Source of the DNA: Pseudovibrio axinellae
GTDB lineage: Bacteria > Pseudomonadota > Alphaproteobacteria > Rhizobiales > Stappiaceae
Reading direction: 5' to 3'
DNA length: 64,000 nt
Assembly (NCBI RefSeq): GCF_900110875.1
Contig: NZ_FOFM01000004.1
Location: forward strand, 248,001-312,000
Under the pieces are notes generated by a model. It searched no databases. It had not been told where the DNA came from and was given only the letters and a program-made list of their open reading frames with translations. A program made the position numbers and the translations under genes. Of this stretch, positions 1-64,000 are shown piece by piece (positions within the stretch are counted from its first letter, which is position 1; each line of letters opens with the position of its first letter).

Positions 1-259
1 CGCAGAAAGGCATCTGTCTCTCTGATTTACTCGAAAGTAAACCAAGGTAATCGCGCAAGCACGAGTGTTGTGTTCTCAAAAACTCTGTGTAACGAGTTAA
101 GTTTAATTGACGTAATGGTAAAGTGTAGCCAGACAAATAAACATAACTGGCTTTCTTATATGATCAGAGCGAACCAAGGGGAAGACCTTTGTCCGCTCTG
201 AGGTGAGTTCTTAAGAATAAAGCTTCGAAAATGGGTTAATAATCGCGCGGATGACCGGT
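1..259. other. Gene-free left end with one hairpin
   Basis: No convincing reading frame is visible. The only structure I see is an inverted repeat, CAGAGCG (165-171) with CGCTCTG (194-200), extended inwards by CCAAGG/CCTTTG. Neither strand has a T-run after it, so it is not a normal intrinsic terminator. It lies just past the stop of the leftward DsbA-family gene and could shape the 3' end of that mRNA. The upstream neighbour is outside the window. Confidence 0.4.
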
Positions 260-1003
260 CTACTCGCGTTCGGCAGCGATCTTTTCCTTCAACGCATCGT
301 AGCCAACGGCTCCTACAATCACATCATCGCCCAGGATGTAAGAGGGGGTGCCTGTAATGCCGAGCTGCTCCGCAATTGTGAAAACCTCTTGAAAGGTTTC
401 AGCTGCCTGGTTGGACTTCATGGACTTTTCAAGGCTGGCCCGTGAAATACCCAGATCCTCTGCGACCTTCAGGCTGCTTGCCATATTTGCGCGACCTGGT
501 TGTCCCAAAAGCGCAAGATGGAAGTCCTCGTATTTGTCTGGAGCAACGTCAGAAACTGCGATCGCCACACGTGCTGCTTCCTGCGAAGGCTTGCCGAGAA
601 CTGGGAATTCCTTCAGGACAACGCGTAGATTCTTATCTTCATCAACCAAACGAACAAGATCAGACAAGGCGCGTTTGCAGTAACCGCAATTATAGTCGAA
701 CAGTTCAACGAGCGTTACGTCGCCGTCAGGGTTCCCGAGCACGACCTGGTAGTCGCTGTTGTATATCTCGTCGGAAAGGTTTGAAATTGAGGCTTTCCGT
801 GCGCTTTCTTCTTCTGCAGCGCGCCGTTTATCAAGCTCTTGCAACGCGTCCAAAACGACTTCAGGATTTGCAACAAGGTATTCTTTAATAATTGATTCCA
901 CTTCAACGCGGTTTAGCGGCTCTGCTTGCGCAGAAAGGGTCGCTGGCAGCAGTGTTAGCGTTGCTGCGCATGTGATCGCTGCGCGGCGCATAAGTTTCTT
1001 CAT
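260..1003 (-). CDS. DsbA-family thiol:disulfide protein (Com1-like), periplasmic
   Basis: This 247-residue protein has a lysine/arginine start and a hydrophobic stretch ending near LSAQA at about residue 27, a typical signal peptide, so it should act in the periplasm. A thioredoxin-fold redox motif C-G-Y-C is seen near residue 106, and the cis-proline segment G-T-P-S-Y lies near the C-terminus. A charged helix at about 30-70 before the thioredoxin domain is usual for the Com1/ScsC-like branch. The family oxidises or isomerises disulfides of exported proteins; which of these it does cannot be read from sequence. The start has a good AGGAGA ribosome site on the minus strand. The next gene, an M48 protease, lies 51 bp upstream on the same strand and the two may be co-transcribed. 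Confidence 0.9.
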   Translation of the reverse strand: MKKLMRRAAITCAATLTLLPATLSAQAEPLNRVEVESIIKEYLVANPEVVLDALQELDKRRAAEEESARKASISNLSDEIYNSDYQVVLGNPDGDVTLVELFDYNCGYCKRALSDLVRLVDEDKNLRVVLKEFPVLGKPSQEAARVAIAVSDVAPDKYEDFHLALLGQPGRANMASSLKVAEDLGISRASLEKSMKSNQAAETFQEVFTIAEQLGITGTPSYILGDDVIVGAVGYDALKEKIAAERE

Positions 1004-1054
1004 GACGTCTCCTGTGCCCGTGTTCGGGTATTTGATTACTTATTTGTATGTCGG

Positions 1055-2497
1055 TTAACGGCGTCTTGCTTGAGGCATCTTTATTGACAGAATATCGTCG
1101 GCTTGCTGCCAGGCTGGCGTTCCAACCTTCAGCGCTTGTTGGGCGCGCTTAGCATAGCGTTGAGCGCTGCGGGTATCCCCGCGCGCCATGTGACTTTGTG
1201 CTGTTGCCAAATCGGCTCCTGCTTTGTCGCCAAGGCGGGCATTTGCAATTGCAAGCTGGGCATAACCAGTCATTGAGTATCTGTCTTTGCGCAGGGCTCT
1301 GGTCAGCAACCCTTTCGCTTCTTTGAGATAGCTCTTGTCGTTTGATGCGACCATCGCGAAGCCCAGCCAGATCTCGAAGTGCGGATTACCTGGGTAAAGC
1401 GCAAGTGCTTTGCGGAAGGGTGTAATCGCTGCTTTTGGCTTGCCACCTTCAAGAAGTGCCTGACCTTTAATCTCATAGAAATACGGATATTGGGGCCCTT
1501 TTGCGATCAAGGCATCAATTTTTTTGACGGCTCTGGATAGTTTGTCAGCTCTCATGCTGGCAATTGCGCGTGCATATTGCGCCGGCAGGCTTTTATCTTT
1601 TTCCGGGTAGGCCCGATAAACTGAGTTTTTATGGCTGGTGAAGGCCAGAAGTTTGGCCTTCACCATATCATGCTTAAGCTGAAGGCGCTGTGGATCCTTC
1701 TTATTAAAGTACTTACCTTTTTTCGCCCTGTTTTGTAGGGCGTTAAAGCGCTCGCGCGGCATAGGGTGGCTGAGAGCATATGGGTCTACATACTGCGCCG
1801 AGAATAGGGCCTGATCAGCCATCCGCTCAAATGTATTGAGCATTCCCTGGGCTGATACACCAACAATGTTGAGATAGCGAAGCGCGGCCTGATCAGCCGA
1901 TGATTCTTCTGAGCGTCGGTACGACAAGAAATTGCGCTGCGCGAGTGACGACCCGCCAGTGATCGCTGCTGCACCGCCACGTGCGATGGAGCTGTTGCCT
2001 GTTGTTGCCCCAGCTACAGCTGCTCCGGCGCCTAAGATCATGCCAATGACTGACATGATCTGCGCATTGGAAGCTGCCTGTCTCATTCGAACAAGGTGGT
2101 TGCCTGCAATATGGCCGGTTTCATGAGCGATCACGCCAATGACTTCGCTAGGTGTTTTCGCATCCATTATCACGCCCAGGTTGATAAACATCCTGCGGCT
2201 GTCTGGTACAAATGCATTGAAGCTCTTATCATTGACCAGAACGATCTCTACCTGGCCTGCTGGGAGTCCGGCAGCACGGAAGATTGGTTTGGCGTACTCA
2301 CGCAGCAAGTCTTCGGTTTCGGCATCACGTACAAGGGGGAGACCCTTCTTTTGTTGAGCTTGAGCCGTGGTGATCGCCGCATTAGGTACAATTAGAGAAA
2401 GTGCGGTGGCGGAAATGAGAAAAATGCGCGCAAACTTTGTTGCTTGTGATTTGACTGGGCCAAACATTCGTTTCAATGCACGGTTTTTAAATTGCAC
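1055..2497 (-). CDS. M48-family metalloprotease with TPR repeats (BepA/YfgC-like)
   Basis: The zinc-protease motif H-E-T-G-H is seen near residue 122, followed by the family's third-ligand segment around E-S-S-A-D. The C-terminal half, from about residue 280, is helical TPR-like repeat. E. coli BepA with this layout is a periplasmic quality-control protease for outer-membrane assembly; the same role here is inferred. I chose the GTG at 2497, giving 480 residues, because AAGGGGA lies 6 nt before it. The longer frame, from a GTG at 2542, would put 15 more residues before the signal peptide and has no ribosome site. After the GTG start come a short basic segment and a hydrophobic stretch ending ITTAQA, a normal signal peptide. 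An ATG at 2467 is a second possibility but lacks a ribosome site. Confidence 0.88.
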   Translation of the reverse strand: MQFKNRALKRMFGPVKSQATKFARIFLISATALSLIVPNAAITTAQAQQKKGLPLVRDAETEDLLREYAKPIFRAAGLPAGQVEIVLVNDKSFNAFVPDSRRMFINLGVIMDAKTPSEVIGVIAHETGHIAGNHLVRMRQAASNAQIMSVIGMILGAGAAVAGATTGNSSIARGGAAAITGGSSLAQRNFLSYRRSEESSADQAALRYLNIVGVSAQGMLNTFERMADQALFSAQYVDPYALSHPMPRERFNALQNRAKKGKYFNKKDPQRLQLKHDMVKAKLLAFTSHKNSVYRAYPEKDKSLPAQYARAIASMRADKLSRAVKKIDALIAKGPQYPYFYEIKGQALLEGGKPKAAITPFRKALALYPGNPHFEIWLGFAMVASNDKSYLKEAKGLLTRALRKDRYSMTGYAQLAIANARLGDKAGADLATAQSHMARGDTRSAQRYAKRAQQALKVGTPAWQQADDILSIKMPQARRR

Positions 2498-2669
2498 GTC
2501 AAGTCCCCTTAGTTGGCCTAGCCGGCGCAGAGCAGTTTGCACTTAAAGTAATACATAGACTTTCAAATAAGCCTTAACCACCCAAGATAGGCAGTTATTA
2601 GGCAAAATTGCTAGGTAGCTCTGGAAATAAAGCACAGGCTCTTAAAAGAAGAAATAAGAGGGAATTCAT

Positions 2670-3824
2670 TTGTCAGTATTAATGGGATCAAAACGTAGTG
2701 AAGTGCTGCCGTTTCAAGCTATGGAAGTTTTGAATGCTGCAAACCGCTTGGAGCAACGCGGGGAGCATGTGCTGCATATGGAAGTCGGGCAGCCCGGATC
2801 ACCGCTGCCTGACCAAGTTTTGCGGGTCGCGCAGGATTATCTGTCCTCTGGGCGTTTGGGGTATACTGAAGCGCATGGCATTCCCGCACTTAAAAAAAGC
2901 ATCTCCGGTTACTACCAGCAGACTTTCGGGCTGGAAGTACCTGAATCTCGGATCTTTGCAACGACAGGCTCATCTGCGGGGTTTAATCTTGCATTTTTGG
3001 CAGGGTTCGATCATGGAGATAGGGTTGCAATCACATCACCAGGCTATCCAGCTTATCGCAATATTATTGAGGTGCTTGGGCTGGAATGTGTTGAGATTGA
3101 AGTTGGACCGGAAACCAGGTGGTCCCTTACTCCAGAGATTTTGGAGCGTGTCCACCGGGAGACGCAACTAAAGGGAGTTCTGGTGGCTAGTCCGGCTAAT
3201 CCAACGGGAACGATGATGTCACCTGACGCCCTGAAGGGGCTGGTCGAGGCCTGTGATGAGCTCGGCATTTTGTTTATCTCCGATGAGATCTATCACGGCC
3301 TTGCCTATGAGATGAAAGAGGAAACAGCTCTTCGCTTCACTCAGAACTCGATCGTGGTCAATAGTTTTTCCAAGTACTATTGCATGACTGGCTGGCGCAT
3401 TGGTTGGATGGTTTTACCTGAGGCACTGGTGCGCCCGGTTGAGCGTATTGCGCAGAGTCTTTACATCTCGCCGCCGGAGTTGGCGCAGGTAACAGCTTCT
3501 GCCGCGTTTGAGGCTGTTGAAGACTATGAAAAAATCAAAGCTAATTATGCAGCAAACCGAAGAGTGTTGCTAGATCACCTGCCAAAACTTGGGTTTGACG
3601 TCGTGCCTGTGGATGGCGCGTTGTACGTCTATGCAGGTGTCTCTAAGTTGACCAACGATTCCTTGGGGTTCTGTCAGAAAATGTTGGCAGAAACTCACGT
3701 TGCCACAACGCCCGGTGTGGATTTTGATTTGAGCAGGGGTCACCAGTATATGCGCTTTTCCTTTGCTGGCGATCAAGCTGACATCAAGTTGGCAGTGGAA
3801 CGATTAGAGCACTGGCTCTCCTAG
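2670..3824 (+). CDS. Class I/II PLP-dependent aminotransferase
   Basis: This 384-residue fold-type I aminotransferase has the expected order of motifs: the substrate-side GQPG near residue 41, the P-A-N-P-T-G segment near 175, the S-D-E-I-Y segment near 207, and S-F-S-K with the PLP-binding lysine near 233, followed by C-M-T-G-W-R-I-G-W. It moves an amino group between an amino acid and a 2-oxo acid in the cytoplasm; the substrate is not readable, and aspartate- or alanine-type families are both possible. The start is a TTG at 2670 with AGAGGGA about 7 nt upstream. An ATG at 2682 is too far from that site. The gene stands alone, divergent from the M48 protease, and ends at a strong terminator shared with rne. 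Confidence 0.9.
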   Translation: MSVLMGSKRSEVLPFQAMEVLNAANRLEQRGEHVLHMEVGQPGSPLPDQVLRVAQDYLSSGRLGYTEAHGIPALKKSISGYYQQTFGLEVPESRIFATTGSSAGFNLAFLAGFDHGDRVAITSPGYPAYRNIIEVLGLECVEIEVGPETRWSLTPEILERVHRETQLKGVLVASPANPTGTMMSPDALKGLVEACDELGILFISDEIYHGLAYEMKEETALRFTQNSIVVNSFSKYYCMTGWRIGWMVLPEALVRPVERIAQSLYISPPELAQVTASAAFEAVEDYEKIKANYAANRRVLLDHLPKLGFDVVPVDGALYVYAGVSKLTNDSLGFCQKMLAETHVATTPGVDFDLSRGHQYMRFSFAGDQADIKLAVERLEHWLS

Positions 3825-3832
3825 CTGAAAGC

Positions 3833-3866
3833 AAAAAAAAGCCCGCTCAATTGAGCGGGCTTTTTT
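3833..3866. terminator. Bidirectional intrinsic terminator (aminotransferase / rne)
   Basis: A perfect 20-bp palindrome, GCCCGCTCAATTGAGCGGGC (3841-3860), is flanked by eight A on the left and six T on the right. It serves both the rightward aminotransferase and the leftward rne. Confidence 0.93.
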
Positions 3867-3884
3867 ATATGTCTTGCATCTTTA

Positions 3885-6881
3885 CTAGAAGAAAGAGCGT
3901 CGTTGCCACCAGCCAGTACGGCGTGGGGATTCTTCGTCACCGTCAACGGCAACGGTTTCGCCTTCGACAACCTTATGTGATGTCACAACCGGCTTAGGAG
4001 TGCTCTGCGACTTCGTCGAAGCCTTAGTAGACACTGTAGCCTTGGCAGGCTCCTCGACCTTGGCAGGTTCTTCCGTAACCTTGGCGATGACCGTCGCAGG
4101 AGACTTCTCTTCTTTCACTGGTTCAGCAGCTTTTTCAACCGGTGCACTCGCAGATGCTGGCGTTGCTGCGGGTTCTGCAACCTTTGGTTCGCTTGCAACC
4201 GCAACGTTTTGTTCTGCAACCTTGGCGGTTACTTCAGGCTTAGTTTCAGTCACACTTGCCGTTGTGTCTTTTGCTGGGGCCTCATCAGCTTCTGGAGCCT
4301 TTGGGGTTTCAGCTGAGGCTTCGGCGGCAGCGGATCTTGTCCGACGGCGTCTGCGCGGCTTGCGGGCTTCCGCTTTTGGCTCTTCAACAGCAGGTGTCGT
4401 TGTGGTGTCTTCAGCGGCTTCAGAGACGGCTTCTTCAGTTGTTTCTGACTTTACCTCAGCGATAATTTCTTCAACACTGTCAGCAGTGCCTTCAGCTGCG
4501 CGTTCTGTTTCTTCAGTGTTTTCATCCGAAGAGGTTCTGCGACGAGAACGACGGCCACCGCGACGGCCACGTCTGCGTTTACGGCGCCGGTCTTCTTCAT
4601 CCTCAGTTATATCTGAAGAAACGGCTTCTTCGGCGCCTTCCTCTGCTGTTGCTTCTTCATCAGCCGGAGCGTCTTCTGATGGCTCAGATACTTTCGGTTT
4701 CTGTTCAGCATCGTTCTTATCGTTACTTGTGCGACGACGACGGCGACGACGGCGACGACCGTCATTGCTTTCCTCTTCAGCAACTTCCTGTTTTGGCTCT
4801 TCAATCACTTCTTCAGCGACATCTTCCTCTTCTTCCTCAATAGGAAGGATCGTGTCTGGCTGTACAGATGCAGGAAGTGGCTGGGTGCGTTCGCTTGGTG
4901 TTGCCAGCTCGCCGCGTTCCAGAGTGAAGTGCTGTTCAGTGACAGTGTCATCTCCCAGAATGGAAACTTCCAGGCCGAAGCGTCGCTCCAGGTCCATCAG
5001 GTGATGGCGCTTCTGGTTGAGGATGTACATCGCCACTTCATTTGGCGTACTCAAGCTCAGGTTGTGGGTGGAACCACGCAGCAGCTGATCTTCCAAAGAA
5101 CGCAGGATATGCAAAGCAACCGACTCTACAGAGCGCACGATGCCTGATCCGTGACAGTGCGGGCAAACCACTGATGAACTTTCAAGTACGCCGGTGCGGA
5201 TGCGCTGACGTGACATTTCAAGCAAACCAAAGTGAGAAATGCGGCCAACCTGAATGCGCGCTCGGTCAGATTTTAAGCATTCCTTCAGGCGACGCTCAAC
5301 GGCACGGTTATTGCGGTTTTCCTCCATATCAATGAAGTCAATAACCACAAGACCGGCAAGGTCGCGCAGGCGAAGCTGACGGGCGATTTCTTCTGCCGCT
5401 TCAAGGTTGGTTGCCTGAGCGGTGTCTTCAATGTTCTGCTCGCGAGTAGCCTTGCCGGAGTTTACATCAATCGCGACCAAAGCTTCTGTCTGGTTGATTA
5501 CGATGTAGCCGCCAGACTTAAGCGTCACTTGCGGTGAGAACATCGCATCAAGCTGCGCCTCTACACCGAAGCGGGTGAAGATTGGCGTTGCATCGCGATA
5601 TGGCTGAACATTTTTGGAATGACTTGGCATCAGCATACGCATAAAGTCTTTCGCTTCACGGTAGCCTTCTTCGCCAGAAACCATAACCTGATCGATGTCT
5701 TTGTTGTACAGATCGCGGATGGAGCGCTTGATAAGGCTGCCTTCCTCGTAAACGAGGGTAGGGGCTGCTGAATCAAGTGTCAGTTCACGAACGTTTTCCC
5801 AAAGACGCAGGAGGTATTCGAAGTCACGCTTAATTTCTGCTTTGGTTCTGCTTGCGCCAGCCGTGCGCAAGATCACGCCCATGCCGTTTGGCACATCCAG
5901 ATCACCAGCGACCTGTTTGAGGCGTTTACGATCCGTTGGCTTGGTAATTTTACGGGAAATCCCGCCACCGCGATCTGTGTTTGGCATCAAAACAGAGTAA
6001 CGACCTGCCAGTGAAAGGTAGGTGGTTAGAGCTGCGCCTTTGTTTCCGCGCTCTTCTTTGACGACCTGAACGAGCAGGAGCTGACGGCGTTTGATAACTT
6101 CTTGAATTTTGTAGTTGTCACGTAGGCGGCGCGGGCGTTCAGAAACCTCGGTACGGGCTTCGTCTTCACTCTCGTCAGCGCTAGCATCTGAGGTGTCTTC
6201 ACTCGATTCTGCAATAGCAGATTCAGAACCGTCGTCCTTCGCTTCATCTTGTGAGGCGGTGTCTTTTGATTCTACGGACGCAGCTTTAGCACGTTGTCCA
6301 GATCGTTTTGACTTGTGACGGGTGTCGGTCGCATCTGTGGTGCGATCGTCGTCTTCGTCAGGGGCGTCAGCCTCGATATCCTCGATGCTATCATCGTGGA
6401 AAGGAGCGTCCATGCTGGCAAGCGCTTCAGCTTCGTGCTCAGCTTCTAGTGTACTGGTTTCAGCTTCGATGAGTTCAGCAATAACTTCTTCAGAAGCTTC
6501 GGCCGCTTTTGTTGCGGCGGCGTTTTGGATTTCAGCTTCGCGCTTTGCTTCATCGCGCTCTCTGCGCTCGCGTTCGCGCTGATTAGCAGCGGCTTCAGCA
6601 GCAAGCTGAGCTTCAAGAGTTTCCCGATCTTCCTTTGGAAGCTGGTAGTAGTCAGGGTGGATCTCGCTGAATGCAAGGAAGCCGTGCCTGTTACCACCGT
6701 ATTCAACAAATGCTGCTTGGAGAGAAGGCTCTACCCGCGTGACTTTTGCTAAATAAATATTCCCACGAAGCTGCTTTCTGTTTGCCGCTTCAAAGTCAAA
6801 TTCCTCAATCCGATTTCCACGTACGACTGTAACCCGGGTCTCCTCCGGGTGGGTCGCATCTATCAGCATCTTGTTTGCCAT
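3885..6881 (-). CDS. rne: Ribonuclease E
   Basis: The 998-residue endoribonuclease starts mRNA decay and processes rRNA and tRNA, organising a degradosome. The N-terminal S1 domain is split by a long acidic, low-complexity insert (about residues 100-250), as in other alphaproteobacteria. The catalytic DNase I-like part shows D-V-N-S-G near residue 470 and I-D-F-I-D-M near 515, which carry the magnesium-binding aspartates. The zinc-link C-P-H-C is near 573. After about residue 690 the tail is disordered, with runs of arginine (R-R-R-R-R-R-R-R) and E/A/K-rich stretches that bind RNA and partner proteins, ending in a short G-W-W-Q-R-R segment. The ribosome site AAGGAA precedes the ATG. The gene is monocistronic, with a long leader region upstream and a shared terminator downstream. 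Confidence 0.97.
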   Translation of the reverse strand: MANKMLIDATHPEETRVTVVRGNRIEEFDFEAANRKQLRGNIYLAKVTRVEPSLQAAFVEYGGNRHGFLAFSEIHPDYYQLPKEDRETLEAQLAAEAAANQRERERRERDEAKREAEIQNAAATKAAEASEEVIAELIEAETSTLEAEHEAEALASMDAPFHDDSIEDIEADAPDEDDDRTTDATDTRHKSKRSGQRAKAASVESKDTASQDEAKDDGSESAIAESSEDTSDASADESEDEARTEVSERPRRLRDNYKIQEVIKRRQLLLVQVVKEERGNKGAALTTYLSLAGRYSVLMPNTDRGGGISRKITKPTDRKRLKQVAGDLDVPNGMGVILRTAGASRTKAEIKRDFEYLLRLWENVRELTLDSAAPTLVYEEGSLIKRSIRDLYNKDIDQVMVSGEEGYREAKDFMRMLMPSHSKNVQPYRDATPIFTRFGVEAQLDAMFSPQVTLKSGGYIVINQTEALVAIDVNSGKATREQNIEDTAQATNLEAAEEIARQLRLRDLAGLVVIDFIDMEENRNNRAVERRLKECLKSDRARIQVGRISHFGLLEMSRQRIRTGVLESSSVVCPHCHGSGIVRSVESVALHILRSLEDQLLRGSTHNLSLSTPNEVAMYILNQKRHHLMDLERRFGLEVSILGDDTVTEQHFTLERGELATPSERTQPLPASVQPDTILPIEEEEEDVAEEVIEEPKQEVAEEESNDGRRRRRRRRRTSNDKNDAEQKPKVSEPSEDAPADEEATAEEGAEEAVSSDITEDEEDRRRKRRRGRRGGRRSRRRTSSDENTEETERAAEGTADSVEEIIAEVKSETTEEAVSEAAEDTTTTPAVEEPKAEARKPRRRRRTRSAAAEASAETPKAPEADEAPAKDTTASVTETKPEVTAKVAEQNVAVASEPKVAEPAATPASASAPVEKAAEPVKEEKSPATVIAKVTEEPAKVEEPAKATVSTKASTKSQSTPKPVVTSHKVVEGETVAVDGDEESPRRTGWWQRRSFF

Positions 6882-7686
6882 GAAGTGAGTTCCTTAGGAC
6901 CAAACCCTGAAGACGGCGCGAGTGGCGCTGAAATTTATACATCGTCAGGTCGGTCAACTTGCTATGTAAGTTACTAGTAGAAAGGGGGAGACGGCGGCGC
7001 GCATGAGCACGGGAAGAAGGGACCGACTGACACGTCGGCGCACTGCTTCTTTCAGTGTGTTCATTTGTATTTGCGCGTAGCTTTGACAAACCGTTCGCCC
7101 TTAATGATCTCTTTCGCCCGCCCTTTAAGGCGGTAAACTAAAACTAGAAGCGCTTCTTCAGCCTTCCAACTTGTAAACGTCTGTTCCTGCGTCTAGCTGC
7201 ATCACCTCACCGAAAATTCGGGGATAATGTACATATCCAGACCGACAGAAAATCTGTTCACAACCCGCCATAACCAAAAATGTCACGGCAAAAATCTGTC
7301 TTGTTTCTCGAGCGGACTGCTCTTCTAGCTGGCTTATACCGTATCCTCATCAACAAACCGGAAACGGCACAAATGGCTCATATGGGCATTTGAAGCATTT
7401 CGAACAGCTCGAAAACTGCGAAAATCTCAGGATTTAAGCTTCAAAAAATATGTAGCACAACTTTGAGGAACAGTTCCAAATCGAAGTCCTAATAAACCTT
7501 TTACGATCCAACGAGACAGTTGGCAAGCTTGGGAAAATCGATCTGGTGATGTGTTGCTACGAAAGCCGTAGTTGTTAATCAATGCTTAATGACGGGTTTG
7601 GCGGGGTGACTTTCGGTTATTGGTGATTTAATCGTTCCAGTTGATTTAAACTAAATTGCCAGTGTTTGTACGAAGGGGAGTAAAAG
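6882..7686. promoter_or_regulatory. Long divergent region between rne and amiC (probable rne leader)
   Basis: These 805 bp hold no plausible gene. The rne-proximal part has several small inverted repeats: CCGAC/GTCGG near 7021-7038, CCGCCC/GGCGG near 7118-7132, and a 12-bp palindrome AGAAGCGCTTCT at 7146-7157. In enterobacteria RNase E controls its own mRNA through structures in a long 5' leader. A comparable leader here is an inference from length and hairpins only. Promoters for both flanking genes must lie in this stretch; I cannot place them convincingly. Confidence 0.45.
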
Positions 7687-8943
7687 GTGGGTCTGATCAT
7701 TCGTATTGCCAAGTTTTATGCTCTCAGCTTTTTTTGCCTTTCGGTTGCTCTCTTTACCGCGCTTCCAACTATCAGCGCTGCATCCGCTCAAAATGCGACC
7801 TCTGTTGTTTCAGATGCACGGGTTGCTGGTGACATGTCCAGAACACGTTTCATCTTGGATATGGATGCGGAGGTCGGATACAGCCTTTCTTTTTTATCGC
7901 GCCCTTACCGGCTGGTTATTGATCTTCCTTCGGTCGACTTCGAGTTTCCCAGAGAGTTTGCGCCAAGAGGGCGGGGGTTGGTCAAATCCTGGCGATATGG
8001 GGCTGTCTCTAAGGGGCGCTCTCGGGTCGTGCTGGATCTTAATTCTCCTGTTGCGCTGGATAAGACGTTCTTATTGCCGGGAGTTCAGGATCAGCCGACG
8101 CGCTTGGTGATTGACTTGATTGAAACTTCTCCAGATGAGTTTGATGCCGCCGTTGGTCGCTCCGTTTCGCATACACTTCCAGTTGGGGCTGCTGCGTCTG
8201 TCGCTAAAGTGGATGCTGCGGAAGCGAAGGCGCCTCGCGTTGAGAATCGGCTTCCAGTGATCGTTGTTGATCCTGGGCACGGGGGCGTAGATTCTGGTGC
8301 TGTGGGCAGTAATGGGACTTTGGAGAAGGCGATCGTCTTAAATTTTGGCCGGTTCTTAAAGCAAAAGCTGGAAGAGCTTGGTCATTATCAGGTCTATTTA
8401 ACCCGCGATGAAGATAGGTTTATTTCGCTCGGAAACCGAACGAGAATAGCGCGCGCTCAAAATGCGGACCTGTTTATCTCTATTCATGCAGATTCGATCA
8501 CGTCTGGTGCTGAAACCACTCGCGGGGCTTCAATCTACACCTTGTCTGAGAAGGCATCTGACCGAATGGCGCATGCTCTGGCACGCAGAGAGAACTATTC
8601 GGACGTGATTGGCGGTGTGAATTTTTCTGATGAGCCAGATGAAGTGACCGACATACTCGTGGAGCTTACCCGACGCGAAACAAAGAATTTTTCTATCCAT
8701 TTTGCACGATTAGTGGTTGAGGAACTTAAAAGCGCCACAACTGTTATTAAGAATCCTCTTCGTTCTGCGGGGTTTCAAGTGCTCAAAAGTCACGATGTTC
8801 CGTCAGTTTTAATAGAACTTGGATTTCTTTCCAATAATTTGGATGAGAAAATGCTAGGTTCTGATGAGTGGCGGGAACGCGTGTCTGATGCAATTGTTCA
8901 GGCGACGAATAGCTTCTTTCAGGCTAGAATCGCGCAGCAATAG
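7687..8943 (+). CDS. amiC: N-acetylmuramoyl-L-alanine amidase (AmiC type)
   Basis: This 418-residue exported enzyme cuts the bond between N-acetylmuramic acid and L-alanine in peptidoglycan, mainly to split the septum at division. A signal peptide covers about residues 1-35. An AMIN domain, which targets the protein to the envelope, covers about 40-140. The Amidase_3 catalytic domain from about 190 shows the zinc-site motifs: D-P-G-H-G-G near 195, an E-K-A-I glutamate, S-I-H-A-D near 265, and the catalytic I-E-L-G-F-L-S-N near 376. The start is a GTG at 7687 with AAGGGGAG upstream. It precedes a PBP1A gene, so wall hydrolysis and synthesis genes are adjacent, a known arrangement in this class. 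Confidence 0.93.
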   Translation: MGLIIRIAKFYALSFFCLSVALFTALPTISAASAQNATSVVSDARVAGDMSRTRFILDMDAEVGYSLSFLSRPYRLVIDLPSVDFEFPREFAPRGRGLVKSWRYGAVSKGRSRVVLDLNSPVALDKTFLLPGVQDQPTRLVIDLIETSPDEFDAAVGRSVSHTLPVGAAASVAKVDAAEAKAPRVENRLPVIVVDPGHGGVDSGAVGSNGTLEKAIVLNFGRFLKQKLEELGHYQVYLTRDEDRFISLGNRTRIARAQNADLFISIHADSITSGAETTRGASIYTLSEKASDRMAHALARRENYSDVIGGVNFSDEPDEVTDILVELTRRETKNFSIHFARLVVEELKSATTVIKNPLRSAGFQVLKSHDVPSVLIELGFLSNNLDEKMLGSDEWRERVSDAIVQATNSFFQARIAQQ

Positions 8944-9210
8944 TTGTTTGTTATGTTTGCTTTTGAGTGGGCTTTTGTCGCTGCTGTGGTTAAAGAAATA
9001 CTAAGCTCTTGCCTCAGCTTTGCCATAATGAAAAGCGATTGGGTGCCAAACTGTAACACACAAGTGTGGATTCGGTGCTGCTGCATGAGCTAAGGGCAAG
9101 ATCTCTTGACCCCATAAAAGAAATGCATCAGGAACGGCTTTTAAAGTCGCTTCTGATTGGCTGACTTCATGACTTGAACATTCTTAGCGGGAAAGCAAAC
9201 GAGCCCGAAT
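8944..9210. other. Spacer between amiC and PBP1A
   Basis: These 267 bp hold no reading frame I would defend. There is no clear terminator after amiC, so read-through into the PBP1A gene is possible. Confidence 0.35.
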
Positions 9211-11661
9211 ATGAGATTATTTTTGAAGTTCATTGGATATCTCTTTGGGATTTCAGTTGTTCTGGGGCTGATTGCAGCTGCCGGACTGTGGATTTATCTC
9301 AATGACATAACCAAGGATCTGCCGGACTATACGGCGTTGAAGGATTACGAACCGCCGGTAATGACGCGTGTGCATGCCGCTGACGGTAATCTTATGTATG
9401 AGTTTGCCCGTGAACGGCGTTTGTTCATTCCTATCCAGGCTATCCCTGACCGTGTGAAACAAGCGTTTTTGTCTGCTGAGGACAAAAACTTCTACGACCA
9501 CATTGGGATTGATCCTTGGGGCATCGGCCGTGCGATTGTTACAAACTTGCGCAATAGTGGCTCGGGGCGTCGTCTCGTTGGTGCGTCAACTATTACGCAG
9601 CAGGTTGCAAAGAACTTCCTTCTTTCGAGTGAGCAGAAATATGAGCGCAAGATCAAAGAGGCGCTTCTTGCTCTGCGTATTGAGCAGGCATTTACGAAGG
9701 ATGAAATCCTAGAGCTTTACCTCAACGAGATTTATCTCGGAGTTGGTGCTTATGGGGTTGGTGCGGCCTCGTTGATCCTCTTTGACAAATCTGTTCATGA
9801 ACTGACCTTGGAAGAGATTGCCTATCTCGCTGCCGTTCCTAAGGGACCTTCTAACTACCATCCATACCGATACCGGGACCGCGCGATTGAGCGACGTAAC
9901 TGGGTTATCGACCGGATGGTGGAGAACGGTTATGCGAGCGTTCAAGAAGGCATCGAAGCTAAAGCGAAGCCTTTGGATGTTAAACTGCGCGCAACTGGTA
10001 ACCTCGTAAAAGGTTCTGAGTATTTTTCTGAGGCAGTTCGGCGTCAGCTTGCTGCGCGATACGGTGAGGAAAAGCTCTACGAAGACGGACTTTCAGTCCG
10101 CACGTCGCTTGATCCCGATATGCAGTTGAAAGCGCGCGAGGCCTTGCGTGATGGTCTGGTCCGTTTTGATCAGCAGCGCGGTAAGTGGCGTGGCCCGATT
10201 TCTAAGATTGAAATAGCTTCCAATGACTGGGGAGCGGCTCTGGACAAAGTCCAAACTCTTAACGATGTTGGTGAGTGGACGAGTGCGGTTGTTCTTTCTG
10301 TGAGCAACCAAAAGGCTGTAGTTGGCCTCCGACCGAAGCGGCTTGTTAACCGGCAGCTTTCGACCGAACGCGTTCGTGCTGAGATTCAGCTGGGTGATAT
10401 GAAGTGGGCTCGGGTCAACGGCAGAGCGCCTCGTAACATTCAGGAAGTGCTAAGCTCTGGCGACGTGATTTATGTCCAGCGGTTGAAAAGCGGGAAATAT
10501 GTTCTGAGGCAGGTTCCTGAGGTTTCTGGTGCACTGGTTGCAATGGATCCTAACACTGGGCGTGTGCTTGCTCTTGTGGGTGGCTTCAGCTTCAATGACA
10601 GCCAGTTCAACCGTGCCACTCAGGCATGGCGTCAGCCCGGATCCGCGTTTAAGCCATTTGTTTACGCCGCAGCGCTTGATAACGGTTATACCCCGTCCTC
10701 GGTGGTTCTTGATGCACCGTTTGAGCTTGAGCAAGGCGGTAGCCAGGGTACCTGGCGTCCGAAAAACTACGGCGGAAAATACTACGGTCCATCTACCTTG
10801 CGTACAGGGATTGAGTTGTCCCGTAACGTGATGACAGTTCGCCTCGCTGAAGATATGGGCATGGACCTTGTTGCAGGATATGCACGCAGCTTTGGTATTG
10901 ACGACAATATGATGCCTGTGCTTTCCATGTCTCTTGGGGCAGGGGAAACCACTGTTATGCGTATGACAGCTGCATACTCGATGTTGGCTAATGGTGGCCG
11001 CCGCGTGCAGCCGACATTGATCGACCGGATACAGACTCGTCACGGTGAGACTGTCTATCAAAATGATCAGCTTGTTTGCACAGATTGCTCGGAAGAATAT
11101 TGGGACAATCAGCCTGAACCGCATCTAATTGATACGCGTGAGCAGGTGCTTGATCCGATGACGGCTTACCAGATCACTTCGATGATGGAAGGTGTTGTCA
11201 AGCGCGGTACTGCAACTAGCGTAAAAGCGGTTGGGCGCCCCGTTGCAGGTAAAACTGGCACAACGAACGATGAGCGCGATGCTTGGTTTGTTGGCTTTAC
11301 TCCTGAGCTCACTGTTGGCGTCTTCGTTGGTTATGATACGCCGCGTCCAATGGGGCGTGGGGCTACTGGTGGTCAGGTCGCGGCTCCTATCTTTACAGCG
11401 TTCATGAAGGATGCTTTGAAGGATGTTCCGCCGCTGGAGTTCCGTGTTCCAAACGGTTTGCGTCTGGTCTCGATCAATCGGCGTACCGGGTTGCTTGCAA
11501 ATTCAGGTGATCCAGGGACTATCCTAGAAGCGTTTAAGCCTGGGACATCGCCTCCGGAAAGCTATTCGATTATTGGCTTCCAAGATGAGATTGGAATCCA
11601 GCAGGAACTTTCACCTGAAGCCGGGCGCGCGGTTATGTCTGGGACAGGCGGTCTTTACTAA
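9211..11661 (+). CDS. mrcA: Penicillin-binding protein 1A (class A transglycosylase/transpeptidase)
   Basis: This 816-residue bifunctional enzyme polymerises glycan strands and cross-links peptides in the periplasm. One membrane anchor is at about residues 5-27. The glycosyltransferase 51 domain shows the catalytic E-D-K-N-F-Y motif near residue 90 and the E-I-Y-L-G motif near 170. An OB-like segment follows at about 290-420. The transpeptidase domain has S-A-F-K near 477 (active serine and lysine), S-R-N near 537 and K-T-G-T-T near 681. Length and domain order match PBP1A of alphaproteobacteria. prfB follows 150 bp downstream. No clear terminator separates them. Confidence 0.95.
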   Translation: MRLFLKFIGYLFGISVVLGLIAAAGLWIYLNDITKDLPDYTALKDYEPPVMTRVHAADGNLMYEFARERRLFIPIQAIPDRVKQAFLSAEDKNFYDHIGIDPWGIGRAIVTNLRNSGSGRRLVGASTITQQVAKNFLLSSEQKYERKIKEALLALRIEQAFTKDEILELYLNEIYLGVGAYGVGAASLILFDKSVHELTLEEIAYLAAVPKGPSNYHPYRYRDRAIERRNWVIDRMVENGYASVQEGIEAKAKPLDVKLRATGNLVKGSEYFSEAVRRQLAARYGEEKLYEDGLSVRTSLDPDMQLKAREALRDGLVRFDQQRGKWRGPISKIEIASNDWGAALDKVQTLNDVGEWTSAVVLSVSNQKAVVGLRPKRLVNRQLSTERVRAEIQLGDMKWARVNGRAPRNIQEVLSSGDVIYVQRLKSGKYVLRQVPEVSGALVAMDPNTGRVLALVGGFSFNDSQFNRATQAWRQPGSAFKPFVYAAALDNGYTPSSVVLDAPFELEQGGSQGTWRPKNYGGKYYGPSTLRTGIELSRNVMTVRLAEDMGMDLVAGYARSFGIDDNMMPVLSMSLGAGETTVMRMTAAYSMLANGGRRVQPTLIDRIQTRHGETVYQNDQLVCTDCSEEYWDNQPEPHLIDTREQVLDPMTAYQITSMMEGVVKRGTATSVKAVGRPVAGKTGTTNDERDAWFVGFTPELTVGVFVGYDTPRPMGRGATGGQVAAPIFTAFMKDALKDVPPLEFRVPNGLRLVSINRRTGLLANSGDPGTILEAFKPGTSPPESYSIIGFQDEIGIQQELSPEAGRAVMSGTGGLY

Positions 11662-11811
11662 AACTCTTGATGGGCTGGTCGTACAAGGTGTGCGACCAGC
11701 CCACAGTTTCTGTGGTCTGCCTGATTGCAGAAATGACCTGCTGCGACTATGTTCGCAACACACGCAGTGTTATTGACTGCAAGATTGTTTTTCAAAATAG
11801 TGAGGTATCCG

Positions 11812-12943
11812 ATGCGCGCCGAAATGGAGGCCATCGTCGACGAAATCAAGCAGGCTATAAGCCTGCTGAGGAGGCATCTTTGACTGGGACGTTGCACTTG
11901 TCCGTCTAGATGAACTCAACGCGCTTTCTGAGGACCCAGCTCTTTGGAATGACCCTACCAATGCTCAAAAATTGATGCGTGAACGCCAGCAGCTTGATGA
12001 CGGCATCGGTGGTGTGCGCAAGCTGGAGCAAGATCTCGTCGACAATCAGGAATTGATTGAAATGGGCGAGATGGAGGATGATCAGTCTGTTGTTGACGAG
12101 GCTGAGAGTTCTTTGCGGGTTATGCTTGAGCAGGTCAATAAGTTGCAGCTGCAGTCATTGCTGTCTGGTGAAGCTGACGGAAACGACACCTATATCGAGA
12201 TTAACTCCGGTGCAGGTGGTACTGAAAGTCAGGATTGGGCCAGCATGCTGTTGCGCATGTATCGTCGTTGGGGTGAGCAGCACGGCTATAAAGTTGAGCT
12301 GATGGAATACAACGATGGCGAAGAAGCTGGGATTAAATCGGCGACCTTACTTATCAAGGGCGAGAATGCCTACGGCTGGATGAAGACTGAAGCCGGTGTG
12401 CATCGTCTGGTTCGTATCTCTCCTTACGACTCAAATGCGCGGCGTCATACCTCCTTTGCGTCTGTCTGGGTTTACCCGGTTATTGATGACAGCATCAATA
12501 TCGAGGTCAACGAAAGTGACTGTCGCATTGATACCTACCGCGCGTCTGGCGCCGGTGGTCAGCACGTCAACACGACGGACTCAGCTGTGCGCATAACGCA
12601 TAATCCGTCTGGTATTGTCGTGCAGTGCCAGAATGAACGTTCACAGCATAAAAACCGCGCGACAGCTTGGGATATGTTACGTGCTCGGCTTTATGAAGCT
12701 GAGTTGCAGCGCCGTGAAGAGCAGGCGAGCAAAGATGCTGCATCCAAGACTGATATCGGTTGGGGGCATCAAATTCGCTCCTATGTTTTGCAGCCATATC
12801 AGTTGGTCAAGGACTTGAGAACCGGTGTTGAGAGTACGGCACCACAAGACGTGCTGGACGGCGCTCTAGACAAGTTCATGGAAGCGACCTTGGCTCATAG
12901 GGCTTTTGGTAATGCCCCTGCAGCGATTGAGGACCTAAGCTAG
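11812..12943 (+). CDS. prfB: Peptide chain release factor 2, made by programmed +1 frameshift
   Basis: RF2 ends translation at UGA and UAA. The gene is in two frames. Frame one runs from the ATG at 11812 for 23 codons to an in-frame TGA at 11881. An internal Shine-Dalgarno AGGAGG (11869-11874) sits three nucleotides before the slip site CTT TGA C (11878-11884), the classical autoregulatory layout. After +1 slippage, translation continues from GAC at 11882 to the stop at 12943, giving about 376 residues. The S-P-F-equivalent anticodon region is in the second domain, and the catalytic G-G-Q is near residue 247 (G-A-G-G-Q-H-V-N). Low RF2 favours the shift and so restores RF2. A terminator shared with the convergent M23 gene follows. 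Confidence 0.97.
11869..11884 (+). promoter_or_regulatory. prfB programmed frameshift site
   Basis: AGGAGG, three spacer nucleotides, then CTT TGA C. This matches the known bacterial RF2 recoding signal in sequence and spacing. The frame-zero peptide of 23 residues would end here if no shift occurs. Confidence 0.97.
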
Positions 12944-12965
12944 GTCTTTTTCATCTCGCTAACTT

Positions 12966-13000
12966 TAAAAAGCCCCGGAACTTAGTTTCGGGGCTTTTTT
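12966..13000. terminator. Bidirectional terminator between prfB and the M23 peptidase gene
   Basis: The arms AGCCCCG (12971-12977) and CGGGGCT, with a near-complementary extension, have A-rich sequence on the left and six T on the right. It can end transcription from both sides. Confidence 0.9.
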
Positions 13001-13018
13001 AGCAATGGGCGGGAAGGC

Positions 13019-14305
13019 TTATGGCAGGTTAAGCGCGATCTTGGTATTGTGTGATGGCCTGAAAATTGCTGCTAATCTATCGCCGGTGCGTATGAAACGC
13101 ATTGGATCGATTGGGCTTCCGTTTAGGCGTACTTCATAATGAAGGTGCGGACCTGTTGAACGACCCGTGCTGCCTACCGTTCCAACGATGTCGCCAATGT
13201 TTACTCTCTGCCCTTTGCTCACCAGTATTTTCTGCATGTGGGCGTAGCGGGTGACGAGACCGTTGTCGTGGACAATCTCTACAGAAAGCCCGTAGCCCCC
13301 GTTGTATTTTGAAAGTGAAATTATCCCAGAGCCTGTGGCCTTTATTGGTGTATTTCTTGGGGCCTTAAAGTCTATACCCGTGTGGATGGCAGTTCTTCCC
13401 AAAAACGGGTCCGTTCTCGCCCCGTACGTGCTGGATATGGTGAAGTTGGGAAGGGGCCGTGCGAACGGAAGAGCGTTAACTTTTGTGTTGAGCTGAATTC
13501 TTTGTTCGATGATCTGCCGTGCTGCTATCATGCTGCTGCTGAGGTCACTTGTTTGGAGGTCTTGGTACACCCCGCCAGTGGACGATTGGAGGTAGGTAAA
13601 TGTTGTTTGCGCTACTCCGGCATTTTTAAGTAGAGTACTAACGCGTTTTATATCATCGAGTGCAGCTTGTGTGTAAGCTGCAAGTAGCTGCTGAGCCTGC
13701 CTTTGTTTTGTGTTGAGCGCAGCTGATGGAGTGTTCTGCTGAGCCATAGGCTTGGTTGGTGCTGTCAGCGTTTGCAGAAGACCGGAGGCAGCCATACTGC
13801 GTGGCTTTTGAGTGTATGACAGTGTTGTGATGGGGGCTGAACTATTGTTAGCTCCCTGAGGTTTTCTTTTCGGAGAGGGGGGAGCGAGCGAAAGAAAGAG
13901 GTTCGAGCTTTCTGCGAGATTGACGAGTGCTTCTATTTCCAAGACCTGTTGTAGTGCTTCTTGTTGATCTTGACTGTTAGCACTGTCCTGCTTTGCCTCA
14001 CGTTGCCCTATTCGACCACGGAGTTCGCTTAGCTGAATTTTTAGGTCTTGTATTTCGCTTTGGTAGTTTTTTAAGAGTGCTCTTTCTCTGGATAAGGTGG
14101 AGTTAAACTTTATCTCGCTGAGCGATTGCTGAAAATTGCTTGCCAAAACTGCGGAGACCACTGCGGACATTGTAAGACCGGAGAGCCAGTAAGCCATCGG
14201 TGGAATTACCGATAGCTCAGCTTTGATGCGTGAGAGCCATGCGGGGCTATCTAACTTTAATTGATTGTAATTGTTCGAAAAATCACTGCAGCTAGAAAGT
14301 TTCAT
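13019..14305 (-). CDS. Membrane-anchored M23-family peptidase with coiled coil
   Basis: This 428-residue protein has one hydrophobic anchor at about residues 36-55, a coiled-coil stretch rich in S/E/Q/L at about 65-120, a low-complexity linker, and a C-terminal LytM/M23 domain. The zinc site is intact: H-T-G-I-D (H and D ligands) near residue 308 and H-L-H-Y-E near 389, with a G-R-S-T-G-P segment before it. M23 enzymes cut peptide cross-links of peptidoglycan, and intact ligands argue for a real hydrolase rather than an EnvC-like activator. Similar coiled-coil M23 proteins help in septum splitting or cell-shape control. It is transcribed leftward after the DUF455/Bcp pair, with a 117-bp gap. 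Confidence 0.88.
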   Translation of the reverse strand: MKLSSCSDFSNNYNQLKLDSPAWLSRIKAELSVIPPMAYWLSGLTMSAVVSAVLASNFQQSLSEIKFNSTLSRERALLKNYQSEIQDLKIQLSELRGRIGQREAKQDSANSQDQQEALQQVLEIEALVNLAESSNLFLSLAPPSPKRKPQGANNSSAPITTLSYTQKPRSMAASGLLQTLTAPTKPMAQQNTPSAALNTKQRQAQQLLAAYTQAALDDIKRVSTLLKNAGVAQTTFTYLQSSTGGVYQDLQTSDLSSSMIAARQIIEQRIQLNTKVNALPFARPLPNFTISSTYGARTDPFLGRTAIHTGIDFKAPRNTPIKATGSGIISLSKYNGGYGLSVEIVHDNGLVTRYAHMQKILVSKGQRVNIGDIVGTVGSTGRSTGPHLHYEVRLNGSPIDPMRFIRTGDRLAAIFRPSHNTKIALNLP

Positions 14306-14422
14306 CGGATGACCACTTGCTCAGTTTGCCCGCTGGTGATGATTTGTTAAGTTCAATTAAAGTTAGGTATGGTTAATAAAGTCTAAGCGTTGTGTGTCGC
14401 CAAGCTCGTTTGGGCAATGTCA

Positions 14423-15307
14423 TCAGGTGAGTTTGATAAGCGGGCGATAAAAGCCTGGCGTCAAGCCGGCTTCAGATCTAGCCCTGTCATTGAATGGGGG
14501 TTTGAGCAGCCCCTTAAAGTGTTTTCTTACCAACTGATGGAAGCAAGGTTCAGGCCGTACCCGTTGGCGATCACACATGAACCGAAACCACTTTGCGCCA
14601 AATGCAACGTGCCCTTTTTCATCACGGTAGATAACATGCAAAACACTAGCGGTGTCTTCGTCGCCACTTGCAATTGCCTTGTCGATCATTGACGGGGTGA
14701 TGTCCAGGCCTCGTGCTTCGAGCACCAACGGGATGATCGCGAGGCGAGCTGTCAGGTCATCACCAGTTGATTGGGCAGCTTGCCACAGGCCGTCGTGCGC
14801 GGGCAGGTCGCCATACGTGTGGCCTAGTTTTGCCAAGCGATCCTGAATGAGAGTGAAGTGTTTGGCTTCCTCTAATCCCACGCGCACAAAATCATCATAG
14901 TAGGAACGTGGCATCGGGACATGAGTGAAGCGGCCAATAAGGTCCCAGGTTAGGTCAATCGCGTTTAACTCTATATGAGCAAGCGAGTGAAGAAGGGCAA
15001 CTTTGCCATTTTTACCGCCTATCGCCCGCTTGGGCATATTACGAGGGGGAAGAAGCTGTGGTTTCAATGGGCGCCCAGGACGCTCGGGCATAGGTTTTTC
15101 TGCGGTCCCTCTGGAGATGGAGAGGGCACCTTTAAACCATTTGTTAGCCATGTAGTAAGCTAGAGTAACCTTAAGATCGAGGTCCGGTGTTGCTAGGATC
15201 TGACGAGCTCCGTCCTTTAGAGACTTTACGCTCGTGTTCTCTGGGAGATTAAGATGCGCCTGACCTGCAAACGCATCTGATTCATTCTTGCCCGGTAGTT
15301 TTGGCAT
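14423..15307 (-). CDS. DUF455-family ferritin-like protein
   Basis: This 294-residue protein has ferritin-like carboxylate/histidine motifs: H-I-E-L-N-A-I-D, then E-E-A-K-H, and later D-E-K-G-H. Together these resemble a di-iron four-helix bundle. The biochemical function of DUF455 is not established to my knowledge. The start is 3 bp after the stop of the bcp gene, so the two are translated from one mRNA. That link suggests a role in oxidative or metal stress, by inference only. Confidence 0.82.
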   Translation of the reverse strand: MPKLPGKNESDAFAGQAHLNLPENTSVKSLKDGARQILATPDLDLKVTLAYYMANKWFKGALSISRGTAEKPMPERPGRPLKPQLLPPRNMPKRAIGGKNGKVALLHSLAHIELNAIDLTWDLIGRFTHVPMPRSYYDDFVRVGLEEAKHFTLIQDRLAKLGHTYGDLPAHDGLWQAAQSTGDDLTARLAIIPLVLEARGLDITPSMIDKAIASGDEDTASVLHVIYRDEKGHVAFGAKWFRFMCDRQRVRPEPCFHQLVRKHFKGLLKPPFNDRARSEAGLTPGFYRPLIKLT

Positions 15308-15310
15308 TGT

Positions 15311-15808
15311 TTATTTGCTCAGATTTTCCAGTTCTTCCAAGACCTTCTCGACGTGTCCGGGAACGCGGACTTTGCGCCAAATCTTGACAATCTTGCCTTC
15401 TTTATCTATGAGAAATGTGGAGCGTTCAACGCCCATGTACTTCTTTCCGTACATGTTTTTCTCTACCCAGACGCCGTAGGTGTGGCAGACTTCTTTCTCG
15501 GTGTCTGCCCCAAGTGTGACAGTTAGTCCGTGTTTCGCCTTAAACTTGTCATGCTTTAATGTTGTATCAGGCGAGATACCGATGATTTCAGTGTGGTGTT
15601 TTTTTAACTCTGCCGACTGGTCGGTAAAGGCTATTGCTTCTTTCGTACAACCAGGTGTGTCATCCTTTGGATAAAAATAAAGGACGACAGGCTGGCCTAT
15701 ATGTTCTGATAGGGTGAATTGTCCTTGCGAATCTGTGGCAATAGTGAAGTCTGGTGCGTGCATCCCTTCCTGCGGTAAGGAAGGTGTAGCATCTTTCGTA
15801 TCAGGCAT
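15311..15808 (-). CDS. bcp: Thioredoxin-dependent peroxiredoxin of the Bcp/PrxQ family
   Basis: This 165-residue cytoplasmic peroxidase reduces hydrogen peroxide and organic peroxides with electrons from thioredoxin. The peroxidatic site is D-D-T-P-G-C-T-K-E with Cys54. E. coli Bcp has its resolving cysteine five residues later, but here that position is Phe/Ile-like sequence without cysteine. The only other cysteine is Cys108 (E-V-C-H-T-Y). So the enzyme may be 1-Cys, may use Cys108, or may resolve with an outside thiol. It is the first gene of a pair with the DUF455 gene. Confidence 0.93.
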   Translation of the reverse strand: MPDTKDATPSLPQEGMHAPDFTIATDSQGQFTLSEHIGQPVVLYFYPKDDTPGCTKEAIAFTDQSAELKKHHTEIIGISPDTTLKHDKFKAKHGLTVTLGADTEKEVCHTYGVWVEKNMYGKKYMGVERSTFLIDKEGKIVKIWRKVRVPGHVEKVLEELENLSK

Positions 15809-16042
15809 GATCCATTTGCTCCTGGGACGTCTCGTTGGTCTCTTCGGACTGGCTTTTTTGATAGATGGTGTTTGTTATTGAATATTTTTTCAAAGCGCCA
15901 TTGATCACGCAATGCTAGCGCAAGTTACGATTCGGACAAACTCGTAAGGACTGTTAAAACAGGGAATAAGATTCTGGCCGTTGATGTTGGGAACACAGTT
16001 GAGCTTGAGAGCTCTTCTTTAACACGCCGTTTAAAGCGCCGC
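15809..16042. other. Divergent spacer between bcp and the AsmA-like gene
   Basis: These 234 bp should hold the promoters of both divergent genes; I cannot assign boxes. In the frame of the AsmA-like gene it is open from 15905 without any ATG, GTG or TTG, which matters for that gene's start. Confidence 0.4.
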
Positions 16043-19000
16043 GTGGGCTGGGGTGTTGTTTGCGTCATTCTACTTTTAGCGATTGGGATTGGTAGTTACC
16101 GCGTCATGAGCGGACCGGTTTCCATACCGTATCTCGTAGATTGGGCCATTCGTCAGTTTGAAAACAAAGCGCTGAATGTGACTGTTGGCAGCGCAAAATT
16201 TGATTTGTTTGGAGAAAATGGCAGCCGCATTCTCCTAGAAGATTCGCTCATTCATATTAAGGGTCGAACGGCGGCGACTGTTTTGCTCCCTAAAGCTGAA
16301 ATTGGCATCAATTTATCCGGTCTTTTAACGGGCAACCTTGAAGTCACAAGCGTTGCGCTGGAGCGTCCCTCTGCGACAATCAAGCTCGTAAGTGGTTCGG
16401 AACCACTGCCGCGCGTTGAAAACCGTGTCGTTGCTATCGACAAGTTTAGTGTGATTGCTGTTGAGGAGCTGAAGCGTTGGCACCTTGAAAAGGTGGCAAT
16501 TAAGTACGGTCGGCTCGTTATTAATGCGCAGGGCGAAGAGTTTGTCGCTGACGGGATTGATGCAAACGCAGTGCTTTTGGACAATTTGTCTTTTGCGGTG
16601 AATGCAAAAATTGCAGGTCGTGAGGGTGACTGGTTTTGGGATTTGAAACGAACCGTTACGCCTGAAACGGGTGTGCGAGATATTTCGGTTACTCTTCGAG
16701 AGGCATCTCTACGGGATTTGTTGCCTACACATAGTTTTGCACAGGGTGATAAACTGGCTGATACGCGGTTGTTTATTGATGCGAACGCAGAGTTGTGGGC
16801 GACAGGCGAGTTTGTTGATGCAAATATGAGTGTTCGCACATCGCCTATCTTTATCCGCACAAGTCCCGATGATTCGATCACGATTGACGAAGCATTTCTT
16901 GACCTTAACTTACAACGAGACAATCCAGACATCGTGATTGGACGCTCTTACGTGCGCCGTCAAAATACACGTGTTGTGTTTGGAGGTATTTTACAGCCAC
17001 CTGTAACGGAGGGCGCTGAGTGGAATTATTCGCTTGGTTCCCGAGAGATAGTACTTGCACCTTCAGATGTTAAATCGCCGCCGCTTGTGTTTCCTGATGC
17101 CTATGCTTCAGGCACGTTTGACCCGCAGAACACACTCCTTACTATAACGCGTGCAAGGGCGGTTGGTCTTGATGCCGATATCAATGTTGCTGGCTCGTTT
17201 TATTATGGTCAGCCGGGCCCGTCTTTAGCGCTTTCCGTTTTTAGTCCGAGCTTGAGTTTCGGTGAACTGCTACAAGTCTGGCCGAGTGTTACTGCGCCAA
17301 AGACACGTAAATGGCTGGTCGACCACCTAGGGGTTGGCCGGGTCGATAATGCTTCTTTGGATGTTGCTGTTGGCCCGGAAGCATTTGATGGAGACCGCAG
17401 CACACCTGCTTGGCAGGGTGATGGTATTGTTGCGACGTTTGATGTGATTGACGGCTCTGTGAAGGCGCTGAACTCACTTCCAATGGTGAGGGACATCACC
17501 GGGTCTGGTAAGGTCGAGAACGAGACCTTCACGATTTCAGGCAGTGACGGTCATTTTCGCATGCAGGACGGAAATATTGTCAAGGTTCCTGAGGTCCAGT
17601 TTACGGTCAAAGAACTAGCAGCTCCTGAAGTAAAGCCAGCAGAGCTTTCGGTGTTGTTGACTGGGCGCGCTGATGACCTTGGAGTGCTTGCGGATTCAGA
17701 GCCAATTAATGCGTTGGAAGACTTAAAAGTGGTGCCTGCTGACCTTTCTGGTACTGGTGAGGTCCGGGTCGAGGCAGTTTTCCCTCTTGCTAAAGACCTT
17801 AAGGTAAAAGACGTTGTTTGGCGTACCAATTTAGTTCTCAAGGACTTCACTAGCAAAGCGAAGATCTCCGGTCAGGTCATAGAGAACGCTAACCTCATTG
17901 TTCAGGCAGATACAGAACAGACCCTGATTTCAGGCAAGGGCAAACTCAATGGCTTCCAGTCTGAAATTGATTTGAGCACGAGCCGTGGCGGTGATGGAGC
18001 TGATGATCGACAGGGTGTTAAGTTTGTTGCGAAGGCAAAAGACTTAAAAGAGTACGGGATCGATCTACAAGGTTACGTCAAGGGGCCTGTCAAAGTCAGC
18101 TATGAGGATACCGCTGGCACACAGGTGTTCGAGCTGGACCTTTCCAAAGCTGCGATCACAGTGCGTGAGGTTGGTTGGAGCAAGGCTGCGGGTGTTCGAG
18201 CCACTGCTCGGTTCCGCGTTACCACCTCAGGGAATGCAAAAACACTACATAACCTCTCGTTCCTTTCAGAAGGAGTTGAGGTGCGTGGCAATGTAAAGAT
18301 TGATGGAGCTGGAAAACTGGTTCTTGCGGATTTCTCTGCTTTCAATTTACGCCCCAGTGATAACGCAAAGATGACTGTTCGGCCTCGTCGGGGTGGTGGT
18401 TACAAAGTGGTCTTGAATGCAGAGCGGTTTGATGGACGATCTCTCTTAGGATCAATTAGCGCCAATAAGTCATCAGTGGGTGCTCAAAAAGGTGGCGACC
18501 TGACGGCCGTTGATCTCACGTTCAAGCGTTTGACTGGGTTCAGGGGCGTGCAGGCGCAAAATGTTCGTGTGGATGGGTTGTTGCGTGGCGGAAGCCCTGT
18601 GAACCTGGCTGTCAACGGCTCAACTTCGAGCCGAGGGAAGTTTAGCTTGTCGCTTGGTGGTTCGGGTAATCAACGTTTTGCAAAAGGGACGTTTAACAAT
18701 ACCGGTGAGTTTTTGAGGTTTATGGATGTCTTCCCGCGTATGCGCGGTGGGATTGGGAAACTTGACGTTAAGATGCCGAACAACACGAACTGGTCTGGTC
18801 AGCTTACAGTCAATAACTTTTCGATCACCGAAGACCCTGCAATTAAAGCTTTGAAGGGGATTGAGCCGAAAAAAGTTAAAGGTTCTCGTGATGGTGCGGT
18901 GTACTCTGCAGCTGTGAACTCAGGTGAGGCCTCCTTCCAGAAGATGAGGATACAGTTTGAGCGGAACGGTAATATCTTCAATGTCTCCAAGGGAACCTTA

Positions 19001-19276
19001 AGCGGTGCGATTATTGGCGGTACGTTTAGTGGGACTGCTAATCTAAAAAGCCGTCAGCTTGATATTACTGGCACGTTTGTTCCTGCTTACGCGATCAATA
19101 ACCTGTTTGCCAAGCTTCCTGTAATAGGCCTTATTTTGGGCGGTGGGAATTCTGATGAAGGATTGTTCGGCGTGACCTATAAACTGGACGGGACCTTTGA
19201 AAAACCAAAGTTTAAAGTCAATCCTGTGTCAGCTATTGCTCCTGGTGTGTTCCGGCGTATTTTTGAGTTTAAATAA
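16043..19276 (+). CDS. Large AsmA/YhdP-like envelope protein (DUF3971 and AsmA-like C-terminal region)
   Basis: This 1077-residue protein has an N-terminal membrane helix (about residues 2-22) and then a long, mostly beta-strand periplasmic body, as in AsmA, TamB and YhdP proteins, which bridge the envelope and are thought to move phospholipids between membranes. The last 150 residues, with G-T-F-S-G-T-A-N and a final F-R-R-I-F-E-F-K, look like the AsmA-like C-terminal region. The assigned GTG at 16043 has no ribosome site and leaves almost nothing before the membrane helix. The frame is open upstream: an AGGGAA at 15961 precedes ATT 15971 and CTG 15974, so a rare start giving about 23 more residues, including basic ones, is possible. 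Confidence 0.85.
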   Translation: MGWGVVCVILLLAIGIGSYRVMSGPVSIPYLVDWAIRQFENKALNVTVGSAKFDLFGENGSRILLEDSLIHIKGRTAATVLLPKAEIGINLSGLLTGNLEVTSVALERPSATIKLVSGSEPLPRVENRVVAIDKFSVIAVEELKRWHLEKVAIKYGRLVINAQGEEFVADGIDANAVLLDNLSFAVNAKIAGREGDWFWDLKRTVTPETGVRDISVTLREASLRDLLPTHSFAQGDKLADTRLFIDANAELWATGEFVDANMSVRTSPIFIRTSPDDSITIDEAFLDLNLQRDNPDIVIGRSYVRRQNTRVVFGGILQPPVTEGAEWNYSLGSREIVLAPSDVKSPPLVFPDAYASGTFDPQNTLLTITRARAVGLDADINVAGSFYYGQPGPSLALSVFSPSLSFGELLQVWPSVTAPKTRKWLVDHLGVGRVDNASLDVAVGPEAFDGDRSTPAWQGDGIVATFDVIDGSVKALNSLPMVRDITGSGKVENETFTISGSDGHFRMQDGNIVKVPEVQFTVKELAAPEVKPAELSVLLTGRADDLGVLADSEPINALEDLKVVPADLSGTGEVRVEAVFPLAKDLKVKDVVWRTNLVLKDFTSKAKISGQVIENANLIVQADTEQTLISGKGKLNGFQSEIDLSTSRGGDGADDRQGVKFVAKAKDLKEYGIDLQGYVKGPVKVSYEDTAGTQVFELDLSKAAITVREVGWSKAAGVRATARFRVTTSGNAKTLHNLSFLSEGVEVRGNVKIDGAGKLVLADFSAFNLRPSDNAKMTVRPRRGGGYKVVLNAERFDGRSLLGSISANKSSVGAQKGGDLTAVDLTFKRLTGFRGVQAQNVRVDGLLRGGSPVNLAVNGSTSSRGKFSLSLGGSGNQRFAKGTFNNTGEFLRFMDVFPRMRGGIGKLDVKMPNNTNWSGQLTVNNFSITEDPAIKALKGIEPKKVKGSRDGAVYSAAVNSGEASFQKMRIQFERNGNIFNVSKGTLSGAIIGGTFSGTANLKSRQLDITGTFVPAYAINNLFAKLPVIGLILGGGNSDEGLFGVTYKLDGTFEKPKFKVNPVSAIAPGVFRRIFEFK

Positions 19277-19325
19277 GCAATCCTTTCAAGGGGTTTTGAC
19301 CTTTTAATCTGAGATGAGCCAATAA

Positions 19326-19354
19326 AAAAGCCGGGCATTGTGCCCGGCTTTTTT
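19326..19354 (+). terminator. Intrinsic terminator after the AsmA-like gene
   Basis: AAGCCGGGCA (from 19329), a TTG loop, and TGCCCGGCTT followed by further T. A-run on the left, so it could also stop leftward transcripts. Confidence 0.92.
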
Positions 19355-19372
19355 ATGATCTTTGTTGCTTAC

Positions 19373-19410
19373 AAAATGCAGCCTACCTTTTAATGACAAT
19401 AGGTGGGCTG
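19373..19410 (-). terminator. Probable tyrS terminator
   Basis: Arms CAGCCTACCT (19379-19388) and AGGTGGGCTG (19401-19410) pair with one G-T wobble. On the minus strand a short T-run (ATTTTG) follows. It lies just past the tyrS stop. Confidence 0.6.
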
Positions 19411-19473
19411 CTTTAAGTCTATGTGCCAGCACGGCCTTCTAACAATATTTTATGCAAGCTTTTGGTTGCCGAC

Positions 19474-20727
19474 TTAGGCGGGCTTTACGAGGACGTGTTT
19501 TTTCTTGCCAAGCGAGAGCTTGATGACACCATCGTTAGTGAGGTCGGCGATGGTGATCGTGCGTGTATGGTCCTGTTCGGCCTTGTCGTTGATGCGGACG
19601 CCGCCGCCCTTCAAATTACGACGCGTCTCGCCGTTAGAGCTGCAAAGACCAGCCGTTACATAAAGACCTAAAACCCCGATGCCCGCTTCAAGTTCGGCTT
19701 GCGGAACTTCAATTGTTGGCAAACCAGCAGCGTTAGCGCCTTCCTCAAAAGCTTTGCGGGCGGTTTCAGCAGCTTTCTCAGCTTCTTCACGGCCATGCAG
19801 AAGAGCAGTTGCTTCCGTTGCCAGTACTTTCTTAGCATCGTTGATTTCGGTGCCTGAGAGCGCTCCCAGGCGTTTAATCTCATCCATCGGTAGAACGGTG
19901 AAGAGCTTAAGGAATTTTTCAACGTCAGCGTCTTCTGTGTTACGCCAGAACTGCCAGTAGTCGTAGGGGCTTAGCATGTCAGCGTTGAGCCAAACTGCAC
20001 CTGCTGCGGTCTTGCCCATTTTGGCGCCGGATGCTGTTGTCAGCAGTGGTGTGGTAAGCGCAAACAGTTCTTTATCTGCAAGGCGGCGGCCAAGGTCCAC
20101 GCCTGAAAGAATGTTGCTCCACTGATCGGAGCCACCCATCTGTAGGCGACAGCCAGTACGGCGATGGATTTCCAGATAGTCATAGCCTTGCAACAGCATA
20201 TAGTTGAACTCAAGGAACGAGAGATGCTGTTCACGTTCCAAGCGCAATTTGACGCTATCGCGCTGAATCATCTGATTGACGGAGAAGTAGCGGCCGACGT
20301 CGCGCAGGAAGTCCATGTAGTTGAGTTTCAACAACCAATCAGCGTTATCCATCATCATTGCATCAGATGGTCCATCGCCGAATGTCAGGAACTTTTCGAA
20401 AACTTGTTTAATGCCGTTTTTGTTGTCCTCGATGTTTTCATCGGTCAGAACTTTGCGGCTTTCATCTTTACCGGTTGGATCACCAACGCGGGTCGTACCG
20501 CTTCCCATAAGGGTGATGGCGCGGTGTCCGCTTTGTTGGAACCAATGCAGCATCATGATTTGGACGAGGGAACCTACGTGCAAGCTGCTCGCGGTGCAGT
20601 CAAAGCCAATATATGCGGTGACGGTCTCGCTTGCGCACAGCTCGTCCAGCCCATCAGCATTGGAGAGTTGGTGCAGGAATCCGCGTTCTTCCATTGTCCG
20701 CATAAATTCGGATTTATAAGAGCTCAT
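19474..20727 (-). CDS. tyrS: Tyrosyl-tRNA synthetase
   Basis: This 417-residue class I enzyme joins tyrosine to tRNA-Tyr. The HIGH-type motif is L-H-V-G-S near residue 47, preceded by the conserved Y-I-G-F-D. The KMSKS-type loop is K-M-G-K-T near 236. A C-terminal S4-like RNA-binding domain contains G-G-V-R-I-N-D. Length matches the bacterial enzyme. It is monocistronic; 780 bp without an annotated gene lie upstream. Confidence 0.96.
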
Positions 20728-21446
20728 TGGTCAAGCCTGTTCAATTTACTGAATAATTCAAAGTTGAAAGGTCTATACCTGAGTTTTGGGCGGGATTCAC
20801 TCGTTTTTTAGGGTAAGAACAAAACGAATAGTGTGAATTGGCTAGGCGAGGCCAAAAGAAAACCCCGTGTCCTTCTCGAAGGGCAAACGGGGTCTTGCTT
20901 TTTTGGGTGGATCGCCGTGATTTGCCTTTTCAAGGGCTATACTGGGGCGTTTGATTTGACTTCCGCCCGCGTGCGTCCGGTTTCGATCCATGCTTACCGC
21001 TTGATGACGCGCAGTCGCTCAAGCTGTTGTCATTTTCGATATATACAGGCCTTTGCAGAGGGATTTACTGAATGCCATATAGCTTCATTAAAGCCTTGCA
21101 ACCCACTGATTTGGTGGATTCATCCAGTTCTCCTCTTGTTGACCTATAATATAAGTAGGAAAGCAGTGATGTGGTTTCAAGGGCGGGGATGAAATTTGTT
21201 ATGCGAGGGCATAACTGCCTACATTGCAATGAATGCAGAATCGTGTTCACCAAGTGTCAGCGGGAATGACGCCTTGGACGTAAGTGGGCCATGCGGAGCG
21301 GTTACAGGGCAGTAAAGCCATATACTTAAACGTGATTTCGTGCAGGCCAGAGATACGAATTTGTTTTGCGTTGAAATGCGCGTTGGTTTGAGCGGAATGC
21401 GTTTTTCTTGCGTTTTTGCGTGGGCGCTATCAATTCCATTGTCAAA
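20728..21446. other. Gene-poor region between tyrS and glnA with a hairpin and a possible 49-aa ORF
   Basis: About 720 bp hold no recognised gene. A nested hairpin has outer arms ACCCCGT (20862-20868) and ACGGGGT (20887-20893) and inner CCTTC/GAAGG; T-rich runs follow on both strands, so it can terminate in either direction. On the minus strand an ATG at 20991 opens 49 codons to a stop at 20842, overlapping the hairpin. It starts M-D-R-N-R-T and is basic, without a clear ribosome site. On the plus strand TTGACC and TATAAT-like sequences near 21139-21148 overlap too closely to be one promoter. In some related genomes a gene for anhydro-muramate kinase sits beside tyrS; none is seen here. Confidence 0.4.
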
Positions 21447-21487
21447 GAAAAACAAAACCCCCGGAAATTTCTCTCCGAGGGTTTTGC
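21447..21487 (-). terminator. glnA intrinsic terminator
   Basis: Arms AAAACCC (21454-21460) and GGGTTTT (21479-21485) with an inner CCGGA/TCCG pairing. On the minus strand the stem is followed by TTTTGTTTTTC. Confidence 0.9.
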
Positions 21488-21506
21488 TGCATAATCCAGA
21501 ATAGGA

Positions 21507-22916
21507 TTAGACAGAGTAGTACATGTCGAACTCAACTGGGTGAGGGGTCATGTCTGTGCGCATGACTTCTTCCATCTTCAGTTCGATGTAAGCGTCGATC
21601 TGGTCGTCATCGAATACGCCGCCTGCTTTGAGGAACTCGCGGTCTGCATCGAGGCATTCCAGAGCTTCACGCAGGGATGCTGCAACAGTTGGGATCTCGG
21701 AGAGTTCTTCTGGTGGCAGATCGTAAAGGTTCTTGTCCATTGCATCGCCAGGATGGATCTTGTTTTTGATGCCATCAAGGCCAGCCATCAGCTGAGCTGA
21801 GAATGCCAGATACGGGTTTGCTGTTGGATCTGGGAAGCGAACTTCTACGCGCTTGCCTTTAGGCGAGGTGGTGAATGGAATACGGCAAGAAGCAGAACGG
21901 TTGCGTGAAGAGTACGCCAACAGAACTGGAGCTTCGTAGCCTGGTACCAGACGCTTGTAGGAGTTGGTGGACGCATTGGTGAATGCGTTCAGCGCTTTTG
22001 CGTGCTTAAGGATACCGCCGATGAAGTACAGAGCGTTTTCAGAAAGGTCAGCATACTGGTTACCAGAGAAGGTTGGCTTACCATCTTCCCAAAGGGAGAA
22101 GTGACAGTGCATGCCTGTGCCGTTATCACCGAAAATTGGCTTTGGCATAAAGGTTGCTGACTTGCCGTAGGCATGAGCAACCTGATGAACCGCATACTTA
22201 TAGATCTGCATGTGGTCGGCCATGGTGGTCAGGGTCTGGAACTGCATACCGAGTTCGTGCTGAGCTGCTGCCACTTCGTGGTGGTGCTTTTCAACTTTTA
22301 CGCCCATGTCAGTCATCACTGACAGCATTTCAGAACGGATGTCCTGGCAGCTGTCGATTGGTGGTACTGGGAAGTAGCCGCCTTTGGTGCGTGGACGGTG
22401 GCCCAGGTTGCCGGACTCATACTCGCTGTCCATGTTGGACGGCAGTTCAGAGCAATCCAGCTTAAAGCCGGTGTTGTATGGGTCTGCTGCGAAGCGAACG
22501 TCGTCGAAAATGAAGAATTCAGCTTCTGGGCCAACGAAGACAGTGTCACCAGCGCCACATGCTTTCACATAGGCTTCTGCGCGTTTTGCAGTCATGCGTG
22601 GGTCACGGTTGTAACCTTCGCCTGAAACAGGGTCCAGAACGTCACAAAAGATGGACATGGTGGATTGTGCGAAGAATGGGTCGATATGTGCTGTTTCTGG
22701 ATCAGGCATCAGCATCATGTCGGATTCATTGATTGCTTTCCAGCCAGCGATGGAAGAACCGTCAAACGCAACGCCTTCAGCGAACATGTCTTCGTGTACT
22801 TGGGAAATATCCATGGTAACGTGCTGCAGCTTGCCGCGTGGATCGGAAAAACGCAGATCCACGAACTTCACGTCTTTTTCCTGGATTTCTTTCAAGACAT
22901 CAGCGGAGGTTGTCAT
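21507..22916 (-). CDS. glnA: Glutamine synthetase, type I
   Basis: This 469-residue enzyme makes glutamine from glutamate, ammonia and ATP, and is the main route of ammonia assimilation. It shows the family motifs D-G-S-S-I-A-G-W near residue 53, the metal-site G-P-E-A-E-F-F-I-F near 130, the ATP-site segment N-G-T-G-M-H-C-H near 268, and the N-R-S-A-S-C-R-I-P segment near 340. The adenylylation tyrosine is in K-N-L-Y-D-L-P-P near residue 396, so activity is probably set by GlnE/PII. It is the second gene after glnB, 120 bp apart, with its own AGGAAG ribosome site. Confidence 0.98.
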
Positions 22917-23036
22917 AACTTCCTATTCCTCTTATTAAAATCGCCAGTGGCGTCGTGTTGTAAACTGGGAGACCAAGCCTGTGGGATTACTCCCCCCAAT
23001 GCTTTAGTCCTCGTGATTATCGAGTGAATTTTTTGC

Positions 23037-23722
<686 letters not shown>

Positions 23723-24178
23723 ATGAGATTGGTTTCTCTCGACCATGTTGTGCTTACTGTTCATGATATTGAACAGACCAGTCGATTTTATCAGGACGTG
23801 CTTGGCATGGAGGAGATCGTCTTTGGCGGGGGGCGCCGCGCTCTCCATTTCGGGCAGCAGAAGATTAATTTGCAACCTGTTGACGTGAGCCAGGAGCCGT
23901 TGGCTCAGGCGCAGGTTCCCGGAACCGCAGACTTATGTTTCCTTGTCGAGAACCTTGATGCAGCGATTGCCCGCTTGAGTGCAGCTGCCATTGTGATCGT
24001 GGAAGGGCCTGTTTTTCGAACAGGTGCGAGTTCTCCGTTGCTTTCTATTTATATCCGAGACCCGGATGGCAACCTGATTGAACTTTCGCAGCCTCAAGAT
24101 GTTGTGATCGCTAGTGATGAGCGCGCAGATACTGCTGGGAAGAATAAACAAAACAACCGCCCCAAATCTAATCGGTGA
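23723..24178 (+). CDS. VOC (glyoxalase/dioxygenase superfamily) protein
   Basis: This 151-residue protein has one vicinal-oxygen-chelate module pair. L-D-H-V-V-L-T-V-H-D-I at the start gives the first metal histidine; a repeat-like half begins with A-D-L-C-F-L-V-E, and Y-I-R-D-P-D-G-N-L-I-E-L gives the terminal glutamate. That set of ligands fits a metal-dependent lyase, isomerase or dioxygenase, but the substrate is unknown. The last 25 residues are polar and disordered. The ATG at 23723 has AGGGAG 7 nt upstream; the GTG at 23720 is too close to it. It runs away from glnB and towards the NAD(P)HX repair gene. Confidence 0.85.
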   Translation: MRLVSLDHVVLTVHDIEQTSRFYQDVLGMEEIVFGGGRRALHFGQQKINLQPVDVSQEPLAQAQVPGTADLCFLVENLDAAIARLSAAAIVIVEGPVFRTGASSPLLSIYIRDPDGNLIELSQPQDVVIASDERADTAGKNKQNNRPKSNR

Positions 24179-24472
24179 CTTAAGGCCATGCAGGTCAAGG
24201 CTGTTGCCATGTTCTGTTTGGTTTGGATTGTGAGTTTATTGGGGGTGAGGCGAATAAATGTGCCTGCGTTGCTTTGTGGATGTTGCTGAGATGGCCGTCT
24301 ATGCGATGGATAGTGGGTCATGTCGCAGGGCAGGGCTGCTTCCTTTGTTATTGAACGCATGAAATGGACATCAAAGCGCCGTGTTACCAAGCAGAGTATG
24401 ATGAGCTGGATTTCTAACGTTAGCATGCCTTGAGTTTCTCTCGGCCTCAGGACTACGAAATTGGAGAGCTTT
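24179..24472. other. Spacer before the NAD(P)HX repair gene
   Basis: 294 bp without a credible gene, terminator or recognisable promoter. It contains the GGAGAG ribosome site used to set the next start. Confidence 0.35.
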
Positions 24473-25993
24473 ATGTATGAGTTGTTGACGCCGTTGCAGA
24501 TGAAGAAAGCGGATCGTCTGACAATTGAGGGGGGAACCTCTGGTCTTACGCTGATGCATAATGCGGGCAAGGTGGTTTTGGAGGCCTTGCAGGAGATTTT
24601 ATATCCGCATTCTCGGATTCTCGTGCTCTGCGGGCCTGGCAACAATGGCGGTGATGGTTTTGTTGTTGCGCAGCTGGCAAGTGATGAAGGGTTTGATGTT
24701 CGCGTGGCGCTGGTGTGTGATCCGGCAGCGCTGACAGGTGATGCTGAGCTTGCCTATGATGAAATGAGCCTTGATCTGACTTCTCTGGAAAATATGAGAT
24801 CTTTGATGGAGGAGGTTAGCGACGACGATGTTATTGTTGATGCATTGTTTGGCGCAGGGCTGAGCAGGCCGCTAGACTATGAGATTTTGCAGTTAGTACA
24901 GCGTATTAACGCCAGCTCTGCCCAGTGCGTTGCTATTGATCTGCCATCAGGTGTGAGCGGTAAGAGCGGCGAAGTGCAGGGAGAAGCCGTCCATGCAGAC
25001 ATAACTGTGACCTTCTTTCGGGCGAAGCCGGGGCATTACCTTTTCCCTGGGCGCGCACATTGCGGCGAGATTATCATTGAGCAGATTGGCCTGGAAGATG
25101 ATGTGCTCTCCAAGGTGGGGCCGACGGCCTTTTATAACTGCGATAAGATTTGGGGTGATATTCCCGATATGCCCGCGGTGGCCGGCCATAAATATAACCG
25201 GGGTCATACTCTGGTGGTGAGCGGGCCGAAGTTTGCAACGGGTGCGAGCCGACTTGCAGCGCGTGCGGCGCAGAGGGCGGGCAGTGGGCTTGTTAGTATC
25301 GTTGCACGAGAGCAGGCTGCGCATGTTCATGCTGCCCACCTGAATAGTATTATGATCTGTCTGGCGGATCGGATTGCGGACTTTGAGCGGATCCTAGAGG
25401 ATCAGCGCCTTAACTGCGTTGTGATTGGTCCAGCTGTCGGGGTTGGGCGCGAAACGCAGGAGCGTGTCGTTCAGTGCTTATTAGATGAGCGCGGTGTTGT
25501 GATTGATGCTGACGCGCTGATGTCTTTTGAGCCAAAGCCCGAGATCTTGTTTGAGTATATTGCACAGGCGCAAACTGGCGCGCGCGTTGTTCTAACTCCG
25601 CATGAAGAGGAGTTCCGAAGATTGTTCCCTGATTTGAATGAGGCAACATCAACCGCTTGCAAAGTGGAAAGAGTGCAGCAGGCGGCGGCGCGTGCTGGTG
25701 CTGTCGTGGTCTTGAAGGGTGCAGATACGGTGATTGCGGACCCGGCAGGTGCCGTCGCGATTAATGCAAGTGGTACGCCATGGCTTGCCAGCGCTGGCAC
25801 AGGGGACGTGCTGGCGGGTATCATTGGTGGCTATCTGGCTCAGGGGCTTAGTGCTTATCAAGCTGCTGCAAAAGGGGTCTGGGTTCATGGCCGCGCTGCG
25901 GAGTATGCTGGAGACGGGCTCATTGCAGAAGAAGTCATCGATCATATCCCTGATGTGATCACCGAATTGGTTGAATATGTGGAGGGGTTTTGA
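24473..25993 (+). CDS. nnr: Bifunctional NAD(P)H-hydrate epimerase and ADP-dependent dehydratase
   Basis: This 506-residue fused enzyme repairs hydrated NADH and NADPH. The N-terminal YjeF_N epimerase domain (about 1-215) shows G-P-G-N-N-G-G-D-G and L-F-G-A-G-L. The C-terminal ribokinase-like dehydratase domain (about 230-500) shows T-P-H-E-E-E-F, V-V-L-K-G-A-D-T and the nucleotide-site motif S-A-G-T-G-D-V-L-A-G-I. Start: ATG at 24473 has GGAGAG 6 nt upstream, while a TTG at 24461 four codons earlier does not. Neighbourhood with glnB-glnA is common in this class. No frameshift is seen; both domains are complete. Confidence 0.94.
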   Translation: MYELLTPLQMKKADRLTIEGGTSGLTLMHNAGKVVLEALQEILYPHSRILVLCGPGNNGGDGFVVAQLASDEGFDVRVALVCDPAALTGDAELAYDEMSLDLTSLENMRSLMEEVSDDDVIVDALFGAGLSRPLDYEILQLVQRINASSAQCVAIDLPSGVSGKSGEVQGEAVHADITVTFFRAKPGHYLFPGRAHCGEIIIEQIGLEDDVLSKVGPTAFYNCDKIWGDIPDMPAVAGHKYNRGHTLVVSGPKFATGASRLAARAAQRAGSGLVSIVAREQAAHVHAAHLNSIMICLADRIADFERILEDQRLNCVVIGPAVGVGRETQERVVQCLLDERGVVIDADALMSFEPKPEILFEYIAQAQTGARVVLTPHEEEFRRLFPDLNEATSTACKVERVQQAAARAGAVVVLKGADTVIADPAGAVAINASGTPWLASAGTGDVLAGIIGGYLAQGLSAYQAAAKGVWVHGRAAEYAGDGLIAEEVIDHIPDVITELVEYVEGF

Positions 25994-26170
25994 CGCGGCT
26001 ATTGAAGGTGCTGTGCGATGCTTGCTCAGCCCGATTTTGTTTTGATGCCGTAATCTGGATCGCCGTTGTTTTACGGAAGGGGCTGACTAAACGCTGCTCT
26101 GAGCGGAAGAGGGCGTTACTCATTGATAAAAAAACAAAAGTTTAAAAAGAGAGATATCTGCTCGATCTAA

Positions 26171-26258
26171 GCGATTTGTACCTTCAAAAGCCGTAATGCA
26201 CAGTTTCATAGGTACAAATCGCGTGGAAAACCGAGAACTGGGCATAAACAGTGCATTA
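26171..26258. repeat. Interleaved inverted repeats (13 bp and 8 bp)
   Basis: Arms GCGATTTGTACCT (26171-26183) and AGGTACAAATCGC (26210-26222) match perfectly. TAATGCAC (26194-26201) and GTGCATTA (26251-26258) also match perfectly. No T-run follows, so it is not an intrinsic terminator. Confidence 0.85.
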
Positions 26259-26263
26259 GGTGG

Positions 26264-26292
26264 TTGACTTCTATCGGGTTCCCATTTAGCTA
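26264..26292 (+). promoter_or_regulatory. Probable tRNA-Leu promoter
   Basis: TTGACT at 26264-26269, a 17-nt spacer, and TAGCTA at 26287-26292. The start of transcription would fall a few bases before the tRNA 5' end. Confidence 0.6.
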
Positions 26293-26302
26293 CCCCTCCA
26301 AC

Positions 26303-26385
26303 GCGGCTGTGGCGAAATTGGTAGACGCACTAGATTTAGGTTCTAGCGGGAGACCGTGGGGGTTCGAGTCCCTCCAGCCGCACCA
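26303..26385 (+). tRNA. tRNA-Leu (TAG)
   Basis: The acceptor arms GCGGCTG and CAGCCGC pair fully, the discriminator is A, and CCA is encoded. The anticodon stem CTAGA/TCTAG holds the loop TTTAGGT, so the anticodon is TAG. A class II variable arm (GCGGGAGACCGTG) is present, as expected for leucine. Confidence 0.97.
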
Positions 26386-26618
26386 TATCCCCGGTGATAC
26401 GGTGCATAGATAAACGACCGTAGCTTATCGGAAACGGAAAAGTTGAGGGCGTTGTCGAAGTTCGGTTTATGCTCACCTTTTCGTCAGGCGGATAAGAGCT
26501 AAGGGATTTTCTCCCGAAGCGTTTTCCCCTCTTCGAAACGGGTGTTATGTTTACCGTGCTGGGACAAACCATATTGGTTTGTCGGTACGCGTCCTAAATC
26601 AAGGACGAAGCAAAGACC

Positions 26619-27965
26619 ATGCAGGTATCAGAAACCCTGGCCGAGGGCCTAAAGCGCGAACTCAAAGTCGTTATCCCGGCGACGGATCTGGCGACCCGCC
26701 TCGATGAATACCTTAATGACATGAAGTCAAAGGTAAACATTAACGGCTTCCGTCCGGGTAAAGTTCCAGTTGCACATCTTAAGCGTCTTCATGGCCGTCA
26801 GGCGATGGGCGAACTGATCGGCAACCTGATCAACGAAACCACCACCAAAACAATTGAAGAACGCAAAGAAAAGCCGGCTCTTCAGCCTGAAATCGATCTT
26901 TCTGACGATGACGCTGAAAAAGTTTTGGCTGGTGAAGCAGATCTTGCTTACACCATCTCTTATGAAGTTCTGCCTAAGTTCGACATCGTAGATTTCTCTA
27001 CTATTGAACTTGAGCGCCCGATCGTTGAAATCTCTGAAGACGAAGTTGACGAGCAGGTCAAACAGATCGCAGAAAGCAACCGTCCATTTGAAGCGCGCGA
27101 AGATGGTGCTGCTGCTGAAGACGGTGACCGTGTGACAATGCACTACCTGGGTAAGCTTGACGGCGAGCCATTTGAAGGTGGTGAAGATGAGAACGGTCAG
27201 CTGGTTCTGGGTTCTGGTCAGTTCATTCCTGGCTTCGAAGAGCAGGTTGTTGGCATGAAAGTTGGTGGCAAGAAAGTCATCGACGTGACCTTCCCTGAAG
27301 AATACGGCGCAGCAAACCTTGCTGGTCGCGCAGTAACCTTTGACATCGACGTGAAGGGCATTGAAGCTCCAGGCGACGTTTCCATTGATGATGAAATGGC
27401 AACCAAGCTGGGTCTTGAGTCTCTGGAGAAGCTGAAAGAAATCGTTCGTGGCCAGATTGAAAGCCAGTTCGGTGCAGCTACCCGCCAGAAAGTAAAGCGC
27501 GAGCTTTTGGACAAACTGGACGCTGAGTACACCTTCGAGTTGCCTGAAAAACTTCTGGAAACAGAATTTGACGGCGTGTGGAAGCAAGTTGAAGCTGACA
27601 TGCAGCAGGCTGGTAAAACCTTCGAAGACGAAAAAACGACCGAAGAAGAAGCTAAAGTTGAGTACCGTAAGATCTCTGAGCGTCGTGTACGCCTTGGTCT
27701 GGTTCTTTCTGAAGTTGGTGAGCAGAACAAAGTTCAGGTTACCGATGAAGAAGTACAGAAAGCTCTGTTCGATCGTGTTCGTCAGTTCCCAGGTCAAGAA
27801 CAGCAGGTGTTTGAGTTCTACAAGAACAACGAACAGGCTTTGGCTTCCCTGCGTGCCCCAATCTACGAAGAGAAGGTTGTGGACTTTATTCTTGAGCTTG
27901 CAAAAGTTTCTGACAAAGTCGTGTCCAAAGACGAGCTCCTGGCTCAGGACGAAGACGAAGCATAA
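26619..27965 (+). CDS. tig: Trigger factor
   Basis: This 448-residue ribosome-bound chaperone meets nascent chains at the exit tunnel. The ribosome-binding N-domain has the signature G-F-R-P-G-K-V-P near residue 43. The FKBP-type prolyl isomerase domain (about 160-245) shows G-D-R-V-T-M-H-Y-L-G. The C-terminal arms follow and end in an acidic tail D-E-D-E-A. Codon use is rich in the preferred codons expected of a highly expressed gene. It stands alone, followed by a strong terminator, upstream of the ClpP/ClpX/Lon protease genes. Confidence 0.97.
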   Translation: MQVSETLAEGLKRELKVVIPATDLATRLDEYLNDMKSKVNINGFRPGKVPVAHLKRLHGRQAMGELIGNLINETTTKTIEERKEKPALQPEIDLSDDDAEKVLAGEADLAYTISYEVLPKFDIVDFSTIELERPIVEISEDEVDEQVKQIAESNRPFEAREDGAAAEDGDRVTMHYLGKLDGEPFEGGEDENGQLVLGSGQFIPGFEEQVVGMKVGGKKVIDVTFPEEYGAANLAGRAVTFDIDVKGIEAPGDVSIDDEMATKLGLESLEKLKEIVRGQIESQFGAATRQKVKRELLDKLDAEYTFELPEKLLETEFDGVWKQVEADMQQAGKTFEDEKTTEEEAKVEYRKISERRVRLGLVLSEVGEQNKVQVTDEEVQKALFDRVRQFPGQEQQVFEFYKNNEQALASLRAPIYEEKVVDFILELAKVSDKVVSKDELLAQDEDEA

Positions 27966-27993
27966 TTTGGGAATTTTGCCCAAGGATTTCAAG

Positions 27994-28018
27994 AAGGGGG
28001 CCTTGTGCCCCCTTTTTT
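27994..28018 (+). terminator. tig intrinsic terminator
   Basis: AAGGGGGC (27994-28001), loop CTTGT, GCCCCCTT, then more T. Confidence 0.95.
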
Positions 28019-28195
28019 ATTCTGCGCCTCTTGAAATTTGAGGTGGAAAGCCGAAATATCTGAAGCTGTCTTAGTCTGTCAGAGCTTATGTGCTCTTTCA
28101 GGTCCCCTGCATTTGGGCTAAGAATAATAGGCTTTATGGAAACACTCCATAAACCTTGTGGCTTTACCTTTTGGCAAGTGCCTTTAAGACAAGGG

Positions 28196-28227
28196 CGACA
28201 TCCCATGGGTGGGCATGTCGTTTTTTT
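28196..28227 (+). terminator. Intrinsic terminator upstream of clpP
   Basis: Outer arms CGACAT (28196-28201) and ATGTCG (28215-28220) enclose CCCATGGGTGGGC, which can pair further. Seven T follow at 28221-28227. Confidence 0.75.
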
Positions 28228-28314
28228 CGACATAAGTTTCTTGCAGACTGACCGGTTTACCGGATAAGTTACCGAGCTTGTTTAAGCTTTCTGCATATTT
28301 AAAATGGATGACGC

Positions 28315-28950
28315 ATGACCGATCCTGTAGAGTACTACACGAACAGCCTGGTGCCGATGGTTGTGGAGCAAACCAACCGGGGCGAGCGGGCCTATGACAT
28401 CTTCTCACGGCTGTTGAAGGAGCGTATTATCTTCCTCACCGGTCCTGTGGAAGATACAGTGGCGACGCTGGTCTGTTCCCAGTTGCTTTACCTGGAAGCG
28501 GAAAACCCGAACAAAGAAATTGCACTTTATATCAATTCTCCGGGTGGCGTAGTGACTAGTGGCCTTGCTATATATGACACTATGCAGTTTATCCGGCCGA
28601 AGATTTCGACCCTTTGTATCGGACAGGCTGCTAGCATGGGCTCGTTGCTTCTGGCTGCTGGTGAAAAGGGTATGCGCTTTTCTTTGCCAAACAGCCGGGT
28701 CATGGTTCACCAGCCTTCTGGTGGGTTCCGTGGTCAAGCTGCAGATATCATGCTGCATGCACAGGAAATTTTGAAGCTGAAGCGTCGATTGAATGAGATC
28801 TATGTATCGCATACTGGTCAGACACTTGAGGCTGTGGAAGAAGCGCTTGAGCGCGATAACTTTATGAGTGCAGATGCGGCGAAAGAGTTCGGTCTGATTG
28901 ATAATGTTATTGAAAATCGCGAGAGCTTAAACGTCGTTGAACCAGCATAA
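28315..28950 (+). CDS. clpP: ATP-dependent Clp protease proteolytic subunit
   Basis: This 211-residue serine protease forms a barrel of two seven-membered rings and degrades proteins fed in by ClpX or ClpA. The catalytic serine is Ser107 in G-Q-A-A-S-M-G-S and the histidine is His132 in M-V-H-Q-P-S-G-G. The acid residue lies in the later R-D-N-F-M-S segment region. The N-terminal [11 protein letters not shown] is the usual start of alphaproteobacterial ClpP. clpX follows after 267 bp. In this class ClpXP also drives cell-cycle proteolysis, such as CtrA turnover. Confidence 0.97.
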
Positions 28951-28970
28951 AACTGGTTTATAATAATTAA

Positions 28971-29015
28971 CTCGCACGCAAGTTTTTTTAACAGGGAATG
29001 AACTTTGCGTGCGAG
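28971..29015 (+). other. Strong hairpin in the clpP-clpX spacer
   Basis: CTCGCACGCAA (28971-28981) pairs perfectly with TTGCGTGCGAG (29005-29015). The T-run lies in the loop, not after the stem, so it is not an ordinary rightward terminator. A weak hairpin ACCAG/CTGGT precedes it. A tandem direct repeat GATAAGTCA occurs twice at 29114-29131. Confidence 0.65.
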
Positions 29016-29217
29016 CCTTAAAGGAATGTTGATTATTGCGCGCCAAATATCGCATAAGTGAGTGGCCGTTAGTGATTTCCAAAGCTTCCCTCTGGAAGCG
29101 GAGCACAAAACGCGATAAGTCAGATAAGTCAGTAGAACGTCGAAACGAAAGTTTCGCTGTCGAGTTAAGAAATCTAGGAGGGGCCGGTTCCCTCGAAACG
29201 ATGCGGGGTTATATCTC

Positions 29218-30483
29218 ATGAGCAAAGCCAGCGGCAGCGACAGCAAGAATACGCTTTACTGCTCGTTTTGCGGAAAAAGCCAGCATGAGGTCCGTAAGCT
29301 GATCGCAGGTCCGACTGTATTTATCTGTGATGAATGCGTCGAACTTTGCATGGACATTATTCGCGAAGAGAACAAATCTTCGCTGGTAAAGTCTCGTGAT
29401 GGGATCCCTACACCTCAAGAAATTCGTGGCGTTCTTGATGATTACGTGATTGGTCAGGGCCGAGCCAAAAAGGTTCTGTCAGTGGCGGTTCATAACCACT
29501 ACAAGCGCCTGAATCACGCGTCTAAGAACAACGATGTTGAGCTGGCCAAGTCCAACATTTTGCTGGTTGGTCCTACCGGATGTGGTAAAACCCATTTGGC
29601 GCAAACACTCGCACGAATTCTGGATGTTCCGTTTACGATGGCTGATGCAACCACGCTTACTGAAGCTGGTTACGTTGGTGAAGACGTTGAAAATATTATT
29701 TTGAAGCTGCTTCAGTCGGCAGACTACAATGTAGAGCGCGCTCAGCGCGGTATTGTCTACATCGATGAAGTCGACAAGATTACGCGTAAAGCTGAAAATC
29801 CTTCCATCACCCGTGACGTTTCTGGTGAAGGTGTGCAGCAGGCACTGTTGAAGATCATGGAAGGCACAGTGGCTTCCGTTCCTCCGCAAGGTGGAAGAAA
29901 GCATCCTCAGCAAGAGTTCTTGCAGGTTGATACAACCAACATCCTCTTCATCTGTGGCGGTGCATTTGCTGGTCTGGACAAGATCATTTCAGAGCGTGGC
30001 CGTTCAACATCCATTGGCTTTGCTGCTTCGGTGCTTGCACCTGAGGACCGCAAAACTGGTGAGCTGTTTTCTGAGCTGGAGCCGGAAGATCTTCTCAAAT
30101 TCGGTCTTATCCCTGAATTTGTTGGTCGCCTGCCAGTGATTGCAACTTTGGAAGACCTTGATGAAGACGCACTGGTCTCTATCTTGGGTGAGCCAAAGAA
30201 TGCGCTTGTTGCTCAGTATCAGCGTTTGTTCGAGATGGAAAACGTTGAGCTGGCCTTCCACGAAGACGCGCTTAAGGCAATTGCTCGCCGAGCGATTGAT
30301 CGTAAAACGGGTGCACGTGGTCTGCGGTCTATCCTTGAGGCTATTCTGCTTGAGACCATGTATGAGCTTCCTGGCCTGAAAGGCGTTAAGGAAGTTGTTA
30401 TTTCTGCTGAAGTCGTTGATGGCGATGCACGCCCTTTGTACATTTATGAGGATCGTGCAGAAAATTCAGCAAACAGCGCTTAA
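29218..30483 (+). CDS. clpX: ClpX, ATP-dependent unfoldase of ClpXP
   Basis: This 421-residue AAA+ ring unfolds substrates and threads them into ClpP. The N-terminal zinc-binding domain has C-S-F-C and C-D-E-C (about residues 15-45). Walker A G-P-T-G-C-G-K-T is near 118, Walker B V-Y-I-D-E-V-D-K near 180, and the pore loop and sensor motifs follow in G-Y-V-G-E-D and R-G-L-R-S. The I-G-F loop that contacts ClpP is present near residue 265 (S-I-G-F). It has its own terminator, so lon is a separate transcription unit. Confidence 0.97.
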
Positions 30484-30941
30484 GGCGTATGTGACTGATG
30501 AGCCGGTAGGCTTCGCTCGCAGGTATTGAGTTTAAATTGGGCGGTAACTTGAGAAAGAGTGCCGCCCATTTTTTGTCTCATGCTTAGTGCATGATGCGGC
30601 GTGTGAGTGATTTGCGTAATTGCGGACCATGGTCATACCAGTTGGTTCTTCCTCTTAAGTGTTAAGGATGATCTGAGGGCGTTGGAAGCTCCTGGAAACG
30701 GGAAAAGAGCTTATAATATCAACAGATCGCTGAAAGACTTGGAGTGGGAGTGCTTGACACTTGGAGGCGGTGTCTCCACCTAATAGGTCTAGTCCGCAGC
30801 ATGGCGAATTTGTTCGTGCCCGTTTGGGGCGAGTGAATTCGGCCTTCTAAATTCTACGAATGCCCTTTGGGCTTTGTTTGATTGGTGTGTTGCGCTTTTT
30901 CGCGGCTTTCGTTGGAAGGCCGCAATTTGAAAGGAATAGAG
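30484..30941. promoter_or_regulatory. Region between clpX and lon
   Basis: It holds the clpX terminator and then about 370 bp without a gene. Near 30755-30787 are two CTTG boxes and a TAATAG with an inverted repeat TGGAG/CTCCA between them. Heat-shock (RpoH) control of lon is common in alphaproteobacteria and the CTTG boxes are compatible with it, but the -10 match is poor. Confidence 0.4.
30538..30574 (+). terminator. clpX intrinsic terminator
   Basis: Arms GGGCGG (30539-30544) and CCGCCC (30562-30567), then ATTTTTT. Confidence 0.88.
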
Positions 30942-33371
30942 ATGGCTGACAATGACATGCGCCCGGTAGAGGAAGCGGAAAATACTGTTTTTCCAGTTCT
31001 CCCACTGCGCAACATCGTCGTATTCCCTCATATGATCGTGCCGCTGTTTGTAGGGCGCGAGAAATCAATCCGCGCTCTGGAAGAGGTCATGAACTCTGAC
31101 AAGCAAATTTTGCTTGCTACTCAGATGAATGAGGCGGATGACGACCCAGATACTGATCAGATTTACAAGGTCGGTACTCTTGCAACAGTTTTGCAGTTAC
31201 TAAAACTGCCAGATAATACTGTAAAGGTTCTGGTTGAGGGCGGTGCGCGCGCCGAAATCGGCAGCTTCACTGACCGTGAAGACCTTTATGAAGCGGAAGC
31301 CGTCATTCTCGATGAGACTTCAGGTGATGAAATAGAAATTGAGGCCCTTGGCCGTTCGGTGATTGCGGAGTTTGAAAACTACGTAAAGTTGAACAAAAAG
31401 GTGTCTCCTGAAGTTCTTGGCGCGGTTAATCAGATTGATGACTTCTCCAAGCTTGCAGACACGATTGCCTCCCACCTTGCTGTGAAGATCCAGGACAAGC
31501 AGGAGCTGCTCAGCGTTGTTTCCGTCGCAGAGCGCCTTGAGAAGGTGCTGGGCATGATGGAGAGCGAGATCTCTGTCCTGCAGGTGGAAAAGCGTATCCG
31601 TTCACGCGTGAAGCGCCAGATGGAAAAGACCCAGCGCGAGTACTATTTGAATGAGCAGATGAAGGCCATTCAAAAAGAACTTGGCGACGGTGAAGAAGGC
31701 CGTGACGAGCTGGCTGAACTGGAAGAGCGTGTTGAGAAAACACGGTTATCCAAAGAAGCACGCGAAAAGGCCAATGCCGAGCTGAAAAAGCTGAAGCAGA
31801 TGAGCCCGATGTCTGCTGAAGCGACTGTGGTTCGCAACTATCTTGACTGGTTGATCGGTATTCCTTGGAACAAGAAGTCCAAGGTTAAGCATGATCTGGA
31901 GCTGGCGGAAAAGGTGCTGGATACAGATCACTTTGGTCTTGAGAAGGTCAAAGAGCGCATTGTGGAATACCTTGCAGTGCAAAAGCGTGCCAATAAGTTG
32001 CGCGGACCTATCTTGTGTCTTGTTGGTCCTCCAGGCGTTGGTAAAACCTCTTTGGGTAAGTCCATTGCTAAGGCAACCGGGCGTGAGTTCGTTCGTATGT
32101 CGCTTGGCGGCGTGCGTGATGAGGCTGAAATTCGCGGTCACCGCCGTACTTACATCGGCTCCATGCCGGGTAAAGTCGTTCAGTCCATGAAAAAGGCTAA
32201 GAAATCCAACCCGCTTTTCCTTCTCGATGAGATCGATAAAATGGGAATGGACTTCCGCGGCGATCCATCTTCCGCACTGCTTGAGGTGCTAGATCCTGAG
32301 CAGAACGCTAGCTTTATGGATCACTACCTTGAAGTGGAATACGACCTTTCCGACGTGATGTTCGTGACCACGGCCAATACGCTGAATATTCCTGGCCCCT
32401 TGATGGACCGTATGGAGATCATTCGTATTGCCGGTTACACCGAAGACGAGAAGATCGAAATCTGTCGTCGTCACTTGCTTCCAAAAGCGATTAAGAACCA
32501 CGGTCTGAAAGATGGTGAGTTCGAGGTTTCTCAAGAAGCTTTGCGCAAGGTTATCCGTCTTTACACCCGTGAAGCGGGCGTTCGTAACCTTGAGCGTGAA
32601 ATGAGCACGCTGGCACGTAAGGCTGTGAAGGATATTCTGACTTCTGATAAGAAGTCTATTGCCGTCAATGAAGAGATCGTTGAGGAATATCTTGGTGTGC
32701 CTCGGTTCCGCTTTGGCCAGGTTGAAGAAGAAGACCAAGTTGGTGTTGTTACCGGTTTGGCATGGACCGAAGTTGGCGGCGAGCTGTTGACTATTGAAGG
32801 TGTCATGATGCCAGGTAAGGGCAAGATGACTGTGACAGGGAACCTGCGTGATGTGATGAAAGAGTCCATCTCAGCTGCAGCGTCTTATGTCCGCTCTCGT
32901 GCTGTTGACTTTGGTATCAAGCCTACGTTGTTCGATAAGCGTGAGCTGCACGTGCATGTGCCAGAGGGTGCGACGCCTAAGGATGGCCCATCTGCAGGTA
33001 TCGCGATGGCAACCACTGTGATTTCCGTGATGACAGGCATTCCGGTTCGCCGTGATGTTGCTATGACCGGCGAAATCACACTGCGTGGTCGCGTGCTGCC
33101 AATCGGGGGCTTGAAAGAGAAGCTTCTGGCTGCTTTGCGCGGTGGTATCAAGACGGTTATGATCCCTCAGGATAATGCCAAGGACTTGGCTGACATCCCT
33201 GATAATGTGAAGAACGAGTTGGAAATTATTCCTGTCGCTCGTATGGACGAAGTGCTCGAACATGCTCTAGTTCGGATGCCTGAAGCCATCGAATGGAGCG
33301 CTGAGGAAGAAAAATCTACCACCGAAGCACTGGTCAAAGATGACAAGTCATCCGGTGTTGTAGCCCATTAA
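30942..33371 (+). CDS. lon: ATP-dependent protease Lon
   Basis: This 809-residue AAA+ protease degrades misfolded proteins and short-lived regulators such as CcrM and DnaA in alphaproteobacteria. The N-terminal LON substrate domain begins F-P-V-L-P-L-R-N. Walker A G-P-P-G-V-G-K-T is near residue 361. The Ser-Lys dyad lies in the C-terminal protease domain: D-G-P-S-A-G near 682, with the lysine in the later G-G-L-K-E-K region near 725. Start at ATG 30942 has AAGGAA upstream; an earlier frame from 30882 adds 20 residues that precede the ribosome site. Confidence 0.97.
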   Translation: MADNDMRPVEEAENTVFPVLPLRNIVVFPHMIVPLFVGREKSIRALEEVMNSDKQILLATQMNEADDDPDTDQIYKVGTLATVLQLLKLPDNTVKVLVEGGARAEIGSFTDREDLYEAEAVILDETSGDEIEIEALGRSVIAEFENYVKLNKKVSPEVLGAVNQIDDFSKLADTIASHLAVKIQDKQELLSVVSVAERLEKVLGMMESEISVLQVEKRIRSRVKRQMEKTQREYYLNEQMKAIQKELGDGEEGRDELAELEERVEKTRLSKEAREKANAELKKLKQMSPMSAEATVVRNYLDWLIGIPWNKKSKVKHDLELAEKVLDTDHFGLEKVKERIVEYLAVQKRANKLRGPILCLVGPPGVGKTSLGKSIAKATGREFVRMSLGGVRDEAEIRGHRRTYIGSMPGKVVQSMKKAKKSNPLFLLDEIDKMGMDFRGDPSSALLEVLDPEQNASFMDHYLEVEYDLSDVMFVTTANTLNIPGPLMDRMEIIRIAGYTEDEKIEICRRHLLPKAIKNHGLKDGEFEVSQEALRKVIRLYTREAGVRNLEREMSTLARKAVKDILTSDKKSIAVNEEIVEEYLGVPRFRFGQVEEEDQVGVVTGLAWTEVGGELLTIEGVMMPGKGKMTVTGNLRDVMKESISAAASYVRSRAVDFGIKPTLFDKRELHVHVPEGATPKDGPSAGIAMATTVISVMTGIPVRRDVAMTGEITLRGRVLPIGGLKEKLLAALRGGIKTVMIPQDNAKDLADIPDNVKNELEIIPVARMDEVLEHALVRMPEAIEWSAEEEKSTTEALVKDDKSSGVVAH

Positions 33372-33395
33372 ATTGGTCAGCTGCTTGTGGAAACA

Positions 33396-33426
33396 AAAGC
33401 CTCGGACGAGTTCCGAGGCTTTTTTT
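33396..33426 (+). terminator. lon intrinsic terminator
   Basis: AGCCTCGGA (33398-33406), loop CGAGT, TCCGAGGCT (33412-33420), then six T. Confidence 0.95.
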
Positions 33427-33560
33427 GGTTGATACTACACAGAAAATGGCTGTTTTCTGCCGTTTATAGCTTGATTTGCTGGCAATTTAGAACGAATGTC
33501 CGATTTAGGAGTGCAGTGCGAATCTACGCATTCCCCACGTTATTTTAGAAAGGGACTGTC

Positions 33561-33836
33561 ATGAACAAGAATGATCTGATCGGGGCCGTTGCAGAAAAAA
33601 CTGGCCTGACCAAAGCACAGGCAGGCGAAGCAGTAGAAGCATCTTTCGAGGCAATCACTGAAACCCTGAAGAGTGGTGATGAAGTTCGGATCATTGGGTT
33701 TGGCAATTTCTCAGTTTCCGCTCGTGCGGCTACTGAAGGCCGTAATCCACGCACAGGCGAAACAATCCAGATCCCAGCTTCGAAAACACCGAAGTTTAAG
33801 GCTGGTAAAGGCCTGAAGGACGCGGTCAACGCCTAA
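33561..33836 (+). CDS. hupB: DNA-binding protein HU
   Basis: This 91-residue nucleoid protein bends and compacts DNA as a dimer. It starts M-N-K-N-D-L-I, and the conserved DNA-arm signature is seen as G-F-G-N-F near residue 53 and G-R-N-P-R-T-G-E near 64. A clear AGAAAGGGA ribosome site precedes the ATG. It has its own promoter region and terminator, and its position after lon is typical of the class. Confidence 0.97.
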   Translation: MNKNDLIGAVAEKTGLTKAQAGEAVEASFEAITETLKSGDEVRIIGFGNFSVSARAATEGRNPRTGETIQIPASKTPKFKAGKGLKDAVNA

Positions 33837-33858
33837 TTGGGCTTGTTCGTTATAGCTT

Positions 33859-33896
33859 AAAAGCCCTTGTTGTTCATTGAGCAGCAGGGGCTTTTT
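33859..33896 (+). terminator. hupB intrinsic terminator
   Basis: Arms AAAGCCC and GGGCTTT, with extra TTGTTG/CAGCAG pairing and a T-run. A-rich on the left. Confidence 0.85.
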
Positions 33897-34025
33897 CGCA
33901 TCTGGGCCTGTGTCTGGACGTGAATTTTGCGGTTTGGACAAGCTGTTGTTTAATCAGGTAATTCACAGAAGGCATGGTCTCTATAAGTTTTTTGCTGGTA
34001 ACGTCGTTTTTTTTGAAAACAGGAC

Positions 34026-34054
34026 TTGCCAACGATAGGGGAGGCAGCTAAATA
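34026..34054 (+). promoter_or_regulatory. Probable promoter of the tRNA-Val pair
   Basis: TTGCCA (34026-34031), 17-nt spacer, TAAATA (34049-34054), 35 bp before the first tRNA. Confidence 0.6.
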
Positions 34055-34089
34055 GCTCCCCACGCCACACGGCGTACCACCCAATGCGG

Positions 34090-34165
<76 letters not shown>

Positions 34166-34199
34166 TTCTCTTTTAAGGGAATGTACAACGCGTCCGGAT

Positions 34200-34275
<76 letters not shown>

Positions 34276-34603
34276 TTCCCCTTTTATAAAATGACGATAG
34301 TCTCCCGGATCCCCGCGGAGGCTTTTTTTATGTTCTGCTATAGCTCAGCCTTCGGGTGTGGTTGCACGCAAAGGGGAGGGGCGGGTTATTGGTTTCTCAA
34401 AGTTATAAGGTGAGGCGCTAATTCTTGCGAAAAGCAAAGGGTGATTTCAGGATCTTCTCGCTAAGCTAGGGGTAGTAGCCTGCGGAGTTAAATCTATGGG
34501 TTGTTGTTGCTGGGGCGGTTCCCTAGGATAATGGCGGGTTTGACTGATTGCATTTTTAGCTCCTTGGCTTCAAAGATGCATAACTTCGCGGAGTTTTAGC
34601 TGA
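34276..34603. other. Spacer after the tRNA-Val pair
   Basis: It contains the tRNA terminator (34299-34330). I see nothing convincing in the rest except the GGAG ribosome site before the next gene. Confidence 0.4.
34299..34330 (+). terminator. tRNA-Val terminator
   Basis: Arms AGTCTCC (34299-34305) and GGAGGCT (34317-34323), then seven T. Confidence 0.85.
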
Positions 34604-35086
34604 ATGAGTGGTTCAAGTCACAAGCATCCCATTTGCCCACCGTTGGTGTGGCATACTCTCGGAACAATTCTTCTGGCTGGTATCGTTGCAGATGTGAGCT
34701 GGGAAATCTGGGCGCGGTTCATTACCCCGTTTTGGGTGGGCGGGCCGCTTCAGCCTGCTGCGCTGGTGCAATCGGTGTTTGGTTTTCGAGATCTCTTCCT
34801 TGCAGAAGTCATTCATGCGGTGGTTGGTGTTGTGTTTTACCCCATCGGATACCTTTATATCGCTCGTCCTCTGGCGCGCGTGATTATTCCGCCGCTGCCA
34901 TGGTGGTTTGTCGGTTTGTGCTTTGGTGTCGGTTTATGGGTCTTTGCGCTTTATATCATGGCGCACATTTTTGCTGGTCTGCCACCGTTCCTTGGCTTCA
35001 TTCAGCTCACATGGGCCTCACTTGTTGGGCATATGATCTTTGGGTTTATGACCGCGTGGGTCGTGCGTGTTCGTGAAGGCTGGTAG
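34604..35086 (+). CDS. Small multi-pass membrane protein, unknown function
   Basis: I do not recognise this 160-residue protein. It shows four hydrophobic stretches at about residues 14-33, 60-84, 96-120 and 130-150, with little outside them, so it should be an integral inner-membrane protein. Charged or polar residues inside the helices (D-V-S-W-E, E-V-I-H, H-I-F) could be functional. The C-terminus R-V-R-E-G-W is short and basic. It lies alone between tRNA-Val and tRNA-Asp clusters and has its own terminator. tRNA-flanked positions can collect transferred genes, but no integrase or attachment repeat is seen. Confidence 0.75.
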   Translation: MSGSSHKHPICPPLVWHTLGTILLAGIVADVSWEIWARFITPFWVGGPLQPAALVQSVFGFRDLFLAEVIHAVVGVVFYPIGYLYIARPLARVIIPPLPWWFVGLCFGVGLWVFALYIMAHIFAGLPPFLGFIQLTWASLVGHMIFGFMTAWVVRVREGW

Positions 35087-35120
35087 CTTTCAGCTCGATC
35101 TTCACGCTTGCTTTGATAAG

Positions 35121-35155
35121 AAAGGCAGCCTTCCTTCTATGGGGCTGTCTTTTTT
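35121..35155 (+). terminator. Terminator of the 160-aa membrane protein gene
   Basis: Arms AGGCAGCC and GGGCTGTCT pair with one wobble; six T follow. Confidence 0.85.
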
Positions 35156-35580
35156 GCTTGTATCCCAAGTAAGTGGCGCTTTGCAGGTCCATGGCTGAAA
35201 GTGTGCGGGTGGGTGCCTGAGCGCCTTGGTTGATGCGAGTGGTGTTTTTTTAAGTGAGCGTAAGTGGTTTTGGTGTTGGGCGCGAGGAGGTTGCTGCTAC
35301 TCTTTGCCTTAACCCTATGAAAGTTACGGGTCTTTCTTCAAAAAAACGCATTTCTTTGATGCCTACAAATACCTAATTTGTATTTTTTGGAGAAGGTTTG
35401 TAGTTTCCGCGTTCTTCAAAAATGATTTTTTCGAATGCTAAGCAAAAAATCAATGCGCGCAGAAGGGGATAAAGCGTAATGTGAGGGGCTTGTTTTCCAC
35501 ATCTGAACGCTCAATTAGTCCAAATATCACAGTGAAAACAGGTTATTCAGGAAAAACTCGTGAACCGCCTCCAACTTCGC

Positions 35581-35609
35581 TTGACTTGGACCCGTCCCCG
35601 CCGTACATC
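35581..35609 (+). promoter_or_regulatory. Probable promoter of the tRNA-Asp cluster
   Basis: TTGACT (35581-35586), 17-nt spacer, TACATC (35604-35609), 36 bp before the first tRNA. Confidence 0.6.
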
Positions 35610-35645
35610 AGCGCCACCAACAACGACACAACGTTGCTGACCCAA

Positions 35646-35722
35646 GCGGGTGTAGCTCAGTTGGTTAGAGTGCCGGCCTGTCACGCCGGAGGTCGCGGGT
35701 TCGAGTCCCGTCACTCGCGCCA
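35646..35722 (+). tRNA. tRNA-Asp (GTC), copy 1
   Basis: A 77-nt tRNA with acceptor GCGGGTG/CACTCGC, loop CTGTCAC (anticodon GTC), discriminator G and encoded CCA. Confidence 0.98.
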
Positions 35723-35781
35723 TTCTTTTTAAAAGGATGGTGCGGCGCTTTGTAGTGTTGTTGAAGGTACGTTTGGATTGA

Positions 35782-35858
35782 GCGGGTGTAGCTCAGTTGG
35801 TTAGAGTGCCGGCCTGTCACGCCGGAGGTCGCGGGTTCGAGTCCCGTCACTCGCGCCA
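35782..35858 (+). tRNA. tRNA-Asp (GTC), copy 2
   Basis: Same 77-nt sequence as copy 1, after a 59-bp spacer. Confidence 0.98.
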
Positions 35859-35905
35859 CTTCCTTTTAGGAGGTGTCGGTTTGATCCAAACACTAAGTTG
35901 CAGCT

Positions 35906-35982
35906 GCGGGTGTAGCTCAGTTGGTTAGAGTGCCGGCCTGTCACGCCGGAGGTCGCGGGTTCGAGTCCCGTCACTCGCGCCA
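35906..35982 (+). tRNA. tRNA-Asp (GTC), copy 3
   Basis: Same 77-nt sequence, after a 47-bp spacer. Confidence 0.98.
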
Positions 35983-36028
35983 CTTCCCATCGGGAAGATG
36001 TTGCTGTAACGAAGACATAATGAGAGTT

Positions 36029-36105
36029 GCGGGTGTAGCTCAGTTGGTTAGAGTGCCGGCCTGTCACGCCGGAGGTCGCGGGTTCGAGTCCCGTCACTCG
36101 CGCCA
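36029..36105 (+). tRNA. tRNA-Asp (GTC), copy 4
   Basis: Same 77-nt sequence, after a 46-bp spacer. Spacers share no clear sequence, while the four genes are identical. Confidence 0.98.
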
Positions 36106-36761
36106 CTTTCATTAATGATCTCGAAAAGCGCGGTGTTCACCTTAATTGGTGCGCCGCGCTTTCGCGTTGTGGTTTTACTTAGGATTTACTGCATTTTCTT
36201 TTCGCTGAAATGAATTGAATCCTCTCGGAGATTTGGCGGGCTATAAAATCCGAGGGAAGGGGTGTTTGGCTCTTTCGTCGCCCTTGTTTTGCTCAATTTC
36301 TGAGTCAAAACTTAGTTCTCATGGTTATTGTCCTGCGACTCTTCAATATAGACATTTAGGCTATTTACGTATTAATGCGCAGTTCTTTTGAGCTCCTTTG
36401 CTTCCTGTTTCTAGATCTTGAGTAGTTTTCCCAAGCAATTGTTAGAAATCGTCATTTTTCTATGCAAATATGAGGGTAATACTCATAAAATATATCTCTA
36501 GGTTTTTAGCGGTTTTTTTGTCCTGCATGGCGGCGATTATGATGTTCTCGTGGCGTAAGGCACTCTTAGCGACCCGATTTACTCCGTTGTAAGGTCTTGC
36601 GCAGATTGTGGGGCTAAGCTAATCGTGCGTTGCGGTGCGACTAGATACACCGGATTCTAGGGTGGCCTTCCTGATGTTACGCCCTACTTTCTGCAGTGTA
36701 TGCAGTGCACCAAGAGTTTTATTGGTCGCATGACCTGTTACGTCCAGGGACGGATATTCAA
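36106..36761. promoter_or_regulatory. Upstream region of the nuo operon
   Basis: It starts with the tRNA-Asp terminator and runs about 600 bp to nuoA with no credible gene. An inverted repeat TCGGA/TCCGA near 36219-36255 and an AT-rich stretch (36440-36510) are visible. A possible promoter is TTGCGC (36598-36603), 17 nt, TAATCG (36621-36626), leaving a leader of about 130 nt. Confidence 0.4.
36125..36163 (+). terminator. tRNA-Asp cluster terminator
   Basis: Arms AAAGCGCGG (36125-36133) and CCGCGCTTT (36154-36162), with inner CACC/GGTG pairing. The T-run after the stem is short. Confidence 0.75.
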
Positions 36762-37127
36762 ATGGAAGACCTCCTCAGGGAGTACATCCCTATTGTCGTC
36801 TTTATCGGTGTTGCCCTCGTTATTGGCCTCGCGCTTCTGATTGCCCCGTTCATTGTTGCTTTTAAGAATCCAGATTCTGAAAAGCTCTCTGCCTACGAGT
36901 GTGGCTTTAACGCTTTTGATGACGCACGTATGAAGTTCGATATCCGGTTTTATCTGGTGTCGATCCTCTTCATTATTTTCGACCTCGAAGTCGCCTTCCT
37001 TTTCCCGTGGGCGGTTGCCTACGGTGCGCTGGGTTGGTTTGGTTTCATCTCAATGATGATCTTCCTGGGCGTGCTCACAATTGGGTTCATCTATGAATGG
37101 AAGAAGGGAGCGCTGGAATGGGATTGA
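36762..37127 (+). CDS. nuoA: NADH-quinone oxidoreductase subunit A
   Basis: The first gene of the 14-gene complex I operon. This 121-residue membrane subunit has three helices (about 8-30, 63-85, 90-112) and the conserved loop [12 protein letters not shown] between helix 1 and 2, which lines the quinone-site junction. I start at ATG 36762 (M-E-D-L-L-R-E-Y). A longer frame from 36696 adds 22 residues foreign to the family. The stop overlaps the start of nuoB by 10 bp. Confidence 0.95.
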
Positions 37128-37702
37128 TCTCTGACGGCTCCAAGCCTGCTGTTTCACAAGCGCCAAAGGGGGTCATTGATCCCAATACAGGTCGTCCTGT
37201 AGGCGAGAATGATCCATTTTTCATGAATGTGAACAATGAGCTTTCTGATAAGGGGTTTCTGGTTACGTCTAGTGAAAGCCTTATTCATTGGGCTCGTACC
37301 GGTTCGCTTATGTGGATGACATTCGGCCTTGCATGTTGCGCTGTTGAAATGATGCAGATGTCCATGCCGCGTTATGACGCTGAGCGCTTTGGTTTTGCGC
37401 CGCGTGGTTCCCCGCGTCAGTCTGATGTGATGATCGTTGCTGGCACCTTGACCAACAAGATGGCTCCTGCGCTTCGCAAGGTTTATGATCAGATGCCTGA
37501 GCCTCGCTATGTGATCTCAATGGGATCCTGTGCGAATGGCGGTGGCTATTATCACTATTCCTACTCTGTTGTGCGCGGGTGTGATCGGGTTGTGCCGGTT
37601 GACATTTATGTGCCGGGTTGCCCTCCAACTGCTGAAGCGCTGCTTTACGGTGTGCTGCTGCTGCAGAAGAAGATCCGCCGCACTGGTACGATTGAGAGAT
37701 AA
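37118..37702 (+). CDS. nuoB: NADH-quinone oxidoreductase subunit B
   Basis: This 194-residue peripheral subunit carries iron-sulfur cluster N2, which hands electrons to quinone. Its ligands are in [14 protein letters not shown] and V-P-G-C-P-P. ATG 37118 has GGGAG 7 nt upstream and lies inside the nuoA end, so translation is coupled. An earlier in-frame ATG at 37097 would add 7 residues before the ribosome site. Confidence 0.97.
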
Positions 37703-37708
37703 TTTACA

Positions 37709-37734
37709 GGCCGTGTGCTTTCTGGCGCACGGCC
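37709..37734 (+). other. Hairpin in the nuoB-nuoC spacer
   Basis: GGCCGTGTGC (37709-37718) pairs with GCGCACGGCC (37725-37734) with one wobble. Only three T follow, so termination is likely weak. One of five inverted repeats in nuo spacers. Confidence 0.75.
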
Positions 37735-37801
37735 TTTCCGACATTGCTGGCAGGGGTCACCCTGTCATGTTTGAGATGTCCAACCTATAGGAAACAAGGT
37801 A

Positions 37802-38404
37802 ATGGACGAGACACTTAGCGAACTCGGCGAATTTATCGAGCTCACGCTTGGAGATAAAATTGAGGGCTGGTCGGTTGCTTTTGGCGATCTCACTCTTAAT
37901 GTGTCCCATGAACAGATTATCAGTGTTTTACGTTTCCTGCGCGATGACGCGCGGTGCCGTTTTGTAGCGCTGGTTGATCTTTGCGGTGTAGACTATCCGG
38001 CTCGGGAAAAACGTTTCGACGTTGTGTACCACCTGCTGTCTCCCGTTCAGAACCTTCGTGTGCGCGTGAAGGTTCAGGCAGATGAAACCACTCCCGTTCC
38101 TTCTGTTATTCCCATCTTTAGGGGTGCTGAATGGTTTGAACGTGAAGCCTACGACATGTACGGCATCCTGTTCTCCGGCAACCCAGATCTGCGGCGCTTG
38201 CTTACCGATTACGGTTTTGACGGCTTCCCGCTTCGTAAGGACTTTCCTTTGACGGGCTATGTTGAGGTTCGCTACGACGACACTAAGAAGCGTGTTGTTT
38301 ATGAGCCTGTTCAGCTCACTCAGGAATTCCGTAGTTTTGATTTCCTCTCTCCATGGGAAGGTGCTGATTATGCGCTCCCTGGTGATGAAAAAGCATCGAA
38401 CTGA
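37802..38404 (+). CDS. nuoC: NADH-quinone oxidoreductase subunit C
   Basis: This 200-residue hydrophilic subunit of the connecting module has the family signature [10 protein letters not shown] near residue 115 and the nearby [17 protein letters not shown] segment. It contacts NuoB and NuoD and has no cofactor. It is not fused to nuoD, unlike in E. coli. nuoD starts 14 bp downstream. Confidence 0.96.
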
Positions 38405-38418
38405 GGCACGGGTAGAGA

Positions 38419-39603
38419 ATGGCTGAGGCTCAGGTACGAAATTTTAATATTAACTTTGGTCCGCAGCACCCTGCGGCGCACGGTGTGCTTCGTCTGGTTC
38501 TTGAACTGGACGGTGAGGTGGTTACACGCGTTGACCCGCACATCGGCTTGCTGCACCGGGGTACTGAAAAGCTGATCGAGCACAAGACCTATCTTCAGGC
38601 TGTGCCTTACTTTGATCGGTTGGACTATGTTGCACCAATGAACCAGGAGCATGCGTATGCTCTTGCTGTAGAGCGCTTGCTTGGTATTGAAGTGCCAAAG
38701 CGTGGCTCTCTCATTCGTGTGCTTTACTCCGAAATTGGTCGTCTGCTTTCACATTTGTTGAATGTCACAACGCAGGCTATGGACGTTGGTGCGTTGACGC
38801 CGCCGCTGTGGGGCTTTGAGCCACGTGAAGAGCTAATGGGCTTTTACGAACGCGGGTGTGGTGCACGAATGCACGCCGCTTACGTGCGTCCAGGCGGTGT
38901 GCATCAGGACCTGCCGCAAGCTTTGCTCGACGATATGTGGAACTGGTGTGATCCGTTCCTGAAGACACTCGATGACATCGAAGGTCTTTTGACCGACAAC
39001 CGTATCTTTAAGCAGCGTAACGTTGATATTGGCGTTGTTGATCTTGATGAAGCCTGGGCAATGGGCTTTTCCGGTGTGATGGTTCGTGGTTCTGGCGCGA
39101 AGTGGGATCTGCGTAAATCGCAGCCGTACGAGTGCTATGATGAAATGGACTTCGAGATTGCAATCGGCAAAAACGGCGATTGTTATGACCGTTACCTGAT
39201 CCGTATGTTTGAGATGCGCCAATCTGTGCGCATTATGAAGCAGTGTCTTGAGATGCTGGGTAAGGAAACAGGCCCTGTTTCTTCTGCCGATGGTAAGATT
39301 GTTCCTCCTAAGCGCAACGAGATGAAGCGCTCCATGGAAGCTTTGATCCACCACTTCAAGCTATACACCGAAGGCTATAAAGTCCCTGAGGGCGAGATTT
39401 ATGCTGCCGTTGAAGCGCCTAAGGGCGAATTTGGCGTCTATCTCGTTTCCGATGGAACCAACAAGCCTTACCGCTGCAAGATCAAGGCTCCTGGCTTTGC
39501 GCATTTGCAGGCGTTGGATTACCTGTGCCGCGGCCATCTGTTGGCTGACGTTGCCGCTGTCATCGGTTCCATCGATATCGTATTTGGGGAGATTGACCGG
39601 TAA
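38419..39603 (+). CDS. nuoD: NADH-quinone oxidoreductase subunit D
   Basis: This 394-residue subunit forms the quinone cavity with Nuo[10 protein letters not shown] near residue 14 carries the quinone-site histidine, and the H-R-G-T-E-K segment is near 43. It is related to the large subunit of NiFe hydrogenases but has lost the metal ligands. Its stop and the nuoE start overlap as TAATG-type coupling. Confidence 0.97.
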
Positions 39604-40403
39604 TGTCAGTGCGTCGTCTTCATCACGAACAGCCAGAATCCTTTGAGTTCACACCAGAGAACCTGGCGTGGGCGAAAAAAGTTATTGAGCGCTACCCAGA
39701 GGGACGGCAGGCATCTGCTGTTGTTCCGGTTATGTGGCGTGCGCAGGAGCAGGTTGGTTGGGTGACCGAGCCAGCGATCCGTGTGATCTCTGAGTTGCTC
39801 GATATGCCTCGTATCCGCGTTTTGGAAGTGGCAACCTTTTACACCATGTTCCAGCTGCAGCCGGTCGGTAAGAAAGCCCACATTCAGGTGTGTGGCACGA
39901 CCCCTTGCCAGCTGCGCGGCTCTGAAGAGCTTGTTAAGGTCTGTAAGAGCAAGATTTCTGAGACACCTCATACCCTTTCTGAGGATGGAAACTTCTCCTG
40001 GGAAGAGGTTGAGTGCCTTGGTGCTTGCGTGAACGCGCCGATGGTGCAGATCTTCAAAGATTTCTATGAGGATCTGGACGTTGAGAAGTTTGAAAAGCTT
40101 CTTGATGACATTGCAGGCGGCAAGCCTGTTCTGCCAGGCCCACAAGGCGTTGATCGTATCTTTGCAGCTCCAGAAGGTGGCCCAACCACATTGCTGAGTA
40201 TTGAGGACACCACTAAGGGTGCGCCTCAAGAAGCAGTTGTTGTTGAGGGCTCTGACGCGGCATCACGCCATCATGCAGGTGATGCTTTGAACACTGGCGG
40301 TGCTGGTTATACAGGTATTCCACGCCCTGCTGAGGCAGGATTTGCGGAGTTCATTGAACGTCACCGCAAGGCTGAGGAAGCCAAAGCGAAAGGTGAGGGA
40401 TAA
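39603..40403 (+). CDS. nuoE: NADH-quinone oxidoreductase subunit E
   Basis: This 266-residue thioredoxin-like subunit binds the 2Fe-2S cluster N1a through C-G-T-T-P-C and C-L-G-A-C motifs (about residues 98-145). It is about 100 residues longer than E. coli NuoE; the extra C-terminal part, after about residue 175, is alanine/glycine-rich, ends in a charged helix, and is common in alphaproteobacteria. It forms the NADH-oxidising unit with NuoF and NuoG. nuoF follows after 3 bp. Confidence 0.96.
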
Positions 40404-40406
40404 GCG

Positions 40407-41708
40407 ATGCTGAACGATTCTGATCGTATCTTCACCAACCTTTATGGTTTGCATGACTGGGGGCTCGAAGGAGCCCGTCAGCGCGGATCATGGTCAGGTA
40501 CCAAAGAGATTATCGAAAAAGGTCGTGACTGGATCATCGACGAAATGAAGTCCTCTGGCCTTCGTGGTCGCGGTGGTGCGGGTTTCCCGACTGGCCTGAA
40601 ATGGTCCTTCATGCCGAAGGTAAGTGATGGTCGTCCGTCCTACCTTGTGGTCAATGCAGATGAGTCCGAGCCGGGCACCTGTAAAGACCGTGAAATCATG
40701 CGTCATGATCCTCACCATCTGGTTGAAGGGTGTCTGGTTGCTGGTTTTGCGATGGGTGCTATTGCAGCTTACATCTACGTGCGCGGCGAGTTTATTCGCG
40801 AACGTGAACGCCTGCAGGCTGCCATTGATCAGGCCTATGATGCTGGCCTGATCGGCAAAAGCAACAAGAACGGTTACGACTTTGATATCTACGTGCACCA
40901 CGGTGCAGGGGCTTACATTTGTGGTGAAGAAACCGCATTGCTTGAAAGCCTTGAAGGTAAAAAAGGTCAGCCGCGTCTGAAGCCTCCGTTCCCTGCGAAC
41001 ATGGGTATTTATGGTTGCCCGACAACCGTGAATAACGTGGAATCCATTGCTGTTGCGCCGAGCATTTTGAAGCGCGGCGGTGCCTGGTTCTCTGGAATTG
41101 GCCGTGAAAACAACGCCGGTACAAAACTATTTTGTATTTCCGGGCATGTTGAGCGTCCTTGTACCGTTGAAGAAGCGATGGGCGTTTCCTTCAAGGATCT
41201 GATTGAAAAGCACTGTGGTGGTATCCGTGGTGGCTGGGACAATCTGCTGGCAGTTATTCCGGGTGGTTCTTCTGTTCCTTGTGTCAAGGGCGAAGATATC
41301 CGTGATGCCAAGATGGACTTTGATGGTCTGCGTGATGTTGGTTCCTCGCTGGGAACCGCTGCCGTGATCGTGATGGATAAGTCAACGGACATCATCAAGG
41401 CGATCGCTCGACTATCGTACTTCTACAAGCACGAAAGCTGCGGACAGTGCACACCTTGCCGTGAAGGCACGGGCTGGATGTGGCGCGTGATGGAACGGAT
41501 GGTGAAGGGCGAGAGCTCTTATGAAGAGATCGACATGTTGCTCAAGGTTACCAAGCAGGTAGAAGGTCATACGATCTGTGCGCTTGGTGATGCAGCTGCA
41601 TGGCCTATTCAAGGTTTGATCAAGAACTTCCGCCCTGTGATTGAAGACCGGATCGACCAGTTCGTTGCCACGCAGCGTATGCCGACCGATAAGATCGCAG
41701 CAGAGTAA
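40407..41708 (+). CDS. nuoF: NADH-quinone oxidoreductase subunit F
   Basis: This 433-residue subunit oxidises NADH. The glycine-rich FMN/NADH site is [10 protein letters not shown] near residue 53, the second flavin segment is [12 protein letters not shown], and the 4Fe-4S cluster N3 is held by C-G-Q-C-T-P-C near 346 and a later cysteine (H-T-I-C). Length is as in the family. Confidence 0.97.
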
Positions 41709-41714
41709 GACTTG

Positions 41715-41760
41715 TGCTTTTAGAGCTGGCGCGCGACATGCGCTGCCGGTTTCTAAAGCA
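41715..41760 (+). other. Hairpin in the nuoF-nuoG spacer
   Basis: TGCTTTTAGA (41715-41724) pairs with TCTAAAGCA (41752-41760) with one bulged T; GGCGCGC and GCGCTGCC can pair inside. No T-run follows. Confidence 0.6.
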
Positions 41761-41778
41761 AAGCCGAATGGATTTTAA

Positions 41779-41841
41779 GTGACTGAGCTTCTTGAAGCCT
41801 CTCTTGGCGAAGAAGCAAAGGGTGAGGACGCCAACGCATGA
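41779..41841 (+). CDS. Possible 20-codon ORF translationally coupled to nuoG
   Basis: A GTG at 41779 directly after an in-frame TAA opens 20 codons, [12 protein letters not shown] and so on, ending in a TGA that overlaps the nuoG ATG (ATGA). The peptide is acidic. There is no strong ribosome site for the GTG. It may act only to bring ribosomes to nuoG, or be chance. I do not recognise the peptide. Confidence 0.3.
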
Positions 41842-43934
41842 CCAAGATTGTCGTCGACGGCAAAGAGATTGAAGTTCCTGCGGATTATACCGTTATGCAG
41901 GCCTGTGAAGAGGCCGGCGCGGAAATCCCAAGGTTCTGTTATCATGACCGGCTCTCTGTGGCTGGTAACTGCCGCATGTGCCTTGTGGAAGTAAAAGGTG
42001 GACCGCCAAAGCCGGTTGCCTCTTGTGCAATGGGTGTTAAGGACTTGCGTCCGGGGCCGGAAGGGCAGCCGCCACAGGTCTTTACGAAGTCTCCTATGGT
42101 GAAGAAAGCGCGTGAAGGTGTGATGGAGTTTCTCCTGATCAACCACCCGCTGGATTGCCCTATCTGTGACCAAGGCGGTGAGTGTGATCTTCAAGATCAG
42201 GCCATGGCTTACGGTGTAGATAGTTCCCGTTACGTGGAAAACAAGCGCGCGGTTGAAAATAAATACATTGGCCCGCTCGTGAAAACGATCATGACGCGCT
42301 GCATTCACTGCACCCGTTGTGTTCGCTTTACGACCGAGGTTGCCGGTGTTTCTGAGCTGGGGCTGATTGGCCGTGGTGAAGACGCTGAAATTACCACGTA
42401 TCTTGAAGAAGCGCTTTCCTCTGAACTACAGGGCAATGTGATTGACCTTTGTCCGGTTGGTGCTCTGACTTCCCGCCCATACGAGTTTAATGCTCGTCCT
42501 TGGGAGCTGGTGAAGACAGAGAGCGTTGACGTGATGGACGCCCTTGGCTCTGCTATCCGTGTTGATACACGCGGTAAAGAAGTTATGCGCATCATGCCTC
42601 GCCTCAATGAAGAGGTGAATGAGGAATGGATTTCTGACAAGACCCGTTTCATCTGGGATGGTTTGAAGACACAGCGTCTGGATCGCCCATATGTAAAGCA
42701 GAACGGAAAGCTGGCTGCGGCGAGCTGGAGTGATGCGCTGAAGGTCGTTGCTGAAAAAGTCAAAGCTGCTGGTGGTTCAAAAACTGCTGCGATTGCTGGT
42801 GACCTTGCTTCTGTTGAAGACATGTTTGCTCTGAAGGCTCTTATGGAGTCCATCGGGTCTGCAAACATGGACTGTCGTCAGGACGGCGCTCAGCTTGACC
42901 CATCACTTGGCCGCACGACTTATCTGTTTAACTCTTCGGTAGAAGGTATTGAAGATGCTGATGCAATTCTTCTCGTGGGTGCTAATCCACGTGTCGAAGC
43001 GCCGGTTCTCAATGCTCGTATTCGCAAGGCATGGCGTCACGGCGCGGTGAAGGTTGGCATGATTGGCCAGCCTGCAGACCTGACCTATGACGTGGACTAC
43101 CTGGGTGCTGGTGCAGATACACTTGCTGACATCGTTTCTGGCAAGCATGCTTTTGCTGAGGTTTTGAAGACTGCGTCGCGGCCAATGATCATTGTTGGTG
43201 AAGGTGCTATTGCCCGTGAAGACGGGGCGGCTATTCTTTCAAACGCGGCCAAGCTTGCTGAAAGCGTTGGCGCTGTGAGTGATGAGTGGAACGGCTTTAA
43301 CGTTCTGCACACTGCTGCAAGCCGTGTTGGTGGTCTTGATATCGGGCTCGTTCCGGGTGAGGGCGGTCTGAATACCGGTGGTATTCAAGATGCAGCTGCC
43401 AAAGGTGACGTCGATGTTGTGTTCCTGCTTGGTGCAGATGAACTGGACATGGCCTCCTTCGGTGATGCATTCGTCGTTTACATTGGTACCCATGGCGATC
43501 GCGGTGCACACCGCGCTGATGCTATTCTTCCAGCTGCAGCTTACACGGAAAAGCCAGGCACTTACGTGAATCTGGAAGGCCGTGTTCAGCTTGCAAATCG
43601 CGCTGCATTCCCACCAGGTGATGCTCGTGAAGACTGGGCGATTATTCGTGCGCTGTCTGGCGCACTTGGTCAGCCTCTGGCCTTTAACAGCTTTGCGCAG
43701 CTTCGCAGTGCTCTCACAACAGCTGTGCCACACATGGCAAATAGCGGTTGTATCGCAACTGGCGTGGCTTCGGATGTATCCAAGCTTTCCGCTGTTGGTG
43801 GCACCATGAGCGGCTCTGGCTTTGCGCAGGCATTCAGTGATTTTTATCTAACCAACCCGATTGCCCGAGCTTCAGCGGTGATGGCGGAGTGTTCAGCACT
43901 CGCCATGCAGCGTCGAGCTGAGGCGGCGGAATAA
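41838..43934 (+). CDS. nuoG: NADH-quinone oxidoreductase subunit G
   Basis: This 698-residue subunit carries the chain of clusters that takes electrons from NuoF. The N-terminal part shows the 2Fe-2S ligands (C-Y-H-D-R, C-R-M-C), the H-x3-C cluster motif [14 protein letters not shown], and the 4Fe-4S motif C-I-H-C-T-R-C. The rest is a degenerate molybdopterin-oxidoreductase fold. Its ATG overlaps the stop of the possible 20-codon ORF. The GAGG ribosome site lies about 10 nt upstream. Confidence 0.97.
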
Positions 43935-43947
43935 GGGGACGGTGAGT

Positions 43948-45021
43948 ATGGAAAGTTTTTTCTGGGATTATGGTTGGCCGCTGATCGTCATGCTCTTACA
44001 GAGCGTGTTGTTGATGGTCGTGCTGCTGCTGATCGTTGCCTACATCCTTTACGCTGACCGTAAGATCTGGGCTGCTGTCCAGATCCGTCGTGGTCCTAAC
44101 GTGGTTGGCCCCTGGGGCTTGCTGCAAAGTTTTGCTGACCTTTTGAAATTCGTTTTGAAAGAGCCAGTGATCCCATCGGGGTCTGACAAGTTCCTGTTTT
44201 TGTTTGCACCGCTGGTCACAGTGGTTCTCTCGCTTGCTGCATGGGTTGTTATTCCAGTTGCAGACGGGTGGGTGATTGCCAACATCAACGTGGGTATTTT
44301 GTACGTGTTCGCGATCAGCTCTCTTGGAGTTTATGGCGTGATCATCGGGGGTTGGGCGTCCAACTCCAAATACCCGTTCCTGTCAGCGCTTCGTTCGGCA
44401 GCGCAGATGGTTTCTTACGAAGTTTCTATCGGCTTTGTGATTGTGACCGTGCTGCTTTGCGTGGGGTCTTTGAACCTGACCGAGATCGTTTATGCGCAGC
44501 AGGCTCGCGGGCTTGCTCATATGCTGGGCGTTCCTTGGCTGTCTATCTTGAACTGGTATTGGTTGCCGCTGTTCCCGATGTTCGTGGTGTTCTTTGTTTC
44601 CGCTCTTGCTGAAACAAACCGTCCGCCATTCGATCTGGCGGAAGCGGAATCTGAACTGGTTGCTGGCTTCATGGTTGAGTACGGTTCAACCCCATACATG
44701 ATGTTCATGCTGGGTGAATATGTTGCCATCTCGCTGATGTGTGCGCTGATGACCATCCTGTTCATGGGTGGCTGGTTGCCTCCGGTTGATATTGCTCCAT
44801 TCACTTGGGTTCCGGGAATTGTCTGGTTCTTGCTTAAGTGCCTGTTGGTGTTCTTCTTCATCTCCATGGCAAAAGCAATGGTCCCTCGGTACCGCTATGA
44901 CCAGCTGATGCGTCTGGGCTGGAAAGTCTTCCTGCCGCTTTCACTTGGTATGGTGTTCGTCGTTGCCTTTGTACTGATGTTCATGGGCTGGACACCACCG
45001 GTTGGTGGGTTCGGAGCATGA
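43948..45021 (+). CDS. nuoH: NADH-quinone oxidoreductase subunit H
   Basis: This 357-residue membrane subunit with eight helices sits under the quinone site. It shows the early [17 protein letters not shown] motif and the [16 protein letters not shown] loop. I use ATG 43948, 9 nt after AGGGG; the GTG at 43942 is only 3 nt from that site. Its TGA overlaps the next ATG (ATGA), coupling a 78-residue protein. Confidence 0.96.
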
Positions 45022-45254
45022 TGTCCATCGCTGGGTTAATCGGCGGTGTCATGGGAATTTATCTTGGGTGGTTGAACTACCGGCTCCTACTGGGGTTTGT
45101 GGAAGCGGCCATCAACAAAGGAAGAGAGCGCAACCCAACTGAGAAAAGTTGGGTTGAGCTGGCGGAACCGACGATCCGCAAACTCATTTTTACCCTGACG
45201 ATTATCGGTATTCCGATCATCGGATATCTCGCCGGAGCTAGCATTGCTCCTTAA
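45018..45254 (+). CDS. Small two-helix membrane protein inside the nuo operon
   Basis: This 78-residue protein overlaps the nuoH stop by 4 bp, so it is translated with complex I genes. It has one hydrophobic stretch at about 4-29 and another at about 54-76, with a basic, polar loop between ([12 protein letters not shown]). I do not recognise a family, and it is not one of the 14 core subunits. Its place suggests an accessory or assembly role for complex I, or a lineage-specific supernumerary subunit; both are inference. The second helix is G/I/P-rich. Codon use looks like its neighbours. Confidence 0.8.
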
Positions 45255-45273
45255 ATCGAGAGGAAAGGGTAAC

Positions 45274-45314
45274 GAGAACCTAGTATGACTTCTTAGAAGT
45301 ACTTTCTGGTTCTC
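45274..45314 (+). other. Hairpin in the spacer before nuoI
   Basis: Outer arms GAGAACC (45274-45280) and GGTTCTC (45308-45314) are perfect; inner arms ACTTC (45288-45292) and GAAGT (45296-45300) are perfect too, separated by equal 7-nt internal loops. No T-run. Confidence 0.8.
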
Positions 45315-45376
45315 TTGGATTGTAATCGATCATTCATGCTGGTGGCATGTTCGATCAAGAAAGGGCTGTAAAGGCT

Positions 45377-45865
45377 ATGGGACTGGGACAGGCCGCAAAG
45401 TCGTTGCTGTTAAAGGAGTTCGTTTCGGCGTTTTTTCTCGCCATGCGTTACTTCTTTAAGCCAAAGCCGACGATCAACTATCCCTTTGAGAAGGGTGCTG
45501 TAAGTCCGCGTTTTCGCGGTGAACACGCCTTGCGCCGGTATCCGAACGGAGAAGAGCGCTGCATTGCTTGTAAGCTGTGTGAAGCGATCTGTCCTGCGCA
45601 GGCCATTACGATTGAAGCAGGACCGCGCCGTAACGATGGTACGCGCCGGACCACACGCTACGACATTGACATGACCAAATGTATCTACTGCGGTTTTTGT
45701 CAGGAAGCGTGTCCAGTGGACGCGATCGTAGAAGGCCCGAATTTTGAATTTGCGACCGAGACGCGTGAGGAGCTGTTCTATGACAAGGACAAGCTTCTTG
45801 TGAACGGCGATCGCTGGGAGCGTGAAATCGCTCGTAATATCGAGTTGGATGCTCCTTACCGTTAA
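45377..45865 (+). CDS. nuoI: NADH-quinone oxidoreductase subunit I
   Basis: This 162-residue ferredoxin-like subunit carries clusters N6a and N6b, held by [12 protein letters not shown] and [12 protein letters not shown]. Electrons pass from NuoG through here to NuoB. I start at ATG 45377 (M-G-L-G-Q-A-A-K), the usual alphaproteobacterial start; a frame from ATG 45347 would add 10 residues. Neither has a strong ribosome site, so this start is only probable. Confidence 0.95.
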
Positions 45866-45881
45866 CGGTGAGGAGTGAGAT

Positions 45882-45921
45882 TTGTCTGGTGATGGCCTTC
45901 GGGTCTAGCGGGACGAGACAA
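45882..45921 (+). other. Inverted repeat in the nuoI-nuoJ spacer
   Basis: TTGTCT (45882-45887) and AGACAA (45916-45921) match perfectly; the 28-nt loop contains a short GGCCTTCGGGTC fold. Confidence 0.5.
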
Positions 45922-45943
45922 TAGGACAAAGGCAACCTTAAAA

Positions 45944-46558
45944 ATGGTTTTGCAGGCCCTGTTTTTTTATCTGTTTGCCGCGCTTGCGGTGGCCTCTGCC
46001 TTCATGGTGGTTGCATCACGCAATCCGGTTCATTCAGTACTGTTCCTCATCCTGTGCTTCTTTAATGCGGCCGGGTTGTTTGTACTGATTGGCGCTGAGT
46101 ATCTGGCGATGCTTCTGGTTGTTGTCTACGTGGGGGCGGTCATGGTGCTGTTCCTGTTCGTTGTCATGATGCTGGATGTAGATTTTGCTGAGATGCGTCA
46201 AGGCTTTCTGCAGTATCTGCCAATCGGTGCTTTGATTGGTGTCATTCTGCTGGCCGAATTGCTGATGGTTATCAGCGGTTGGGTTATTGCGCCAGGTATG
46301 CTGGGCGAGGGGGCTGCTCCTACGCCTCCAGTTGAGCAAACACAGAATATCGCCGCTATCGGTGAATTGCTTTACACCCGCTACATATACTGGTTCCAGC
46401 TTTCTGGTCTGGTACTGCTGGTTGCAATGATCGGTGCGATTGTATTGACCCTTCGCCACAAGCCCGGTGTTCGCCGTCAGAATATTTCTGAACAGGTGGC
46501 CCGTCGCCCTGAGACCTCTATTGAAGTGGTCAAAGTGGAAAGTGGCAAGGGACTATAA
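45944..46558 (+). CDS. nuoJ: NADH-quinone oxidoreductase subunit J
   Basis: This 204-residue membrane subunit has five helices. The helix-3 segment around V-Y-V-G-A-V-M-V-L-F-L-F-V contains the conserved pi-bulge region that links quinone reduction to proton pumping. The C-terminal 45 residues are soluble and basic. It is followed by a 112-bp spacer with a two-tier hairpin before nuoK. Confidence 0.95.
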   Translation: MVLQALFFYLFAALAVASAFMVVASRNPVHSVLFLILCFFNAAGLFVLIGAEYLAMLLVVVYVGAVMVLFLFVVMMLDVDFAEMRQGFLQYLPIGALIGVILLAELLMVISGWVIAPGMLGEGAAPTPPVEQTQNIAAIGELLYTRYIYWFQLSGLVLLVAMIGAIVLTLRHKPGVRRQNISEQVARRPETSIEVVKVESGKGL

Positions 46559-46594
46559 GGCGCGCATGTCGCGTGTCTTAAACCTTAATCCGTA

Positions 46595-46633
46595 CCGAAG
46601 AGACGACCTTTTTGAAAAAGGTTCTTTCTTCGG
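46595..46633 (+). other. Two-tier hairpin in the nuoJ-nuoK spacer
   Basis: Outer arms CCGAAGA (46595-46601) and TCTTCGG (46627-46633), inner arms ACCTTT (46606-46611) and AAAGGT (46617-46622), each perfect, with 4-nt internal loops on both sides. Confidence 0.82.
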
Positions 46634-46670
46634 AGTTTGAATAGAACACGGGGAGCACTGAGAGGCGCCC

Positions 46671-46979
46671 ATGGAAATTGGCATAGCGCACTATCTCGGG
46701 GTCGCAGCGATCCTATTCACCATCGGGATCTTTGGCATCTTTCTTAACAGAAAGAACGTCATCGTGATCCTGATGTCTATCGAGCTTCTTTTGCTCGCAG
46801 TTAATATCAACCTGGTGGCGTTCTCCTACTTTATGCAGGATATGGTTGGTCAGATCTTTGCGCTCCTGGTTCTCACCGTTGCAGCTGCAGAGGCGGCCAT
46901 TGGCCTAGCTATTCTGGTTGTTTACTTCCGTAACCGCGGCTCTATTGCCGTGGAAGACATCAATATGATGAAAGGCTGA
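46671..46979 (+). CDS. nuoK: NADH-quinone oxidoreductase subunit K
   Basis: This 102-residue membrane subunit has three helices and the two buried glutamates of the pumping path (S-I-E-L-L-L near residue 38 and A-A-E-A-A near 74). It is homologous to MrpC. nuoL follows after 7 bp. Confidence 0.96.
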
Positions 46980-46986
46980 GGGGCGG

Positions 46987-48966
46987 ATGTTTTCAGCAAT
47001 CGTTTTTCTGCCGTTGCTTGGCTTCCTGATTGTCGGGTTATTCGGCAATCGGCTTGGGGTCAAAGCCAGCGAGTACATCACCAGCGGCTTTATGATCGTC
47101 GCAGCCCTGCTTTCCTGGGTGGTGTTTTTTCAATACGGCCTTGGGTCGGAGAGCACGCAGATTGTGACAATTTTCCGCTGGATCACCTCTGGAGATCTTG
47201 CGGTTAACTGGACGATCCGTGTGGATACGCTCACCGCAGTGATGCTGGTGGTTGTGAACTCGGTTTCATGTCTGGTTCACATCTACTCCATCGGGTACAT
47301 GCACCACGATCCGCATCGTCCGAGGTTCTTTGCCTACCTGTCCTTCTTTACCTTCTCAATGTTGGCACTGGTCACAGCTGATGACCTGCTGCAAATGTTC
47401 TTTGGTTGGGAAGGCGTTGGCCTGGCATCCTACCTGTTGATCGGGTTCTGGTACAAAAAACCTTCTGCCAATGCGGCTGCGATGAAAGCGTTCATCGTCA
47501 ACCGTGTGGGTGACTTTGGTTTTGCTCTGGGTATCTTCGGTGTCTTCTACCTATATGGATCCATCGACTTCACAACGATTTTCAGCAGCGGTCCTTCTCT
47601 TCTTGAGAATAAAGAGCCTGTCCTGAACTTCCTTGGCTATGAGTTGATGCCTGAAGCGGCACTGACAGTTGTTTGTCTGTTGCTCTTCATGGGTGCCATG
47701 GGTAAATCAGCTCAGTTCCTGCTTCACACCTGGTTGCCAGATGCGATGGAAGGGCCAACGCCTGTTTCCGCGCTGATCCACGCAGCGACCATGGTGACGG
47801 CTGGTGTGTTCATGGTTGCGCGTCTTGCGCCAATCTTTGAACTTGCACCAACGGCGCTGACTGTTGTGACCTTCTTTGGTGCAACGACTGCCTTCTTTGC
47901 AGCGACCATTGGCTGCGTGCAAAACGACATAAAGCGCGTGATTGCATACTCTACCTGTTCGCAGCTGGGTTACATGTTCGTGGCGCTGGGTGTTGGTGCG
48001 TTCGGTGTTGGTATCTTCCACCTGTTCACACACGCATTCTTTAAAGCACTGCTGTTCTTATGTGCTGGCTCCGTCATTCACTCTGTGTCTGACGAGCAGG
48101 ACATGCGTAAGATGGGTGGTCTGCGTAAGCACATTCCATGGACCTACTGGACCATGATGATTGGTACGTTGGCACTGACTGGTTTCGGTATTCCGTTCAC
48201 CTATATCGGTACAGCTGGCTTCATCTCCAAAGATGCGATCATTGAAGCTGCTTATGTTGGTCACAACATGTTTGCCACTTATGCCTTCTGGGCAACTGTG
48301 CTTGCAGCGGCATTGACCAGTTTTTACAGCTGGCGTTTGGTGTTCATGACCTTCCACGGTAAAACCCGTGCTTCTGTTGATGTGATGAAACACATCCATG
48401 AAAGCCCATGGGTTATGCTTGTACCGCTGCTGTTGCTTGCACTTGGTGCAGCACTTGCTGGTATGGTGTTCAAGGAAGCGTTCATCGGTCACGACTACGT
48501 CCACTTCTGGAAGAACGTCTTTGGCGGTACGAGCAGTGAGCTTGCAGTCATTGAAGAAATGCATCACGTGCATTGGCTCGTGAAACTTTCACCATGGCTT
48601 GCGATGGCTGGCGGATTCATCATTGCCTACCTCTTCTATATCGCTAAACCAGACATGCCTAAAGCTTTGGCACAGCGTCATAAGCCTCTCTACCTGTTCC
48701 TTTTGAACAAGTGGTACTTTGATGAGCTTTATGACTTCCTGTTTGTGAGGCCTTCTATGGCACTTGGCCGCTTCCTGTGGAAGCGTGGTGACGGCACTGT
48801 GATTGATGGACTTGGTCCAGATGGTGTTGCAGCGCGCGTACAACAGGTAACTGGTTGGGTTGTTCGTCTGCAGTCTGGTTACATTTATCACTACGCATTC
48901 GCCATGTTGATCGGGGTTGCCTTCTTCGTGACCCTGGCCATGTTCTCCGGTGGGGGAGTTCATTAA
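46987..48966 (+). CDS. nuoL: NADH-quinone oxidoreductase subunit L
   Basis: This 659-residue antiporter-like subunit is the distal proton pump. It shows [12 protein letters not shown] with the key glutamate near residue 144, the [14 protein letters not shown] segment with its lysine partner upstream (M-G-K-S-A-Q), and the long C-terminal lateral helix. Its TAA and the nuoM ATG share one base (TAATG). Confidence 0.96.
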
Positions 48967-50495
48967 TGAACGACTGGTCCATCCTTTCCATCACGACGTT
49001 TCTCCCGCTGGTAGGTGTGTTCTTCATCCTGCTGGTGCGGGGGGACGACCCAGATGCGAAAACGAATATTCGGCGTGTTGCGCTGATTACGACGAGTTTC
49101 ACATTCATCGTCTCTTTGTTCATCTGGGGCGGGTTCACCAACGAGAACCCTGGCTTCCAGATGGTGGAGAAATACAACTGGTTTGGTGAAACCTTCACCT
49201 ACCACATGGGTGTCGACGGCATTTCAATGCTGTTTGTGATCCTGACGACTTTCCTGATGCCACTTTGTATTTTGGCAAGCTGGGAGAGCATTCAGGACCG
49301 CGTGAAAGAATACATGATCGCCTTCCTCGTTCTGGAAACACTGATGATCGGTGTGTTCTGTTCGCTGGATCTGGTGCTGTTTTACGTATTCTTTGAAGCT
49401 GGCCTTATCCCGATGTTCCTTATCATCGGTGTTTGGGGTGGCCCGCGCCGCGTTTATGCAAGCTACAAGTTCTTCCTGTACACGCTGCTTGGCTCCGTGC
49501 TGATGCTGGCGGCTATTATGGCTATGTACTGGCAGGCTGGTACGCTGGATATTCCAACTCTTCTCAATGAGAGTGAATTCCCAGCAGCGATGCAGACGTG
49601 GTTGTGGCTGGCCTTCTTTGCAAGCTTTGCTGTTAAGATGCCAATGTGGCCGGTTCACACCTGGTTGCCAGATGCTCACGTGGAAGCGCCAACGGCTGGT
49701 TCTGTTGTTCTGGCTGCGATCCTGCTGAAGATGGGTGGTTATGGGTTCATTCGGTTTTCACTGCCAATGTTCCCAATCGCCAGCGATATGTTCGCACCAT
49801 TCATCTTCACGCTGTCTGTTGTGGCGATCATCTACACCTCGCTGGTGGCACTTGCTCAGGAAGACATCAAGAAGCTGATTGCGTATTCGTCTGTAGCTCA
49901 CATGGGCTTTGTGACCATGGGCATCTTCTCTGCCAATGCGCAGGGTATTGAAGGCGCGATCTTCATGATGCTTGCACACGGCCTGATCTCCGGCGCACTG
50001 TTCTTGTGTGTTGGTGTGATTTATGATCGGATGCATACCCGCCAGATTTCGGCTTATGGTGGCCTTGTAAACAACATGCCGCGCTATGCAGTTGCGTTTA
50101 TGATCTTCACCATGGCGAATGTGGGTCTGCCAGGTACTGCTGGTTTTGTTGGTGAATTTCTGACAATGGTTGGTGTGTTCCAGGTGAACACCTGGGTCGC
50201 ATTCTTTGCTGCTACCGGTGTGATCTTGTCAGCTGCTTATGCGTTGTTCCTTTATCGCCGCGTTGTCTTTGGCGCGCTGGAAAAGGAAAGCCTCAAGTCC
50301 ATGTTGGACTTGAATGGGCGTGAAAAGCTGATTTTGGCACCGCTTATCATTTTGACCATCTTCTTCGGGTTCTACCCAGCAGCAGTGCTGGATGTGACGT
50401 CCGCGTCCGTTGATGCCCTTATCACAAACTACAATGCAGCGCTTGATGCAGGTGGCCTTGGTGCCCATGCAGCCGCTGCAGTGTCTAGCCATTAA
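48966..50495 (+). CDS. nuoM: NADH-quinone oxidoreductase subunit M
   Basis: This 509-residue antiporter-like proton-pumping subunit has the pump glutamate in F-F-E-A-G-L-I-P-M near residue 145 and the lysine in [18 protein letters not shown] near 230. The start at 48966 (M-N-D-W-S-I-L-S) directly overlaps the nuoL stop; a longer frame from 48855 runs inside nuoL and is not family sequence. nuoN follows after 18 bp. Confidence 0.96.
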
Positions 50496-50513
50496 CAGGG
50501 GAGCTGCGCACTC

Positions 50514-52007
50514 ATGACTGCTGAGCTTCTAGCAATGCCTGATCTAATGCCAGCCTTGCCCGAGATCCTTTTGGTTCTCGGTGCATTGGCGCTGCTGATG
50601 GTTGGGGCTTTTGGTGGAGAGAAATCTACTCCACTGGTAACGGGTATCTGCGTTGCGCTGCTTACTGTTGCAGGTTTGATCCTGCTGGTTAGCCCGCATT
50701 ACGGCACGACCTTCAACGGTGCTTTCGTACAGGATGCATTTTCCCAGTACATGAAGGTGCTGGTGTTGATTGGTTCTGGCTTTGCAATTGCAATGTCGGT
50801 TGCCTACGCACGTTCTCAAAACTTTGACCGCTTTGAATACCCGATCCTGATCGTGCTCGCGACGGTTGGTATGATGCTGATGCTATCTGCCAACGATCTG
50901 ATCTCGATGTACCTGGGTGTTGAACTGCAGTCTCTTGCTTTGTACGTGGTTGCATCGATCAACCGTGACTCTGTGCGTTCAACAGAAGCGGGCCTGAAGT
51001 ACTTTGTCCTTGGGGCGTTGTCTTCAGGTATGCTGCTTTACGGCATGTCCTTCATCTACGGATTTACGGGCCATACTGACTTTGTTGGTATCGCAAGTGC
51101 GTTGACTGACGAGCAGGCATCGCGTGGTCTTGTGTTTGGTATCGCAGGTCCGTTGATTGACGAACGGGCATCGCTTGGTGTTGTGTTTGGTATCGTGTTC
51201 ATGCTGGCAGGTATTGCCTTCAAGATCTCTGCGGTTCCGTTCCACATGTGGACCCCGGATGTTTATGAGGGTGCACCAACGCCGGTAACTGCATTCTTTG
51301 CAGCTGCGCCCAAGATTGCCGCATTCGGTATGCTGGTGCGTGTGCTGATTGAAGCTCTGGGTGATGTGACCACTGACTGGCAGCAGATCGTTGTGTTCAT
51401 CTCGATCGCATCGATGGGTCTTGGTGCCTTTGCTGCTATCGGTCAAAAGAACATCAAGCGTCTGATGGCTTATTCCTCTATCGGTAATATGGGCTATGCG
51501 CTTGTCGGCCTGGCTGCGGGTACACAAGCTGGTGTTCACGGCCTGATCGTGTTCATGACTGCTTACCTTGCCATGACACTGGGTGCGTTTGCTTGCATCT
51601 TGTCCATGCGTCGTAAAGAAGGCATGGTTGAAGAGATTTCTGATCTGGCTGGTCTTTCCAAGACCAACTTGCCAATGGCGATGCTGCTGGCTGTGATTAT
51701 GTTCTCTTTGACAGGTCTGCCACCGCTTATCGGCTTCTTCGGTAAGTTCTACGTCTTTATTGCTGCTATGGAAGCTGGCCTTGTGCCACTGGTGGTGATT
51801 GGTCTGGTGGCCAGCGTTGTTGCAGCCTATTACTATCTGCGTGTTATCAAAGTGATGTTCTTTGATGAGCCAACTGGTGAATTCTTGCCAATGTCCGGCG
51901 AGATGAAAATTGTACTGGGTCTTTCCAGTGCGGTTGTTGGCCTGTTCTTCATCATGCCGGAACCGATCATGAATGCTGCTGCGAATGCAGCAAGCGTTCT
52001 GTTCTAG
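50514..52007 (+). CDS. nuoN: NADH-quinone oxidoreductase subunit N, with an internal tandem duplication
   Basis: This 497-residue antiporter-like subunit is the innermost of the three pumps. It shows the Y-L-G-V-E-L-Q-S-L segment with the pump glutamate near residue 143 and [21 protein letters not shown] near 240. Between them (residues about 197-230) an imperfect 51-bp direct repeat duplicates 17 residues, [14 protein letters not shown] then [14 protein letters not shown]. The frame is kept. It is the last nuo gene; a terminator-like hairpin follows within the next ORF. Confidence 0.95.
51101..51202 (+). repeat. 51-bp imperfect tandem repeat in nuoN
   Basis: Copy 1 is 51101-51151 and copy 2 is 51152-51202. 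The first 44 bases differ at five positions; the last seven have diverged. It adds 17 residues in frame. Confidence 0.85.
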
Positions 52008-52017
52008 TTCCTGACCC

Positions 52018-52788
52018 ATGACAGGTATTTTAAAAGATCAAGGCCCGGTGCGTTCAGCGCCGGGCTTTTATTTTGAGCACTATGACCAACTTGGCTCGAC
52101 CAACACCCATGGCTTACAAAAGGCGCGGAACGGACATCCTGGAAATCTCTGGGTTCGCTCTGATGTACAGCTTTGTGGTCGCGGCCGGCGTGGTCGTGAG
52201 TGGACGTCTGAGTCCGGTAATCTGTTTGCCTCCGTTTTGCTGCGCGTTGGCATGAAGGACGACAAGATCGTTCAGCTGCCTTTTGTTGCAGCTCTTGCAC
52301 TTGGAGAAGCGGTTGAACGGGCGACAGGCACGATTGGTTTGGCTGAACTGAAGTGGCCGAATGATGTGCTCATTGATGGACAAAAGGTCTCTGGCATATT
52401 GCTTGAGAGCGAAAGTGGGCCTAATGGTGAGCTGTGCCTTGTGTGTGGATTTGGTGTGAATGTGTCACATCATCCTGACCTTGGTGATTATGCGGTCACG
52501 GATTTGCGCAGTATGGGCTATAGATGTGAGCCCTCTCAGGTGTTTGACGCGCTTGCGCAAAGTTTCTCCCGATGGCTTGAGACGTGGAAAGCAGCCAGTG
52601 GATTTGATGAGATACGATCTGCATGGTTGCGGCGTGCCGTTGGCCGGGGGAAACCCATTCGCGTCCGCTTAAGTAACGAAGAATTTTCCGGTGTCTTTAT
52701 AGATATCGATCAAATGGGCCGTCTGATCGTCAAGCTCGATCAAGGCGGAGAACGGCTGGTGACAGCCGGAGATGTATTTTTTTCCTAA
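52018..52788 (+). CDS. birA: Biotin--[acetyl-CoA carboxylase] ligase
   Basis: This 256-residue enzyme attaches biotin to the carboxyl-carrier protein by way of biotinyl-AMP. It shows G-S-T-N near residue 28, the biotin loop G-R-G-R-R-G-R-E-W near 55, the K-W-P-N-D-V-L-I segment near 115 and a small SH3-like C-terminal domain. There is no N-terminal winged helix, so it should not be a biotin repressor. The ATG at 52018, 11 bp after nuoN, has no ribosome site, and codons 9-20 form a terminator-like hairpin. No ATG, GTG or TTG start lies between the hairpin and the conserved G-S-T-N, so the overlap seems real. Confidence 0.92.
   Translation: MTGILKDQGPVRSAPGFYFEHYDQLGSTNTHGLQKARNGHPGNLWVRSDVQLCGRGRRGREWTSESGNLFASVLLRVGMKDDKIVQLPFVAALALGEAVERATGTIGLAELKWPNDVLIDGQKVSGILLESESGPNGELCLVCGFGVNVSHHPDLGDYAVTDLRSMGYRCEPSQVFDALAQSFSRWLETWKAASGFDEIRSAWLRRAVGRGKPIRVRLSNEEFSGVFIDIDQMGRLIVKLDQGGERLVTAGDVFFS
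52041..52075 (+). terminator. Intrinsic-terminator-like hairpin inside the 5' end of birA
   Basis: GCCCGGTGC (52043-52051), loop GTTCA, GCGCCGGGC (52057-52065) with one wobble, then TTTTATTTT. It lies 36 bp past the nuoN stop and so may end most nuo transcripts while being part of the birA frame. Confidence 0.8.
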
Positions 52789-52865
52789 AGACGTGCATCA
52801 GGCGCGCCACTGGTATTTTCCAATGAGCGAAGCCGCAGGTCCCATAGGATTTCAAGGAGAATATA

Positions 52866-54533
52866 ATGTCGAGCACACAAGAGCTCGTATTCCTGCCTTT
52901 GGGCGGTGTTGGCGAAATTGGTATGAACCTTGGCCTTTATGGATATGGGCCGGAGGATGACCGACGCTGGTTGATTGTTGATTTTGGAATTTCGTTTGCC
53001 GGGCCGGAGTTGCCGGGTGTGGATCTCGTTCTTCCTGATATTCGTTTTCTGGAAGAGGAACGCTCGCGTATTGACGGGATTGTTATTACGCATGCCCATG
53101 AAGATCACTATGGTGCGCTGACCTATCTGTGGAAGCGTTTGGAACTGCCGGTCTTTGCTACAGAGTTTACTGCGCGCTTGCTGGAAGCCAAGCTGGCTGG
53201 CGATGGGGCGGACTACGAGATCCCTGTAACCGTTGTCAATCAGGGCGACCGTTTTCAAACTGGTCCGTTTGATGTTGAGATGGTGACCATGACCCACTCG
53301 ATCCCTGAGCCGTGTGCTCTGGCGATCCGTGTTGGTGGGCAGCTTGTATTGCATTCCGGTGACTGGAAAATCGATCTCACTCCGGGTGTTGGTAAAGCAA
53401 TTGATCTTCAACGCTTGCGTGAACTGGGCGATGAAGGCGTTGATGTTTTCGTTTGCGACAGTACCAACGCGGTGCGTGATGGTGTCAGCCCGAGTGAAGC
53501 GGATGTAAAAGAAGAGCTGACCAAGCTCATTCAAGCCGCGCCTCATCGTGTTGCTGTAACGACTTTTGCTTCTAACGTGGCGCGTATGCGTGCGGTGGCA
53601 GAAGCGGCGATGGCTGCTGAGCGCGAGATTGTTGTCATTGGCCGTAGCATGCAGCGTACTGTGGAAATTGCCCGCGACCTTGGCTATCTGGATGGGCTTG
53701 CACCGTTTCGCGATGAAGAAACCTACGGCTCTTTGCCCCGCGATAAAGTTGTTGCGCTGTGCACCGGGTCTCAAGGTGAAGCCCGTGCTGCGATGGCACG
53801 GATCGCTGGCGACCAGCACCGTCAGGTCGCGTTGTCAGCCGGTGATACTGTAATCTTTTCCAGCCGGACGATTCCAGGCAATGAAAAGGCCGTGTCCGGG
53901 ATAATCAACCAATTGATCGAGCAGGGCCTGCGCGTGATTACAGATCGTGATGCGCTTGTGCACGTATCTGGCCATCCGCGTCGTGGTGAACTGGATCAGG
54001 TTTATAACCTGGTGCGTCCTAAGAAGGTTCTTCCTGTGCACGGCGAACCGTTGCATTTGAAGTGCCATGAAAGCTTTGCGCGCGGCAAAGGTGTCAAGGA
54101 TGTCAAAATCATCCGCGATGGTGACATGGTTCGTCTGCACCCAGGTGGCTTGAAGGTTATTGACGAAGCGCCCGCTGGTATTATTGTTCGCGATGGCCAC
54201 TTGATGGCTCCTCCGGAAGAGACCGGGGTTCAGGAACGTCGTAAGCTCTCCTACGGAGGGTGTGTGACCGTTTCTTTGATCGTTGATGGCCGCGGAGAGC
54301 TGCTCGGCGATATTGATGTGGTTTTGTTTGGTATGCCGGATGAAACAGAAAATGGAACTCCGTTTGAAGATGCAGTTCGCGATGCGGTGTATGGAGCGGT
54401 GATCTCCATTCCCAAAAGCCGTCGCCGTGATGTGGAGCTGGTGCGTGAGGCTGCGCGGCGGGCCGGTCGCTATGCTGTTGTTGAGCACTGGGGCAAAAAG
54501 CCATTGTGCAAGGCATTGGTTCAGCGTGTTTAG
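52866..54533 (+). CDS. rnj: Ribonuclease J
   Basis: This 555-residue metallo-beta-lactamase/beta-CASP nuclease has 5'-3' exonuclease and endonuclease activity in RNA maturation and decay. The two-zinc motif H-A-H-E-D-H-Y-G-A-L is near residue 77, a third motif H-S-G-D-W-K-I-D near 164, and the beta-CASP end motif H-V-S-G-H-P-R-R-G-E near 364 followed by P-V-H-G-E-P. A strong AAGGAGA ribosome site precedes the ATG. With rne this window holds both RNase E and RNase J, a normal pairing in alphaproteobacteria. Confidence 0.95.
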   Translation: MSSTQELVFLPLGGVGEIGMNLGLYGYGPEDDRRWLIVDFGISFAGPELPGVDLVLPDIRFLEEERSRIDGIVITHAHEDHYGALTYLWKRLELPVFATEFTARLLEAKLAGDGADYEIPVTVVNQGDRFQTGPFDVEMVTMTHSIPEPCALAIRVGGQLVLHSGDWKIDLTPGVGKAIDLQRLRELGDEGVDVFVCDSTNAVRDGVSPSEADVKEELTKLIQAAPHRVAVTTFASNVARMRAVAEAAMAAEREIVVIGRSMQRTVEIARDLGYLDGLAPFRDEETYGSLPRDKVVALCTGSQGEARAAMARIAGDQHRQVALSAGDTVIFSSRTIPGNEKAVSGIINQLIEQGLRVITDRDALVHVSGHPRRGELDQVYNLVRPKKVLPVHGEPLHLKCHESFARGKGVKDVKIIRDGDMVRLHPGGLKVIDEAPAGIIVRDGHLMAPPEETGVQERRKLSYGGCVTVSLIVDGRGELLGDIDVVLFGMPDETENGTPFEDAVRDAVYGAVISIPKSRRRDVELVREAARRAGRYAVVEHWGKKPLCKALVQRV

Positions 54534-54675
54534 CGCCAACTGACTTTTCACAGTGAATGATGTTTACAAAGGCCGTGGGCGAGGGGATCGTCTGCGGCCT
54601 TTGACTTTTGGGCAAATAGACATTGTGCTGTAAATCTGTTCCTTAGCTACTCATGTTTTTAGGGAAGGATACGTC

Positions 54676-55080
54676 ATGATTGGACGTTTGAACCACGTAG
54701 CGATTGCAGTCCTGGATATGGACGAGGGCCTTAAAGTCTATCGTGATGCTCTGGGCGGCATTGCTTCTGAAAAAGTTGCTCAGCCGGACCACGGCGTTTC
54801 GACGGTCTTCATTGACTTGCCCAACACCAAGATTGAGTTGTTGGAGCCTCTCGGCGAAAACTCCCCAATTTCCAAATTTCTGGAGCGCAATACACAAGGT
54901 GGTATCCACCACATTTGTTATGAAGTCGATGATATCATCGCCGCGCGTGATCAGCTGGTTGCCAATGGTGCCCGGATTTTGGGAGATGGTGAGCCTAAAA
55001 TTGGCGCACATGGTAAGTTGGTGCTGTTCCTGCATCCCAAAGACTTCCTAGGAACGCTGACCGAGCTGGAACAAGCCTGA
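54676..55080 (+). CDS. mce: Methylmalonyl-CoA epimerase
   Basis: This 134-residue VOC enzyme interconverts (R)- and (S)-methylmalonyl-CoA in propionyl-CoA use. The metal ligands are visible: L-N-H-V-A-I-A-V (His), G-G-I-H-H-I-C-Y-E-V (His) and the last T-L-T-E-L-E (Glu), with the family's F-L-H-P-K-D near the end. The order rnj-mce-DUF1467-proS is typical of the class. The mutase and carboxylase genes are not in the window. Confidence 0.94.
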   Translation: MIGRLNHVAIAVLDMDEGLKVYRDALGGIASEKVAQPDHGVSTVFIDLPNTKIELLEPLGENSPISKFLERNTQGGIHHICYEVDDIIAARDQLVANGARILGDGEPKIGAHGKLVLFLHPKDFLGTLTELEQA

Positions 55081-55222
55081 TCGCCTTGATCTGGCAAAAA
55101 CTCGTTAAGTCCTTGTCTTTGGCAGGGCAGGCTAGGTAATAACCTGTATTTTGTTGGTTTCTTTGTGTTAAAAGAGCGAAGCTAGAAACTTCGTATAAAA
55201 AGAAACCTCAGGAGCTGCACGT

Positions 55223-55501
55223 ATGGCCACCCCTCTTTTAGTTGCCGTCTATTTTATGATGTGGTGGATCTTGTTTCTCGCCATCTTGCCGTTTGGTATA
55301 CGAACCCAGATTGAAGAGGGTGAGGTTGTTCCTGGAACAGCTGAAAGCGCTCCCAAACATCCTCAGATGTTGAAGAAGGTGATTATCAATACGGTGGTGA
55401 CGACCATTGTGTTCGTGGCGTTCTATTTCTTTATGGAATCCGGCCTTGGAGCAAAGCTGTTCCCACTGGTTGACCGGATTATGGGTAATGCTCCGTCTTA
55501 A
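55223..55501 (+). CDS. DUF1467 family membrane protein
   Basis: This 92-residue protein has two membrane helices (about 5-24 and 53-73). The signature W-W-I-x-x-F-x-x-L-P-F-G-I-R-T-Q is seen right after helix 1. The function of DUF1467 is unknown; it is almost confined to alphaproteobacteria and usually sits between mce and proS, as here. CAGGAG precedes the ATG. Confidence 0.9.
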   Translation: MATPLLVAVYFMMWWILFLAILPFGIRTQIEEGEVVPGTAESAPKHPQMLKKVIINTVVTTIVFVAFYFFMESGLGAKLFPLVDRIMGNAPS

Positions 55502-55512
55502 GAGTGTTGAAT

Positions 55513-55528
55513 TTGTTATATATAACAA
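55513..55528. promoter_or_regulatory. Perfect 16-bp palindrome TTGTTATATATAACAA
   Basis: The palindrome lies 12 bp past the DUF1467 stop. Size and symmetry fit a dimeric regulator site, but no regulated promoter is evident. Confidence 0.5.
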
Positions 55529-55594
55529 TCTCTTGCGATCACAATCTAGTGTACTACATGATTAGTTAAGTGGCGTGCGGTGATGTGAACTTTC

Positions 55595-55623
55595 AAAAAG
55601 CGGTTCGTTGGAATCGCTTTTTT
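55595..55623 (+). terminator. Terminator downstream of the DUF1467 gene
   Basis: AAAAAGCGGTTC (55595-55606), loop GTTG, GAATCGCTTTTT with one wobble. A-rich on the left, so it may work both ways. Confidence 0.85.
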
Positions 55624-55764
55624 GCGTTTTACGTGCGCTATCGTTTTGGGCGCTGGCCTTTCCAATTGGGATTGAAGACTGCAGTAGTTAGGGTATGCGG
55701 TTGGAATGAGGGCAGTAGGCTCGATTTCGCTTAGTTTGAGTGCGCAAGTATGGCGGGATTTTGC

Positions 55765-55792
55765 AAAAAAAAAGCAAGGCCGAGGCCTTGCT
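55765..55792 (-). terminator. Leftward orphan terminator
   Basis: AGCAAGGCC (55773-55781), GA, GGCCTTGCT (55784-55792). Nine A to its left give a T-run on the minus strand. No leftward gene lies upstream of it within 420 bp. Confidence 0.85.
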
Positions 55793-55905
55793 ATAAATAC
55801 GAGTTCCGCGTCTAAATGTTCTCTTTGCACTTGCGTAGAGTGCCGGCTGCAACCAAACGGGCGCCCGAGAACGTTCCTCCCAAGACTAAAGATCGCGATA
55901 CTTAG

Positions 55906-55931
55906 CAACACCGCTTAAAGGTGTTGTTTTT
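55906..55931 (+). terminator. Rightward orphan terminator
   Basis: CAACACC (55906-55912), loop GCTTAAA, GGTGTTG (55920-55926), then TTTTTG. Confidence 0.75.
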
Positions 55932-56219
55932 GTTGTTGGAGGCGACACTAGCCTAATGATTTGGGTTTGTCACTATTTTGTATCACTTCGCCGCAATTTT
56001 TTGCTTGCCTAATTTTTCGGCGACATAATTGAGAATTTCTGCGGTCTGAAACGATAATAAGCATACCAAACCCGCAGGCATGGGGAAATGTCTCATAGAA
56101 AATTGGCATATAGCCATGTTGGCAGTTACAACAGGCGTTCTGGTTGCTAAGAAGGCATAGAAAAGAAGTTCGGCGGTAATGCTGAGCTTACTAGCCTTAA
56201 AAACTGAAGAGTTGAGCTA

Positions 56220-57545
56220 ATGCGTTTGTCCCGATATTTCCTGCCTATTTTGAAGGAAACACCGAAAGAAGCCGAGATCGTTTCGCACCGCCTGATGCTG
56301 CGTGCGGGTATGATCCGTCAACAGTCAGCCGGGATTTATGCATGGCTGCCTCTGGGCCATCGTGTGCTGAACAAGATCCAGCGTATTGTTGAAGAGGAGC
56401 AGAATCGCTCCGGCGCTGTCCAGTTGCTCATGCCTACAATCCAGTCTGCTGATTTGTGGCGTGAAAGCGGGCGTTATGATGCCTACGGCAAGGAAATGCT
56501 GCGCATTGAGGATCGTCATGGGCGCGACATGCTGTTTGGTCCGACCAACGAGGAGATGGTTACCGACATCTTCCGCAGTTATGTACGCTCTTACAAAGAC
56601 CTGCCGTTGAACCTGTACCATATCCAGTGGAAGTTCCGTGATGAGGTGCGCCCTCGCTTTGGGATCATGCGTGGCCGTGAATTCCTGATGAAAGACGCAT
56701 ACTCCTTCGACCTGGACAAAGAACGCGCAACTGAATCCTACCAACGCATGTTTGTCGCTTACTTGCGTACATTCTCGCGTATGGGGCTGACCGCAATTCC
56801 GATGAAGGCTGATACTGGACCAATCGGCGGCGACCTTTCACATGAGTTTATTGTGTTGGCGTCTACCGGTGAGAGTGAAGTGTTCCTTGATAAGGACATT
56901 CTTGAACTGCCGATTCCTGAGGAAAATATCGACTTTAATAGCGATCTATCCGGCATTATCGATCAGTGGACCACGCCTTATGCGGCAACTGATGAAATGC
57001 ATGATGAAGCAGCGTTTGAAGCTGTTGCAGAAGACAAAAAGGTCTCGGCACGCGGCATTGAAGTTGGCCATATCTTCTACTTCGGCACGAAATACTCTGA
57101 GCCTATGGGCGCCAAGGTTATGACGGCTGAAGGCAAGGAAACGCCCGTTCACATGGGCTCTTACGGCATCGGCGTCTCTCGTCTTTTGGGTGCTATCATT
57201 GAAGCCTGTCACGATGACAATGGTATCGTTTGGCCAAAAGAAGTTGCTCCTTTCCATGTTGGTTTGATCAACATGAAAGTGGGATCTGAGTGTGATGAGG
57301 TTTGTGAGAGCCTTTATGGTGAGCTCGAAAAAGCCGGTGTCGAAGTGCTGTTTGATGACCGCAAAACCAGTGCAGGCGCAAAGTTTGCGAGTATGGATCT
57401 GATCGGATTGCCTTACCAGTTGGTGGTTGGTCCGCGCGGATTGAAGAGCGGTGAAGTTGAAGTGAAAGACCGCGCAACAGGGGAACGCGAAATGATGACC
57501 CCAGAAGCAGCTGTGAACAAACTGATTTCTGCCTTAAAGGGCTGA
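56220..57545 (+). CDS. proS: Prolyl-tRNA synthetase (short type)
   Basis: This 441-residue class II enzyme charges tRNA-Pro. Class II motif 2 is in [12 protein letters not shown] near residue 143 and motif 3 in G-S-Y-G-I-G-V-S-R near 316. The C-terminal anticodon-binding domain follows. It lacks the long editing insertion of the 570-residue E. coli enzyme, as usual in alphaproteobacteria, so mischarged Ala-tRNA-Pro would need a separate deacylase. Confidence 0.96.
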
Positions 57546-57708
57546 TATCAGTGCGCGTTAGGGGTATCCTCTAAATTCGTGGGTAGAGACAGGATTCGGC
57601 GACTGTGCGGTTGCCGGGTCTTTAGCCAGCACATATGGCGCACTCCGCCTTACCTCCTCTATGCAGGGGGATTTTGAGCGGACGGGCGGAAACGGAGACT
57701 TGTGGAGT

Positions 57709-58995
57709 ATGACGGCAGAGTTTCAGGCGGCTCATCCCGGCAGGACACGGTGGTTTGCACCCTTTGAGTGGATGCTGGCAGGGCGGTATTTACGTTCAAG
57801 ACGCAAAGAAACATTCATTTCTATTATTGCCGGCCTTTCTTTCCTTGGGATCACGCTTGGTGTTGCGACCTTGATCATCGTCATGGCGGTCATGAATGGG
57901 TTTCGCACTGAGTTGCTGACGAAAATTCTGGGTATCAACGGTCACGTTCTGGTGCAGCCCATTGATAGTCCGCTCAATGACTTTGATGAAACCACTCTTA
58001 AACTGACCGGTATTGATGGCGTTGACTTTGCTATGCCTTTTGTTGAAGGGCAGGCAATGATTTCGGGCCCCGGTGCTGACCTTGGGGCATTGTTTCGCGG
58101 TGTACGCAAGTCTGACCTTGATAAGTTGAGCCTTGTTTCCGACAATGTGTTGCTGGGAACGCTTGATGGGTTTGATGAAGGTGATGGCATCGCAATCGGG
58201 TCGCGTCTTGCTCGCCAGCTTGGCGTGAGCATTGGCGACAGCGTGCGTGTGATTACACCGCGCGGCAGTATAACCCCAATGGGTATGACGCCGCGTGTGA
58301 AGGCCTATCCCGTCTCTGCGATTTTCCAGATCGGCATGAGCGAGTATGATGGTACGATCGCTTTCATGCCATTCAACGAAGCGCAGCTTTATTTCAATAA
58401 GGAGGGCCTGGCTACGGGTATTGAGGTTTATGCCGATGACCCAGATGCCGTTGGCCCATTGCGCCCGCTCATTGAAGAGGCCGCAGAACGACCTGTCTTT
58501 GTTTCTGACTGGCGTCAACGCAATATGACGTTCTTCTCTGCGCTTGAAGTTGAGCGCAACGTTATGTTCCTGATTTTGACACTGATTGTGCTTGTGGCTG
58601 CTTTGAATATCATTTCAGGCATGACTATGCTGGTGAAAGATAAGGGCCGCGATATCGCAGTGTTACGCACGATGGGTGCGACCCGTGGCGCTGTCATGCG
58701 GATTTTTATCATCACTGGTGCAAGTATTGGAACCATCGGAACATTTGCCGGATTTTTGCTGGGGACGCTGGTGTGCTGGAATATTGAAAGCATTCGTCAG
58801 GCAATTTCCTGGATGACGTCAACAGAGCTGTTTTCGCCTGAACTTTATTTCTTGTCGAAGTTGCCAGCTGAGATGGATACCGGTGAAACGGCGAGTGTTG
58901 TTCTCATGGCTCTCGTTTTGAGCTTGCTGGCTACGATATACCCTGCCTGGCGTGCAGCCCGGCTCGATCCTGTTGAGGCTTTGCGCTACGAATGA
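57709..58995 (+). CDS. lolC: Lipoprotein-releasing ABC transporter permease (LolC/LolE)
   Basis: This 428-residue inner-membrane permease helps free lipoproteins from the inner membrane for carriage to the outer membrane. It has the FtsX-type layout: a helix near 40-62, a large periplasmic domain (about 65-280), and three more helices near 290-315, 335-360 and 395-415. The motif [19 protein letters not shown] coupling to the ATPase is clear. One gene serves as permease here, the single-gene form common outside enterics. The start is uncertain: ATG 57709 has GGAGA 10 nt upstream; ATG 57661 adds 16 residues and lacks a site. lolD overlaps its end by 4 bp. Confidence 0.92.
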
Positions 58996-59726
58996 TGAAT
59001 AAACCAACAAAACCGGTGGAAGGCGTGTCTCTGAACGGCGAGGAGCGTGTTCCTGTATTGAGTCTGCAAGGCGTTTCCAGAAGTTTTGATGAGGGTGCGA
59101 GTAAACTTGAAATCTTAAAGGGCGCAGACCTGAACCTTTATGAAGGGGAGATGGTTGCCCTTGTTGCGCCTTCTGGTGCCGGAAAATCAACACTGATGCA
59201 CCTTGCTGGCCTGCTTGAAAAACCGCAGAGTGGCGAAATCATGATTGGTGGGCGGGAATGTTCCAAGCTCAACGATGAAGCGCGCACTGCTATTCGGCGC
59301 ACAGATATTGGATTTGTTTATCAGTTTCATCAGCTCCTTCCTGAATTTACTGCTTTGGAAAATATTGCGTTGCCGCAGATGATTTGCGGGTTGAAGCGCA
59401 AGGATGCAGAAGAGCGGGCGCGGCAGTTGCTCTCATATATGCGGTTGACGGATCGCGAGACACATCGCCCGGCAGAGCTGTCTGGTGGTGAACAGCAGCG
59501 TGTCGCGATTGCTCGCGCAGTTGCAAATGCCCCTCGTGTTCTGCTTGCCGATGAGCCAACCGGCAATTTGGACCCCAAAACATCGCAGTATGTGTTTGAG
59601 GCGCTTACTGCGTTGGTGCGTGCCTCAGGAGTTGCTGCACTGCTTGCGACGCATAACCTTGATATCGCCAAGCAAATGGACCGGCGAATAACGCTCAAAG
59701 ACGGCAAGGTTGTCGAGCTTCCATAA
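58992..59726 (+). CDS. lolD: Lipoprotein-releasing ABC transporter ATP-binding protein
   Basis: This 244-residue ATPase drives LolC. Walker A is A-P-S-G-A-G-K-S-T near residue 62, Q-loop Y-Q-F-H-Q-L-L-P near 115, signature L-S-G-G-E-Q-Q-R near 160, and Walker [12 protein letters not shown] near 180. The ATG overlaps the lolC stop (ATGA). A strong terminator follows, so lolC-lolD end a unit. Confidence 0.95.
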
Positions 59727-59735
59727 TGTTTCAAG

Positions 59736-59763
59736 TGCCAGCGATGTCCTCGCTGGCATTTTT
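59736..59763 (+). terminator. lolD intrinsic terminator
   Basis: TGCCAGCGA (59736-59744), loop TGTCC, TCGCTGGCA (59750-59758), then five T. Confidence 0.95.
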
Positions 59764-59999
59764 GTATTTTGACAATGTTCTCCCATATTTCTCCTCGCCA
59801 TTGACCAATGTAAAGCGCATTCGCTATGGGCTGCCGCGCGTAATTCCCCAGAAGTATTAACGCAAATGAATCAGTTAACTGTTTGACTTGAAAGGCTGAA
59901 ATTCTCGGCCATTAGTGGTTGGCGTTTGCCTGTCTTGCTTACATAAACAGATCATTAACCAACCGGACAACTGGGCTATTTTGGGGGTTGTGTGAAATA

Positions 60000-60014
60000 G
60001 AACATTTGTGGAAC
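60000..60014. promoter_or_regulatory. LexA (SOS) box
   Basis: GAAC-ATTTGTG-GAAC, which reads GTTC-N7-GTTC on the other strand. This is exactly the direct-repeat LexA site established for alphaproteobacteria. It lies 42 bp before a small ORF; a TTGTGG overlapping its right end could serve as -35 with TAGTGT at 60030-60035 as -10. Confidence 0.75.
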
Positions 60015-60055
60015 ATAGCATGTACAAATAGTGTTCAAATTAGTGGGTGTTCATT

Positions 60056-60157
60056 ATGGCATATATTCTGCGCGAAGCTGCTGCATTCGGTTCTGTTGTC
60101 CTTTTTGGTAGCAGTTGTTTGATCTGGGGAGAGGCTTTGACGCGTATCTTGCCCTAG
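60056..60157 (+). CDS. 33-residue single-pass membrane peptide, probably SOS-induced
   Basis: ATG 60056 opens 33 codons to TAG 60155. It begins M-A-Y-I-L-R-E-A-A-A-F-G and has one hydrophobic helix at about residues 8-26 that contains S-S-C-L-I-W, and ends T-R-I-L-P. The N-terminal R-E and C-terminal R would frame a helix of inner-membrane length. The ribosome site is weak (GTGGG, 8 nt). A consensus LexA box lies 42 bp upstream, so expression after DNA damage is expected. Caulobacter SidA, a 29-residue SOS-induced membrane inhibitor of division, is the closest functional parallel I know; sequence homology is not claimed. Confidence 0.65.
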   Translation: MAYILREAAAFGSVVLFGSSCLIWGEALTRILP

Positions 60158-60302
60158 GCTTTATACTGCGCGTTAAAGGGGAGAACCTTTGGGAAACTCG
60201 GGATAACCGACCTTCCATTTTTTTCCAGAATTGCATTTTGCTTTAGGCTCCTCCAAATGAGGTGTTACTGTCGCTCATATTCAGCGAACTAAAAGGTTCA
60301 AG

Positions 60303-63300
60303 ATGTCATCTCCAGGCTTTGTCCATCTTCGCGTTCATTCTGCATTTTCTTTGCTGGAAGGGGCTTTGCCCATAGGCAAGCTGATTGATCTTGCGTCCAA
60401 GGATGAGCAACCTGCTCTTGCAATTACCGATAGCGGGAACCTTTTTGGGGCTCTGGAGTTTTCGGAAAAAGCGTTTGGCTCTGGGCTGCAGCCCATTGTC
60501 GGGTGTCAGGTTTGCGTTAATTTTGGTGACCAGCCTGACGCTGTTGGGGATGAAGCTGTCAGTGACTTGGTGCTTCTGGCAGTCAACGAACAAGGCTACG
60601 AAAACCTGATGGACCTTGTGTCCCGCGCATTTTTGGACACCGAGCCGGGTCTTAAGGCGAGTGTGCCTCTTGCCCGCGTGCTGGATAAATCCGCGGGTGT
60701 GATTGCGTTGACAGGTGCTAGCGAAGGGCCCATCAACTCACTGTTGCTTGAAGGTGAAGGCGCGCTCGCAAAGTCCCGTTTGGAAGTTTTGAAGGGTGTG
60801 TTTGGGGATCGCCTTTATGTGGAGCTGCAGCGCCACAATATGAAAGGTGAGGAAGATGTTGAGGCCGAGCTCCTTAACCTTGCCTATGCTTTAAGTATCC
60901 CCATTGTTGCGACCAATGAATCATTTTTTCCCAATCCTGATGATTATGAGGCACATGATGCTCTCATTGCGATCTCAGAAGGGCGTGTGATTGTTGAGAC
61001 TGATCGACGGCAGTTGACGCCGGACCATTGCTTTAAAACACGCCAGCAAATGATGGAGCTGTTTTCTGACCTACCGGAAGCGTTGGAGAATTCGGTCAAT
61101 ATTGCACGCCGGTGTCATTATCGGCCACTGAAACGAGCACCTATTTTGCCCCGATTTGCAGGTGCTGATGCAGATGGCGAGGAGGCTGAGCGCGCTGAAT
61201 CAGATGAGTTGACCCGTCAGGCGAAAGAGGGGCTGCGTGCACGTTTAGACCTGCACGGACTTGCGCCTGACCTTGAAGAAAAAGATTACTGGGACCGGTT
61301 GGATTACGAGCTGGGCATCATCATTCGGATGAAATTCCCAGGTTACTTCCTGATCGTTGCTGACTTTATTAAGTGGGCAAAAGGGCAGGATATCCCGGTG
61401 GGCCCTGGTCGTGGCTCTGGTGCTGGTTCGCTTGTTGCCTGGTCTTTGACCATTACCGACCTGGATCCGATGCGGTTCTCATTGCTGTTTGAACGTTTTC
61501 TGAATCCAGACCGCGTTTCCATGCCGGATTTTGATATCGATTTTTGCCAGAATAGGCGAGAAGAGGTGATCCGTTATGTTCAGCGCAAGTATGGCCGCGA
61601 GCAGGTTGCGCAGATCATTACCTTTGGAACGTTGCAGGCCAAGGCTGTGCTGCGCGATGTGGGGCGTGTCTTGCAGATGCCCTATGGCCAGGTGGATCGT
61701 CTTAGTAAGCTTGTTCCAGGCAACCCCGCTAACCCTGTGACTTTGAGCGAGGCGCTTGAACAAGAGCCGCGATTGCGCGAAGCGACAAAGCAGGAGGAGG
61801 TGGTTGATCGCCTCTTGAAGATGGCGCAAAAGCTGGAAGGGCTTTATCGTCACGCTTCAACCCACGCGGCAGGTGTTGTTATCGGGGACCGCCCGTTAGA
61901 ACAGCTTGTCCCACTGTACCGCGATCCGCGTTCCGACATGCCTGTCGCGCAGTTCAATATGAAGTGGGTGGAGGCTGCCGGTCTTGTTAAGTTTGACTTT
62001 CTTGGCCTGAAAACACTTACGGTTATTGATACAGCTGTGGCGCATATCAAAAAGCGTGGTATCAACGTAAAGATTGAAGAAATCCCGATTGATGACCCTG
62101 CAACTTATAAGCTGCTTGCCGCCAGTGAGACCGTTGGCGTGTTCCAGCTGGAAAGTCAGGGCATGCGGCGGGCGATTGCTGGGATGCGGCCTGACAGGTT
62201 TGAGGATATTATTGCGTTGGTGGCGCTGTACCGGCCCGGCCCAATGGATAATATTCCAATCTACAACGCTGTTAAACATGGAGAGCAAGAGCCGGACTAC
62301 CTTCACCCGCTTCTTGAACCTATCCTGACTGAAACGAACGGCATTATCGTTTATCAGGAACAGGTGATGCAGATCGCCCAGGTGTTGTCTGGCTACTCCC
62401 TTGGTGAAGCGGATTTGCTGCGCCGTGCGATGGGTAAAAAGATTGCCGCTGAAATGGAAATTCAGAGGGCGCGGTTTGTGGAAGGGGCCGTTGCGCAAGA
62501 GGTCAATAAAGATCAGGCCGGAATGATCTACGACCTTGTTGCTAAGTTTGCAAACTACGGCTTCAACAAATCTCACGCGGCAGCCTATGCGCTGGTGGCC
62601 TATCAAACAGCTTGGTTAAAGGCGAACTATCCGGTTGAGTTTCTCGCTGGCATCATGACGCTCGACCTTGGAAATACAGATAAGCTCAGTGATTTTCGCC
62701 AGGAAGCTCTGCGTATGGGCATTGAGGTTGTGCCCCCTTCAGTCAATAAATCTGGTGTGCATTTTGATGTTCTAGATGGAAAGATTGTCTACGCCATGGG
62801 GGCGATTAAGGGTGTCGGTGAGCAAGCGGTTGAGCATATCGTAGAGGTGCGCGGGGACAAGCCTTTTGCTGACATGGCTGACTTTGCAACGCGCATCAGT
62901 CCTAAGGTTCTTAATAAGCGTACTATCGAAAACCTTATTGCTGCAGGCGCTTTTGATGAAATGAACGCCAACCGTGCACAGTTGCTGGATGGTCTGGAGC
63001 GCATTGTTGGTATGGCGCAGCGTACGGAGGAGAATAAAACCTCTGGGCAAAATGACTTTTTTGGCGGAGATAGTGCGCCTGAGCCGCTCATTCTCAACCC
63101 TACTGATCCGTGGCTTCCATCTGAGCGTTTGCAAAAAGAGTATGCTGCGGTTGGGTTTTATATTTCTGCCCATCCGCTTGATGAATATCACAACTTGTTC
63201 ACCAAGTTGCGCGTGCAGCTTTGGAAGGACTTTGAGCGATCAGTCAAAGCAGGCTCTTCTGCCGGGCGTTTGGCTGGGACTGTAACTGCAAAACAAGAGC

Positions 63301-63737
63301 GCAAGACCCGTACCGGGAACCAAATGGGTATTGTGCGAATTTCAGATCCGACAGGGCAATACGAAGCAGTTCTTTTTTCTGAGACGCTTAATCAGTGTCG
63401 TGATTTGCTTGAGCCGGGGCAATCTGTTGTGCTGCTCGTTCAAGCTGACATGCGCGATGATGAAGTGAGTGTGCGTATTTCTCAGGTGGAACCATTGGAG
63501 AAGGTGGCTGGCAGGGTGCATCGGACCTTGCGGGTCTTCCTTAATTCAGATGAGCCGATACAAAGTCTGAAGCGCCAGTTGCGCCGGGGGGGCGATGGCG
63601 AGGTGAGCTGCGTTGTACTGTTGGATAACGGTCAGCGCGAAGTGGAGGTCAAACTTCCGGGCAACTATCAGCTCTCGCCACAACTTTCTGGCGCGTTGAA
63701 GACACTGCCAGGTGTGATGGACGTTCAGATGTCTTAG
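60303..63737 (+). CDS. dnaE: DNA polymerase III alpha subunit
   Basis: This 1144-residue protein is the replicative polymerase. The N-terminal PHP domain starts H-L-R-V-H-S-A-F-S-L-L. The palm has the acidic pair in M-P-D-F-D-I-D-F near residue 408 and the G-P-G-R-G-S-G-A-G-S segment near 367. A helix-hairpin-helix region and an OB domain follow (after about 960). Length and the C-terminal beta-clamp/tau-binding region argue for DnaE1, not the shorter mutagenic DnaE2 that sits in imuAB operons. AAAGG precedes the ATG. The LexA box lies 289 bp upstream, but the SOS promoter reading is better suited to the small ORF. Confidence 0.96.
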   Translation: MSSPGFVHLRVHSAFSLLEGALPIGKLIDLASKDEQPALAITDSGNLFGALEFSEKAFGSGLQPIVGCQVCVNFGDQPDAVGDEAVSDLVLLAVNEQGYENLMDLVSRAFLDTEPGLKASVPLARVLDKSAGVIALTGASEGPINSLLLEGEGALAKSRLEVLKGVFGDRLYVELQRHNMKGEEDVEAELLNLAYALSIPIVATNESFFPNPDDYEAHDALIAISEGRVIVETDRRQLTPDHCFKTRQQMMELFSDLPEALENSVNIARRCHYRPLKRAPILPRFAGADADGEEAERAESDELTRQAKEGLRARLDLHGLAPDLEEKDYWDRLDYELGIIIRMKFPGYFLIVADFIKWAKGQDIPVGPGRGSGAGSLVAWSLTITDLDPMRFSLLFERFLNPDRVSMPDFDIDFCQNRREEVIRYVQRKYGREQVAQIITFGTLQAKAVLRDVGRVLQMPYGQVDRLSKLVPGNPANPVTLSEALEQEPRLREATKQEEVVDRLLKMAQKLEGLYRHASTHAAGVVIGDRPLEQLVPLYRDPRSDMPVAQFNMKWVEAAGLVKFDFLGLKTLTVIDTAVAHIKKRGINVKIEEIPIDDPATYKLLAASETVGVFQLESQGMRRAIAGMRPDRFEDIIALVALYRPGPMDNIPIYNAVKHGEQEPDYLHPLLEPILTETNGIIVYQEQVMQIAQVLSGYSLGEADLLRRAMGKKIAAEMEIQRARFVEGAVAQEVNKDQAGMIYDLVAKFANYGFNKSHAAAYALVAYQTAWLKANYPVEFLAGIMTLDLGNTDKLSDFRQEALRMGIEVVPPSVNKSGVHFDVLDGKIVYAMGAIKGVGEQAVEHIVEVRGDKPFADMADFATRISPKVLNKRTIENLIAAGAFDEMNANRAQLLDGLERIVGMAQRTEENKTSGQNDFFGGDSAPEPLILNPTDPWLPSERLQKEYAAVGFYISAHPLDEYHNLFTKLRVQLWKDFERSVKAGSSAGRLAGTVTAKQERKTRTGNQMGIVRISDPTGQYEAVLFSETLNQCRDLLEPGQSVVLLVQADMRDDEVSVRISQVEPLEKVAGRVHRTLRVFLNSDEPIQSLKRQLRRGGDGEVSCVVLLDNGQREVEVKLPGNYQLSPQLSGALKTLPGVMDVQMS

Positions 63738-63759
63738 TCTGCTTCGGGATATGCAAAAA

Positions 63760-63790
63760 AGAACCCCGCTGAAGATGTTCGGCGGGGTTT
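63760..63790 (+). terminator. dnaE intrinsic terminator
   Basis: AACCCCGC (from 63762) and GCGGGGTT with a 12-nt loop; an A-run lies to the left (63755-63760). The T-run on the right is short, so it may act mainly on leftward transcription from the gene beyond. Confidence 0.75.
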
Positions 63791-63842
63791 GCTATTTTAG
63801 GGCATGTTGCGTTTATTGGTGTTCATGCTAACTGCACCGACA

Positions 63843-64000
63843 CTAAAAGATCTTCTGGATGACCTGTTCAGCGCAGGCGTAGCCAAGGTTTCTGGCGAAG
63901 CGGTCTACGCGCCTTTGTCCTTGCTCAGCCAGATCAGTTAAATCGGCATGATCAATAACGTTGCAGGTTGAGGCAGCGAGGATTTTGCCATCCTTGGCGG
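63843..64000 (-). CDS. 3' end of an unidentified leftward gene (partial)
   Basis: On the minus strand an open frame enters from the right edge and ends at a TAG (63843-63845), giving 51 readable residues. They include A-K-D-G-K-I-L-A-A-S-T-C and end A-C-A-E-Q-V-I-Q-K-I-F. Two cysteines are visible. I do not recognise the family, and the rest lies outside the window. It converges on dnaE across a shared terminator. Confidence 0.6.
   Translation of the reverse strand, partial: AKDGKILAASTCNVIDHADLTDLAEQGQRRVDRFARNLGYACAEQVIQKIF

Follow-up and report, generated by a model that had tools for sequence, protein, structure and literature searches.

A conserved gene for a predicted membrane micropeptide behind a LexA-type box in front of dnaE, probably an orthologue of Caulobacter sidA

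SidA of Caulobacter crescentus is a 29-residue inner-membrane protein (PMC4211646) encoded by CCNA_02004 (PMC10769358), and the dnaE gene of the same species is CC1926 (PMC1839093). Suppressors have pointed to A31, F145 and A246 of C. crescentus FtsW, and the F145L substitution relieves both SidA and a second small peptide, DidA. Among the SOS peptides of other bacteria, DinQ is a toxic protein with a single transmembrane segment (PMC3567139). In Sinorhizobium meliloti, a 2023 study demonstrated by Ribo-seq that sORF25, located in the 5'-UTR of dnaE1, is translated, and its authors proposed that at least some such ORFs may act as regulatory upstream ORFs (uORFs) (PMC10117765); the main text of that article contains none of the terms SOS, LexA or SidA. 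The way in which division is halted after DNA damage in alphaproteobacteria outside Caulobacter seems to be little described, and our search of the open-access literature brought up no mention of a SidA homologue in another genus; the founding SidA paper may discuss conservation. Here, we analyse a short ORF situated between lolD and dnaE in a 64,000-nucleotide stretch of the Pseudovibrio axinellae genome, hereafter the window (contig NZ_FOFM01000004.1, positions 248,001 to 312,000), and we compare its locus and sequence with those of SidA.

The short ORF of the lolD-dnaE spacer

A preliminary description of this DNA had reported a LexA box followed by a 33-codon ORF with one membrane helix. 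Both elements are present (Table 1). The box, GAACATTTGTGGAAC, is separated by 41 nt from the ATG at 60056, from which the peptide reads MAYILREAAAFGSVVLFGSSCLIWGEALTRILP up to a TAG stop codon (60155-60157); an in-frame GTG located three codons 5' of the ATG is a possible alternative start. AlphaFold2, supplied with a 16-row alignment, predicts one helix spanning residues 2-31 with a mean pLDDT of 93.8, and residues 8-25 do not include a single charged residue. At the Shine-Dalgarno-like position, relatives carry AAGGGTG or GGAGTG.

Table 1 Features of the lolD-dnaE region, in window coordinates
Feature	Coordinates	Strand	Basis or remark
lolD, upstream neighbour	58992..59726	+	244-aa ORF; name from the preliminary description and reading of the translation
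Terminator-like hairpin 3' of lolD	59733..59761	+	stem of 12 pairs, 6 of them G-C, T-rich tail
LexA-type box, GAAC-N7-GAAC	60000..60014	+	exact motif match
Weak Shine-Dalgarno-like GTGGGTG	60043..60049	+	suggested by reading of the sequence
Probable SidA orthologue, 33 codons, one predicted membrane helix	60056..60157	+	ORF, conservation, pN/pS, helix prediction
Conserved stretch between peptide and dnaE	60181..60302	+	alignment of 9 genomes of the window's genus
dnaE, replicative DNA polymerase III alpha subunit	60303..63737	+	1144-aa ORF; transcript possibly common with the peptide

The gene had also been called hidden, a claim that is modestly supported. The window peptide has no match at E<=1 among the Pfam and NCBIfam models and none in PHROGs. 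In S. meliloti Ak57 (CP090106), the homologue falls into an unannotated gap preceding dnaE, the gene table of this record being known to have omissions. The matches obtained with relatives stayed below cut-off, with E 0.021 and 15.4 bits against a required 27 for the S. meliloti peptide and PF17280, and E 0.36 for the C. crescentus peptide and phrog_3961.

The layout of the spacer gives indications on how the peptide gene may be transcribed. The hairpin that follows lolD, only suggestive since two terminator-like sites were detected in the region against 1.0 expected, raises the possibility that the peptide gene has its own promoter; a scan for sigma-70-type promoters around the box returned 0 sites, with 1.2 expected. 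One weak terminator-like hairpin lies within the peptide ORF, and the scan detected no terminator-like site between the ORF stop and dnaE, making a transcript shared with dnaE plausible in the window organism. Among nine genomes of the window's genus, the conserved stretch preceding dnaE and the peptide ORF have 55% and 50% of their positions identical in all, as opposed to 12% and 4% in the flanks (59770-59985 and 60158-60180, respectively). The stretch is possibly a dnaE leader or promoter element. It has no match in Rfam, and throughout the lolD-dnaE spacer nothing was found at E<=1 besides Esr41, a sub-threshold match (21.5 bits against 102) placed over the lolD terminator, which was rejected as an RNA element.

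Conservation was followed throughout the window's GTDB family. A tblastn search with the peptide (E<=1) yielded matches in all 87 genomes, and all 87 places were fetched. In 86 of them, the dnaE motif follows the match within 700 nt, the exception being G026, which has a weak match elsewhere and whose dnaE upstream region yielded no peptide homologue. An intact ORF is present in 85/87 genomes. An exact box occurs within 220 nt 5' of it in 77 genomes, a number that rises to 85 if one mismatch is allowed. The 7-nt spacer between the two halves is variable, the 77 exact boxes comprising 39 different sequences, and an A directly follows the second GAAC in 76 of these 77. The ORF stop and the dnaE motif are 48 to 542 nt apart. 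For the window's genus, pN/pS was calculated from the nine of 16 genomes that have gap-free 33-codon ORFs; it is 0.19 in frame, and the two other frames give 1.06 and 2.63. Of 34 codons, 29 show no variation at the second position and 3 none at the third; across 18 chosen rows, R6, A10, W24 and L28 are invariant, and the hydrophobic core of the peptide is preserved in the alignments. In one genome of the window's genus, G025 (L010), whose assembly is highly fragmented, the ORF is interrupted by an in-frame stop and has no box, perhaps representing a natural knock-out. Together with the lack of a homologue in G026, this case indicates that the peptide gene is dispensable. We conclude that the ORF at 60056-60157 is a real gene, with a conserved coding sequence.

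Counterparts in Caulobacter and in rhizobia

One of the genomes compared, G727, is presumably that of C. crescentus, as its PopZ is 100% identical to the C. crescentus protein; its FtsW carries A31, F145 and A246 in the literature numbering for this species. In front of its dnaE lies a box, GAACATCTTGTGAAC, followed by a 29-codon membrane ORF, and a lolD-like tail is found about 1.3 kb upstream of dnaE. Length, box and locus make this ORF a strong candidate for sidA. Among the 149 genomes searched in the C. crescentus GTDB family, 17 were examined, and all 17 display a 29-codon membrane ORF at the same place upstream of dnaE, preceded by a box that is exact in 14 cases and has one mismatch in three. 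A lolD-like tail is located upstream in 14 of these 17 genomes (loci L079-L095), the lolD motif not being seen in the other three. Its position varies: 8/10 genomes of the C. crescentus genus have it 1.3-1.4 kb ahead of the dnaE match, and 5/7 other genomes of the family have it 0.3-0.7 kb ahead.

The sequence resemblance was evaluated with a profile of 28 peptides drawn from the window's order only, each peptide scored being compared to 3000 composition-matched decoys. For five of seven Caulobacter-family peptides, the score was reached by 0, 0, 1, 2 and 10 decoys, the last value being that of C. crescentus; three of these five are close relatives of each other. The two remaining peptides were not distinguished from decoys (98 and 513 of 3000). 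The preliminary description had likened the window ORF to SidA by analogy and had suggested a comparison of position and sequence with Caulobacter sidA. The position, from lolD to dnaE, is the same, and the sequence beats the decoys for the five peptides just mentioned, so that the likeness extends beyond analogy. Based on the common locus and the sequence resemblance, the window peptide is probably a SidA orthologue, and not only an analogue.

A similar arrangement was found in rhizobia. Named loci were taken from the best 80 of 371, and the genomes of 30 were searched. A box and a short membrane ORF precede dnaE in 24 of these 30 named genomes, which belong to Rhizobium, Sinorhizobium/Ensifer, Mycoplana, Ferirhizobium and Phyllobacterium. 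No such pair was found in front of dnaE in Mesorhizobium (4/4) or Dongia, and its presence cannot be judged in Aminobacter, where dnaE is located 397 nt from the contig end. Calculated for 20 of the 24 peptide-bearing named genomes, S. fredii and three Phyllobacterium being excluded, pN/pS amounts to 0.32 in frame, against 0.93 and 4.04 in the other frames. Taken together, these comparisons bear out what the preliminary description had looked for in relatives with regard to synonymous bias and box conservation; as for the ORF itself, it is kept by most relatives (85/87 in the family and 24/30 named genomes) and missing or broken in G025, G026 and Mesorhizobium.

In S. meliloti 4H41, a 28-codon homologue, MADFVRDLAAFASMSLFIVSISVIALGL, lies behind two overlapping boxes, and the scan identified it as the one short membrane-type ORF before dnaE. 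The gene order in S. meliloti Ak57 is that of the window, with proline-tRNA ligase, lipoprotein-releasing permease, ATP-binding protein, peptide and dnaE; the product of lolD is likewise an ABC transporter ATP-binding protein. The S. meliloti peptide also matched five plasmid records, three of which were inspected: dnaE adjoins the peptide in one, and two have no annotation there. sORF25 is a translated small ORF in the dnaE1 leader, and MADFVRDLAAFASMSLFIVSISVIALGL is equated with it by place only.

Box frequency and spread across Alphaproteobacteria

Taken by itself, the box is not rare. The window contains three exact GAAC-N7-GAAC matches against 1.97 expected, and the genome 46 matches to GAACN7GAACA against 47 for the reversed control. 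Both counts being at chance level, box enrichment was dropped as evidence. The other two boxes of the window, at 26967 within a 448-aa ORF that we take to be trigger-factor-like and at 51996 where a 497-aa ORF ends, are not clear promoters. What raises the box and ORF above chance is that the box, the ORF and their place upstream of dnaE are conserved. The same type of box is found 150 nt before the lexA match of this genome (TIGR00498, over cut-off), twice between the divergent uvrA and ssb genes, and before an imuB-like ORF, where it lies within the end of the preceding ORF, the last three genes being named from their translations. The box at the peptide ORF thus fits, by its sequence, those of the SOS genes of this genome.

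The class was surveyed through 110 dnaE upstream regions, the window's own included, from 186 genomes with a dnaE match. These regions comprise 90 of the 91 best matches, the one left out being G605, which carries a box and a membrane ORF, and a further 20 hand-selected weaker matches, including G466, which had already been found to carry both. An exact box is present within 950 nt of dnaE in 21/110 regions, and in 20 of these it is followed by a membrane ORF of 24-50 codons (16 among the 90 best matches and 4 among the 20 hand-picked). Shuffles that roughly keep dinucleotides (20 repeats) gave 0.95 boxes and 0.0 box-ORF pairs per set, and the reverse strand gave six boxes and no pair. The 20 positive regions span 13 GTDB families, that of the window included, to which the C. 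crescentus family and the named rhizobia add further bearers outside the class sample. In the remaining 89/110 regions, no exact box was found within 950 nt of dnaE, so that most of the genomes sampled either lack the unit, have it at another place or retain it in degenerate form.

The sequence support for the distant candidates is mixed. When 15 of them were submitted to the decoy test, eight had scores reached by 0, 0, 0, 0, 1, 2, 7 and 12 of 3000 decoys, and the other seven by 52 (G583), 69 (G504), 126 (G602), 186 (G585), 232 (G520), 457 (G127) and 695 (G588). Profile searches returned 123/397 genomes of the window's order at E<=0.01, for part of which the place was checked, and 18/337 genomes of the class at E<=0.05. 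Inspection of these 18 places revealed dnaE nearby in six by script, and also in G466 and G166 by coordinates. It is tempting to speculate that a SidA-type peptide before dnaE represents an ancestral alphaproteobacterial SOS checkpoint unit, expressed as one LexA-controlled transcript with dnaE; we put this forward tentatively, as a conceivable scenario that remains rather doubtful.

A second SidA-like peptide (e.g. MIIRDILALGSLITFMTMIGVWASILF) was observed elsewhere in the genome in GTDB family f44, at loci L259 (G256), L260 (G349), L261 (G414) and L262 (G168). No exact LexA box was found in the fetched stretch, and one of these paralogues, used as query for a phage origin, had no match in the phage collection.

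Proposed function and relation to known systems

We consider it likely that the window ORF is a SidA orthologue, a LexA-repressed peptide that holds FtsW/FtsI/FtsN inactive after DNA damage. This proposal builds on the box, the conserved coding sequence, the helix prediction, the shared locus and the sequence similarity, and we infer LexA control, contact with FtsW/FtsN and division arrest from C. crescentus. In such a mechanism, LexA bound to the box would keep the peptide gene off, and RecA-driven cleavage of LexA upon DNA damage would free the promoter. The 33-residue peptide would then insert into the inner membrane by its single transmembrane helix and contact FtsW (and FtsN), the assembled FtsW/FtsI/FtsN complex being held inactive and septum synthesis halted until repair is complete. 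As the message may extend into dnaE, the replicase could rise together with the division block.

The same ORF could instead serve as a leader peptide or regulatory uORF, its translation adjusting dnaE expression and its product being inert. The S. meliloti ORF indeed sits in the dnaE1 5'-UTR, and some such ORFs have been suggested to be uORFs (PMC10117765); the uninterrupted passage from the ORF stop to dnaE in the terminator scan and the conservation of the stretch preceding dnaE in the genus point in the same direction. However, what is conserved is the amino-acid sequence, as shown by the in-frame pN/pS set against those of the other frames, a pattern at odds with a function independent of sequence. 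Moreover, the alignments retain the hydrophobic core, the distance from stop to dnaE motif is variable in the family, and SidA, which the C. crescentus counterpart fits, is a trans-acting peptide. We therefore regard a purely regulatory ORF as unlikely. Size, single helix and probable SOS control are equally those of a membrane peptide of the TisB/DinQ type, which would depolarise the membrane and slow growth, leaving the divisome untouched. Against such an activity, the locus and the sequence pattern are shared with the Caulobacter peptide, and the helix core is uncharged in the window peptide, unlike that of TisB; we judge this possibility quite improbable. Finally, a chance box next to a chance ORF could be invoked from the frequency of the box alone, but the conservation, the constraint specific to one frame, and the controls with shuffled sequences and with the reverse strand reduce this coincidence to a negligible probability, and a chance ORF is ruled out by conservation and pN/pS.

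The SidA-type reading should nevertheless be considered in light of its putative partner. One FtsW/RodA-family protein is found in the window's genome (L435), one in S. meliloti and two in C. crescentus. Compared to that of C. crescentus, the window FtsW has L in place of F145, S in place of A246 and G in place of A31; the S. meliloti FtsW keeps A, F and A at the three positions 31, 145 and 246. These changes at three suppressor positions imply that the fit of the peptide to FtsW has changed, or that another contact matters, and they make it less likely that the Caulobacter mechanism carries over unaltered to the window organism.

Provided that the family is real, a single short gene acting by a known mechanism would explain the damage-induced division halt in the window's family, in many rhizobia and in several other families, the translated S. 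meliloti ORF would gain a function, and many natural variants would become available to map how a peptide of 30 residues stops FtsW/FtsI. In that case, gene callers may also be missing a conserved checkpoint gene across a whole class. During bacteroid differentiation, division stops and DNA replication continues; if the ancestral unit exists, in rhizobia it could be a switch that stops division while DNA copying goes on.

The peptide probably belongs to a known kind, that of SidA, its unexpected part being its wide distribution in front of dnaE. Several other small division inhibitors resemble it by description only. DidA of C. crescentus is a small membrane peptide that blocks division via FtsW/FtsI/FtsN, but it is SOS-independent, being under DriD, and binds FtsN (PMC4211646). 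YneA and SosA are SOS-induced division inhibitors (PMC13396833, PMC6851548), but they differ in lineage, being from Firmicutes. The closest likeness is with SidA, here represented by its presumed ORF in C. crescentus, with which the window peptide shares a LexA-type box upstream, a single-helix membrane peptide of about 30 residues and a gene between lolD and dnaE. The two differ in length (33 residues against 29), in the conserved tryptophan, more C-terminal here (position 24, compared to 19 in Caulobacter), and in the acidic residue that follows the tryptophan in the window peptide, unlike in SidA. By contrast, R6, E/D7, A10, S13 and F17 are common to the window peptide and the C. crescentus ORF taken as SidA.
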